This document shows positions 1-42,096 of a stretch of DNA of 42,096 nucleotides, piece after piece. The stretch lies in NCBI GenBank assembly GCA_003282425.1, contig QBZF01000004.1, forward strand, positions 1 through 42,096, written 5' to 3'. The DNA comes from Prochlorococcus sp. AG-335-A05. GTDB taxonomy: Bacteria > Cyanobacteriota > Cyanobacteriia > PCC-6307 > Cyanobiaceae. Position 1 is the stretch's first letter. Every line of letters begins with the position of its first letter. The notes beneath the pieces are model-generated. The model was given only the letters and a program-made list of their open reading frames with translations, did no database searches and was not told the DNA's origin. The translations under genes and the position numbers were made by a program.

Positions 1-428
1 ATATCAAAAAAAAATATAATTTTAAAAATGATTTAAAACCGCAAGAATCTTATTATTCGTTCCTCATCAATTTTTTGCTAATATCTCATATATTATGATC
101 TAAATATGAAATTAACTGCGCATTAATTTTCAATAACTTGGTTTAGAAAACTTTTTAAATTTGATCAGAAAATCAAAGAAACTTTTAATTGGAATCTTAG
201 AAATCAAGATTGATTAAATTTTATTTATCCAAAATCTGGTTGCAAAGTTGATAGATTAGGCATCTTAAAATTATAAAATTTTCTATTAATTAAATCTTCA
301 ACTTAATAAATTAAAGACAGTTTAAATATACAAAGTATACAATACAAAACTTTACTTTTAAAAAATTTCATTTCAGATAATTCTATATAATTAAGTTAAA
401 ATATAATTATTCCCGAGAAAAAATAATA
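1..428. other. AT-rich gap without a convincing gene
   Basis: This stretch upstream of manC holds no gene I can support. It is extremely AT-rich with frequent stops in all frames. One frame (106-213, + strand) reads ATG, six codons, an in-frame TAA and then 28 open codons, which could be a decayed small gene or chance. The last 45 bases hold TATAAT-like boxes, described separately. I see no hairpin with a T-run, no tRNA and no repeat. Confidence 0.6.
386..407 (+). promoter_or_regulatory. candidate -10 boxes upstream of manC
   Basis: Two perfect TATAAT hexamers lie at 386-391 and 402-407, 38 and 22 bases before the manC ATG at 429. Neither has a recognisable TTGACA-like -35 at the right spacing. 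In DNA this AT-rich, TATAAT is expected by chance fairly often. The position ahead of the first gene of a four-gene + strand run is the main argument. Confidence 0.3.
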
Positions 429-1865
429 ATGTCAAATAGTTGTATTGTCCCTTTAATTTTATGCGGAGGATCTGGTTCTCGCCTTTGGCCCTTATCAAGA
501 GAAAGTTATCCAAAGCAGTTTTTATCTATAAAAAAAGAAGAAAAATTTAGTCTTTTACAACAGACAATCATTAGAATATCAACTTTAAAAAATCTAAAGA
601 AGCCAATATTAATTTGTAATGAAGAACATCGTTTTATTGTAGCTGAACAAATGAGAGAACTAAATATTGAGGAATTTATAATTATACTTGAGCCTTTTGG
701 AAGAAACACCGCACCAGCAATTACTTTAGCAGCATTGAAATCTCTTGAACTTTATGAGGATCCAACTTTATTAGTTCTATCTTCAGATCATGAAATTAAA
801 AAAAAGGAAGAATTTTTAAAAGTTATTAATGTGGGTTTAAGATTTGCAGAGATGAATAAATTAGTAACCTTTGGAGTTGTCCCAAGATCTCCCGAAGTAG
901 GATATGGATATATAAAGTCTATTAAACCTTTTAGCTCTAAATTAGAAGGCTATAAAATCGAAAGTTTTATTGAAAAACCAGATAAAAAAACGGCGCAAAA
1001 ACTAATTAAAGATAATAGATACACTTGGAATAGTGGAATTTTTATGTTTAAGTCCAAAGAGATAATTAAAGAATTAGATAAATTTTCACCAGAGATTTTA
1101 ATTTGTTGCAAAAATGCACTTGATAAAAGTAAAGTTGATCTTGATTTTCAGAGGTTAGACAAAGATTCTTTCAAAAAATGTGATAATTTATCAATTGACA
1201 TTGCTGTAATGGAAAAGACAATAAGAGGGATGGTGATCCCTTTAGATGTGGGATGGAGCGATATAGGTAGTTGGGAAGTTGTATGGGAGACATCTAACAA
1301 AGATCAAGATGGAAATTATACCGAAGGTAAAGTTGTATTAGAAAATACTAAAAACTCTTATTTAAGAAGTGAAAATAGACTAATAGTAGGTATTGATTTA
1401 AAAAATCTTATAGTAGTAGAAACTAGGGATGCAATTTTAATCTCTGAAAAAAATTCATCTCAAAAAGTAAAAAATATAGTTAATCATTTAAAGAAAAATA
1501 ATATGCCCGAAGGGATAACACATTCAAAGGTTTACAGGCCATGGGGACATTATCTTTCGGTAGTAGAAGCAAATAGATGGCAATTAAAATTAATAACGGT
1601 TAAGCCAGAAGCGAAATTATCTCTTCAAATGCATCATCACAGATCAGAACATTGGGTAGTGGTGAGTGGCACTGCAAAAGTAGAAGTCGACAGCACATTG
1701 AAAATATTATCGGAGAATCAAAGCATATATATACCCTTAGGCTCAAAACATAGGTTAAGTAATCCTGGGAAAATACCTCTCACACTTATAGAAGTTCAAA
1801 GTGGTTCATATGTAGGAGAGGATGATATTGTAAGATTTGAAGATTTCTATGGAAGGACTGAATAA
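429..1865 (+). CDS. manC: mannose-1-phosphate guanylyltransferase / mannose-6-phosphate isomerase
   Basis: Makes GDP-mannose from mannose-1-phosphate and GTP. The C-terminal cupin belongs to the type II phosphomannose isomerase family, which interconverts fructose-6-P and mannose-6-P. At 478 residues it has the usual length of bifunctional ManC/AlgA/XanB proteins. The pyrophosphorylase signature GGSGSRLWPLSR is at about residues 13-24, FIEKPDKK and WNSGIFMF follow, and the cupin block LSLQMHHHRSEHWVVVSG lies near residue 400. The start is the ATG at 429 with a weak GAGA upstream. It leads a + strand run with ugd, gmd and fcl, so its GDP-mannose probably feeds GDP-fucose synthesis. No phosphomannomutase is in the window. 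Family assignment is secure; the isomerase activity is inferred. Confidence 0.95.
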   Translation: MSNSCIVPLILCGGSGSRLWPLSRESYPKQFLSIKKEEKFSLLQQTIIRISTLKNLKKPILICNEEHRFIVAEQMRELNIEEFIIILEPFGRNTAPAITLAALKSLELYEDPTLLVLSSDHEIKKKEEFLKVINVGLRFAEMNKLVTFGVVPRSPEVGYGYIKSIKPFSSKLEGYKIESFIEKPDKKTAQKLIKDNRYTWNSGIFMFKSKEIIKELDKFSPEILICCKNALDKSKVDLDFQRLDKDSFKKCDNLSIDIAVMEKTIRGMVIPLDVGWSDIGSWEVVWETSNKDQDGNYTEGKVVLENTKNSYLRSENRLIVGIDLKNLIVVETRDAILISEKNSSQKVKNIVNHLKKNNMPEGITHSKVYRPWGHYLSVVEANRWQLKLITVKPEAKLSLQMHHHRSEHWVVVSGTAKVEVDSTLKILSENQSIYIPLGSKHRLSNPGKIPLTLIEVQSGSYVGEDDIVRFEDFYGRTE

Positions 1866-1947
1866 CTATTTTTTTGACCTTAGAATCTTATGGCAAATAC
1901 CATCTTTATTTACAATCATTTAAAGAATATTTGTTAAATCTTAATCC

Positions 1948-3390
1948 ATGATTAAAACTAAAATAAAAAATATTTGTTGTATCGGAGCAGGATATGTAGG
2001 AGGTCCAACTATGTCTGTAATAGCAGATAAGTGTCCTGACATTAATGTAAATGTTGTTGATAAAAATTCTGAAAGAATTGCATTATGGAATAATTCAAAT
2101 TTAGATTTACTTCCTATTTACGAGCCTGGTTTAGATAAGATTATTGCAAGATGCAGGGGGAAAAATTTAACATTTTCTACAAAAATAAAAGAGAAAATTT
2201 CCTCTGCTGATATGGTATTTATTTCTGTAAATACTCCAACAAAAACAAAAGGTATTGGCGCGGGGCAAGCAAGCGACCTTAAATGGGTGGAAGCTTGCGC
2301 AAGAGATGTAGCAAAGTTTTCATTGGGTCATACAATAGTTGTAGAAAAAAGTACTCTTCCAGTTAAAACCGCTGAGGTAATTAAAAAAATATTAGAATCT
2401 TCACAGATTACAAATAATTCTCAAAAAGAAAAATCATTTGACGTTTTATCTAATCCAGAATTTCTAGCTGAAGGGACAGCTATAAAAGACTTAGAAAAAC
2501 CTGATAGAGTTTTAATTGGTGGAGAAAAAAATGGTGCAATACTTGCTTTACATAATATTTATAGTAACTGGGTCCCAAATGAAAAAATTTTACATACTAA
2601 TATTTGGAGTAGTGAATTAGCGAAACTTACATCAAATGCTTTTTTAGCGCAGAGAATAAGTTCCATAAATTCTATTGGTGCAATTTGTGAAGCTACAGGT
2701 GCTGATGTTAGAGAAGTTGCTAGAGCCATAGGTTCTGATAGTAGAATTGGATCTAAATTTTTAGATGCTGGACCAGGCTTTGGAGGTAGTTGTTTTAAAA
2801 AAGATATTTTAAATCTTGTATATTTATCAAAATATTTTGGTCTAAATGAAGTTGCATCTTTTTGGGAGGGAGTAGTTAAATTAAATAATTGGCATCAAAA
2901 AAGGATCTCAACATTAGTTGTAGAAAAACTATTTGGGTCTGTTAGTAACAAAAAAATTGGTATTTTAGGATTCTCTTTTAAAGCAAACACAAATGATACA
3001 AGAGAATCTGCTGCTATAAGTATTTGTAAAGATTTAATAGAAGAAGGAGCAATCCTAAACATACATGATCCAAAAGTTGAAGAAAATCAAATTTCAAGAG
3101 ATTTAGGAGTTAATTCAACAAATTCAAATAGAGAAAATAGGGTTAATAATCAAATGCGAAATTCAGGGCATTGGGTTTTTGCCTCCAATATAAATGAAAT
3201 CTTTCCTGATGCAGATGCAATATTGATCCTTACAGAATGGGAAGAATACACAAATATAGATTGGAAGAGGATTTCAATAAAAATGAGAAGACCTGCATGG
3301 ATTTTTGATGCGAGATCAATACTAGATCCCAAAAAACTTAAAAATACAAATTTAAATTTATGGAGAATAGGAGATGGTTTTAATACATAA
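1948..3390 (+). CDS. ugd: UDP-glucose 6-dehydrogenase
   Basis: Oxidises UDP-glucose to UDP-glucuronate with two NAD+. The Rossmann motif GAGYVGGPT is at residues 13-21. The catalytic cysteine is C282 in GFGGSCFKKD, and the conserved VEKSTLPVKTAE and NPEFLAEGTA segments are present. At 480 residues it is longer than many bacterial Ugd proteins (about 390-440). It resembles the long eukaryote-type form, for example in VGGPT and the spacing of the C-terminal UDP-binding domain. The product is the substrate of the UDP-glucuronate 4-epimerase at 6662-7708. It sits 82 bases after manC and 68 bases before gmd, with no obvious terminator between. Confidence 0.95.
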   Translation: MIKTKIKNICCIGAGYVGGPTMSVIADKCPDINVNVVDKNSERIALWNNSNLDLLPIYEPGLDKIIARCRGKNLTFSTKIKEKISSADMVFISVNTPTKTKGIGAGQASDLKWVEACARDVAKFSLGHTIVVEKSTLPVKTAEVIKKILESSQITNNSQKEKSFDVLSNPEFLAEGTAIKDLEKPDRVLIGGEKNGAILALHNIYSNWVPNEKILHTNIWSSELAKLTSNAFLAQRISSINSIGAICEATGADVREVARAIGSDSRIGSKFLDAGPGFGGSCFKKDILNLVYLSKYFGLNEVASFWEGVVKLNNWHQKRISTLVVEKLFGSVSNKKIGILGFSFKANTNDTRESAAISICKDLIEEGAILNIHDPKVEENQISRDLGVNSTNSNRENRVNNQMRNSGHWVFASNINEIFPDADAILILTEWEEYTNIDWKRISIKMRRPAWIFDARSILDPKKLKNTNLNLWRIGDGFNT

Positions 3391-3458
3391 AAAAATATGC
3401 ACAAAATAAGTTAGATTAATAAATAATCCATTTATCAATAGAAAGAAATTAAATAATA

Positions 3459-4580
3459 ATGAAAAAAGCTCTTATTACAGGTATTACTGGTCAAGATGGT
3501 AGTTATCTAGCTGAATTTCTATTAGAAAAAGATTATGAGGTTCATGGAATCAAAAGAAGATCAAGCAGTTTTAATACTTCAAGAATTGATCATTTATATC
3601 AAGACCCCCATATTAAAGATCCTAAATTTTTTCTTCACTATGGAGATCTCACTGATAGTACAAATTTAATTAATATTATCCAGAAAGTTAAACCTGATGA
3701 GATTTATAATTTAGGTGCTCAGAGCCATGTTGCCGTAAGTTTTGAAACCCCAGAATATACTGCTAATAGTGATGCATTAGGAACCTTAAGGATTCTAGAA
3801 GCAGTGAGAATATTAGAATTAAAGGGAAAAACAAAAATATATCAAGCAAGTACCAGCGAATTATATGGATTAATTCAAGAAACACCACAAAATGAAAAAA
3901 CTCCTTTTTATCCTAGAAGTCCTTATGGTGTTGCTAAGCTTTATGCGTATTGGATAACTGTTAACTACCGAGAAGCCTATGGCATATTTGCATGTAATGG
4001 AATACTTTTTAATCATGAAAGTCCAAGAAGAGGAGAAACATTTGTCACTAGAAAAATCACAAGAGGATTAGCGAGGATAAATGAAGGATTAGATTCTTGT
4101 CTATTTATGGGTAATCTTGATTCAAAAAGAGATTGGGGGCATGCTAAAGATTATGTTCAGATGCAATGGCTAATGTTGCAACAAGATACTCCAGAGGATT
4201 ATGTCATTGCTACAGGAAGAACTGAAACAGTTAGACATTTTATTGAATTAACAGCTTTAGCTCTTGGTTGGAATAATCAAGGAAAAACAGATCCTATCAT
4301 TTGGGAAGGCGAAAGAGAAAAAGAGATCGGGAGAAGAGGAGATACAGGAGAAGTAGTTATTAAAATTGATAAAAGATACTATCGACCAACTGAAGTAGAT
4401 TTGTTAATAGGAGATTCAACGAAGGCTTTCAATAAATTGCAGTGGAAGCCTAAAATCTCGCTTGAAGAAATGATTTTTGAAATGGTTAATAATGATACTG
4501 AAATAGCTAAGAAAGAATCCATTCTCAAAAAAAAAGGTTTTGAAATTGACAATTCAAGCGAACTGCCAAGATACGATTAA
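3459..4580 (+). CDS. gmd: GDP-mannose 4,6-dehydratase
   Basis: Converts GDP-mannose to GDP-4-keto-6-deoxy-mannose, the first step to GDP-L-fucose. An extended SDR of 373 residues, normal for Gmd. The NADP-binding motif GITGQDGSY is at residues 8-16, followed by the family-typical [11 protein letters not shown]. The catalytic TSE precedes LYG, and the YxxxK pair is Y156/K160. The substrate-loop motif [16 protein letters not shown] is intact. It lies 7 bases before fcl, which performs the next step, so the two are almost certainly co-translated. Confidence 0.97.
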
Positions 4581-4587
4581 CTAATTT

Positions 4588-5580
4588 ATGAAAAAGATAT
4601 CGTTAGAAGATACTATTTTAGTTGCTGGAGCTAGAGGAATGGCAGGAAGTGCTATTTATAAAAATCTTATTAATTCAGGTTACGGGAACCAAAAATATGG
4701 AGGGAAAATTTTTACACCTAGTAGTACTTCATTAAATTATCTTAATAGCATTTTGGTTGAGGATTGGTTTAAAGAAAATAAACCTTCAGTTGTTATAGTT
4801 GCGGCCGCAAAAGTTGGAGGCATTCTTGCAAATGCGACTCAACAGGCAGACTTTTTATTGCAGAATATAAAAATTCAGACAAATATTATTGAAACTGCAT
4901 GGAAAAATAAAGTTAAAAGATTACTTTTTTTAGGTAGTAGTTGCATCTATCCAAAATTTTGCCAACAACCAATTAAAGAAGAATATTTACTAAATGGAGT
5001 ACTTGAGAAAACAAATGAAGGTTACGCTATTGCAAAAATTGCAGGTTTAAAACTTTGTGAAAATTTAAGAAATCAATATGGATTCGATACTCTATCATTA
5101 ATGCCTACAAATTTATATGGCCCAGGAGACAATTACCATCCTAAGAATAGTCATGTTATTGCAGCACTTATAAGAAAATTCCATAATGCTATATTAAATA
5201 AAGAAAAAACCGTTACATGTTGGGGTTCAGGTTTACCTAAAAGAGAGTTTTTACATGCTGAAGATCTTGGATCTGCCGTAGTATTTTGTTTAGAGAACTG
5301 GGATCCATCTTCAAATAATGCACCTTTGGACTCTGATGGTCATGTTTTAAATCATTTAAATGTTGGAACTGGTAAGGATATAACTATTAAAGAATTATCT
5401 TTGATTATTGCAAATATAACAGGTTTCAAAGGTGATATTATTTGGGATAAAAGCAAACCAGATGGAACACCTAGAAAGCTTCTTGATATTAGTAAGATAA
5501 AAAGTTTAGGTTGGAAACCCAAAGTTTTACTAGAGAAAGGTCTCTCAGAAACGATAATTAAATATATGGAAGAGAATTAA
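4588..5580 (+). CDS. fcl: GDP-L-fucose synthase
   Basis: NADPH-dependent 3,5-epimerase/4-reductase that turns GDP-4-keto-6-deoxy-mannose into GDP-L-fucose. 330 residues. Near the N-terminus [12 protein letters not shown] replaces the common GGxGMVG. The SSCIYP motif carries the catalytic cysteine, the YxxxK pair is Y146/K150, and [13 protein letters not shown] carries the catalytic histidine. It completes the manC-gmd-fcl route. Its stop is only 5 bases from the stop of the convergent galE, so there is no space for a dedicated intergenic terminator. Confidence 0.96.
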
Positions 5581-5585
5581 AAAAA

Positions 5586-6641
5586 CTAACAAAAATTTTT
5601 AATATTCGAATGCCATTTCCAACCATCACTACACATATCACTAATTTTCCTTTTTGGTTCCCAATTTAGAGTTTTTTTAGCCAATTCATTATCCGCAACT
5701 ATCCTATCTACATCCCCCTCCCTGCGATTTACAAAATCATAAGGCACTTCTACATTATTTATTTTTTGAAAAGTTTTAACCAATTCTAAAACACTTGTTG
5801 GTTTTCCAGTACCCAAATTAAGATTTAAAAATTTCGAATTCTTCATGTTTAAGAAGTATTCTAATGCCATGATATGTCCATCAGCAAGATCCATAATATG
5901 AATAAAGTCTCTTATGCAGGTCCCATCATTAGTATTCCAATCATTACCAAATATTTTTAATTTTTTTATTTCTCTTGATGCCACTTTGTTAATTAATGGG
6001 AATACATTATTGGGCATTCCTTTAGGATTTTCGCCAATCAATCCACTACTATGAGCTCCTATTGGATTAAAATATCTAAGATTTGCTATCTGCCATTTTT
6101 GCTTATCACTCTCAAAAAGATTTTGCAACATAAATTCAATAGTTGCCTTGGTAAATCCATAAGGATTAATAGGATTAATATTTGAAATTTCATTAATTAA
6201 CAGATTTTGATTTTTACCATATATTGTGGCGCTACTACTAAATATCAAACAGTGGCAATTAAACTTGTCCATAGCTTCCAATAATCTAATTGCCCCAATC
6301 AAATTACAATTCCAATAATTTAATGGAAAATTTACCGATTCTTTAACTGATTTTAAACCAGCTAAATGAATTACTCCTTCGATTAGCTTATTTTCTTTTT
6401 TTGCATCCAAAAATATCTTTTCTAAAAAATGAGAATTTCTGATATCACCCTCATATAAATGGAGATTTTTTTTAAATAAAGGATTAATAGAGTTAATTAG
6501 TTCTATCATTCTCAAATAAAATGACTTGGAACTATTTAAAAAAGAATCGATAATTACTACATCATAATTTTTCTCTAGTAATGAAATGGTCACATGACTA
6601 CCAATAAAACCAACTCCCCCTGTAATAAGAATTTTTTTCAT
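5586..6641 (-). CDS. galE: UDP-glucose 4-epimerase
   Basis: Interconverts UDP-glucose and UDP-galactose using tightly bound NAD. 351 residues. Motifs: TGGVGFIGSH at about 7-16, the SSSATIYG serine block near 135-142, and the YxxxK pair Y161/K165 in NPYGFTK. GTGKPTSVLEL and the C-terminal RREGDVDRIVAD segment are GalE-typical. It is the last gene of the - strand run that starts at 12435, 20 bases after the UDP-glucuronate epimerase. The usual substrate is inferred; GalE relatives that act on UDP-GlcNAc exist. Confidence 0.93.
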   Translation of the reverse strand: MKKILITGGVGFIGSHVTISLLEKNYDVVIIDSFLNSSKSFYLRMIELINSINPLFKKNLHLYEGDIRNSHFLEKIFLDAKKENKLIEGVIHLAGLKSVKESVNFPLNYWNCNLIGAIRLLEAMDKFNCHCLIFSSSATIYGKNQNLLINEISNINPINPYGFTKATIEFMLQNLFESDKQKWQIANLRYFNPIGAHSSGLIGENPKGMPNNVFPLINKVASREIKKLKIFGNDWNTNDGTCIRDFIHIMDLADGHIMALEYFLNMKNSKFLNLNLGTGKPTSVLELVKTFQKINNVEVPYDFVNRREGDVDRIVADNELAKKTLNWEPKRKISDMCSDGWKWHSNIKNFC

Positions 6642-6661
6642 AAATAATATTGAAACCTATT

Positions 6662-7708
6662 TCATTTATAGTTTTCAGAATAATATTTACTATACCAATC
6701 AGCAAAAATCTTAATCCCTTTTTCAAAGGAGGTTTTAGGTTTAAAACCTATCCACTCATCTAAAGAAGTTATATTTGCATATGTTTCTTTTACGTCTACT
6801 TTAAGCATTGGCTTGAAAACTTTTATTGCCTTTTTATCAAGGTGATACTCTAATAAATCTATAAATTTCAATAGTTTAACTGGACTGCTATTACCAATAT
6901 TAAATATTCTATGCGGAGCAAAAGAAGTAGCAACTGAAGGATTACAAGTATCAAATAATGGATTAATAGTGGCAGGTTTAAAGCAACATTTAAAAATTGC
7001 TTGAACAATATCTTTAATAAAAGTGAAATCCCTTTGCATCTCACCGTAATTAAATACTTCAATTGGTTCTTCTTGGAGTATAGATTTCGCAAAAATCATT
7101 GGTGCCATGTCGGGCCTGCCCCATGGCCCATAAACCGTAAAAAAACGCAATCCTGTTGCTGGCAAATTATGGATATGACTATAAGCATGAGCCATTAACT
7201 CATTAGATTTTTTTGTCGCCGCATAAAGGCTTACAGGATGATCAACACTTTGTTCCTCTGAAAATGGCAAATTTGTATTTCCTCCATAAACAGAACTGCT
7301 TGAAGCATAAACCAAATGATTGACATTATTTTTTGCACAATTTTCAAGGATGTTTGAGAATCCAACCAAATTACTTTCAATATATTTCTTTGGGAATTTG
7401 AGTGAATAACGTACACCAGCTTGTGCAGCTAAATTGACAACTATTGAAGGTTTAAATTTTTTAAATAGTTTACTTAATTGGTTATCATCTGCTATGTTGC
7501 AATTAAAGAACTTCCATTTATTTTTTTTTAAAAAAGAACTTTCTTCTATATTTTGAATTCTTTTTTCTTTTAAATTAACATCATAATAAGAATTTAAATT
7601 ATCTATTCCAACAACAACAAAACCATTTTTTAGTAATTCAAGAGATAAAGCTGCTCCAATAAATCCAGCAGCACCTGTCACAAAAATTAAATCATTATTT
7701 TTTGACAT
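6662..7708 (-). CDS. UDP-glucuronate 4-epimerase
   Basis: Extended SDR that converts UDP-glucuronate to UDP-galacturonate (CapI/LpsL/GAE family). 348 residues. Features: VTGAAGFIGAAL near the N-terminus, GIDNLNSYYDVNLKEKR (a family signature), SSSSVYGGN, the YxxxK pair Y162/K166 in LYAATKKSNELMAH, and the diagnostic FFTVYGPWGRPDMA and MQRDFTFIKDIV segments. Its substrate comes from ugd (1948-3390), which lies on the other strand, so the pathway is split between two transcripts. Gene symbols vary between organisms, so I give none. Confidence 0.92.
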   Translation of the reverse strand: MSKNNDLIFVTGAAGFIGAALSLELLKNGFVVVGIDNLNSYYDVNLKEKRIQNIEESSFLKKNKWKFFNCNIADDNQLSKLFKKFKPSIVVNLAAQAGVRYSLKFPKKYIESNLVGFSNILENCAKNNVNHLVYASSSSVYGGNTNLPFSEEQSVDHPVSLYAATKKSNELMAHAYSHIHNLPATGLRFFTVYGPWGRPDMAPMIFAKSILQEEPIEVFNYGEMQRDFTFIKDIVQAIFKCCFKPATINPLFDTCNPSVATSFAPHRIFNIGNSSPVKLLKFIDLLEYHLDKKAIKVFKPMLKVDVKETYANITSLDEWIGFKPKTSFEKGIKIFADWYSKYYSENYK

Positions 7709-7779
7709 CCGTAAATAAATAATTAGTAAATAACTTTTGCAAAAATATAAGGAAATTTTAAATAAAATATGTTTACATT

Positions 7780-9138
7780 TTATATCCTTAAAAGTCTTAA
7801 AAAGCTATCTGACATAAATATTTCATAAGGATCGAGTCCCCTTTTTATTTCAATCCAATCGTCAAGCATTTGATAAGATTCTCTAAATATTTCAGGAGAT
7901 TGCCTAGAGTCTTTTGCTAAATATATTCTTCCTCCTTCTGAAACTATTTCTTTATCTAATTTTGAAAGTTCTTGATTTAGATTTTTAATATTGGATGGAA
8001 TATCAATTGCCAAAGTCCATCCAGCAATAGGGAATGATAAGTAGCCAGGATTATTTTTACCGAATCTTTTTAACACTGTTAGGAATGATGGAGCAGATAT
8101 TTTTCTTAACTTTTCTAGAGTTTTACTTATAAGATAGGATGCCTTATCTGGGACAACAAATTGATATTGTATAAAACCTTCTGAACCATATATTCTGTTC
8201 CAATTATTAATTCCATCTAGTGGATAAAAAAATTGTCCAATACTTTGTATTTCTCCATACCTTAACTTTGGATGCTTTCTGAACCATGCCTCATTAAATG
8301 TTTTTACTGTAAATTTATTGAGAAGTCCTGATGGGAAAAATTTAGGAGCGGTCGCTAAGGCTTTGATGCTATAGTCTAATGGTTTTTCTGCTAGATCTTT
8401 GGTCAATTGACTTTTATCAAGATGCTCTCCGCAAGATAATACCCCTCTAAAATTCTTATTGAGACTATCCACCCATGCTACGCTGTATTTATATTTTTTG
8501 TCTGCTTTAACCATAGCGTTCATTAAGGAATCAATATCAAGAAATCTTTTAGTATCAACTTTGATGTAAGAACTTGAGATTGGGATAACCGAAAAAGTAG
8601 CTTCCAAAATTATGCCAGTTAAACCCATACCGCCAACTGTAGCCCAGAATTTTTTTACGTTGTGGGGATTTAAATCATCAAAAGGTCTTAATTTATGAAT
8701 CTCACCAGTGCCGTCCATCAATATGATTTGCTTTAAGTTTTGTCCAAAACTACCATTTATATGGTGATTTTTTCCATGAACATCTGAAGCGACAGCACCT
8801 CCAACCGTTACAAAGCGAGTTCCTGGTGAAACTGGCAGAAAATATCCTTTTGGGACAATAAAACTTAGTAATTCATCGAACGAAATCCCAGCTTCTGCAG
8901 TTACTACATGATTATCTGTATCTAATTGAAATGAATTAAAGTTACTTAAACTAACTACACTTTTTTTATCAAGTTGAGCAGAATCTCCGTAAGATCTTCC
9001 CAACCCTCTTGCTATCAAAGATTTATAATCAGCATTTCTTACGATTTTTTTTAATTTTTCTTCATTCAAAGGAGTAAAAACAGTACAATCAGCAAATTTA
9101 TTTCTACCCCATCCATAAATTTTTTTCGAATCAATCAT
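7780..9138 (-). CDS. dprE1: DprE1-like FAD-dependent decaprenylphosphoryl-ribose 2-oxidase
   Basis: In mycobacteria DprE1 oxidises C2 of polyprenyl-phospho-ribose; DprE2 then reduces the ketone to give polyprenyl-phospho-arabinose. At 452 residues it is close to mycobacterial DprE1 (461). The FAD domain shows ARGLGRSYGDSAQ (43-55), SPGTRFVTVGGAVASDVHGK (104-123) and NHHINGSFGQN after it. The C-terminal YLAKDSR keeps the lysine (K409) matching the catalytic Lys418 of M. tuberculosis, and the end (FMSDSFLRLL) also matches. The position of mycobacterial Cys387, in GW-N-I-C-V-D, is alanine here (GWTLAID, A377). It follows the DprE2-like gene by 10 bases. A cyanobacterial lipid carrier of another length is possible, so the exact lipid is inferred. 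Confidence 0.9.
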   Translation of the reverse strand: MIDSKKIYGWGRNKFADCTVFTPLNEEKLKKIVRNADYKSLIARGLGRSYGDSAQLDKKSVVSLSNFNSFQLDTDNHVVTAEAGISFDELLSFIVPKGYFLPVSPGTRFVTVGGAVASDVHGKNHHINGSFGQNLKQIILMDGTGEIHKLRPFDDLNPHNVKKFWATVGGMGLTGIILEATFSVIPISSSYIKVDTKRFLDIDSLMNAMVKADKKYKYSVAWVDSLNKNFRGVLSCGEHLDKSQLTKDLAEKPLDYSIKALATAPKFFPSGLLNKFTVKTFNEAWFRKHPKLRYGEIQSIGQFFYPLDGINNWNRIYGSEGFIQYQFVVPDKASYLISKTLEKLRKISAPSFLTVLKRFGKNNPGYLSFPIAGWTLAIDIPSNIKNLNQELSKLDKEIVSEGGRIYLAKDSRQSPEIFRESYQMLDDWIEIKRGLDPYEIFMSDSFLRLLRI

Positions 9139-9148
9139 CTTTTAAAAA

Positions 9149-9895
9149 CTATAATCTGGAAACTAGAAAATTTGGCATTAATCTTATTAAAAACATAATA
9201 GGTCTCCAATGCCATGGTAGATATTCAACTCCCCTTTTAGAATTATTTTTTAATAAGATCCTAGCAACATCTGCAGTTTTAATACAAAGAAAATTTGGGA
9301 CCTTGCCAAATGTCATCGGTGTTGCCATATAACCTGCTTTTATAATACGGACACAAAAAGGCTTCCCATAACAACTAGACATTAAACCTTCACACATATT
9401 TTGAAGACCTGCTTTTGCAGAACCATAATAATAGTTAGAAGGTCTTCCTCTATCGGCGGCGACAGATGTAAATACCCATAAACGAGAACATTTTGCAATT
9501 CTCTTTGGAGTTGCAATTGCGTTTATCCATGGAACAATTCCAAAATAATTGCAATTTATTATATTCTTTGCTTCATTAAAATCAACCCTTGCAACTCCAT
9601 TATTTCCTAAATATCCAACTGTTACTAAGTAAAGATCAAAATCCTCAACTTTATAAAAATTTTTTTCATTTTCTTCATTTTGGCAATTTAAATTAATTGT
9701 TTTTTCTATAATTTGAACTTTATTATTCTTTTTCAAATTTTTAGCGAATTTTTTGCTCTTTTCTGAATCCCTTGAAATTAGATAAAATTTTTCGCAACCA
9801 TTTTTTGCTAATTCAATACAAATAGATTGAGCGACTAAACTATTTGAACCTAATACCCAAACACTTTTTATTATCTTATTTTTTTTAAAAAGCAT
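9149..9895 (-). CDS. dprE2: DprE2-like short-chain dehydrogenase (2-keto-ribose lipid reductase)
   Basis: Classical-size SDR of 248 residues (mycobacterial DprE2 is 254), expected to reduce polyprenylphosphoryl-2-keto-ribose to the arabinose form with NADH. The cofactor region is VWVLGSNSLVAQSI near the N-terminus, an atypical glycine pattern also seen in DprE2. The catalytic YYYGSAKAGLQNM carries Tyr and Lys, and serine lies in VFTSVAADRGR. The C-terminus (RGVEYLPWHWRPIMFLIRL) resembles the membrane-associating tail of DprE2. It is coupled to the DprE1-like gene (10-base gap) and follows the HAD-flippase fusion gene by 85 bases. Pairing with DprE1 makes the assignment strong. Confidence 0.88.
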   Translation of the reverse strand: MLFKKNKIIKSVWVLGSNSLVAQSICIELAKNGCEKFYLISRDSEKSKKFAKNLKKNNKVQIIEKTINLNCQNEENEKNFYKVEDFDLYLVTVGYLGNNGVARVDFNEAKNIINCNYFGIVPWINAIATPKRIAKCSRLWVFTSVAADRGRPSNYYYGSAKAGLQNMCEGLMSSCYGKPFCVRIIKAGYMATPMTFGKVPNFLCIKTADVARILLKNNSKRGVEYLPWHWRPIMFLIRLMPNFLVSRL

Positions 9896-9980
9896 TTTTT
9901 AAATCCTTATTTAGACATTCTATCAACTGTCAAAAAATAAAATATTATTTAATTAATTATTTTTCAAAATTTTCCCATAA

Positions 9981-11525
9981 TTAATTAAGGATTCTTCTCA
10001 ATCCTAAAGAAATAAAACCAAGGAATGTAGCAAACCAAAGTGTTATTAATCTCGTAATTATCACTGCATTCCCTGCAATATCTAAAGGGATTTGTTTAAA
10101 AGATAAAAAACTAAACATTGATAATTCTGTAGTTATCATTCCTCCTGGGAGCATTGACAAACCGCCTATTAGCCCTGAAGTTGTATGAACCAAAGTTGCA
10201 AAAATTATGCTTATATCAAAAAAACCAAGTTCATTTATAATTAACCAAAAACCAATTCCTTCTAATAGCCAAGAAATTATTCCAAGAATTGTTGTAAATA
10301 AAATTAATTTAAAATCATAAAAGTTTTTTAGGCAATTTAAAGACTGATTTGATAAATTCCTAAATTTTTTAGGTAATAATTTTTTAAAAACATAACCAAG
10401 AAACCTTTGAATTCTATATTTAAAATTTAATATCAAAAATATAACTAAAAAAGCAATTAACAAAAATAAAAAAAAGTAATTAATAGAATAAAAATTTTTA
10501 ATATTTAAAAATAATTTCCAATTTATTAAAATTATGATAAATATAGATAATAGATCACTCATTCTCTCATATATAAGAGCCGAAGTAGATTTAAATAAAG
10601 AAATTCCAAATTTTTCATATAGAAAATATGATCTAATAAGTTCTCCAGCTTTTCCTGGAGATGCGGTAAAAGCATAAGAACTCATCCATGATAAAAAGTC
10701 ATCTTTAATTGGTAAAATCAAACCTAACTTCATAAGCAAAATTCGCCACCTAATAAATCTCAAAAAATAGCCGATAAGAACAGCAAATATAGCCTTAAAA
10801 AAAGTTAGGTTTAATAGCCTTATTGTTTCAAATACTTGATTTTGAAGAAAAGTACTTATCATTCCATACGATAAAAAAAGCCCCCCTACTAAAAGTATTA
10901 AATTTTTAAAGGAATAATTTGGGTATGGTACTGGGTAAGAAAAAAAAGATTTGTAATGAGGAATTTCTGCATTATCTAATAATTCTTTATCGCCTTCACT
11001 ATCACCATATGCTTCGTAAATAAGTTTATCTTTTAAAGAATTATTAGCGTTCAAGGCGATAACTTTATTTATTCCTTTTATATTTTTTCCTTGAATAATT
11101 GGAAACCATTTATTATTTATTTTTTTTAATTTTGTAGAAATTAAATCAACCTCAAGATAATTCGCTAATGGAGCAAGCAGCATATCAAATGATGCTGAGC
11201 ATAGAACAACTTTATCTCCCTTTTTTTTATGAAATTCAATTCTATTGAGTGCATTGTTATTTATTCTTTTTTTTAAAATTTGTAAAAACCACTCATTATT
11301 ATTAAAATGATCTTCTCTATTAAATTTTTCACATATCTTAAAATATTTCACAAATTTTTCTTTGATAGACTCATCAGAGATAAATTTAAGTCTCCAAAAA
11401 ATAAAACTTGGCAAAAAATACAAAAAAGAAATTATGGTGCCTCCTGAGGATTGAGAACTAATTGCAGCTAGAAATAATGAATCTCCTCTAATTAAAGTTC
11501 CATCAACGTCAAATACAGCTAACAT
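9981..11525 (-). CDS. HAD phosphatase fused to a flippase-like (LPG_synthase_TM/UPF0104) membrane domain
   Basis: Two-domain protein. Residues 1 to about 200 are a HAD phosphatase: FDVDGTL (5-11), a serine motif VVLCSAS near 106-112, and the acidic motif GDSEGD (174-179). After about residue 208 there are 7-8 hydrophobic segments with ASPGKAGELIR (288-298) and GGLSMLPGGMITTE (about 454-467), typical of the LPG_synthase_TM/UPF0104 flippase-like family. Inferred job: dephosphorylate polyprenyl-phospho-5-phosphoribose made by the UbiA-like neighbour, and help move the finished arabinolipid across the membrane. I start at ATG 11525, one base after the ubiA-like stop; a TTG at 11534 overlapping that stop would add three residues. 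HAD domains fused to UbiA-type enzymes are familiar to me, but this fusion partner is not. Confidence 0.85.
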   Translation of the reverse strand: MLAVFDVDGTLIRGDSLFLAAISSQSSGGTIISFLYFLPSFIFWRLKFISDESIKEKFVKYFKICEKFNREDHFNNNEWFLQILKKRINNNALNRIEFHKKKGDKVVLCSASFDMLLAPLANYLEVDLISTKLKKINNKWFPIIQGKNIKGINKVIALNANNSLKDKLIYEAYGDSEGDKELLDNAEIPHYKSFFSYPVPYPNYSFKNLILLVGGLFLSYGMISTFLQNQVFETIRLLNLTFFKAIFAVLIGYFLRFIRWRILLMKLGLILPIKDDFLSWMSSYAFTASPGKAGELIRSYFLYEKFGISLFKSTSALIYERMSDLLSIFIIILINWKLFLNIKNFYSINYFFLFLLIAFLVIFLILNFKYRIQRFLGYVFKKLLPKKFRNLSNQSLNCLKNFYDFKLILFTTILGIISWLLEGIGFWLIINELGFFDISIIFATLVHTTSGLIGGLSMLPGGMITTELSMFSFLSFKQIPLDIAGNAVIITRLITLWFATFLGFISLGLRRILN

Positions 11526-11526
11526 T

Positions 11527-12435
11527 TTAAGCAAAAAAGTATCCGATTATAAAAGTTGTTGTTATCCAACAAATAATAATTATTTTTATAAACTTATCTT
11601 TAAGAAGAATATCTTCAGGATTCTCAGTTTTTATTGTGAAAATCTTTTCCGAATCTTCAATAGTTTCACTAATAAATTGGTATCTAAATATGCCTATAAG
11701 AACAAAGGGGACCGTTAGTAACATCCATTCAGTAGGTGCGCCATTTAATTTTGGTCCAGATGCCCATAATGAGTAGAAAACAAATGCACTTGATGTGACA
11801 ATATTTTCAAATTTAGTTAGTAAACTTATTGAATAAAATCTCAAAACTCTTCTATTAAATTTCCCAGTTTTTTGAGACCATTTTAATTCTGCTTTTCTTT
11901 TTTCAATTGCTAAAAAGAGTGCTGACAAAGTTACACTTAGCAGAAACCATGGAGAAATATTTAACCCTCCAGCCAAACCTCCAGAGATAGCTCTCAAAAG
12001 AAATCCAGTAGATATACAAAAAATATCTAATAATGGAACCTTTTTAAAAATTAGGCAATAAAATAGTTGTATTAATAAATATGAAGTAAATATTATTAAA
12101 ACTCTTTGATCAAGATTTAAAGCAATAAAAAAACCTGCAGACAGCAAAAATAAAAATAATATTACTGCTTGTTTAATAGAAACATGGCCAGATGCTATTG
12201 CCCTTTTACTTTTTTTTGGATGATTTCTATCAGATTCAATATCTAATAAATCATTTATTAAATATATTGATGAAGAAATAGAACAAAATCCAACAAAAGT
12301 TAAAGTAGCAGCTAACCAAACTTCTCTATTATCAGAATAACTAAAAAGTGGCGCAGAAAAAACTAAAAGATTTTTTGTCCATTGTTTTGGTCTGAGTGCA
12401 GATATTAAGTAAAGAATAGACATTTTCAACTTCAT
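11527..12435 (-). CDS. UbiA-family polyprenyl-phosphate 5-phosphoribosyltransferase (DPPR synthase-like)
   Basis: Integral membrane prenyltransferase, expected to transfer 5-phosphoribose from PRPP to polyprenyl phosphate. 302 residues, the same length as mycobacterial Rv3806c (UbiA). LRPKQWTKNLLVFSAPL (14-30) is typical of this subgroup. The first acidic motif is NDLLDIESDRNHPKK (61-75), where NDxxDxxxDxxHPxK separates these enzymes from quinone-pathway UbiA. The second motif YCLIFKKVPLLD ends at D137. Eight to nine hydrophobic segments follow. As first gene of the - strand run 12435-5586 it starts the arabinolipid pathway. An aromatic prenyltransferase role is unlikely given the dprE1/dprE2 neighbours. 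Confidence 0.87.
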   Translation of the reverse strand: MKLKMSILYLISALRPKQWTKNLLVFSAPLFSYSDNREVWLAATLTFVGFCSISSSIYLINDLLDIESDRNHPKKSKRAIASGHVSIKQAVILFLFLLSAGFFIALNLDQRVLIIFTSYLLIQLFYCLIFKKVPLLDIFCISTGFLLRAISGGLAGGLNISPWFLLSVTLSALFLAIEKRKAELKWSQKTGKFNRRVLRFYSISLLTKFENIVTSSAFVFYSLWASGPKLNGAPTEWMLLTVPFVLIGIFRYQFISETIEDSEKIFTIKTENPEDILLKDKFIKIIIICWITTTFIIGYFFA

Positions 12436-12582
12436 AAATGCTTATCAAATTAATTCTTTGAAAAAATGTATCTTAAAAAAAATATATTGAATCTAATGAT
12501 CAGTTTATAGTATTATATGATTTATAAGATCATCAATCTCTTTTTAAAAGAATAAAAAGCCAGTAGATATGAAATAAATCGG
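12436..12582. promoter_or_regulatory. divergent intergenic region with candidate promoter and inverted repeat
   Basis: This 147-base gap separates two divergent runs, so it must hold promoters in both directions. For the + strand a TTGAAT (12487-12492) lies 18 bases before TATTAT (12511-12516), a plausible -35/-10 pair ahead of the export gene start at 12583. ATGATC (12496-12501) and GATCAT (12528-12533) form an inverted repeat around this -10, and TTTATA occurs twice between them (12504-12509 and 12521-12526). Regulator binding is speculative. Confidence 0.35.
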
Positions 12583-13722
12583 ATGAAATTTAATAACTTT
12601 AAAAAATTTCTTTTATTTGTAACTATATTTTCTTTAAATCAATCATTTTATGCTGGTTCAACTCAAAATTTAGAATCTGAAAAAGTTTTTGTGCCAGAGA
12701 AAACACTTCCCAGAGACTTAGATAAAAAAATTGGAGAAGACTACTTACTTGGACCTGGAGACGCAATACTTATAAAAGTATTTGGACTTCCTGAATTAAG
12801 TGGGGAATTTGGCATAGGTCCTGATGGAATGCTTTATCTACCTCAGATCGATGGGTTTTTTGTCAACTTCGTTTCAATGCAAGAGTTAAAGTACCTAATA
12901 GTTGAAAAATATAAAAAAATATTAATGGATCCCAATATTAACCTTCAATTAGCAAAAGTTAGGCCCGTTAGAGTTTTTCTTAAGGGAGAAGTTAAGTTTC
13001 CTGGTTTTTATAACTTATCTATAGGTGGCCAGAACTTCACTATAAATTCTATGGAAGGTCAATCTAAAAAGGGCTCAGAAAACACTGTTGTAAATTCAAT
13101 GTCAACAAATAATTTATTTTTTCCTACCATATTTGATGCCTTAAAAATGGCAAAAGGTATTACCCCTTATTCTGATTTGTCAAAAATAACTGTAGTAAGG
13201 AATAATTCATTTTCTAATGGTGGTGGAAAGATTCAAACGCAATTAAACTTTCTTAGTTTGTTCGTTAATGGAGATCAGTCGCAAAATATAAGATTGTTTG
13301 ATGGTGATACAATAATTGTTGCAAGAAGTGATAAAACTTTGAAAGAACAATTTCTAGAAATAAATAAAACTAACATTAACCCACTAAGTATTAGTATATT
13401 TGTAAGTGGAAAAGTTAAAATTCCTGGCTTCCAAACTATCCCAAGAGGTTCTGGGCTAAATCAAGCTATTGCGATGTCTGGAGGAAAAGATTTAGTTAGT
13501 GGAAAAATTGAGTTTATAAGATTTTTGCGAAATGGTGATATAGATAAAAGGGTTATTGCTTATAATAAAAATTCATCTTTGGATTCCTTTTCAAATCCCA
13601 TTCTCGAAGATGGAGATATAATTAACGTTAATGATTCTTTATTTGGAGCATCAACAGAAGTATTAAACAAAGTACTACAGCCTTTATCACCAATATTAAT
13701 TATAAGAGGAATATTGGACTAA
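12583..13722 (+). CDS. Wza-like polysaccharide export protein (Poly_export/SLBB)
   Basis: Outer-membrane polysaccharide export (OPX) protein. 379 residues. An N-terminal signal peptide (basic start MKFNNFKKF, then a hydrophobic core ending near YAGS) has no lipobox cysteine, so unlike E. coli Wza it is probably not a lipoprotein. The Poly_export domain begins DYLLGPGDAILIKVFGLPEL, followed by PDGMLYLPQIDG. Two SLBB-like segments start at VRVFLKGEVKFPGFY and SIFVSGKVKIPGF. It is translationally adjacent (1-base gap) to the chain-length gene, the usual OPX-PCP pair. A divergent promoter region lies upstream. Confidence 0.92.
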   Translation: MKFNNFKKFLLFVTIFSLNQSFYAGSTQNLESEKVFVPEKTLPRDLDKKIGEDYLLGPGDAILIKVFGLPELSGEFGIGPDGMLYLPQIDGFFVNFVSMQELKYLIVEKYKKILMDPNINLQLAKVRPVRVFLKGEVKFPGFYNLSIGGQNFTINSMEGQSKKGSENTVVNSMSTNNLFFPTIFDALKMAKGITPYSDLSKITVVRNNSFSNGGGKIQTQLNFLSLFVNGDQSQNIRLFDGDTIIVARSDKTLKEQFLEINKTNINPLSISIFVSGKVKIPGFQTIPRGSGLNQAIAMSGGKDLVSGKIEFIRFLRNGDIDKRVIAYNKNSSLDSFSNPILEDGDIINVNDSLFGASTEVLNKVLQPLSPILIIRGILD

Positions 13723-13723
13723 A

Positions 13724-15253
13724 ATGAAAGACTTTGAAGAGAAAAAGATTTTAGATTCTTATTTAAATAATGATGAGCTTGATCTTTCGGACATAGTTAA
13801 TTTTTTCAAAAGAAATTTAAAATTTATTTCAATAATTACTTTATTTTCATTATCGTTTGGAGTAATTTACTCCCTTAGAATCAAACCTACTTGGCAGGGA
13901 GAATTTCAAATAGTTCTTCAAAATGAAGAACCACCTACACCAAGCATATCTAGTAAATTAGGAGATAACAATTTCCCCGGGATAGCTTCTATTAAAAGTG
14001 GAGCAAAAACTGAAGTCGAGATCCTAAAAAGCCCATTTGTAATGAAGCCAGTTTTCAACTTATTTAAAGAACTAAATACGGATGAGAAAAACAAATTGAG
14101 GAAATTGTCTTATAAAAAATGGATCAAAAAAAATTTCAATATTGAACTTATTAAAGATACTCAAGTTTTAAACGTAAAATATAAGGATCAAAAAAAATCG
14201 AGTATCATCCCTATTTTGAATTTAGTATCAACAGAATATCAAAGTTATTCAGATAGAGATAGAAATATAGGACTATCAAACAGTATCAATTATGTAGAAG
14301 TGCAAATTAAAGAAAAAAAAGAAGAAATGAAAAAATCATTTTTTGCATTGAGAGAATTTTCAATTAAAAATAATATTGGTGATTTTGATGGAATGATTCC
14401 TAAGAACTCCATAACCAATTCAGAAGGGGAAAAAGGAACTAACTCTGTAAGATCTAACTCATCACTAAGATACACTAGTCAATTTAAAATGTTGGAGGGA
14501 TTAGAAACTAAACTGATTGAAAAATCTGCACTATATAAAAATGATTCTGATGTAATTAAACTTCTTAAAATAAAAATAAACAGTTTAAAAGAATCATTAA
14601 AGAGACCTAAAGAAATCTTAATAAAATATAGAGAACTTGAAAGAGAAGCAATTTTAAATGAAAATGCTTTAAGTCAACTTGAAGGCCAACTCACTTTTTT
14701 GAATATTGAAAAATTCAAAAAATCTCAACCTTGGACATTAATTTCAATCCCAAATTTAAACGATACACAAGTTGCTCCCAAAAAAAAATCTATCGTAGGT
14801 TTCTGGGGTTTTGCTAGTTTAATCTTAACTTCTATATTCTTTTTATTGCTGGAAGGGAAAAAAGGAATTATTTTTTCAGAGAAAAAACTTGTAAAAATTA
14901 TCCCGTTTAAATTGATGAAATCTATTGATATCAAAAATGGGGTTTTTAATTTTGATGATTTAGAGATATTAACTAAAGTCTGTTTTAATGATAAAAAAGC
15001 AAAATATAAATTAATAAATTTAGAAAATTCAAAAAATCTATCCAACTTACTTTTAGACCAATTAATTGAAAAATCTAAAAATAGTAATATTTCTGTATTA
15101 AATAAAGTATGTGATTTAACAAATGATAATAAAAATTATCTGATTATTGAAGAAGGAAAAATTACATTCAAAGAAATTTCAAAATTTATACAGGACATCA
15201 ACCTTATTAATTTGAAAATTATTGGATGGTTTTATATTAAAAAATCGGTTTAA
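13724..15253 (+). CDS. chain-length determinant / polysaccharide co-polymerase (Wzz/GumC type) with non-kinase tail
   Basis: Inner-membrane co-polymerase setting polymer length with the Wza-like neighbour. 509 residues. A Wzz domain starts at DLSDIVNFFKRNLKF with one membrane helix at about 35-52. A long periplasmic, partly coiled-coil region is followed by the family-typical QPWTLISIPNLNDTQVAPKK and a second helix (FWGFASLILTSIFFLLL, about 360-377). The picocyanobacterial-looking LKSPFVMKPVF segment is present. The last 130 or so cytoplasmic residues have no Walker A or B motif and no tyrosine cluster, but the end (EEGKITFKEISKFI, then LKIIGWFYI) resembles the end of BY-kinase domains. It may be a degenerate kinase tail. 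No separate BY-kinase gene is in the window. Confidence 0.88.
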   Translation: MKDFEEKKILDSYLNNDELDLSDIVNFFKRNLKFISIITLFSLSFGVIYSLRIKPTWQGEFQIVLQNEEPPTPSISSKLGDNNFPGIASIKSGAKTEVEILKSPFVMKPVFNLFKELNTDEKNKLRKLSYKKWIKKNFNIELIKDTQVLNVKYKDQKKSSIIPILNLVSTEYQSYSDRDRNIGLSNSINYVEVQIKEKKEEMKKSFFALREFSIKNNIGDFDGMIPKNSITNSEGEKGTNSVRSNSSLRYTSQFKMLEGLETKLIEKSALYKNDSDVIKLLKIKINSLKESLKRPKEILIKYRELEREAILNENALSQLEGQLTFLNIEKFKKSQPWTLISIPNLNDTQVAPKKKSIVGFWGFASLILTSIFFLLLEGKKGIIFSEKKLVKIIPFKLMKSIDIKNGVFNFDDLEILTKVCFNDKKAKYKLINLENSKNLSNLLLDQLIEKSKNSNISVLNKVCDLTNDNKNYLIIEEGKITFKEISKFIQDINLINLKIIGWFYIKKSV

Positions 15254-15259
15254 ATTCAT

Positions 15260-16135
15260 ATGAGCATCAAAAGGAAAGGCATAATATTGGCAGGTGGTAA
15301 TGGCTCAAGATTATATCCAATAACAAAAGGAGTTAGTAAACAACTTCTACCAGTTTATGATAAACCAATGATTTATTATCCAATTTGCACATTAATGCAG
15401 GCTGGAATAAGAGAGATATTGATAATAACAAATGAAAAAAACTTGGAAGCTTTCCAAAGATTATTAAGAGATGGGTCGCAATGGGCAATAGATATTCAAT
15501 ATAAAATTCAGAAGAGTCCAGATGGCCTAGCGCAATCTTTTATTTTGGGTTCAAAATTTATTAAAAATGATCCAACATGTCTAATTTTGGGAGATAACCT
15601 TTTTTATGGTTTTGAAAATAATAGTAAGCTTGATAAAGCTATGAAAAAAACAAAAGGTGGTACTATCTTTGCATACCAGGTTAGAGATCCTGAGAGATAT
15701 GGAGTAGTTGAATTTAATGATAAAAACCAAGTTATTAGTATCCAAGAAAAACCTTTATTTCCATTGAGCAAATACGCTGTAACAGGCCTCTATTTTTATG
15801 ATAATGATGTTGTTGAAATCGCAAAAGAAGTTAAGCCTTCAAAGAGAGGAGAATTAGAAATAACAAGCATAAATCAAATATATTTATCAAAAAATCTTTT
15901 AGGGGTTGAATTAATGAATCAAGGTATGGCTTGGTTGGATACTGGTACTTTTGATTCTCTTTTTGAAGCCTCAGCATTTATCCATACTTTAGAGAAAAGG
16001 CAAGGAATAAAAGTCGGATCTCCTGAAGAAGTCTCCTGGAGAAAAGGGTGGATAAGTTCCGAAAAATTGCAAAATCTAGCTTCATTAGAAAGTAAAAGTG
16101 GTTATGGATCTTATTTAAATAATCTGCTTTCTTGA
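15260..16135 (+). CDS. rmlA: glucose-1-phosphate thymidylyltransferase
   Basis: Forms dTDP-glucose from dTTP and glucose-1-phosphate, the first step to dTDP-L-rhamnose. 291 residues, standard. Signature GIILAGGNGSRLYPITKGVS is near residues 7-26, then KQLLPVYDKPMIYYP. DNLFYG is the metal-binding region, and EKP and AWLDTGTFDSL are typical of RmlA. It begins 6 bases after the chain-length gene, and its stop lies 14 bases before the rmlC ATG. Gene order is rmlA-C-D-B. Confidence 0.97.
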   Translation: MSIKRKGIILAGGNGSRLYPITKGVSKQLLPVYDKPMIYYPICTLMQAGIREILIITNEKNLEAFQRLLRDGSQWAIDIQYKIQKSPDGLAQSFILGSKFIKNDPTCLILGDNLFYGFENNSKLDKAMKKTKGGTIFAYQVRDPERYGVVEFNDKNQVISIQEKPLFPLSKYAVTGLYFYDNDVVEIAKEVKPSKRGELEITSINQIYLSKNLLGVELMNQGMAWLDTGTFDSLFEASAFIHTLEKRQGIKVGSPEEVSWRKGWISSEKLQNLASLESKSGYGSYLNNLLS

Positions 16136-16149
16136 AATTAAGTGAAAAT

Positions 16150-16719
16150 ATGAAATTAGATAAATTAAAAACAAATAAAGGTAAATTCTTTGATGATGTA
16201 ATAATTATAAAACCAGACATCTTTAAGGATAATAGAGGGTTCTTCTACGAGAGCTGGAATAAAAATATTTTCAATTCAAAAATAAGGAAAATTGATTTTT
16301 GCCAAGAAAATCATTCTTTTTCAAAAAAAAATGTTTTGAGGGGGCTTCATTTTCAAACAAAACCTCATGCACAATTAAAGTTTGTAGAGTGTATATCTGG
16401 AACTATATTTGATGTTGTTGTTGATCTTCGAAAAAAAAGTTCCACTTTCCTACATTGGGGGGGTATAAAACTATCTGAAGAAAACAATACTCAAATTCTC
16501 ATTCCTGAAGGATATGCTCACGGCTTCTATACTCTAAGCGATGAGGCACATTTAATTTATAAAGTAAATAATTATTGGAATAAAGAATCTGAACGAACAA
16601 TAATCTGGAACGACATAAGCCTATCAATTAACTGGAGAATAAATAATAAGCCTTTATTATCTAGAAAAGACGCTATTGGTAAGACGATTAAAAATTTACC
16701 TCAAAGTGAGTTTTTCTAA
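16150..16719 (+). CDS. rmlC: dTDP-4-dehydrorhamnose 3,5-epimerase
   Basis: Epimerises dTDP-4-keto-6-deoxy-glucose at C3 and C5. Cupin fold with DNRGFFYESW, the catalytic-histidine motif LRGLHFQ, DVVVDLRK, and IPEGYAHGFYTLSDEAHLIYKV carrying the usual substrate-contact residues. With the ATG at 16150 it has 189 residues, close to the normal RmlC length. A TTG at 16132, overlapping the rmlA stop, would add six residues, but it has no better ribosome binding site. The stop shares a base with the rmlD start (TAATG), so the pair is coupled. Confidence 0.95.
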   Translation: MKLDKLKTNKGKFFDDVIIIKPDIFKDNRGFFYESWNKNIFNSKIRKIDFCQENHSFSKKNVLRGLHFQTKPHAQLKFVECISGTIFDVVVDLRKKSSTFLHWGGIKLSEENNTQILIPEGYAHGFYTLSDEAHLIYKVNNYWNKESERTIIWNDISLSINWRINNKPLLSRKDAIGKTIKNLPQSEFF

Positions 16720-17642
16720 TGAAAATATTAATTACTGGCGCTGAGGGGCAACTTGGTAAAAATTTAATTTATAAAAAGCCAATTTATATAAATGATAAAA
16801 ATTTAAAGATTATTCAAGCCTCAAAAAAAGATTTAGATCTATCTAATGAATTTTCTTGTAAAGAGTTTATTTTAAAAAATAAACCTGACTGGATAATAAA
16901 TTGCGGCGCATATACTAATGTTGATAATGCTGAAAACAAAAAAGAACTTGCTAATTTGATCAATGGTAAAGGTCCTTATTTCCTTGCTAAATATCTTTCA
17001 TATTATGGTGGTAAATTATTACACATAAGTTCTGACTTTGTTTTTGATGGAAATAGTAATGAAGCTTATGAAATTTCTCAGCCAATAAATCCAATAAATG
17101 CTTACGGCAAAAGTAAGGGTTTGGCAGAAGAATTATTATTAAGTGATAATACTTACAAAAATATTCATATAATTAGAACTAGTTGGTTAATTAGTAATGT
17201 AGGTAATAATTTTTTAATAAAAATCCTAGAGTTAATTTCAGAAAAAGATGTTTTAAATGTAGTTAATGATCAGATAGGGTGCATAACTTCAGCCACAAAT
17301 TTAGCTGAAATATGTTGGAAATTAATTAAATTAGATAATAATGGGATTAAAATACCGAACATTTTACACTTTTCAGATTCTGGCATTTGTACTTGGTTTG
17401 ATGTAGCAAGTACAATTTATGAATTTATAAATGAAAAGGGTATTTTAAAAAAAAATATAGAGATCATACCAGTAAAATCAAATTTTTTTAATCTCCCAGC
17501 TAAAAGACCAAAATTCTCTCTTTTAAACTCTCAGGAAACATATAAAATTTTAAATTTCACTCCGACTCATTGGAGAAAATCAATCAATCTTTTGCTAGAT
17601 TCTCTAGATAAAAATATACTTACCAAATTAAAAGATCAATGA
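16719..17642 (+). CDS. rmlD: dTDP-4-dehydrorhamnose reductase
   Basis: Reduces dTDP-4-keto-rhamnose to dTDP-L-rhamnose with NADPH. 307 residues. ILITGAEGQLGKNL opens the Rossmann fold, WIINCGAYTNVDNAE is the family signature, SSDFVFDG carries the catalytic serine/threonine region, and YGKSKGLAEE gives YxxxK. HIIRTSWLIS and CTWFDVA are RmlD-typical. It begins inside the rmlC stop (one shared base), and its own TGA overlaps the rmlB start (ATGA). Confidence 0.96.
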   Translation: MKILITGAEGQLGKNLIYKKPIYINDKNLKIIQASKKDLDLSNEFSCKEFILKNKPDWIINCGAYTNVDNAENKKELANLINGKGPYFLAKYLSYYGGKLLHISSDFVFDGNSNEAYEISQPINPINAYGKSKGLAEELLLSDNTYKNIHIIRTSWLISNVGNNFLIKILELISEKDVLNVVNDQIGCITSATNLAEICWKLIKLDNNGIKIPNILHFSDSGICTWFDVASTIYEFINEKGILKKNIEIIPVKSNFFNLPAKRPKFSLLNSQETYKILNFTPTHWRKSINLLLDSLDKNILTKLKDQ

Positions 17643-18709
17643 ATAATTTTAAAAAGATTTTAGTTACGGGAGGTTATGGTTTTATTGGCAGCGCACTCAT
17701 AAGAAAATTATTAATAAATACAAAAGCAGATATTTTTAATTTAGATAAATTTGGTTTAGTAAGTGATGATCAAAGTGTATTAAATATCGTAGAACAAAAT
17801 AAAGTTTTTAGAAATAGATACAACTTTTTTAAAGTAGATATATGCGAATTTAAATTACTAAAATCTATTATTGAAGATATTAAACCAGATCTTATTTTTC
17901 ATTTAGCCGCCGAGAGTCATGTTGATAGGTCCATAAATAATCCATCTCAATTTGTACAAAGCAATATAGTAGGAACTTACAATCTTATTGAAATTACAAG
18001 GAATTACTTAAGTAAAAGAAATATTGATTATTTTAAACTGTTACATATAAGCACTGATGAAGTATTCGGTTCTCTTGGAGATTTAGGTAAATTTAGTGAA
18101 TCAACTCCCTATGATCCTAAATCTCCCTACTCTGCAACCAAGGCATCCAGTGATCATCTTGTAAGAGCATGGCGAAATACCTATAACTTGCCTTTTATTG
18201 TTACCAATTGCAGTAATAATTTTGGAGAATGGCAATTTCCTGAGAAATTAATTCCGCTCTCAATTCAAAAAATTATTAATGGCGAAAAAATACCCATATA
18301 TGGTAATGGCTTACAAATTAGAGACTGGTTATATGTTGAAGATCATGTGGATGCGTTATTAACGATTTCAGAGAAGGGTAAAATTAATGAAGATTATTGT
18401 ATAGGAGGCAATTGTGAAATTAAAAATATTGAACTTATAAAAAAAATTTCTGATACTATAAATCAAAATTCGAATTATAAGCACTCATTTGCAAATACCA
18501 TAAAATATGTAGAAGATAGACCAGGCCATGATACTAGATACGCTATTGACTTTACAAAGATAAAAAAAGAAATTGGTTGGGAACCTAGTCAAAAATTCAC
18601 CCTAGCACTAGGAAAAACTGTTGAATGGTATCTAAACAATCAAGATTGGAGTAAAAGAGTTTTGCAAAAAGCAAACTATGGGACACAAAGAATTGGATTA
18701 TTAGATTAG
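17639..18709 (+). CDS. rmlB: dTDP-glucose 4,6-dehydratase
   Basis: Converts dTDP-glucose to dTDP-4-keto-6-deoxy-glucose. 356 residues. VTGGYGFIGSALIRKLL is near the N-terminus, then AAESHVDRSI. The catalytic triplet is STDEVFGS, and YxxxK lies in SPYSATKASSDHLVRAW. NCSNNFGEWQFPEKLIP and EDRPGHDTRYAID are diagnostic of RmlB. Its 3' end overlaps the convergent 4,6-dehydratase gene by four bases, so both messages must end inside the opposing gene. Confidence 0.97.
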   Translation: MNNFKKILVTGGYGFIGSALIRKLLINTKADIFNLDKFGLVSDDQSVLNIVEQNKVFRNRYNFFKVDICEFKLLKSIIEDIKPDLIFHLAAESHVDRSINNPSQFVQSNIVGTYNLIEITRNYLSKRNIDYFKLLHISTDEVFGSLGDLGKFSESTPYDPKSPYSATKASSDHLVRAWRNTYNLPFIVTNCSNNFGEWQFPEKLIPLSIQKIINGEKIPIYGNGLQIRDWLYVEDHVDALLTISEKGKINEDYCIGGNCEIKNIELIKKISDTINQNSNYKHSFANTIKYVEDRPGHDTRYAIDFTKIKKEIGWEPSQKFTLALGKTVEWYLNNQDWSKRVLQKANYGTQRIGLLD

Positions 18710-20610
18710 AAGCGTTTATCAATCCATTCAGGAACTAATTCTGAAATAATTTTTAAAATTTTGTCTTCATTCATTTGACTATCCAAAAATTTAATCTCAT
18801 CCAGTTTATCCCATAGTTTTTCTTTATTAAAAGATGATTCTCTTGACCTAAAAATTCTTGGATGGATTGTTTTTTCAGATTTACCATTTATGAGTAACTC
18901 TTCATAAAGTTTTTCACCTGGTCTTAATCCCGTAACAATAATTTCAATATCTCCATCAGGATTTTTTTCTGATTTAAGCTTTAATCCATTTAACCTAATT
19001 ATTTGTTCTGCAAGATATTGAATTTTTACTGGCTTACCCATGTCTAAAAGGAATAATTCTCCTCCAGATGACATGCCAGCCGATTGAATAACTAATTGAG
19101 CCGCTTCCGGAATAGTCATAAAATATCTAACTATATTAGGATCTGTTAGTGTAATAGGACCACCTTCAGAAATTTGTTTTTGAAAAAGCGGCACTACAGA
19201 TCCCGAAGATCCCAGAACATTACCAAATCTAACCATTGAAAATATTACCCCTTTAAATTGAGTATCCAATTTTTTTCTTAATATATTTTCTTCAGCAAAA
19301 GATTGAAAAATAAGTTCGGCTACTCTTTTGGAAGCCCCCATTACATTGGTGGGTCTAACTGCCTTATCTGTTGAAATTAATATTACATTATTGATTTCCT
19401 CTTCCATAGCTACCTCGCAAATGGTTTTTGTGTATAAAACATTATTTCTAATTCCTTCAAGAGGATTATCTTGCACAATAGGCACATGCTTATAAGCAGC
19501 TGCATGAAAAACAATATTCACTTTAAATTCTCTGAAAATTTTTTTTAATAAAAATTTGTTTCCAATTGAACCCAAAATAGACTTAATTTGAACCTTTTTC
19601 TCCACCTTCAACTCATTATTTATGGCATATAAACTTGCCTCGTTATTTTCTAAAAGAATCAACAACTTTGGTTCAAGCAACATGATCTTTCGGCATAATT
19701 CAGAGCCTATTGAACCTCCTGCACCAGTTACGCAAATAACATTATTTTCAATTACATTTGAGGATAAAATTTTAAGAGATTTATCTGTATCTCTTCCCAA
19801 TAGATCCTCTATATTAACTGGCTTTAAATAAGCCATAAGGTTTTTTCTACTAGCAATTTCAGATACAGATGGAATTTCAAGAACGGGTAATTTATTAATT
19901 TCCAAAAGCTTTAAAAATTCTTTTCTTTTTTCTAATGTTTCGAAAGGGGAAACAATGAATACTTGGTCAACATAGGTTGAAATCTTTGAAAGTTTGTCGG
20001 GAGAAATTATTTTTATGTTATAAAAATATCTTTCCCAAACTAAAGGATTGTCATCTAGAAAACAAACAACCTTATGTTGTTCAGATAATCTTAATGAGGC
20101 AAATAATTGAGCAGAAGCCGGGCCAGTGCCATATATTACTACCTTTTTAAGGTTAATTTTGGGCGAGGTGGTGAATCTCAAAAGCAAATCTCTTGAAGCA
20201 AATCTAGCAAATCCTCCGAATGAAGTTAAAGAAATCCAAAAAAGTATTAAGAATCTAATTAACTCAGAAAATGGAATATAAAAAATACCAAAAATTAAAT
20301 AAATCAAAACAATTAGTAAATTCCTTAATGCCAAGATATAAAGAGATTGACTGCCTACATACCTTGAAAGACTTTTGTATTGTCCAGTATTTAAATATAT
20401 TGGTATTGCAATTAAAATTAGAAAAAATATCGCCCTTAACGAATTAATATTATTAAATAATCCTTCATCTCCTTTGATTAAAAAATTTGTAGTGAACAAA
20501 GAAATTATAATTATAGAGGTATCAAAAAAAATAAGGAATAATTTTCTTTGAAAAGAACTTAAATTTAAAATATTTCTAAGAACATTCAACAAAAATATTT
20601 TCCCGATCAT
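18706..20610 (-). CDS. membrane UDP-HexNAc 4,6-dehydratase (WbpM/PglF/CapD family, full length)
   Basis: Membrane dehydratase acting on UDP-GlcNAc to give a 4-keto-6-deoxy-HexNAc, the precursor of UDP-QuiNAc, FucNAc or bacillosamine-type sugars. 634 residues: four membrane segments in the first 135, then a degenerate Rossmann region (VVIYGTGPASAQLF, 157-170), the linker LGRD (271-274), and the catalytic domain starting VTGAGGSIGSELCRK (294-308). ISTDKAVRPTNVMGASK shows the Met-for-Tyr change (SMK rather than SYK) usual in this family. It stands alone between rmlB (tail overlap) and the divergent dioxygenase gene. A matching 4-reductase is at 24836-25714. Confidence 0.93.
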   Translation of the reverse strand: MIGKIFLLNVLRNILNLSSFQRKLFLIFFDTSIIIISLFTTNFLIKGDEGLFNNINSLRAIFFLILIAIPIYLNTGQYKSLSRYVGSQSLYILALRNLLIVLIYLIFGIFYIPFSELIRFLILFWISLTSFGGFARFASRDLLLRFTTSPKINLKKVVIYGTGPASAQLFASLRLSEQHKVVCFLDDNPLVWERYFYNIKIISPDKLSKISTYVDQVFIVSPFETLEKRKEFLKLLEINKLPVLEIPSVSEIASRKNLMAYLKPVNIEDLLGRDTDKSLKILSSNVIENNVICVTGAGGSIGSELCRKIMLLEPKLLILLENNEASLYAINNELKVEKKVQIKSILGSIGNKFLLKKIFREFKVNIVFHAAAYKHVPIVQDNPLEGIRNNVLYTKTICEVAMEEEINNVILISTDKAVRPTNVMGASKRVAELIFQSFAEENILRKKLDTQFKGVIFSMVRFGNVLGSSGSVVPLFQKQISEGGPITLTDPNIVRYFMTIPEAAQLVIQSAGMSSGGELFLLDMGKPVKIQYLAEQIIRLNGLKLKSEKNPDGDIEIIVTGLRPGEKLYEELLINGKSEKTIHPRIFRSRESSFNKEKLWDKLDEIKFLDSQMNEDKILKIISELVPEWIDKRF

Positions 20611-20699
20611 ATTAATTTAATTATTTATTAAAAGTAAATAACTTTTAAGAAAAGACTTGTTTCAAATATTACTCTAAACAATTTGCATATGTTTTGCAA

Positions 20700-21665
20700 A
20701 TGAATCTTGACAAGAATATATTTAGAGTTTTAATATCTAAAAAAAATTTTATTTTGAGAAAATCGTTAAAAGATATATATCATAATCAAGGATATATGAT
20801 TTTTAAATCTTTAATTTCTGAGCAAAAGATAAAAAAAATTCTTGAAGAACTCTCTACATTTAAAAAATCCAACAAACTTTATTATTCCCAATCTGAGCAC
20901 AATTGGAGAAGGATTAAAGGTGATCTAGACGAATATGGATTATTAGAATGTTCATTCGAAAACTTTACGGACCTCCCATGGGCAATTAATCTTTCAAAAT
21001 CAGGAAGAGATATTCTTCAATCTCATGAAATCTTGAATGCCTTGAGAAGCATTTCTAAGCACAAAGATTTTTGTATGTGGCAAAATATGTTTTTTGACAA
21101 ATCAACTGGAACTATTGATCATATTGATACATGGTACTTAGATACTAATCCAATGGGTGAACTTTTTGGTGCCTGGGTAGCTCTAGAGGATATCAAGGGA
21201 GATGGTGGCACTTTCCACATTTACCCAAAATCGCATTTATCTAAAAACAAAGAATGGATTAATACTTCTCATAATAATTTTAGAGATTGGTCAGAAACAG
21301 AATCCAAAAAATATGAAAAAAAACCTCTAAATCTTAAAAGAGGAGATTTATTAATTTGGCATCCTTCATTGATACATGGTTCCAGCCTACAAATAAGTAA
21401 AGGTTTTTCAAGGAAATCATTAACTGCTCATTACCATCCAATTAACTTACTAAGAAGTAAAGGGGGCGCAAAAATTTTAAATAAAGAGGATTATAAAGTA
21501 AAGTTATTAAGGCAAAAAAAATTAATGCGTTCTTATGGATATGAAATTTATGCTAGAGCGTCAAAAAGAGAAATATTTAAATTTGCAGGAATTGGTATAT
21601 TGAAATATTTGTTAGGAGGGATCATTAATCAACCAAAAAATCTTATGAATAGAAAAAATTATTAG
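20700..21665 (+). CDS. phytanoyl-CoA dioxygenase (PhyH) family Fe(II)/2-oxoglutarate oxygenase
   Basis: Probable non-haem iron, 2-oxoglutarate-dependent hydroxylase. 321 residues from ATG 20700. The iron ligands fit H141-x-D143 (TIDHIDTW) and H226 (HPSLIHGSS), with R238 (GFSRKSLTAHY) positioned to bind 2-oxoglutarate. The N-terminal YHNQGYMIFKSLIS is a typical PhyH opening. GGTFHIYPKSHL matches the family's conserved pre-loop. The substrate is unknown; relatives in polysaccharide loci may hydroxylate a sugar, an acyl group or a lipid. I prefer ATG 20700 over an in-frame TTG at 20694. It is followed after 4 bases by an FkbM methyltransferase, so a decoration role is plausible. Confidence 0.85.
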   Translation: MNLDKNIFRVLISKKNFILRKSLKDIYHNQGYMIFKSLISEQKIKKILEELSTFKKSNKLYYSQSEHNWRRIKGDLDEYGLLECSFENFTDLPWAINLSKSGRDILQSHEILNALRSISKHKDFCMWQNMFFDKSTGTIDHIDTWYLDTNPMGELFGAWVALEDIKGDGGTFHIYPKSHLSKNKEWINTSHNNFRDWSETESKKYEKKPLNLKRGDLLIWHPSLIHGSSLQISKGFSRKSLTAHYHPINLLRSKGGAKILNKEDYKVKLLRQKKLMRSYGYEIYARASKREIFKFAGIGILKYLLGGIINQPKNLMNRKNY

Positions 21666-21669
21666 AAAA

Positions 21670-22467
21670 ATGAAAACTTTACTTTTAAATCCTTTAAATA
21701 ATATACTATCGCTATTAAATTTAAAAATTGTAAATTTAAAAAATTTTAAAATAATTTCAAATTTGCCTTCTTCTTTCTACCTTTACTCTAAGTTGCCTAA
21801 TAAATGTAAAAAAAAAGTTTTCAATCTCCTTGAAAAGAGTAAATCTCAATTAGCTCAAGATATATTCGTTGCAGCTAAAACTACTAATAAAAAAAATAAT
21901 TTTTTTGTTGAATTTGGAGCAACTGATGGAATTACTATAAGCAATACTTACTTATTAGAAAAGGAATTAAATTGGAAAGGTATATTGATTGAACCAGCAA
22001 GTATATGGCACAAAGATTTAGAAAAAAATAGAGAATGCATAATTGATAAAAGATGTATTTATTCTGAAACCGGCAAAACAATGAAATTTCTTGTTGTGAA
22101 AAATAATAAAAAAGCTGAACCAGGTCTCTCATCCCTGAAAAAATTTGCAAATAATGGAGATTGGGCATCTAACTTGAGAATAAACAATTCAAGTGAAGAA
22201 ACTGTTTCAACTATATCTCTTAGTGATTTACTAGATGAATATAAAGCGCCAAATTTAATTGACTATATGTCTATAGACACAGAAGGTAGTGAATTTGATA
22301 TTATTAAAAATTTTGATTTCTCAAAAAGGAAAATTAAAATAATATCTATAGAACATAATTATCATCGAAAAAATAGAAAAAATATATACAAAAAATTAAC
22401 CTCTGAAGGATACAAAAGAGTATTTGAAGATATTTCAAAATTTGATGATTGGTATATCTTGAACTAA
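21670..22467 (+). CDS. FkbM family methyltransferase
   Basis: SAM-dependent methyltransferase, probably an O-methyltransferase for a sugar hydroxyl. 265 residues. The first 70 or so are family-variable. The SAM-binding region is FFVEFGATDGITISNTYLLE, with GILIEPA as the following acidic strand. The C-terminal half has the family's TISLSDLLDEY and YMSIDTEGSEFDII. It sits 4 bases after the dioxygenase and 6 bases before the start of the next gene. A second, clearly different FkbM protein is at 28778-29521. The acceptor is unknown. Confidence 0.87.
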   Translation: MKTLLLNPLNNILSLLNLKIVNLKNFKIISNLPSSFYLYSKLPNKCKKKVFNLLEKSKSQLAQDIFVAAKTTNKKNNFFVEFGATDGITISNTYLLEKELNWKGILIEPASIWHKDLEKNRECIIDKRCIYSETGKTMKFLVVKNNKKAEPGLSSLKKFANNGDWASNLRINNSSEETVSTISLSDLLDEYKAPNLIDYMSIDTEGSEFDIIKNFDFSKRKIKIISIEHNYHRKNRKNIYKKLTSEGYKRVFEDISKFDDWYILN

Positions 22468-22473
22468 ATTTTG

Positions 22474-23910
22474 ATGAATTTTATTTCTTTAAAAAATTAT
22501 AACTTCACAAAAATATCAACTAATTTATTAAAAATATTCTGCATTTTTAATATTTTTAATCTAATTCTTTTAGTAGTTAATTCATTTGGAAAGACTATCA
22601 TTTATGAAGATAGTTTTATGCTATTTAATCCATTTGAGGAAAATTTTTGGACATGGGTTTTTAAATCCCATAATGGCCATTTAATAACATTATCTAAATC
22701 AATTACTGTTATATTTAAACACTTATCAATATCTCCTACCGGATACAATATAACAATATCAATTTTGTTTATTTTTCTAGGCATAAGTACTTTAAAAAAA
22801 ATTTTTGATAGTATTTGTTTTCATAATGATGTATTTAAAGATATATATTTTTTAATATGCGTATACCTTTGGACATCTTCAGCTCAATGGGAAAATTTGA
22901 TTTGGGAATTTCAAATCCCATGGTTTTTAATAGCCTTTTTTGTATTAAATCTAACTCTTAGATATTTAATTTTAGAAGAAGAAAAAAGCAGTTTTATTTC
23001 AAATATATATTTTTTGTTGAGTCCAATAGTTGCCTGTTTATCATCTGGACAAGGAATTTTTTATGTGAATTGTCTAATACCTAGTCTTTTTTTTAAAGGT
23101 CAAATCAAATATTATTCTGTATTTGGAATATTAATTTCATATATAATTTTTATAACTGATAAGATCACTTACCCAACTGGAAATTTAAGTTTAAATTTAA
23201 ATTTAATTGAAAATATTTATTACATATTTGTAATGATATTTACAATTTTTAAACCTTCAATATCAGATTTTAGTCAAATCTCAAAAATTGAATGGATTAT
23301 ACCAATCCTTTCATCAACAGTTTTACAGTTATTTCTAATAAAGAAAAATATTTTAAAAATATTAATTATCATCAAAAACAAAATTAATCAATTACATATT
23401 TTGACGCCAATTCTTTTTTCATTGCAGTTTATTTTAATAACAAGTTTAACTAGGAGTAAATATGGAATCCATCAAGCTGCTGTATCAAGATATTTAACTT
23501 GTACAAATTTTCTAATAATAGGTTTAATAATTCTATTTTTTTATTTGAATCAATTAAATGTTTTTGAAAATATTTCTCAGAAAATTCAGATTAAAAATAA
23601 AGATATTAAAACTTTTTCAAATTTATTTATTTTATGCTTATTATTAAATACATCTTTTATATTTAAGACTATCTTCGCAACACAAAATTTATATCTAACA
23701 AGATTAGATAATTTCCAAATTTTTAGTAAAGCCTGCAAAGAATATAATAAATTTGAAGAAAATGATATTTCAATAAAAAAATATTACGATAAATTCAATC
23801 CCAAAATAGGTGCAAATATACCTCCTTTATCAGATTCCAAAGAGTTCCTGAATTTCAAGAATTACCTTGATTCCTCTTACTGTAAATCTATAAAAAATAT
23901 AACTAATTAA
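22474..23910 (+). CDS. polytopic membrane protein, possible GT-C-type glycosyltransferase
   Basis: Not recognised as a named family. 478 residues with about ten hydrophobic segments. The first predicted external loop after helix 1 has YEDSFMLF and then KSHNGHLITLS. An acidic pair in this position fits GT-C glycosyltransferases, which use polyprenyl-phosphate sugars. The C-terminal 60 or so residues are hydrophilic. It ends the three-gene + strand run with the dioxygenase and the FkbM gene, and overlaps the convergent WecA-like gene by 8 bases. The start is ATG 22474; a TTG at 22471 adds one residue. Alternatives are a Wzy-type polymerase or an acyltransferase-like membrane enzyme. Confidence 0.55.
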   Translation: MNFISLKNYNFTKISTNLLKIFCIFNIFNLILLVVNSFGKTIIYEDSFMLFNPFEENFWTWVFKSHNGHLITLSKSITVIFKHLSISPTGYNITISILFIFLGISTLKKIFDSICFHNDVFKDIYFLICVYLWTSSAQWENLIWEFQIPWFLIAFFVLNLTLRYLILEEEKSSFISNIYFLLSPIVACLSSGQGIFYVNCLIPSLFFKGQIKYYSVFGILISYIIFITDKITYPTGNLSLNLNLIENIYYIFVMIFTIFKPSISDFSQISKIEWIIPILSSTVLQLFLIKKNILKILIIIKNKINQLHILTPILFSLQFILITSLTRSKYGIHQAAVSRYLTCTNFLIIGLIILFFYLNQLNVFENISQKIQIKNKDIKTFSNLFILCLLLNTSFIFKTIFATQNLYLTRLDNFQIFSKACKEYNKFEENDISIKKYYDKFNPKIGANIPPLSDSKEFLNFKNYLDSSYCKSIKNITN

Positions 23911-24823
23911 ATTTTAAAGCAAATTTATTATCCAAAATCATCCCTAAAACTATAATTAATAGTGTTAAGAAAAAACAAAAATTTATTCCAAAAACTAAAT
24001 AACTCAAAGATATTAAGGATGTAGATAAAATGTATAAAAAAGAAATTAATCCATGTGAAATATTATTATCACAAAGTCTTTGATATAAATGATCTCTATG
24101 TGGTTTATAAAAAGTTTTTCCCTTTAAAATTCTTCTAATGACACATATCAATGCATCAATCATTAATGGTGAGGAAATTAATAGAAAAGCAAAGAAATCT
24201 TCAAATTTATCACATTTTAATAGTAAAGTGAAAAAAATAGATCCTAAAAAAGTACTACCTAAATCACCCATAAATAATTTTGATGGGTCCCAATTAAAAA
24301 ATAAAAAAGCTAATAATGATGAAGCTATTAGAATAAAAATATTATTTATTAATATTGAACCCATTAAAAAAATTATCAAATAACATCCTGCTACAATTCC
24401 ATCAATTCCATCCATAAAATTTGAAAAATTAATTATTGAAACTCCTACCAAAATTAAAAAAGGTATTAAAAATAAATTTGGTAATAATCCCATATATAAA
24501 GGGATGTTAATAATTTTTAAAATTAAACTGATTATGAAAATCTGAAATATTAATCTAATTTTTACTGGTAAATTAAATTTGTCATCAATTAATCCAATAA
24601 TTCCTAACGGGAGGCTTAATAATAATGAAAAATCAAAAAACAAAAAAGAGCTTATTATAGAATTAAGCACAAAAATATACCCCCCACTTTTTGGCTTTGT
24701 GAACTTGTGAGAACTTCTTTTATTAGGAATATCTGAAAAAAATCTCTTAAGAAAATCAATTGAATAATATAAAATTAAATAAGAAAAAATAAAAAAAATT
24801 ATAAATATAAAAAAATAATTCAT
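23903..24823 (-). CDS. WecA/WbpL-type polyprenyl-phosphate HexNAc-1-phosphate transferase
   Basis: Initiating transferase of the MraY/WecA family that joins a HexNAc-1-phosphate to polyprenyl phosphate at the cytoplasmic face. 306 residues, about ten membrane segments. Motifs: DIPNKRSSH (31-39), the Mg-binding LIDD (78-81), NFMDGIDG (135-142), KLFMGDLGSTFLG (182-194) and HRDHLYQRL (242-250). It is the last gene of the long - strand run from 39364 and overlaps the tail of the convergent membrane-protein gene by 8 bases. The 4-keto-sugar reductase just upstream suggests a 6-deoxy-HexNAc substrate, as in the WbpL system. Confidence 0.92.
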   Translation of the reverse strand: MNYFFIFIIFFIFSYLILYYSIDFLKRFFSDIPNKRSSHKFTKPKSGGYIFVLNSIISSFLFFDFSLLLSLPLGIIGLIDDKFNLPVKIRLIFQIFIISLILKIINIPLYMGLLPNLFLIPFLILVGVSIINFSNFMDGIDGIVAGCYLIIFLMGSILINNIFILIASSLLAFLFFNWDPSKLFMGDLGSTFLGSIFFTLLLKCDKFEDFFAFLLISSPLMIDALICVIRRILKGKTFYKPHRDHLYQRLCDNNISHGLISFLYILSTSLISLSYLVFGINFCFFLTLLIIVLGMILDNKFALKFN

Positions 24824-24835
24824 TAATAAATACTT

Positions 24836-25714
24836 TTAACTGGAAATAAATCTTCTCTTTTTTTTTGTAATTTTAAATTGAAATGTAAAACTTGATAAAT
24901 TTGAAAATATTCTCATAATAGCTTCATAATATTTTATTGAAAAGAAAATTAAAGGTGTAAATAAAAAAATAAAAACTTTATCTGGGATAATAATAAAAAT
25001 GCAATTTCTTGCCTTATCATTTAATTTGGTAGAGTTTCTTAATTTAATCAACATCTCTCTATAAGATAAAATCTCATCACCACCAATTAATAGTCTTGAA
25101 TCTTTTAAAAAACAATCAAACTCACAATTATCTATTAATTTTATAAAAACTTCTGCCAGCTGATTACAACTTATTGGTTGTCTCATACCTGTATTCTTAG
25201 GCAAAAGAATAAAAGGTAATTTTCTCATAATCGATATTATTTTTGAAAAATTTTTATCTTTATAATTTCCTGATGATCCATAAATTAAACTTGGTTGAAC
25301 TATTGTAATTTTAATTTCAGTTTTCAAACCTAATTGGATTAAATTATTTTCTGATTCAATTAAATTACTTGATAATTCCTGATCAAACTTATTAAAAGAA
25401 TATTTTTTTGTTATTGCTGAAGAAGATGAGCATACCAAAATATGCTTTACTTTCTCCAAAAATTCGGGATTAATTTTTGATAAATTTGTCAAAAAACTTG
25501 ATGTTTTCCAAATTGGTGCAAATGAAACTATTATTGATTCTCCAATGTTTCTTTCGAAATTAAATTCCCTTGGTTTATCCATATCACAGTAAAAATAATT
25601 TTCAGCATATTTACTTCTTGAATAACAAAATATATTTGCAAATGAACTTTTCTTCAATTTTTTTTTAAATGCTTCTCCTACAGGAGTATTTGAACCGAAT
25701 AAGTGAATTAACAA
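24836..25714 (-). CDS. NAD-dependent 4-keto-HexNAc reductase (WbpK/WbpV-like SDR)
   Basis: Extended SDR of 292 residues, probably reducing a UDP-4-keto-6-deoxy-HexNAc to UDP-QuiNAc or UDP-FucNAc. The cofactor motif is LFGSNTPVGEAF (5-16). The catalytic serine block SSSSAITKK (96-104) is followed by a long polar segment. There is no canonical YxxxK, as I expect for this subgroup paired with WecA-type transferases. IVQPSLIYGSSG is typical. The start is TTG at 25714: the in-frame TAA three codons upstream and the position of the glycine motif leave no ATG option. It lies between a GT2 gene (33 bases) and the WecA-like gene (12 bases). The stereochemistry of the product cannot be read. Confidence 0.8.
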   Translation of the reverse strand: MLIHLFGSNTPVGEAFKKKLKKSSFANIFCYSRSKYAENYFYCDMDKPREFNFERNIGESIIVSFAPIWKTSSFLTNLSKINPEFLEKVKHILVCSSSSAITKKYSFNKFDQELSSNLIESENNLIQLGLKTEIKITIVQPSLIYGSSGNYKDKNFSKIISIMRKLPFILLPKNTGMRQPISCNQLAEVFIKLIDNCEFDCFLKDSRLLIGGDEILSYREMLIKLRNSTKLNDKARNCIFIIIPDKVFIFLFTPLIFFSIKYYEAIMRIFSNLSSFTFQFKITKKKRRFISS

Positions 25715-25747
25715 GATTACTTAATTATCTATTAAAAACATATTATA

Positions 25748-26548
25748 TTAAAAAATAGAAAAACCCCATTTCTTAAAATATTTCATCATTGATGAAACTA
25801 AATAAAACATTTGTTTAGGTGATTTGTGCGAACCTCTAGCCCATTTATGAATTACTGTTGAAATTGGGTTATGAGTAACTTTTCCGTATAGTGAAATACT
25901 TCTAGTAAGATCAGCATCCTCAAGATGTAAAAAATATTGAGGATCAAACCCATTAATCATTTTAAAAATTTTTGCTTTTACTATTAAAAAACATCCCGAT
26001 AAATATGTTGACTCAATTTTTTGAGTTAAATAATTTTTTTTCAAATTTATATGATTAATATAATATTTATCAAGAAATTTAATAGACCTAAGGAATTGAA
26101 ATCTTCCAATTAATAATGAAAGTAATGTAGGATTTGTTTTTACAGAAAGTTGTATTTTACCTACCTCATTAATAATTAGAGGAGTTGTACATAAATCACC
26201 TGATTTCCTAAATTCAATTATTAAAGATAAAAGACTAAGAGGATCAAAATTAATATCTGGATTAACAACAATAAAAATATCTTTATTCTGAAATTTTTTA
26301 ATAAGGAGGTTTTTATTATGAGCTCTTCCGAAACCTAAATTTTTATTATTAAATTCGTAGACAATAAATCTTTTATTAATCTCATTATAAGAAATTAATT
26401 TTTTAGGGCTATTATCGTTTATATATAAATAAGTATCAATTTTATAATTTAATAATTTCTTTCTCAACTCTTCAATATTTCCTATCAAGGTTTTTATTTC
26501 ATTAAATTTATTTTTGTAGAGTACAAGTGAAAAGATTAGATTTATCAT
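25748..26548 (-). CDS. GT2 glycosyltransferase, WbbL/rhamnosyltransferase-like
   Basis: GT-A fold glycosyltransferase, 266 residues. INDNSPKKL and NKNLGFGRAHN are the nucleotide-binding-side motifs of family 2. IFIVVNPDINFDP carries a DxD equivalent (NPD). YLSGCFLIVKAKIF and FLHLEDADLTRSISLYG are the ED catalytic region. The C-terminal IHKWARGSHKSP resembles dTDP-rhamnose:GlcNAc-PP-lipid rhamnosyltransferases (WbbL). It follows the membrane-protein gene by 9 bases. A plausible role is to add rhamnose from the rml pathway to the first lipid-linked sugar. Donor and acceptor are inferred. Confidence 0.85.
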   Translation of the reverse strand: MINLIFSLVLYKNKFNEIKTLIGNIEELRKKLLNYKIDTYLYINDNSPKKLISYNEINKRFIVYEFNNKNLGFGRAHNKNLLIKKFQNKDIFIVVNPDINFDPLSLLSLIIEFRKSGDLCTTPLIINEVGKIQLSVKTNPTLLSLLIGRFQFLRSIKFLDKYYINHINLKKNYLTQKIESTYLSGCFLIVKAKIFKMINGFDPQYFLHLEDADLTRSISLYGKVTHNPISTVIHKWARGSHKSPKQMFYLVSSMMKYFKKWGFSIF

Positions 26549-26557
26549 AAGATTTAA

Positions 26558-27808
26558 CTAAGAAAGCCAAAAAGATTTTAAAGCAAGTTCAAAATAAATC
26601 ATTAAAATTCCAATTAAAGATAATCTTGGAGTAAAACTCATAAATAAAGCAAGAAAAGGGGTCAAGAAAACATAATATTTTGAATAAGAAAAGAATGGGA
26701 ATAATGTAATTGTTAAGAAAATCATTAATGAAGAGGAAATAAAAAATAACTTAATATAATTAGGAAAAATTTTACTTTCTAACGAAAAAATTCTCAAAAA
26801 GCCTTTGAAGAATGATGTTAAAAAAACTAACGTAGTTATTAAACTTGGTTTTATTCCAAATGGAGTACTTATTATTAATCCTTGTATTGTGCCAAAAATA
26901 CGAAATAAAATTGGATATTTGAAAATAATTTCGTAACTTTGATTATCATCACTAAAATATGAAGTAAAAATTGTAGATAAGAAAGTTTTATCTACAGGAA
27001 AAATACTAGCTAGAGAATTAATTAAGAAACCCCTATAAGAAATGGTTAAAAAGATTATTATTACAAATGGGATTAAAAATAAAAAAAGCAGATTTTTTGA
27101 GAAAGCAAATTTTCTAGCTAGAATTCTTTTAAATTGTAAGGCAAATTTATCAAGAAGATTTATAACAAATTTATTTTTTGATAAGTAAAAAGATAATAAA
27201 GATACTAAGAAGATTCCTATTTCTATAACTGATTGATTATCAGGCGCTATAGTTTTAACAATAAAAAAAGGAACTATTATTATTGGATATAAATACTTTA
27301 ATCTATTTAAAAAAGATAAATAAAATGACACCATTACAAAGCTTATAGATAAAAAATGATGTGGCACATCAATATGAAATGCTAATAAAAAAAATGGAAC
27401 TGAAGGTAATAAAGTTAAATTAAAAATAATTCTCCTATATAAATTTTTATTACTCCCAAGGTGAGTTGATAATTTATAGAAAAAAAGTATTAGTAAAAGA
27501 AATACAAAAGAAATTAAAAAATAATAAAAAAAATAATTATAAGTAAAAGGTAAAGATTGGCATTTGTAATAACCTCCACCTAATAAATAGTCAAAAAATA
27601 ATGAGGGGGATCTTATAGTTCCGCAAAAACGTCCTTCAAATAAATTTGATAAATTAAAAATCCTAACAAGTCCAAGAAAATCGCTACTATTAAGAATTTT
27701 TCTATAAATATAAAATATATCGGGATAATCATCCAATGGAAATATTATAAATCTAAAAAAGGATGCGAAAATAAAACTTAAAAATAAATTGTATTTTGAA
27801 ATCTTCAA
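26558..27808 (-). CDS. polytopic membrane protein, possible polymerase or GT-C glycosyltransferase
   Basis: Not recognised as a named family. 416 residues with roughly ten hydrophobic segments, very rich in Phe, Ile and Leu. The first loop has FPLDDYPDIFYIY, an acidic DDxxD cluster placed like GT-C active-site loops. A later loop has AFHIDVPHHFLSIS and IAPDNQSVIEIG. The start is TTG at 27808, because an in-frame TAA directly precedes it and no ATG occurs before the acidic loop. It lies between two GT2 genes. It could be a Wzy-like polymerase or the arabinosyltransferase that uses the DprE-pathway lipid. It does not look like a Wzx (MATE-like) flippase. Confidence 0.5.
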   Translation of the reverse strand: MKISKYNLFLSFIFASFFRFIIFPLDDYPDIFYIYRKILNSSDFLGLVRIFNLSNLFEGRFCGTIRSPSLFFDYLLGGGYYKCQSLPFTYNYFFYYFLISFVFLLLILFFYKLSTHLGSNKNLYRRIIFNLTLLPSVPFFLLAFHIDVPHHFLSISFVMVSFYLSFLNRLKYLYPIIIVPFFIVKTIAPDNQSVIEIGIFLVSLLSFYLSKNKFVINLLDKFALQFKRILARKFAFSKNLLFLFLIPFVIIIFLTISYRGFLINSLASIFPVDKTFLSTIFTSYFSDDNQSYEIIFKYPILFRIFGTIQGLIISTPFGIKPSLITTLVFLTSFFKGFLRIFSLESKIFPNYIKLFFISSSLMIFLTITLFPFFSYSKYYVFLTPFLALFMSFTPRLSLIGILMIYFELALKSFWLS

Positions 27809-27856
27809 TTAATTTTTTAAAATTCAACTATTATTTAATCAATAATAAATTTTTTA

Positions 27857-28756
27857 TCAATGATTTATATATTTCATCTTACCCATATTCTTTAGGAATG
27901 CATCTTTAAAAGCAAAAAAAATTATCATTATTGTATGTAACTTATTTGTACTTAGAATTGTATAAGCAAATAATCTAATAAAGGTTTTTATGGTTTCAAA
28001 AAATTTCCAAATTTTTGTATTACAACCATTAAATATGAGGAAAATACTATTTCTTATAATGTAATAAACTCTAAGATTATCGTCATGATAACTTTTCCTA
28101 ATACCAAAAATAGAAATGAATTTCTTTCCAATTTTATGTTTCATTAAAATATTTTTAGATTTGTAAATCTTAAAACCCTTCATTAAAGCTCTTTGACACC
28201 AATCTATATCAACTCCATCAATAAATAATTTTTCATTCATATTACCTACATTTTTAAAACTTTTTTTTATAAATAATGAACCGGAAGTTATTGAGTAATT
28301 AACTAATTCATAATTTGTTTTCTTATTGTATTTTTTTTTTAAAAAATAATTAGAATAACCCCTTTTATTTAAATATTTTTCGTCAATAATTCTTGGCGAA
28401 TAACAAACAATATTGCTATCGAATTTATAAACTTCAGTAAAACTATCTACCATTAATTTAATAAAGTTTAAATCTATCATTGAATCTTGATCAAAAGTAA
28501 ATAAATATTTATAATCATTTTTCAAAAATAATTTAATAATTTTATTTAAAGAAATAGATATTCCAACATTTATATCAGAATTAAAATAATTTATCTTTTT
28601 GTTTTTTATAAGTAAATCAGAAAAACTATTTCTTTCATTAATAAACAAAAAAACATCTACATTTTGCTCTAACAAAAGTTGAACTAGTTTAAGAAGATTT
28701 TTCTCTGGCTTATAAACGATTATTCCAGCTAAAATATTTCTTTTTTGATAATTCAT
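27857..28756 (-). CDS. GT2 glycosyltransferase, rhamnosyltransferase-like
   Basis: 299 residues from ATG 28756 (a TTG at 28774 would add six; AAAAGG lies about 9 bases before the ATG). The family 2 fold opens with ILAGIIVYKPEKNLLKL. NSDINVGISISLNK and LFTFDQDSMIDLNF are typical; TFDQDS is a hallmark of RfbF/WbbK-type rhamnosyltransferases. YSITSGSLFIKKSF and FIDGVDIDWCQRALMKG form the catalytic side. No membrane anchor is evident, although IRNSIFLIFNG near the end is hydrophobic. The rml genes supply a candidate donor. Linkage is unknown. Confidence 0.84.
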   Translation of the reverse strand: MNYQKRNILAGIIVYKPEKNLLKLVQLLLEQNVDVFLFINERNSFSDLLIKNKKINYFNSDINVGISISLNKIIKLFLKNDYKYLFTFDQDSMIDLNFIKLMVDSFTEVYKFDSNIVCYSPRIIDEKYLNKRGYSNYFLKKKYNKKTNYELVNYSITSGSLFIKKSFKNVGNMNEKLFIDGVDIDWCQRALMKGFKIYKSKNILMKHKIGKKFISIFGIRKSYHDDNLRVYYIIRNSIFLIFNGCNTKIWKFFETIKTFIRLFAYTILSTNKLHTIMIIFFAFKDAFLKNMGKMKYINH

Positions 28757-28777
28757 ATTAGTACCTTTTAACAATAC

Positions 28778-29521
28778 CTACAAATTCAATTCCGAATTAT
28801 AAAAGATAACATCGAACTGCTGAATTTTTTCTCTTCTTGGTTTTTTTTCAATATCATAAATCCCATAAAGTTTGTAATCATTATTTTCTAACAATTGAAA
28901 AATATCACTTATTTTGCTCTGATTCTTATAAGTTGGCGCAACAATCATTTCCAAAACTAAAACATCAATAAAACCCTTTTTAAAAAGTTTTTTAGATCCC
29001 TCCAAGACTTTAAATTCGAGACCTTGAACGTCCAGTTTTAGAACATTTATTTTTTTAATATTATTATTTTTTACAAAATCTTCTAATGAGTATATTTGCA
29101 CACTTTCTTTATATAGATGCTCAAATTTTGTACTTTTCCAGGATTTTGAGGCTTCGGGATCTAAATCTAAAAATGAATTTGTATATGTTTGACTATTTAC
29201 ATTAACATCTTTGATTCCACTGATGTCAGATAATCCATATTGAAAAATACTAACATTTTTAAAAGTTCTAAATTTTTTTTTAAGCTGAATAAATGATGGT
29301 TTATGAGGTTCAAGCAGATAAGCTTTAATTTTAGGAATCTTTTTTAAATATCTAGAAATCCATAAACCTTTATAAGCTCCAACATCTATAAAAATTGGCT
29401 TTTCTAGATTAAGTTTTCGTAATATAAAAAATAAATCTTTAGTTAATTCAGAATCATAATAAAAATATTTTTTTAAAAATACTTTTACTGATAAAATAAA
29501 TCTCTTTAGAGTTGCACTCAT
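28778..29521 (-). CDS. FkbM family methyltransferase (second copy)
   Basis: 247 residues. The SAM motif is PIFIDVGAYKGLWISRYL (about 36-53), then AYLLEPHKPSF. FQYGLSDISG, TYTNSFLDLDPEAS and the FkbM C-terminal VQIYSLEDFV and INVLKLDVQGLEFKVLEGS follow. This variant keeps the classic EPxxxxF and DVQGLE pattern, unlike the 21670-22467 protein with DTEGSE, so they are distant paralogues with probably different acceptors. It lies 21 bases after the E1-beta gene and 21 bases before the GT2 ATG. Confidence 0.88.
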   Translation of the reverse strand: MSATLKRFILSVKVFLKKYFYYDSELTKDLFFILRKLNLEKPIFIDVGAYKGLWISRYLKKIPKIKAYLLEPHKPSFIQLKKKFRTFKNVSIFQYGLSDISGIKDVNVNSQTYTNSFLDLDPEASKSWKSTKFEHLYKESVQIYSLEDFVKNNNIKKINVLKLDVQGLEFKVLEGSKKLFKKGFIDVLVLEMIVAPTYKNQSKISDIFQLLENNDYKLYGIYDIEKKPRREKIQQFDVIFYNSELNL

Positions 29522-29542
29522 ATATAAAAATTTTATTTACCT

Positions 29543-30598
29543 TTAAAATGGTCCTTTAAACCATTCTCCTGGAATATCATGCGGATCAGGTTCAGGAATA
29601 TCCTTATAAGGATTTGCATTTTCAATTTTTAATTTTTGCAAAATTTCATTTGCTATATCAGCAGCTCTAATATAAAATCCTTTCGTTAATTCGAAGCTTG
29701 TTGGCTCAGGGATATCAGGCATTGTCAAAATACAAGGAGAATCTTTGAAATAAGAAAAACATTTAGTAGATAATTTAGAAATTATATCTGAAGCTACTGA
29801 ACATGTTGATGCTCCCGTGTCTAAAACTAAAATTCTGCCTGTTTTAGATAATGAACTTACTATGGTATCTATATCTAATGGTTTTATAGATCTCAAATCA
29901 ATTAAATCAACTTCAATGCCAAACTGTTTTAAATATTTTGCTGCAATTAAAGCCTCTGCGGTCAAATAAGACATTGATACTATTGTAAAGTCATTACCCT
30001 CTTTTATTTTTTTTGCTTTACCTAATGGAATTCGATAATCACCATCCGGGACCTCACTAGAAGAATTATGCAACCATCGATGTTCTAAAAAAATAACTGG
30101 ATTGGGATCAAAAATTGAACTTAGCAAAAGTCCCTTAGCATCCTCTGCCGAGCTTGGCATAACAACTTTTAGACCTGGGATATGAGCAAACCATGATTGT
30201 AAATTTTGTGAGTGTGTGGGGCCTTGTCCCCAGCCTCTCCCTAATATTAACCTTACGGTTAAAGGAACATTTAATTCACCATTAAACATATAATGCATTT
30301 TTGCGGCACTATTAACTATTTGATCCATTGCTAAAAGAAAAAAATCAAGTCTTTGATGGGTCATTATTGTTTTCATTCCACTTATTGAGGCTCCTATTGC
30401 AACACCAGTCATTGCATTTTCAGAGGTTGGCATATCAAAAACTCTTTCACTTCCAAACTTCTCTTCAAGGCCTACAGTAGTACCAAAAATTCCTTTTGGA
30501 TCTGTAGCTCCTAATCCATAACAAATAACATTTTTATCAATGGACATGGCTACTTTTATAGCTTCATTAATAGAATTTGCGAATGTAATATTTTTCAT
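29543..30598 (-). CDS. TPP-dependent 2-oxo acid dehydrogenase/carboligase, E1 beta subunit
   Basis: 351 residues, homologous to pyruvate/acetoin dehydrogenase E1 beta (transketolase pyrimidine-binding and C-terminal domains). Motifs: MPTSENAMTGVAIGASISG, HQRLDFFLLAMDQIVNSAAK, RGWGQGPTHSQNLQSWFAH, and DPNPVIFLEHRWLH. The C-terminal domain has VDLIDLRSIKPLDIDTI. It follows the alpha gene by 15 bases. No E2 (lipoyl acyltransferase) or E3 lies anywhere in the window, so a normal dehydrogenase complex is unlikely. Known parallels are AviB1/AviB2 of avilamycin biosynthesis, E1-like proteins that attach a two-carbon unit to a sugar. The substrate here is not known. Confidence 0.86.
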   Translation of the reverse strand: MKNITFANSINEAIKVAMSIDKNVICYGLGATDPKGIFGTTVGLEEKFGSERVFDMPTSENAMTGVAIGASISGMKTIMTHQRLDFFLLAMDQIVNSAAKMHYMFNGELNVPLTVRLILGRGWGQGPTHSQNLQSWFAHIPGLKVVMPSSAEDAKGLLLSSIFDPNPVIFLEHRWLHNSSSEVPDGDYRIPLGKAKKIKEGNDFTIVSMSYLTAEALIAAKYLKQFGIEVDLIDLRSIKPLDIDTIVSSLSKTGRILVLDTGASTCSVASDIISKLSTKCFSYFKDSPCILTMPDIPEPTSFELTKGFYIRAADIANEILQKLKIENANPYKDIPEPDPHDIPGEWFKGPF

Positions 30599-30613
30599 GA
30601 AAATTATATTAAA

Positions 30614-31603
30614 TCACTCTGCGTATAATTTTTGATATGCTTCTGATTTCTCAGGAAATGGATCGGTTTTAGACTTTCTAAAAGCTTCTTCGATTTCCGA
30701 TTCAATAAATTTATCAATTTTTCCATAATCAATTAATACTTGATTATTTTTTTTAAATAACTCAAGTGGGTCTCTTTTTTTCCAGGCTAAATATTCATTC
30801 TCATCTCTATAACCTAAATGATTATCAAATTGATAACCACAATGTTCTCTCCATCTGTACGTATCGAATTCAATAAACCATGGACCTGATTCGCATGTTT
30901 TAATCTTTGTAATTATTTCTTTAAGTACTTTTCTAGATTCCAAAACATTGTTGCCATCAGCATGAGCAACATTTGCGCCTATAGCCTTTGCAAGAAGATT
31001 AATTGATCTTCCCTCAGGTTGTCTTACACTTAAAGGACTATAAACACTATATAAATTATTTTCGCAGATAAAAACAACTGGTAAATTTTTTAATACTGCA
31101 AAATTAAGAGATTCATAAAAAACTCCTTCTTCTATTGCTCCATCACCTATAAAAATACATGAAATAGAATTTTTCTTTTTTAGCTTATTTGATAATGCTA
31201 AGCCTACTCCCAAGGGAATACTGTTACCAACTATTGCGGATGTACCCATAAATCCCTTTTGTTTATCTATTAAGTGCATTGAACCACCTTTACCACCAGC
31301 ACAGCCAGTTGTTTTGCCATAAATTTCTGCAATCATTTTATTTAAATCTCCTCCTTTTGCTAGGTAATGAGCATGCCCTCTATGCGTACTTACAAAATAA
31401 TCATGATCATTTACCAAAGTAGAAATAGCTGCAGGAACTCCCTCTTGGCCAATGGACAAATGTGTAGGACATCTGATTTCATTATATGGGTACTCTTCAG
31501 CTATTCTCTCTTCAACAGATCTGATTTTTTTTAACATGTAATATGTTCTTTTAATTATATCTTCGTTGATTTCAGAATTTTGATTTTCTTCTAGATTAAA
31601 CAT
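30614..31603 (-). CDS. TPP-dependent 2-oxo acid dehydrogenase/carboligase, E1 alpha subunit
   Basis: 329 residues from ATG 31603. A GTG at 31642 would add 13 residues and overlap the SDR gene by 28 bases; I prefer the ATG, which leaves an 11-base gap. The family signature HRGHAHYLAKG is at 74-84. GCAGGKGGSMHL follows, then the TPP/Mg motif IGDGAIEEG (152-160) ending in ENN (181-183). It partners the E1-beta gene downstream. In this setting it probably decarboxylates a 2-oxo acid and passes the acyl or hydroxyalkyl unit to a keto-sugar. That is inference from locus context and from the E1-like sugar-branching enzymes of avilamycin-type pathways. Confidence 0.86.
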   Translation of the reverse strand: MFNLEENQNSEINEDIIKRTYYMLKKIRSVEERIAEEYPYNEIRCPTHLSIGQEGVPAAISTLVNDHDYFVSTHRGHAHYLAKGGDLNKMIAEIYGKTTGCAGGKGGSMHLIDKQKGFMGTSAIVGNSIPLGVGLALSNKLKKKNSISCIFIGDGAIEEGVFYESLNFAVLKNLPVVFICENNLYSVYSPLSVRQPEGRSINLLAKAIGANVAHADGNNVLESRKVLKEIITKIKTCESGPWFIEFDTYRWREHCGYQFDNHLGYRDENEYLAWKKRDPLELFKKNNQVLIDYGKIDKFIESEIEEAFRKSKTDPFPEKSEAYQKLYAE

Positions 31604-31614
31604 AGACTTATGAA

Positions 31615-32556
31615 TTAATTTAAACTTATCTTTTTCATCCACTTAACTGTGTAACAGTTCTCTCCCTCTGGTAAGACTTTATTATTAAATGCATTTGCGA
31701 TATCTTTTATAGCATCAAGGACAGTAAACTTTGGAGTGAATCCAGTTTGTATTAATTTAGACGAATCTTGTCTATAAGATCTAGGATCATTAGATTCAGT
31801 AATTTCTATTTCTGAAGGTATAACATTTGACACCATTTCAGCAATTTTTTTGATGGTTATGTTCTCAAAACCTGCATTATAGCAACCACTTTGAATCCCA
31901 GGGTTTTCAATAAAATGTTTATATACGTTAGCAATATCTTTTATATGAATATTTGGACGTGTCTGATCACCTCCAAAAACAGTCATTTTCTTATTTTTTA
32001 ATGCTTGATAAGTAAACATATTTACACTAACATCTAGTCTCATTCTTGGAGAAAAACCACAAACTGTGGCAGGTCTTATGCAATGAACTTGCATTTTGTC
32101 TTGATAAGAAAGAAAGACTCTTTCAGCTACCATTTTTGTTTTGTTGTAGACAGAGATTGGGACAAGCTCAAGATCTTCTGTTACGTTAGGCTCTTCCTTT
32201 ACACCATAGACACTTCCTGAGCTAGCAAATATAAAGTGTCTTACATGATTTCTCTGAGCTTTCTCAATTAATTGCTGTCCTGCAAGAACATTTACTTCCC
32301 AACTAAGAGTAGGGTTTAGCTCAACAGCGGGATCATTAGCGATATTAGCAAGATGAATTATTGCATCAACTCCATCCATATTTATTTTGTCAATATCTCT
32401 AATATCAATATTTAAATTCTGAAGATTTTTATGATTAGGAAGGTAATTTCCAAACCACTGGGTGTCAATAGAAATTATTTGATGGCCTTCTTCTAATAAT
32501 ATAGGTATTAAATACGAACCTTTATAACCACATCCCCCAGTAATAATTATTTTCAT
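31615..32556 (-). CDS. NAD-dependent epimerase/dehydratase (extended SDR)
   Basis: 313 residues, extended SDR for a nucleotide sugar. The cofactor motif is TGGCGYKGSYL (6-16), with Lys in place of the usual Phe/Ile before the last Gly. IDTQWFGNYLP suits NAD binding. The serine block is FASSGSVYG (110-118), and YxxxK is Y137/K141. HCIRPATVCGFSPRMRLDV is a recurring motif in LPS-locus epimerases of unknown substrate. FGGDQTRPNIHIKDIANVY is typical. It overlaps the upstream SDR gene by four bases (ATGA). Substrate not assigned; the E1-pair product is a candidate. Confidence 0.8.
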   Translation of the reverse strand: MKIIITGGCGYKGSYLIPILLEEGHQIISIDTQWFGNYLPNHKNLQNLNIDIRDIDKINMDGVDAIIHLANIANDPAVELNPTLSWEVNVLAGQQLIEKAQRNHVRHFIFASSGSVYGVKEEPNVTEDLELVPISVYNKTKMVAERVFLSYQDKMQVHCIRPATVCGFSPRMRLDVSVNMFTYQALKNKKMTVFGGDQTRPNIHIKDIANVYKHFIENPGIQSGCYNAGFENITIKKIAEMVSNVIPSEIEITESNDPRSYRQDSSKLIQTGFTPKFTVLDAIKDIANAFNNKVLPEGENCYTVKWMKKISLN

Positions 32557-33587
32557 AATTTATGTATATACTCCCAAGGCATTTCTTTAAATTTATCTAG
32601 ATTAGTTTTTAACCAGTTAAATGTCAAATCAAGTCCCTGATCAAGAGAATATCTATCATTCCAATTAAATTCTTTCCTAAGGCTTGAACTATCTAAAAGG
32701 TAATTTAAATCCTTCCCTAGTCTTTCTTCATTAATATTTACAATTTGATCAAACTCAACATCAATCATAATACATATTTTCTCCACTAAATTTCTTATTG
32801 AAATTGCCTCTTGAGTAGATATATGCCAAGAAGTTCCTGCAGGAGCATTAAGGGCTAAATCTAAAGTGGCATCTGCAACATCTTTTATATAAATAAAAGA
32901 TCTTTCAGATTTACCACCTCCATGTAGATTCATTCTTTTTCCTGTTAATGCACTTAAAATGGTTCTAGGAATTATTCTGTAAAGTTGTTGACCTGGTCCA
33001 AAAACATTGGCAGCCCTCGTAAATACGACTGGAAAATCATAGGCCTTAAAAAAACTCAATAGATGTAAATCACAAGATGCTCGACTTACTGCGTAGGGAG
33101 TACTTGGGGAAAAATTAAAACTTTCTTTAATCCAGCCCTTATCTGTGCTTCCATAAACTTCAGGAGTTGTAACATGAACATATTTTTTTAAAAATTTTCT
33201 TTTTCTTAATGCATCATGTAAAGAAACTTGAGAAACGACATTTGTCTTATACCAATGTACTGGGTTATTCCAACTTTCAGCTACCATACCTTGGGATGCA
33301 AAATTCACTATGTATTCTGGTTGAATTTCATCAATTAAATTTATTATTCTCTGCATATCTTTATTAATATCAAACTCATTAAATACAAAGTTCTCAGAAG
33401 AATTCTTGAAAGTATAATTTTCTGTATTTTGCCAATAGTATGGTAAGAATAATTTGTTAGGTTGACTCGATCTGCTTATACCCCAAACTTTATAATCTTT
33501 ATCCAATAGTTCACTTACAAAATGTGATCCGCTAAAACTATTACTACCGATAACGAGAAATTTTTCTTTTTTAATCATTGAAGACAT
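32553..33587 (-). CDS. 4,6-dehydratase-like extended SDR with YxxxR in place of YxxxK
   Basis: 344 residues, resembling dTDP-glucose and GDP-mannose 4,6-dehydratases. The cofactor motif is IGSNSFSGSHF (13-23), short of the usual second Gly. The region equivalent to RmlB's STDEVYGS is VTTPEVYGST (139-148), where Pro replaces the catalytic Asp but Glu stays. The active-site pair is Y165/R169 (PYAVSRASCDLHL), arginine in place of the nearly invariant lysine. ANVFGPGQQLYRIIPRT and GKSERSFIYIKDVADA are otherwise normal. It overlaps the HldE-like gene by 17 bases. It may be a dehydratase with altered chemistry, an epimerase or an inactive partner. Confidence 0.78.
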   Translation of the reverse strand: MSSMIKKEKFLVIGSNSFSGSHFVSELLDKDYKVWGISRSSQPNKLFLPYYWQNTENYTFKNSSENFVFNEFDINKDMQRIINLIDEIQPEYIVNFASQGMVAESWNNPVHWYKTNVVSQVSLHDALRKRKFLKKYVHVTTPEVYGSTDKGWIKESFNFSPSTPYAVSRASCDLHLLSFFKAYDFPVVFTRAANVFGPGQQLYRIIPRTILSALTGKRMNLHGGGKSERSFIYIKDVADATLDLALNAPAGTSWHISTQEAISIRNLVEKICIMIDVEFDQIVNINEERLGKDLNYLLDSSSLRKEFNWNDRYSLDQGLDLTFNWLKTNLDKFKEMPWEYIHKL

Positions 33588-35073
33588 TTAAAATTTTGGA
33601 AATTAATTGCTCTTTTGAAATTGGTGAATTCCCCATAGTCTCAACAGCAATTGAAGACATGCAACACGCTAACGCACTCGTGCAAACAATTGATTTATTA
33701 CTGGACAGTCCTGAAGCCATAACAGCCAAAAGAGAATCACCAGCACCGGTTACATCTAAAGGATTTACTGATAATGCTGGGAAAACATGACTAACCCTTT
33801 TATTGTTGCATATCTCATATGCAATAAAGCCTTCAGCACCTAACTTCATAATAAGATTTTTGGTTTTTGTTTTTTCAATTAATTTTTGAGAAAGTATTTC
33901 CAATCCAGATTCATTATCTTTTAAAGCTGTCCTAGTTTCTTTTTCATTAGGACACAATAAAGAAAAATTCTTAAAATTAGTAATATCACCAATCTGACTA
34001 CTGCATTGTAAGTCTCCAAAAATCTGAAGATTATATTTCATTGATAATAGATGCAATTCATTCAAAATATTTTGCGTAATTACTCCATATACAAAATCAG
34101 AAACAACAATGCCTTTAACTTTAGGAGCAAATTCTCTGAGTTTTGATATCACTAATTCTTCCTTTTCTTTATCTAATTTATGATCTTCTAATCTACTAAC
34201 TCTGAATAATTTTTGATTTTCTACAATATATCTTTTTTTAAAAGTTGTAGGCCTTGAAGTGTCTTTAATTAAATTAGATTCAATACCTCTAAGTGTTAAT
34301 TCATTTTCAATTTTATTAGATAAATTATCATCACCAGTTACTGATAAAAAAGTGCATTTTGCTCCTAATGCACTTATGTGACTAGCTACAATTGCTGCTC
34401 CGCCTATGAAATCTCTTTTTTGTAATTCTTTTACAACCACTACAGGAGCTTCAGCGCTTAAACCTAAAGGCTCACATGCAGCATATTGGTCTACGATGGT
34501 ATCACCAATTACAAGTAAATGTGTTTCACTCCAAGATTCAATAGCTTCAAGAAGTATTTTCGAATTAATATTTTCTTTAGAGCATTTTTTAAGGAATAAT
34601 TCTTTTCTTTTTTTCGATAAATCACTTTCAGAATTCAATAATAAGTCAGTACTAGCATAATGTATTTCCCCTGCATGAAACTCTACTCTAGACTTATTAG
34701 ATATTTGTTTCTCAAGAGCATTTATTATAATTTTATCGTTGGTATTTTCATATTCTTTGCCTAATACAACTAACTCTGGTTTTATTAAATCAATGACATC
34801 GCCAAATTCTTCATCATCCATCATTAAAATAAAATTAGCAATTGATAGAAAACTTAAAGCCTCAGCTCTTTCTTTTTGAGTAAAAGCATATTTTTTGGCT
34901 CCTTGTCTATTTACGTCCGGCAGAAGAGCGATAATTAGTTTCTTACCTAATTTTTTTGCATAATTTAAATACCTTATATGGCCAGCATGAATTGTCGTAA
35001 AATGTCCATAGCCTAAAACACAAGCTTCTAGTTTTTTATTAATATCACTAATTTGAATAATTTTTGTTTTCAT
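33571..35073 (-). CDS. HldE-like bifunctional protein in reversed order: nucleotidyltransferase then PfkB kinase
   Basis: 500 residues. Residues about 15-140 are a cytidylyltransferase fold with the HxGH signature IHAGHIRYL (28-36) and KPELVVLGKEY, matching the C-terminal half of HldE. Residues about 184-500 are a PfkB sugar kinase: VIGDTIVDQY (188-197), LSAEAPVVVV (205-214), FIGGAAIVASH (222-232) and the ATP/catalytic DVTGAGDS (440-447), matching the N-terminal half of HldE. Canonical HldE is kinase first. The expected activity is phosphorylation of a sugar phosphate at C1 and nucleotide transfer, probably on a heptose. It overlaps the MDR gene by 4 bases. The HAD phosphatase (GmhB) normally needed between the two steps is not in this run. 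Confidence 0.85.
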   Translation of the reverse strand: MKTKIIQISDINKKLEACVLGYGHFTTIHAGHIRYLNYAKKLGKKLIIALLPDVNRQGAKKYAFTQKERAEALSFLSIANFILMMDDEEFGDVIDLIKPELVVLGKEYENTNDKIIINALEKQISNKSRVEFHAGEIHYASTDLLLNSESDLSKKRKELFLKKCSKENINSKILLEAIESWSETHLLVIGDTIVDQYAACEPLGLSAEAPVVVVKELQKRDFIGGAAIVASHISALGAKCTFLSVTGDDNLSNKIENELTLRGIESNLIKDTSRPTTFKKRYIVENQKLFRVSRLEDHKLDKEKEELVISKLREFAPKVKGIVVSDFVYGVITQNILNELHLLSMKYNLQIFGDLQCSSQIGDITNFKNFSLLCPNEKETRTALKDNESGLEILSQKLIEKTKTKNLIMKLGAEGFIAYEICNNKRVSHVFPALSVNPLDVTGAGDSLLAVMASGLSSNKSIVCTSALACCMSSIAVETMGNSPISKEQLISKILNVFND

Positions 35074-36125
35074 GAAAAATCAATAATTATTCGTCCAGCT
35101 GTGCTTCCTGCTTTCATAAGTTCAAAAGCTTCGTTTATATTATCAAGATTAATTCTTTTAGTAATAAGTTCTTTGTATAAAGCAATTTCCTGATTAAAAA
35201 TATTAATAAATCTTGGAATATCCTTTGAAGGGTGACACTCCCCACCATGAGATCCCAAAATAGTCTTACCAAAATGCAGAGGCAAAGAAAATATATTAAT
35301 GTTATTGCCTTTTCTTGGGACACCTACAAGTATTAATTTCCCAAAAGAGCTGATTAACTCATATCCTGTCTCTATTATTTTTGTATTACCTGTGTTGTCT
35401 ATAAAAATATCTAATTTACCTTTAAGAGAAAGTTTTTCTATTTCTTCTGAAAAATCTTTTTTTTGGGTATTAATTAAGTGTGTTGCACCAAATTTTCTTG
35501 CCAAATCAAGTCTATTATCAAAAATATCAACCGCTATTATTGGATAAGCAGAATGTAAACTACAAGCTTGAATAATATTTAACCCAACACCACCTGCTCC
35601 AAACACTACAACTGATTCACCCATTTTTATTTTTGCATTATTCTCAACAACACCAAAACCAGTTGTGATAGCACATCCAAATAATGCTGCTAAGTCATTA
35701 TCTATTGAATTATCTATTTTTGTACATCTGTTTTCGCTTACAATTGCATGCGTATTGAAAGTTGTTACCCAACCTGCATTTAGTTTTTTCCCATTCCAAG
35801 AGTAAATAGGTGGCGCTGATTGCATTCCATTGCCTTTTCTCCAATGTAATATTACTTTATCTCCTATTTTTAGAGTATTTACTCCTTCTCCAACATCCAA
35901 AACTTCTGCGCATCCTTCATGACCCATTAAATGAGGTAAGTAAGGATCATTACCTTTAGCCCCTGAAATTTCTCCTAGCTGTGAACCACAAATACCACTT
36001 GTTAAAAGTTTTACAAGAACTTGTCCAAGTAATAATTTTTCAGGAAGATGAATATTATCAACCACTAAAGGTTTATTTTGTTCAACCAAAATAGCTGCCT
36101 TTATGAGTTTAGGTCTATTTTGCAT
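35070..36125 (-). CDS. zinc-type medium-chain alcohol dehydrogenase
   Basis: MDR-family NAD(P)-dependent dehydrogenase, 351 residues. Catalytic zinc ligands are C46 (SGICGSQ), H69-E70 (LMGHEG) and probably C151 (FGCAITTGFG). The Rossmann motif is FGAGGVGLN (175-183). The loop that usually carries four structural-zinc cysteines (about 93-118, containing WRKGNGMQSAPPIYSW) has none, so the structural zinc is missing. It is translationally coupled to its neighbours: overlap of 1 base with the methyltransferase gene and 4 with the HldE-like gene. In this cassette it may oxidise or reduce a sugar intermediate; the substrate is unknown. Confidence 0.85.
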   Translation of the reverse strand: MQNRPKLIKAAILVEQNKPLVVDNIHLPEKLLLGQVLVKLLTSGICGSQLGEISGAKGNDPYLPHLMGHEGCAEVLDVGEGVNTLKIGDKVILHWRKGNGMQSAPPIYSWNGKKLNAGWVTTFNTHAIVSENRCTKIDNSIDNDLAALFGCAITTGFGVVENNAKIKMGESVVVFGAGGVGLNIIQACSLHSAYPIIAVDIFDNRLDLARKFGATHLINTQKKDFSEEIEKLSLKGKLDIFIDNTGNTKIIETGYELISSFGKLILVGVPRKGNNINIFSLPLHFGKTILGSHGGECHPSKDIPRFINIFNQEIALYKELITKRINLDNINEAFELMKAGSTAGRIIIDFS

Positions 36126-36796
36126 TATTCAAAATAAATAAAAGAATAATCACCTTTATAACCTGTTTGGCTAAACCACCAGAGCCATTCATCAGGAGTA
36201 TTGAAAGCCTCACAGGATACTTGCCAATACAATAAATTTGCTTTTTCTACCTCATTCCTATAACTTTCCACACATAAATATTTATAATTTTTGCCAACTC
36301 TCTCCATCTCTTTAAGTGCAAGAAATAAATCTGGGGCCTCTAAGCAATGTAAAGTATTTATTGAGATTACTAAATCAAAGTAATTATCTTCAAATGGCAA
36401 ATCTTTAGCGTTACCAAGTAATAATTTATCTTTAATTTCAGGTTTAGAATTATTTAATGCATATTCAGATATGTCTAGTCCATAAATTTGTGCATCTGGA
36501 ATTACCTTTAAAAAATCAAATAGTAAATATCCTTTACCACAACCAATATCTAAAATTTTTGGTTTTTTTGGGAGTTTGTAGGCCTTATTTATTTCTTCCG
36601 CAACCTTTTGCCATCTCCCCTCAATGTATTTATAGCCCCCGTAACAAATTCTTCTATCACCATCCCAATAATCATAATCAAATTTTTTAGCAAGTGAAGC
36701 AGCCTTATGTTTTGGAAATTCAGGATCATTTACTCTTTTGAGATAATCTCTCGTAGTACTCTTGTGAAGAGGACTCATAAAGTCACGCATTTTCAT
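36125..36796 (-). CDS. class I SAM-dependent methyltransferase
   Basis: 223 residues. Motif I is KPKILDIGCGKGYLLFDF (about 78-95), then YGLDISEYAL as the acidic strand, GNAKDLPFEDNYFDLVISIN and TLHCLEAPDLFLALKEMERV (methyltransferase 11-like). The C-terminal WQVSCEAFNTPDEWLWWF and YSFIYFE are rich in aromatics. Its embedding between sugar-phosphate and dehydrogenase genes, with overlap to the MDR gene, points to methylation of the sugar made by this cassette. C- and O-methylation cannot be told apart from the sequence. Confidence 0.85.
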   Translation of the reverse strand: MKMRDFMSPLHKSTTRDYLKRVNDPEFPKHKAASLAKKFDYDYWDGDRRICYGGYKYIEGRWQKVAEEINKAYKLPKKPKILDIGCGKGYLLFDFLKVIPDAQIYGLDISEYALNNSKPEIKDKLLLGNAKDLPFEDNYFDLVISINTLHCLEAPDLFLALKEMERVGKNYKYLCVESYRNEVEKANLLYWQVSCEAFNTPDEWLWWFSQTGYKGDYSFIYFE

Positions 36797-36802
36797 TTTT
36801 TA

Positions 36803-37399
36803 TCAATTTTTATTTAAAGAAAGCCATTGCATACATAAATGTCCAATTATCAACTGTAAATCTTCTGCAATTTGCATATCATTTGTTTCAAAGTGAATTG
36901 GATGTTTTGCAATATTAATGCATTTACCTCCATCAAATGCAAGAATAGCAAATGTTTTTAATCCTTTTAGATTAGCAATCTCTAAAGCCTTTACAATATT
37001 TATCGAATTACCACTGCCAGACAATGCAATTAAGATATCATCCTTATCTGATTGAACATTAACTTGGTGGGCAAAAATATTTTCAAAACCAGTATCATTT
37101 CCTAAACAAGTAAGAATAGCAGGATTAGCAGGTAATGCAGTTACTCTTAATCCTGGTAATTTTGGGCCACTTCCACAAGCACCGCTTCCATAAATAAAAT
37201 CATTTGCAATGTGAATGGCATTTCCAGCACTTCCTCCATTTCCGCAAAGGAAAATTCTATTGCCATTTTTCCATGCATCCTTAAGACTTTTTGCTAGTTC
37301 AAAAATTTGTGATATTTTTTCTTCAGAAAAACAATCTCCCAAATTTGAAAGATAGGAGCTTACAAATAGATTAAATTTATCGTTATTTTTATTTTCCAT
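36803..37399 (-). CDS. SIS-domain sugar-phosphate isomerase, GmhA-like
   Basis: 198 residues from ATG 37399 (a TTG at 37405 would add two). SIS fold with FLCGNGGSAGNAIHIAND (50-67), LTCLGNDTGFENIFAHQV, and ISTSGNS replaced by LSGSGNS. GmhA converts sedoheptulose-7-P to heptose-7-P. By eye, the position of E. coli GmhA Glu65 is Asp here, and that of His180 is Gln (AEDLQLIIGH). The active site is therefore not canonical, and the substrate may not be sedoheptulose-7-P. It lies 6 bases after the nucleotidyltransferase gene and 6 bases before the methyltransferase. A heptose-like precursor route remains the best guess. Confidence 0.75.
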   Translation of the reverse strand: MENKNNDKFNLFVSSYLSNLGDCFSEEKISQIFELAKSLKDAWKNGNRIFLCGNGGSAGNAIHIANDFIYGSGACGSGPKLPGLRVTALPANPAILTCLGNDTGFENIFAHQVNVQSDKDDILIALSGSGNSINIVKALEIANLKGLKTFAILAFDGGKCINIAKHPIHFETNDMQIAEDLQLIIGHLCMQWLSLNKN

Positions 37400-37405
37400 T
37401 TTCAA

Positions 37406-38143
37406 CTAAAATTTAACAGGATTAAATGTGTTTTTGTTTTTTTTTGCTATTTCATTGGCTTTGCTATATGAATCATAGTTTCCTATATCTAAATAAACAT
37501 TTTTAGTGTGATACGAAAAAATCTTCCCTAATAAATTTGGAATAATATCAATACTAAAATCATAGGGCATACATGTCATTTTTTTTAAATAACTCATGAA
37601 ATCTTGATCAAACGCATATATTGCCCCATTTGCGCAAGATCCCCTAAATTCTTTTGATTTTTCATAAAATTTAGTTATTCTTCCAATATTATCTTTCTCA
37701 ACAATCCCACAACTTGAAGGATTATCAGTTTTAAAAGTAAGCATCGTCAAGAAGCAATCTTTAGGTCTTGATAAGTGACATTTTATAAATTCACTTAAAT
37801 TATCATTAGTAAAATTATCAGCATGAATTAACAATCCAATCTCATCATTAAAAAACTTTGCGTTATTTATTAAAGTTCCAGCTGTTCCAAGTAATTTCTG
37901 TTCATATGATACTTTAATTTCCATATTCTTGAAAGACAAATTGGAAAGATAGTTTTCAACTTTTTCATTTAAATAATGAGTATTAATAAGAACTTCATCA
38001 CATCCAAGGTTATTTAATTTCTCAAGCCAAATACCAAGTAAAGGAATCCCATCAATCTCAACTAAACATTTTGGGGTATCCAAAGTCAAAGGTCTTAATC
38101 TTGTACCTAGACCAGCTGCCAATAATAATGCTTTAATTTTCAT
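37406..38143 (-). CDS. sugar-1-phosphate nucleotidyltransferase (HddC-like)
   Basis: 245 residues. Nucleotidyltransferase signature LLLAAGLGTRLRPLTLDTPK (6-25), followed by CLVEIDGIPLLGIWLEKL. The metal-binding part is LIHADNFTNDNL, and later come GIVEKD and FYEKS. The length and form suit HddC, which makes GDP-D-glycero-alpha-D-manno-heptose; RmlA-type enzymes are longer. It sits next to the GmhA-like gene and near the HldE-like gene, so heptose is the natural candidate. Nucleotide (GTP, CTP or UTP) and sugar cannot be read from sequence. Confidence 0.8.
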   Translation of the reverse strand: MKIKALLLAAGLGTRLRPLTLDTPKCLVEIDGIPLLGIWLEKLNNLGCDEVLINTHYLNEKVENYLSNLSFKNMEIKVSYEQKLLGTAGTLINNAKFFNDEIGLLIHADNFTNDNLSEFIKCHLSRPKDCFLTMLTFKTDNPSSCGIVEKDNIGRITKFYEKSKEFRGSCANGAIYAFDQDFMSYLKKMTCMPYDFSIDIIPNLLGKIFSYHTKNVYLDIGNYDSYSKANEIAKKNKNTFNPVKF

Positions 38144-38149
38144 ATTAAG

Positions 38150-39364
38150 CTAAAAGTTTTTACTATTGTTTTCGATAATAAAATCAGCCAGTGCAAAGCT
38201 TGCTGTAAAGGCAGGTGATATAGCATTCATTACATGAGTGCTATTTTTACCATTTAAACATAAAAAATCATTTTCTAATTTTTTTGTTGTTTTATTAAAA
38301 AGTTGTGGCCTTATGCCAACTTTCTTGCTGAAGATAAGATCATCAGATGTTATTGAAGGCAATAATTTTTTTGCTTCTTTTAACATTAATGGTTTCAAGA
38401 ATAAAAGAGATTGTTGATGAACATATTTTCTAAATCCTCCTTCATTTATTAAATATTGATTAAGCAAACATAATAAATTATTTGCCGCTGATAAAGGTTC
38501 TATCTTTTCAAGTCCGTAATAATTTTCTCTTCCTAAAGCTGGAGTAGCAGTTGGGCCAATATTAATTAATGTTTGTTCATCAGCTGAGGGTGTAAAATGG
38601 ACACCTAGAAAGGGTACATTCAAATCTGGAACTGGATACAAATTTGTATTTATTTTTATCTTTGAACTACTCTTTACCTGCCAGTATAAACCCTTAAATG
38701 GAAGGAGTTTGTAATTTAAACCAATGTCAAATTTATAGGCAACTTCATCCGCTCTAAGACCAGCACAATTAATAAGATGTGAATATGAAACTTTTTCATT
38801 ATTATTTAGAGTTATTAGTCTTTTAAGTGCATTTATCTCCCATTCGGATTGATTCAATCTAAAAATAACACCTTTTTCCCTTAATTCTTTTTCTAATCTA
38901 TTCAAAACAGTTTTAGGTTTAACTACTGCTGTATTAGGACTCCATAATGCTCGCCCAGAAGCAGATCTACACAAAGGTAAAAATGCTTTTAATTTCTTTT
39001 CATCCCAAATCTCTACAGTAGCTCCATTTGCTTGACCTCTCTCATAAAGCAAATCAATTTGAGGATCAAGATTCTGGTCTTGAGGTACAATAACTTTTCC
39101 GCATTCATTTAAAGGCAAAGACCTTTCTTTAACCCATTGTTTTAATCTTCTAGAACCATCTACACAAACTTTAGCTTTTAACGTATTTGGTTCATAATAA
39201 ATACCGGCGTGCAATACACCACTATTTAATCCAGAGCTATGTAAACCAAGTTCTCGCTCCTTATCAATAATTACTATACTTTGTGCAATTTCTTTTTCTA
39301 AGAGTTGATTAGCTAATGATAATCCAACCATTCCTCCTCCAATAATACAAAAATCAGTATTCAT
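38150..39364 (-). CDS. lhgO: LhgO-like FAD-dependent L-2-hydroxyglutarate oxidase
   Basis: 404 residues, DAO-superfamily flavoprotein, close to LhgO (E. coli protein 422). FAD motif DFCIIGGGMVGLSLANQL (4-21), then IDKERELGLHSSGLNSGVLH, GIYYEPNTLKAKVC, NECGKVIVPQ and the late GIRPQL and FLCLNGKNSTHVMNAISPA. LhgO oxidises L-2-hydroxyglutarate to 2-oxoglutarate. It heads the long - strand run and lies 6 bases before the nucleotidyltransferase. It could be metabolite repair that happens to share a promoter, or supply or oxidise a 2-hydroxy acid for the E1-pair chemistry. The latter is speculation. Confidence 0.83.
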   Translation of the reverse strand: MNTDFCIIGGGMVGLSLANQLLEKEIAQSIVIIDKERELGLHSSGLNSGVLHAGIYYEPNTLKAKVCVDGSRRLKQWVKERSLPLNECGKVIVPQDQNLDPQIDLLYERGQANGATVEIWDEKKLKAFLPLCRSASGRALWSPNTAVVKPKTVLNRLEKELREKGVIFRLNQSEWEINALKRLITLNNNEKVSYSHLINCAGLRADEVAYKFDIGLNYKLLPFKGLYWQVKSSSKIKINTNLYPVPDLNVPFLGVHFTPSADEQTLINIGPTATPALGRENYYGLEKIEPLSAANNLLCLLNQYLINEGGFRKYVHQQSLLFLKPLMLKEAKKLLPSITSDDLIFSKKVGIRPQLFNKTTKKLENDFLCLNGKNSTHVMNAISPAFTASFALADFIIENNSKNF

Positions 39365-39445
39365 TTAAATTTTTTGTCTAAGAAGTGAATATGGCAAAGA
39401 AATTAAATTCTTTTAAAAATCATTTTTGATAATAACCCTGAAAAT

Positions 39446-39478
39446 AAAAAAAATCCATAATTATTTAATTTTTTGGAT
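39446..39478 (-). terminator. Rho-independent terminator-like hairpin, - strand
   Basis: Read on the - strand, ATCCA (39478-39474) pairs with TGGAT (39457-39453), with an inner AATT/AATT pairing, and is followed by seven T. The stem is AT-rich and short, so it is modest. Its position 10 bases after the stop of the 56-residue ORF, and before the LhgO-led run, makes sense as the end of the GT2/small-ORF transcript. Confidence 0.5.
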
Positions 39479-39488
39479 ATATAACTTT

Positions 39489-39659
39489 TTAACTAATACC
39501 TTTACCAATATCAAAATAGATTAAATTATTAATCCCACTTCTAATGACTTTTAGCATATCAGAAATTCTATCCAATTTAAGAATTGATTTGCTCGAATTA
39601 ATATTAAATCTATCCATGCTTAATAATTTACGGGTTAGCTTTACGCAAATTATTTTCAT
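39489..39659 (-). CDS. small ORF, 56 residues, unknown function
   Basis: ATG at 39659, TAA at 39489. It starts MKIICVKLTRKLLSMDRFNI and ends INNLIYFDIGKGIS. The first 15 residues are basic, and the rest alternates Leu/Ile with polar residues like a soluble helix; there is no membrane segment or signal peptide. I recognise no family. In its favour: an uninterrupted frame in a region otherwise full of stops, and a terminator-like hairpin 10 bases downstream. Against it: no ribosome binding site is visible, and in AT-rich DNA an ORF of this length can occur by chance. It could also be the remnant of a larger lost gene. Confidence 0.35.
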   Translation of the reverse strand: MKIICVKLTRKLLSMDRFNINSSKSILKLDRISDMLKVIRSGINNLIYFDIGKGIS

Positions 39660-39948
39660 TTAAAGTAATGTGAATATTTGCATAAATTGAATAAATTGGA
39701 TTCATTTTTTCAATTCACTCAATCATTATTTTATTAACTTCAGAAAATATTCAGAGTTTAAATTTTCTATCCAAATATTAAAATTCGATTATTTCTTTTT
39801 GTCCTCAACTTAAACCAAACCAACATTAGTCAAAGCCTGAATCAAAATTCTTATGGAAAGCATTTATACAATTTAAAATCAACGTTTTTTTTGCCATTTC
39901 CTAACCTCTACATAGCAATATTTTTTTTCTAATTCTAATGAAACCTTA

Positions 39949-41058
39949 TTAATTACTTTTATACTTATATCTGAGAATATTTCTGTAGTATCTTAAATGA
40001 GCCTTTAAATTATAAAGGATTTCTAGAGGAGATTTTAATTTGCGAGCTGATCGTATTGCAGATTTGGCAATCTTTTGATTATTTACATCACTAGGTAAAT
40101 AATCCTTAAAAAATCTTTTAGAAAATAAACTTTCTTGTCTTAATGGAACTTTAGAGCATTTTTTATAAATATTTTTTAAGATAGAATTAATATTTTTGTG
40201 ATTAAAAATTTTTTCTGCATGCCAAGCAGTTTTATATAGCAAAAACAACTCAGAATCCTGCCTCATTTTTATTCCAGGATGAACAGTACACTCGCTGAAA
40301 CTTGAAGGCTCAATACATCTTATAACGGATGCTTCTTTATCAAGTTGAAAATCACCTTGGCAAGATAATAAATATAAAATACCAAAATGTTCCTCTTCAC
40401 GATATACATTTAGAATATTAGCTTCCAAGGGAGAAAGGCAATAATTCCCTCCAAATCCTCCTACTTTTCTTACAGCTTTTGTATCGAAGACAACTGCGGA
40501 CCAAGCGGTAATAAAATTATCATACTGATATACAAGATTTTCAATAAAATCTTCTCCAGAAATTGAACCATCTTTTCTTATTCCTTTAATTCTTGGACTA
40601 TTAAAATTTAACATTAACGTTTGTTTTTTTTCTGTCTCATATATATTAAAATCAGTATTTGCGTTCGTTCTTACTATTACAGAATTCCCAAAATAACATA
40701 CTAATTTTTCATTCCTTACAAAACGATTAAGTACATCTTCGTAAAAGTTTTTTCTAATTAAAATGTCATCATGTTGGAAAACTGCAAAATAATCTGTTTT
40801 AATTTGATTAAAAAGCCAAGCTGGATTTGATAAAACTCCTAAATTCAATTTTTGCCTAAAAAAAAGAAGTTGTGAAAAATCTTTTTTAAACTTTAAAATT
40901 TCATCTTTATTTATTGGTAATGGAGAACAATCATCAGAAATTAGAATATTTAAGTCATTAGCAATCGTCTGTTTTTTTAGAGAATCTAAAGCTCTTTTAA
41001 GACTCTCAGTATTATTATAGGCAGGGATTAAGATAGATAAGCTTAAATTTCTATTCAT
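39949..41058 (-). CDS. GT2 family glycosyltransferase
   Basis: 369 residues from ATG 41058 (a TTG at 41079 would add seven; GAAAG lies upstream of the ATG). The family 2 core is SILIPAYNNTESLKRALDSL, LISDDCSPLP (nucleotide-binding DD), QLNLGV-type loop KLNLGVLSNPAW and YFAVFQHDDILI (metal-binding HDD). A C-terminal extension of about 150 residues, ending HLRYYRNILRYK, is basic and may contact the membrane. It is divergent from the RmlD-like gene, with 107 bases between starts, and does not belong to the LhgO-led run because of the 584-base gap. Donor unknown. Confidence 0.85.
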   Translation of the reverse strand: MNRNLSLSILIPAYNNTESLKRALDSLKKQTIANDLNILISDDCSPLPINKDEILKFKKDFSQLLFFRQKLNLGVLSNPAWLFNQIKTDYFAVFQHDDILIRKNFYEDVLNRFVRNEKLVCYFGNSVIVRTNANTDFNIYETEKKQTLMLNFNSPRIKGIRKDGSISGEDFIENLVYQYDNFITAWSAVVFDTKAVRKVGGFGGNYCLSPLEANILNVYREEEHFGILYLLSCQGDFQLDKEASVIRCIEPSSFSECTVHPGIKMRQDSELFLLYKTAWHAEKIFNHKNINSILKNIYKKCSKVPLRQESLFSKRFFKDYLPSDVNNQKIAKSAIRSARKLKSPLEILYNLKAHLRYYRNILRYKYKSN

Positions 41059-41165
41059 TAATAATAAATTTTCTTTCAAGAAATATTATTCTATCACTCA
41101 AAAAATACAATTTCTTTCTGACCAAGTTTTGTTAATATAGATTCTTATAGTCTAAAACTAGTAAA

Positions 41166-42086
41166 ATGAAAAAAATTTATATAGCTGGAGCAGGCGGAAT
41201 GCTTGGAGATGCTTTTTACAGTATTTTTAAAGATAAATATGAAATCAAGTGTAGTGATATTGACGTAAATTCCAAATGGTTGGAATATCTAGATTTTAGA
41301 GATTTTGAAGCCTATAAAAAAGCTGTATATGACTTTAAACCAGATTATATTTTTCATCTTGGAGCCTATACAAGTCTTGAATATTGCGAAAAGAATCCAG
41401 ATGATTCTTACTTAACAAATACCATTTCGGTAGAAAATGCTACTTTTATAGCAAATTCCTTGGATATTCCGATTCTATATATTTCAACAGCTGGAATATT
41501 CGATGGGACTCAGGATACTTACGATGACTGGAGTGTTCCAAATCCATTAGGTGTTTACGCAAGGTCAAAATATATGGGTGAATTATTTGTTAAAGAAAAT
41601 GCATATAGGTATTTAATATGTAGGGCAGGCTGGATGATGGGCGGAGGACATATTAAAGATAAAAAGTTTGTAAACAAATTAATTACTCAACTAAATATTG
41701 GTAAAAGGGAGCTTTTTGTTGTTGATGACAAAATGGGGACCCCAACATATACTTTAGATTTTGCGAGGAATGTAGAATTATTAATTTCAAAAGAATATTG
41801 GGGAATTTACAATATGGTTTGCAAGGGAGTTACAAGTAGATTTGAAGTAGCATCAAAAATCCTTGATATTTTAAATTTAAAAAATAAAATAGCACTTACG
41901 GCTGTTTCCTCCTCATACTTTAGTAAAGAATATTTTGCTCCAAGGCCCCTTTCCGAAAGATTGTTAACTAAAAAATTAGAATATAGAAATGCTAATATTA
42001 TGCGTCCATGGGAAATTGCTCTAGAAGATTATATTGCAAATAACTTTAAAGATTACAAATCAAATATACTTGATAAATTAAACTAA
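41166..42086 (+). CDS. RmlD-like sugar-nucleotide SDR (reductase/epimerase)
   Basis: 306 residues, complete, ending 10 bases before the window end. IYIAGAGGMLGDAFYSIF is the cofactor motif. YIFHLGAYTSLEYCEKNPDD matches the RmlD family signature (GAYTxVDxCE). YISTAGIFDG holds the Ser/Thr, and YxxxK is Y131/K135 (VYARSKYMGELFV). CRAGWMMGG replaces the RmlD RTSWV. It differs clearly from the true rmlD at 16719-17642, so it probably acts on another 4-keto sugar. It is likely the first gene of a further + strand run outside the window. Confidence 0.82.
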   Translation: MKKIYIAGAGGMLGDAFYSIFKDKYEIKCSDIDVNSKWLEYLDFRDFEAYKKAVYDFKPDYIFHLGAYTSLEYCEKNPDDSYLTNTISVENATFIANSLDIPILYISTAGIFDGTQDTYDDWSVPNPLGVYARSKYMGELFVKENAYRYLICRAGWMMGGGHIKDKKFVNKLITQLNIGKRELFVVDDKMGTPTYTLDFARNVELLISKEYWGIYNMVCKGVTSRFEVASKILDILNLKNKIALTAVSSSYFSKEYFAPRPLSERLLTKKLEYRNANIMRPWEIALEDYIANNFKDYKSNILDKLN

Positions 42087-42096
42087 TGACTTTTGT

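Follow-up and report, generated by a model that had tools for sequence, protein, structure and literature searches.

The window analysed here, a stretch of 42,096 nucleotides from Prochlorococcus sp. AG-335-A05, carries on its minus strand four neighbouring genes in the order UbiA, HAD-UPF0104 fusion, DprE2 and DprE1, the stop codon of UbiA and the ATG of the fusion gene lying one base apart. The features of this locus are:

11527..12435, minus strand: UbiA-type polyprenyl-phosphate phosphoribosyltransferase without a HAD domain (NF008978 at 237.3 bits, cut-off 207; PF01040)
9981..11525, minus strand: HAD-UPF0104 fusion gene, ending in the stop codon 9981-9983; its product, counted from the ATG, has 514 aa
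10926..11525, minus strand: HAD-IB phosphatase half, residues 1-200, with DxDxT (D6, D8), SAS (S110), K154 and GDSxGD (D175, D179)
9984..10913, minus strand: UPF0104 / LPG_synthase_TM / MprF-flippase-like membrane half, residues 205-514
9149..9895, minus strand: DprE2-like reductase adjoining DprE1 (NF053786 at 98.5 bits, under the cut-off of 250)
7780..9138, minus strand: DprE1-like polyprenylphosphoryl-ribose 2-oxidase (NF053785 at 494.1 bits, just under the cut-off of 500; PF01565)

The profile whose cut-off the window UbiA passes, NF008978, is that of decaprenyl-phosphate phosphoribosyltransferases. Both members of the oxidase-reductase pair miss their NCBIfam cut-offs, and it is from their pairing and context that we argue for a DprE1/DprE2 epimerase; a simple scan found no hydrophobic spans in either protein. 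Family profiles and gene order agree with the initial annotation in placing the fusion gene in a DprE1/DprE2/UbiA locus, and the set of UbiA, fusion, DprE2 and DprE1 is expected to make polyprenyl-phosphate arabinofuranose. The remaining window is a surface-polysaccharide locus with nucleotide-sugar enzymes, glycosyltransferases and methyltransferases, and it includes a transketolase/E1-dehydrogenase pair (Transket_pyr and E1_dh, 29543-31642). Among the 29 window proteins scanned, from a genome that is 54% complete, there was no Pfam match to MATE or Polysacc_synt families, and Pfam recognised no GT-C transferase; two multi-span proteins without a Pfam or NCBIfam match (22471-23910 and 26558-27808) are candidates for a polymerase, flippase or GT-C transferase. 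The source assembly measures 0.86 Mb (congeners reach up to 1.8 Mb) and carries a GtrA gene unlinked to the fusion locus (G000:C5:9447-9791; L256).

The reading frame of the fusion, 9981-11534, contains no internal stop and opens with a TTG at 11534, followed by the in-frame ATG at 11525. A domain search of the two halves, as the initial annotation had proposed, identified a HAD-IB phosphatase and a UPF0104 protein, both halves passing Pfam and NCBIfam cut-offs, so that the two-domain assignment is borne out. PF12710 (HAD) matches residues 3-183 at 74.6 bits (cut-off 27) and PF03706 (LPG_synthase_TM) residues 216-503 at 98.4 bits (cut-off 33.4); these are the sole Pfam matches, and neither GtrA (PF04138) nor the DUF2156/PF09924 lysyl-transferase domain was detected in the protein. 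In NCBIfam, TIGR01488 (HAD-IB) scores 60.6 bits against a cut-off of 45 and TIGR00374 (flippase-like) 75.3 bits against 43.2. For TIGR01490 the window fusion, at 81.6 bits, stays under the cut-off of 98.3; L084, one of its fused relatives, passes that cut-off at 149.6, as does the unfused HAD of L104 at 153.9. The motifs quoted earlier are present in the translation, and conservation extends to both halves. The HAD catalytic residues D6, D8, K154 and D179 are kept in all 16 fused proteins, D175 in 15 of them with N in the remaining one, and position 110 is S in 14 and T in 2. Within the membrane half, R256, R259, P290, G294, E295, the PGG at 460-462, E467, R492 and W497 are invariant, both among the fused copies (15 of 15) and among the separate UPF0104 copies from dpr loci (26 of 26).

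A sequencing or assembly error joining two adjacent genes, which the initial annotation had named as a possible source of the fusion, would fit with the split order HAD ... UPF0104 found in other phyla. However, the same domain order recurs in 16 distinct fused proteins (window included) from separate genomes, among them the single-contig genomes G480, G487, G569 and G040, and this recurrence rules out a frame error, to which we assign next to no probability. The relatives share 25-42% identity with the window protein where aligned, and the set includes G118, whose gene breaks at contig ends inside the membrane half. By identity, the nearest named fused relative among 80 of 258 relatives is that of Prochlorococcus sp. 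AG-402-P18; a scan of genome contigs with the single protein as query found no relative. In two genomes, G480 and G487, a second, separate UPF0104 gene comes after the fusion gene. At L080:5057-7566 and L083:4404-6952 such a separate gene directly follows the fusion, and its membrane domain is closer in the tree to the other fused type (with L082, L102) than to the neighbouring fusion.

An AlphaFold2 model of the fusion, built from an alignment of 32 rows comprising fused proteins as well as separate HAD and UPF0104 genes, reached a mean pLDDT of 88 and a pTM of 0.63. The model is weak at about residues 201-230, between the halves, and therefore does not fix the mutual placement of the two domains. 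Comparison with Foldseek and VIA-align related the HAD half to HAD-IB phosphatases (3fvv_A, Z 20.7 over 195 residues) and the membrane half to MprF, of which six entries rank first (Z 21.3 to 23.4, 280-286 residues aligned, all within MprF residues 27-341); the best match, 9goe_A, has Z 23.4 over 286 residues and MprF residues 34-341. A profile search of PDB sequences matched HAD proteins alone. The membrane half is thus predicted to fold like the flippase domain of MprF, and it does not come from an unrelated enzyme family, the other objection that had been anticipated. Of the earlier proposal that the fusion ties a phosphatase to a translocase, what stands is a phosphatase joined to a membrane domain with a predicted MprF-flippase fold; flipping itself we infer.

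The locus counts draw on 80 loci with DprE1, of which the 72 with UbiA in the stretch enter the counts; 8 DprE1 loci without UbiA in the stretch were left out, as were L199 and L202, stretches without DprE1. L100/G424 and L101/G587 are apparently the same records and were each counted once, and the fused and UbiA entries of L050 were filled in from L076, which belongs to the same genome but to a different contig. DprE2 was present at E 1e-40 or better in 60 of 369 genomes of the class of a Gallionella genome, and neighbourhoods were taken for 40 of these 60; the neighbourhood of G450, one of the 23 DprE1-positive genomes of the window's own class, was omitted. Across the 72 loci, HAD is fused to UbiA in 26, stands alone in 7 and is fused to UPF0104 in 12, with none seen in 27. 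The genus loci (n = 19) comprise 5 fused to UPF0104, 3 HAD-UbiA, 2 with HAD alone and 9 with no HAD; the corresponding numbers are 7, 9, 0 and 4 for the class (n = 20) and 0, 14, 5 and 14 for the Gallionella class (n = 33). Two HAD sources in one locus were found in 0 of 72. The 12 fused and 26 HAD-UbiA loci show zero overlap (p 0.003), although this p value, like those given below, is too small, as loci within one genus or clade are not independent and each was counted singly.

Elsewhere, the two halves are encoded separately within this gene set, and by the classical argument such a pattern suggests that the fused parts work together. Eight named proteobacterial loci have separate DprE1, DprE2, HAD, UbiA and UPF0104 genes (L104, L105, L106, L107, L108, L112, L114 and L158), L109 and L110 are partial versions broken by contig ends, and the fully split locus also appears in 3 of 33 loci of the DprE2-seeded sample. 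The named set, 80 of 258 relatives, was seeded on HAD patterns and enters no statistic; many of its Bacteroidota and Campylobacterota loci contain UbiA, DprE1, DprE2 and HAD but no UPF0104. The survey of homologues suggested in the initial annotation has in this way recovered the fused form in 16 proteins and the split form in proteobacterial dpr loci. A Parachlamydiaceae stretch (L103:7794-8783 and 11227-11841) holds a UPF0104 gene and, some 2.4 kb from it on the opposite strand, a HAD gene, with no UbiA or DprE1 match within the stretch. Between the dpr genes of L096 lie two ORFs of equal length (424 aa; 6610-7884 and 9673-10947), both of them overlain on the opposite strand by an ORF of 390 aa, resembling a repeated inserted element, and L084 contains two DprE1-like genes in a single locus (2017-3420 and 9720-11027).

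Both phylogenetic trees are quick ones with long branches. The HAD tree groups fused types I and II together (support 85), joined by two separate HADs, those of L047 and L012, whose loci carry GtrA and come from the same genus. The lone HAD of L047 (L047:12166-12837), beside GtrA, falls inside the fused type I clade (95%); its C-terminus enters the linker briefly and then ends, with no readable membrane half downstream, which would fit a fusion that shed this half in a locus served by GtrA. On both trees L011, L084 and L085 make up a third fused group, placed apart from these. Fused rows need 4 changes on the HAD tree, at least 2 of them forced, and 7 on the membrane-half tree, where at least 4 are forced by strongly supported branches. 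Several fusions, or a single fusion with losses, would both be compatible with these topologies. The HADs of HAD-UbiA rows are split off with 100% support and a branch length of about 4, and the first motif IV position is N in 6 of 7 HAD-UbiA proteins and D in 15 of 16 fused proteins and 34 of 34 separate HADs. A HAD shared with the HAD-UbiA fusions was rejected on the basis of this distant branch; HADs were apparently recruited to this one step on more than one occasion.

Occurrence across genomes links the membrane half to DprE1. DprE1 was present in 21 of 249 genomes of the same genus at a threshold of 240 bits, the remaining matches listed being under 30 bits. A sound match to the UPF0104 half was found in 11 of the 249, and 9 of these 11 also have DprE1, compared with 12 of the 238 genomes without UPF0104 (Fisher 1.7e-9). 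This count leaves out G251, where a weak match of 27 bits with ten stops (G251:C16:4101-4556) is perhaps a decayed copy; with G251 included it becomes 9 of 12. The two UPF0104 genomes without DprE1 are G160 and G220; UPF0104 stands apart from any dpr gene in the former (L074) and possibly in the latter (L075, at a contig end). The G160 gene (L074:7393-8364) belongs to a polysaccharide locus, where its immediate neighbour is amine-oxidase-like and a Polysacc_synt gene lies close by; the 16 kb covered contain no dpr gene. In the class, DprE1 was present in 23 of 388 genomes (at least 280 bits) and the full-length fusion in 9 of 388, all 9 with DprE1 (Fisher 1.6e-12). The 99% complete genome G040 has UbiA-DprE1-DprE2 without an adjacent HAD, its fused gene lying 2.3 Mb away. 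Control windows of 17 kb from the surveyed genomes (n = 37) gave no UPF0104, HAD, UbiA or DprE1 match, and yielded three weak DprE2 matches, one weak FAD match and one GtrA match of 14.6 bits with the broader profile.

The initial annotation had predicted the missing flippase of the pathway. As a general statement this finds no support: UPF0104 occurs in 25 of 72 loci, GtrA (broader profile) in 36 and neither in 18, and in Citrobacter the step has been assigned to a MATE protein. The absence of HAD from 27 of 72 loci, and of both UPF0104 and GtrA from 18, indicates that other proteins can perform these steps. A narrower GtrA profile missed clear GtrA genes in L184, L192, L197 and L208 as well as a weak one in L048 (16 bits) and was replaced by the broader one. 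Strict mutual exclusion of GtrA and UPF0104 was rejected, both being present in 7 of the 25 UPF0104 loci; with all loci pooled, the two-sided p is 0.08 for the narrower and 0.013 for the broader profile, and single sets without the FAD gene gave p 0.06, 0.03 and 0.11. In FAD-free loci the two families nearly exclude each other: both are present in 1, UPF0104 only in 18, GtrA only in 21 and neither in 17, with p 1.8e-4 (0.002 under the narrower profile), values that serve as a guide only because the division by FAD gene was made post hoc, after the data had been seen. FAD-bearing loci have both in 6, GtrA only in 8, UPF0104 only in 0 and neither in 1. The FAD gene, amine-oxidase-like, recurs in dpr loci as a pair with an epimerase (Pfam Epimerase and Amino_oxidase), usually together with GtrA, in cyanobacteria, gammaproteobacteria and an Arcobacter (L012, L046, L047, L051, L079, L081, L082, L152, L185, L191 and L206); these genes may serve in making or exporting a further or modified pentose.

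Overall, we consider the fusion to be a two-step, membrane-bound component of the polyprenyl-phosphate-D-arabinofuranose pathway, a reading to which we give a probability of roughly 60% and in which both activities are putative. UbiA would make polyprenyl-phosphate-ribose-5-phosphate. The HAD half, for which a cytoplasmic location is expected because the model has no span ahead of it, would take off the 5-phosphate and free the 5-hydroxyl; its role as the pathway phosphatase acting on this lipid is very probable, given the strong context and intact motifs. DprE1 and DprE2, judging from their families, would then epimerise C2, turning ribose into arabinose, and the UPF0104 half would carry the pentose lipid so formed across to the periplasm, where some transferase would use it. 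That the membrane half flips the finished pentose lipid is suggested by its predicted fold and context and is somewhat less secure than the phosphatase role, though still probable. By tethering phosphatase to translocase, the fusion would clear 5-phosphorylated lipid at the loading site. The joining of an early step, the phosphatase, to the last cytoplasmic step, the flippase, is an unobvious pairing and counts against this explanation.

The membrane half could instead be a mere anchor, or a docking platform to UbiA and DprE1/DprE2, for a HAD that is still the pathway phosphatase, while GtrA or another protein flips the lipid. Of the 12 fused loci, 5 (L049, L052, L079, L081 and L082) have GtrA next to the fusion, the window's genome has its unlinked GtrA, and an anchor function has been proposed for Rv3789 (PMC7389260). 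However, the complete identity of the listed membrane-half residues in fused and separate copies goes beyond what anchoring would require, stand-alone UPF0104 genes are present in such loci although they need not anchor a HAD, GtrA is missing from the surroundings of the fusion in the other 7 of the 12, and G040 lacks any PF04138 match; we regard an anchor as unlikely. Slightly less likely again is that the membrane half flips some other lipid, such as the returning polyprenyl phosphate, an O-antigen unit or the product of the epimerase-FAD pair. The coexistence of UPF0104 and GtrA in 6 FAD-bearing loci speaks for such a substrate and counts against UPF0104 as the pentose-lipid flippase there, and UPF0104 relatives in sugar loci without dpr genes (G160, L074) point the same way. 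On the same side, other families include known polyprenyl-phosphate flippases (DedA and DUF368; PMC12893004). Against it stand the tight association with DprE1 and the window locus, L059, L080 and L083, which have neither the epimerase nor the FAD gene.

Several known systems resemble the two-step component in part. A HAD(PRP)-UbiA fusion of the Citrobacter youngae ORF15 type occurs with a MATE flippase and GT-C, and DprE1/E2 in Araf systems (Kelly et al. 2024, PMC11127046); that paper assigns flipping in Citrobacter to the MATE protein, and its Discussion claims no direct flippase evidence. The window protein resembles HAD-UbiA (PMC11127046; NF006088) in that its HAD phosphatase is joined to a membrane protein from the pathway and would act on the same 5-phosphate, but the partner here is UPF0104 instead of UbiA and the HAD comes from another branch; the window locus also contains the UbiA-type polyprenyl phosphoribose synthase of the three-component pentofuranose system (Kelly et al. 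2024). MprF, a lysyl-phosphatidylglycerol synthase and flippase, likewise combines enzyme and flippase in one chain, and its flippase domain has the fold predicted for the membrane half, whereas the window protein lacks a lysyl-transferase domain, has its HAD at the N-terminus and is expected to act on polyprenyl-phosphate-pentose. Archaeal AglD-type GT2-UPF0104 proteins and stand-alone GpgF/COG0392 also couple UPF0104 to a sugar-lipid enzyme by fusion or operon (PMC5898192, PMC12713373), the partner being a glycosyltransferase there and a phosphatase here. PF03706 proteins have been predicted as MprF-related flippases (PMC5898192), and GpgF is a predicted flippase awaiting experimental verification (PMC12713373); the literature consulted contained no demonstration of UPF0104 flipping polyprenyl-phosphate sugars. 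The mycobacterial DPA pathway (Rv3806c, Rv3807c, DprE1/DprE2, Rv3789) has UbiA, DprE1 and DprE2 homologues in common with the window (PMC7502851, PMC7389260). However, its phosphatase Rv3807c is described as unrelated to HAD-family PRPs (PMC11127046), whereas the putative one of the window is a HAD, and for flipping the candidate there is Rv3789, a GtrA protein of contested role (PMC7389260), where the window has UPF0104.

Among open-licence papers, no title or abstract opening linked UPF0104 or MprF-type flippases with the pathway. Compared with the systems described by Kelly et al. 2024, what appears new is that the pathway phosphatase has a third position and that DprE1/DprE2 loci contain one more candidate family of flippases; the enzyme-to-flippase design has precedents, as has the fusion of HAD to a pathway membrane protein (PMC11127046). 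More tentatively, and at less than even odds, UPF0104 proteins of the MprF fold may, in addition to GtrA and MATE proteins, be another class of flippase for polyprenyl-phosphate pentoses, serving the 25 of 72 DprE1/DprE2 loci that carry it in cyanobacteria and gammaproteobacteria; in the cyanobacterial fusion the tethered phosphatase would act as a gate through which the translocase receives only lipid without 5-phosphate. An outside location of epimerisation has been suggested for mycobacteria; were it to apply here, the fusion would channel the ribose lipid directly from dephosphorylation to flipping. There is no settled answer as to which protein moves the polyprenyl-phosphate forms of arabinose or ribose through the membrane, the evidence on Rv3789 being in conflict (PMC7389260), and a fold known from solved structures together with a tractable fused enzyme offers a direct route to testing the transporter in harmless organisms. 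The shuffling of modules, with the phosphatase on UbiA, alone or on a candidate flippase, is a guide for annotating pentofuranose loci, in which UPF0104 genes are otherwise easily overlooked, and these pentofuranose pathways occur in marine picocyanobacteria.
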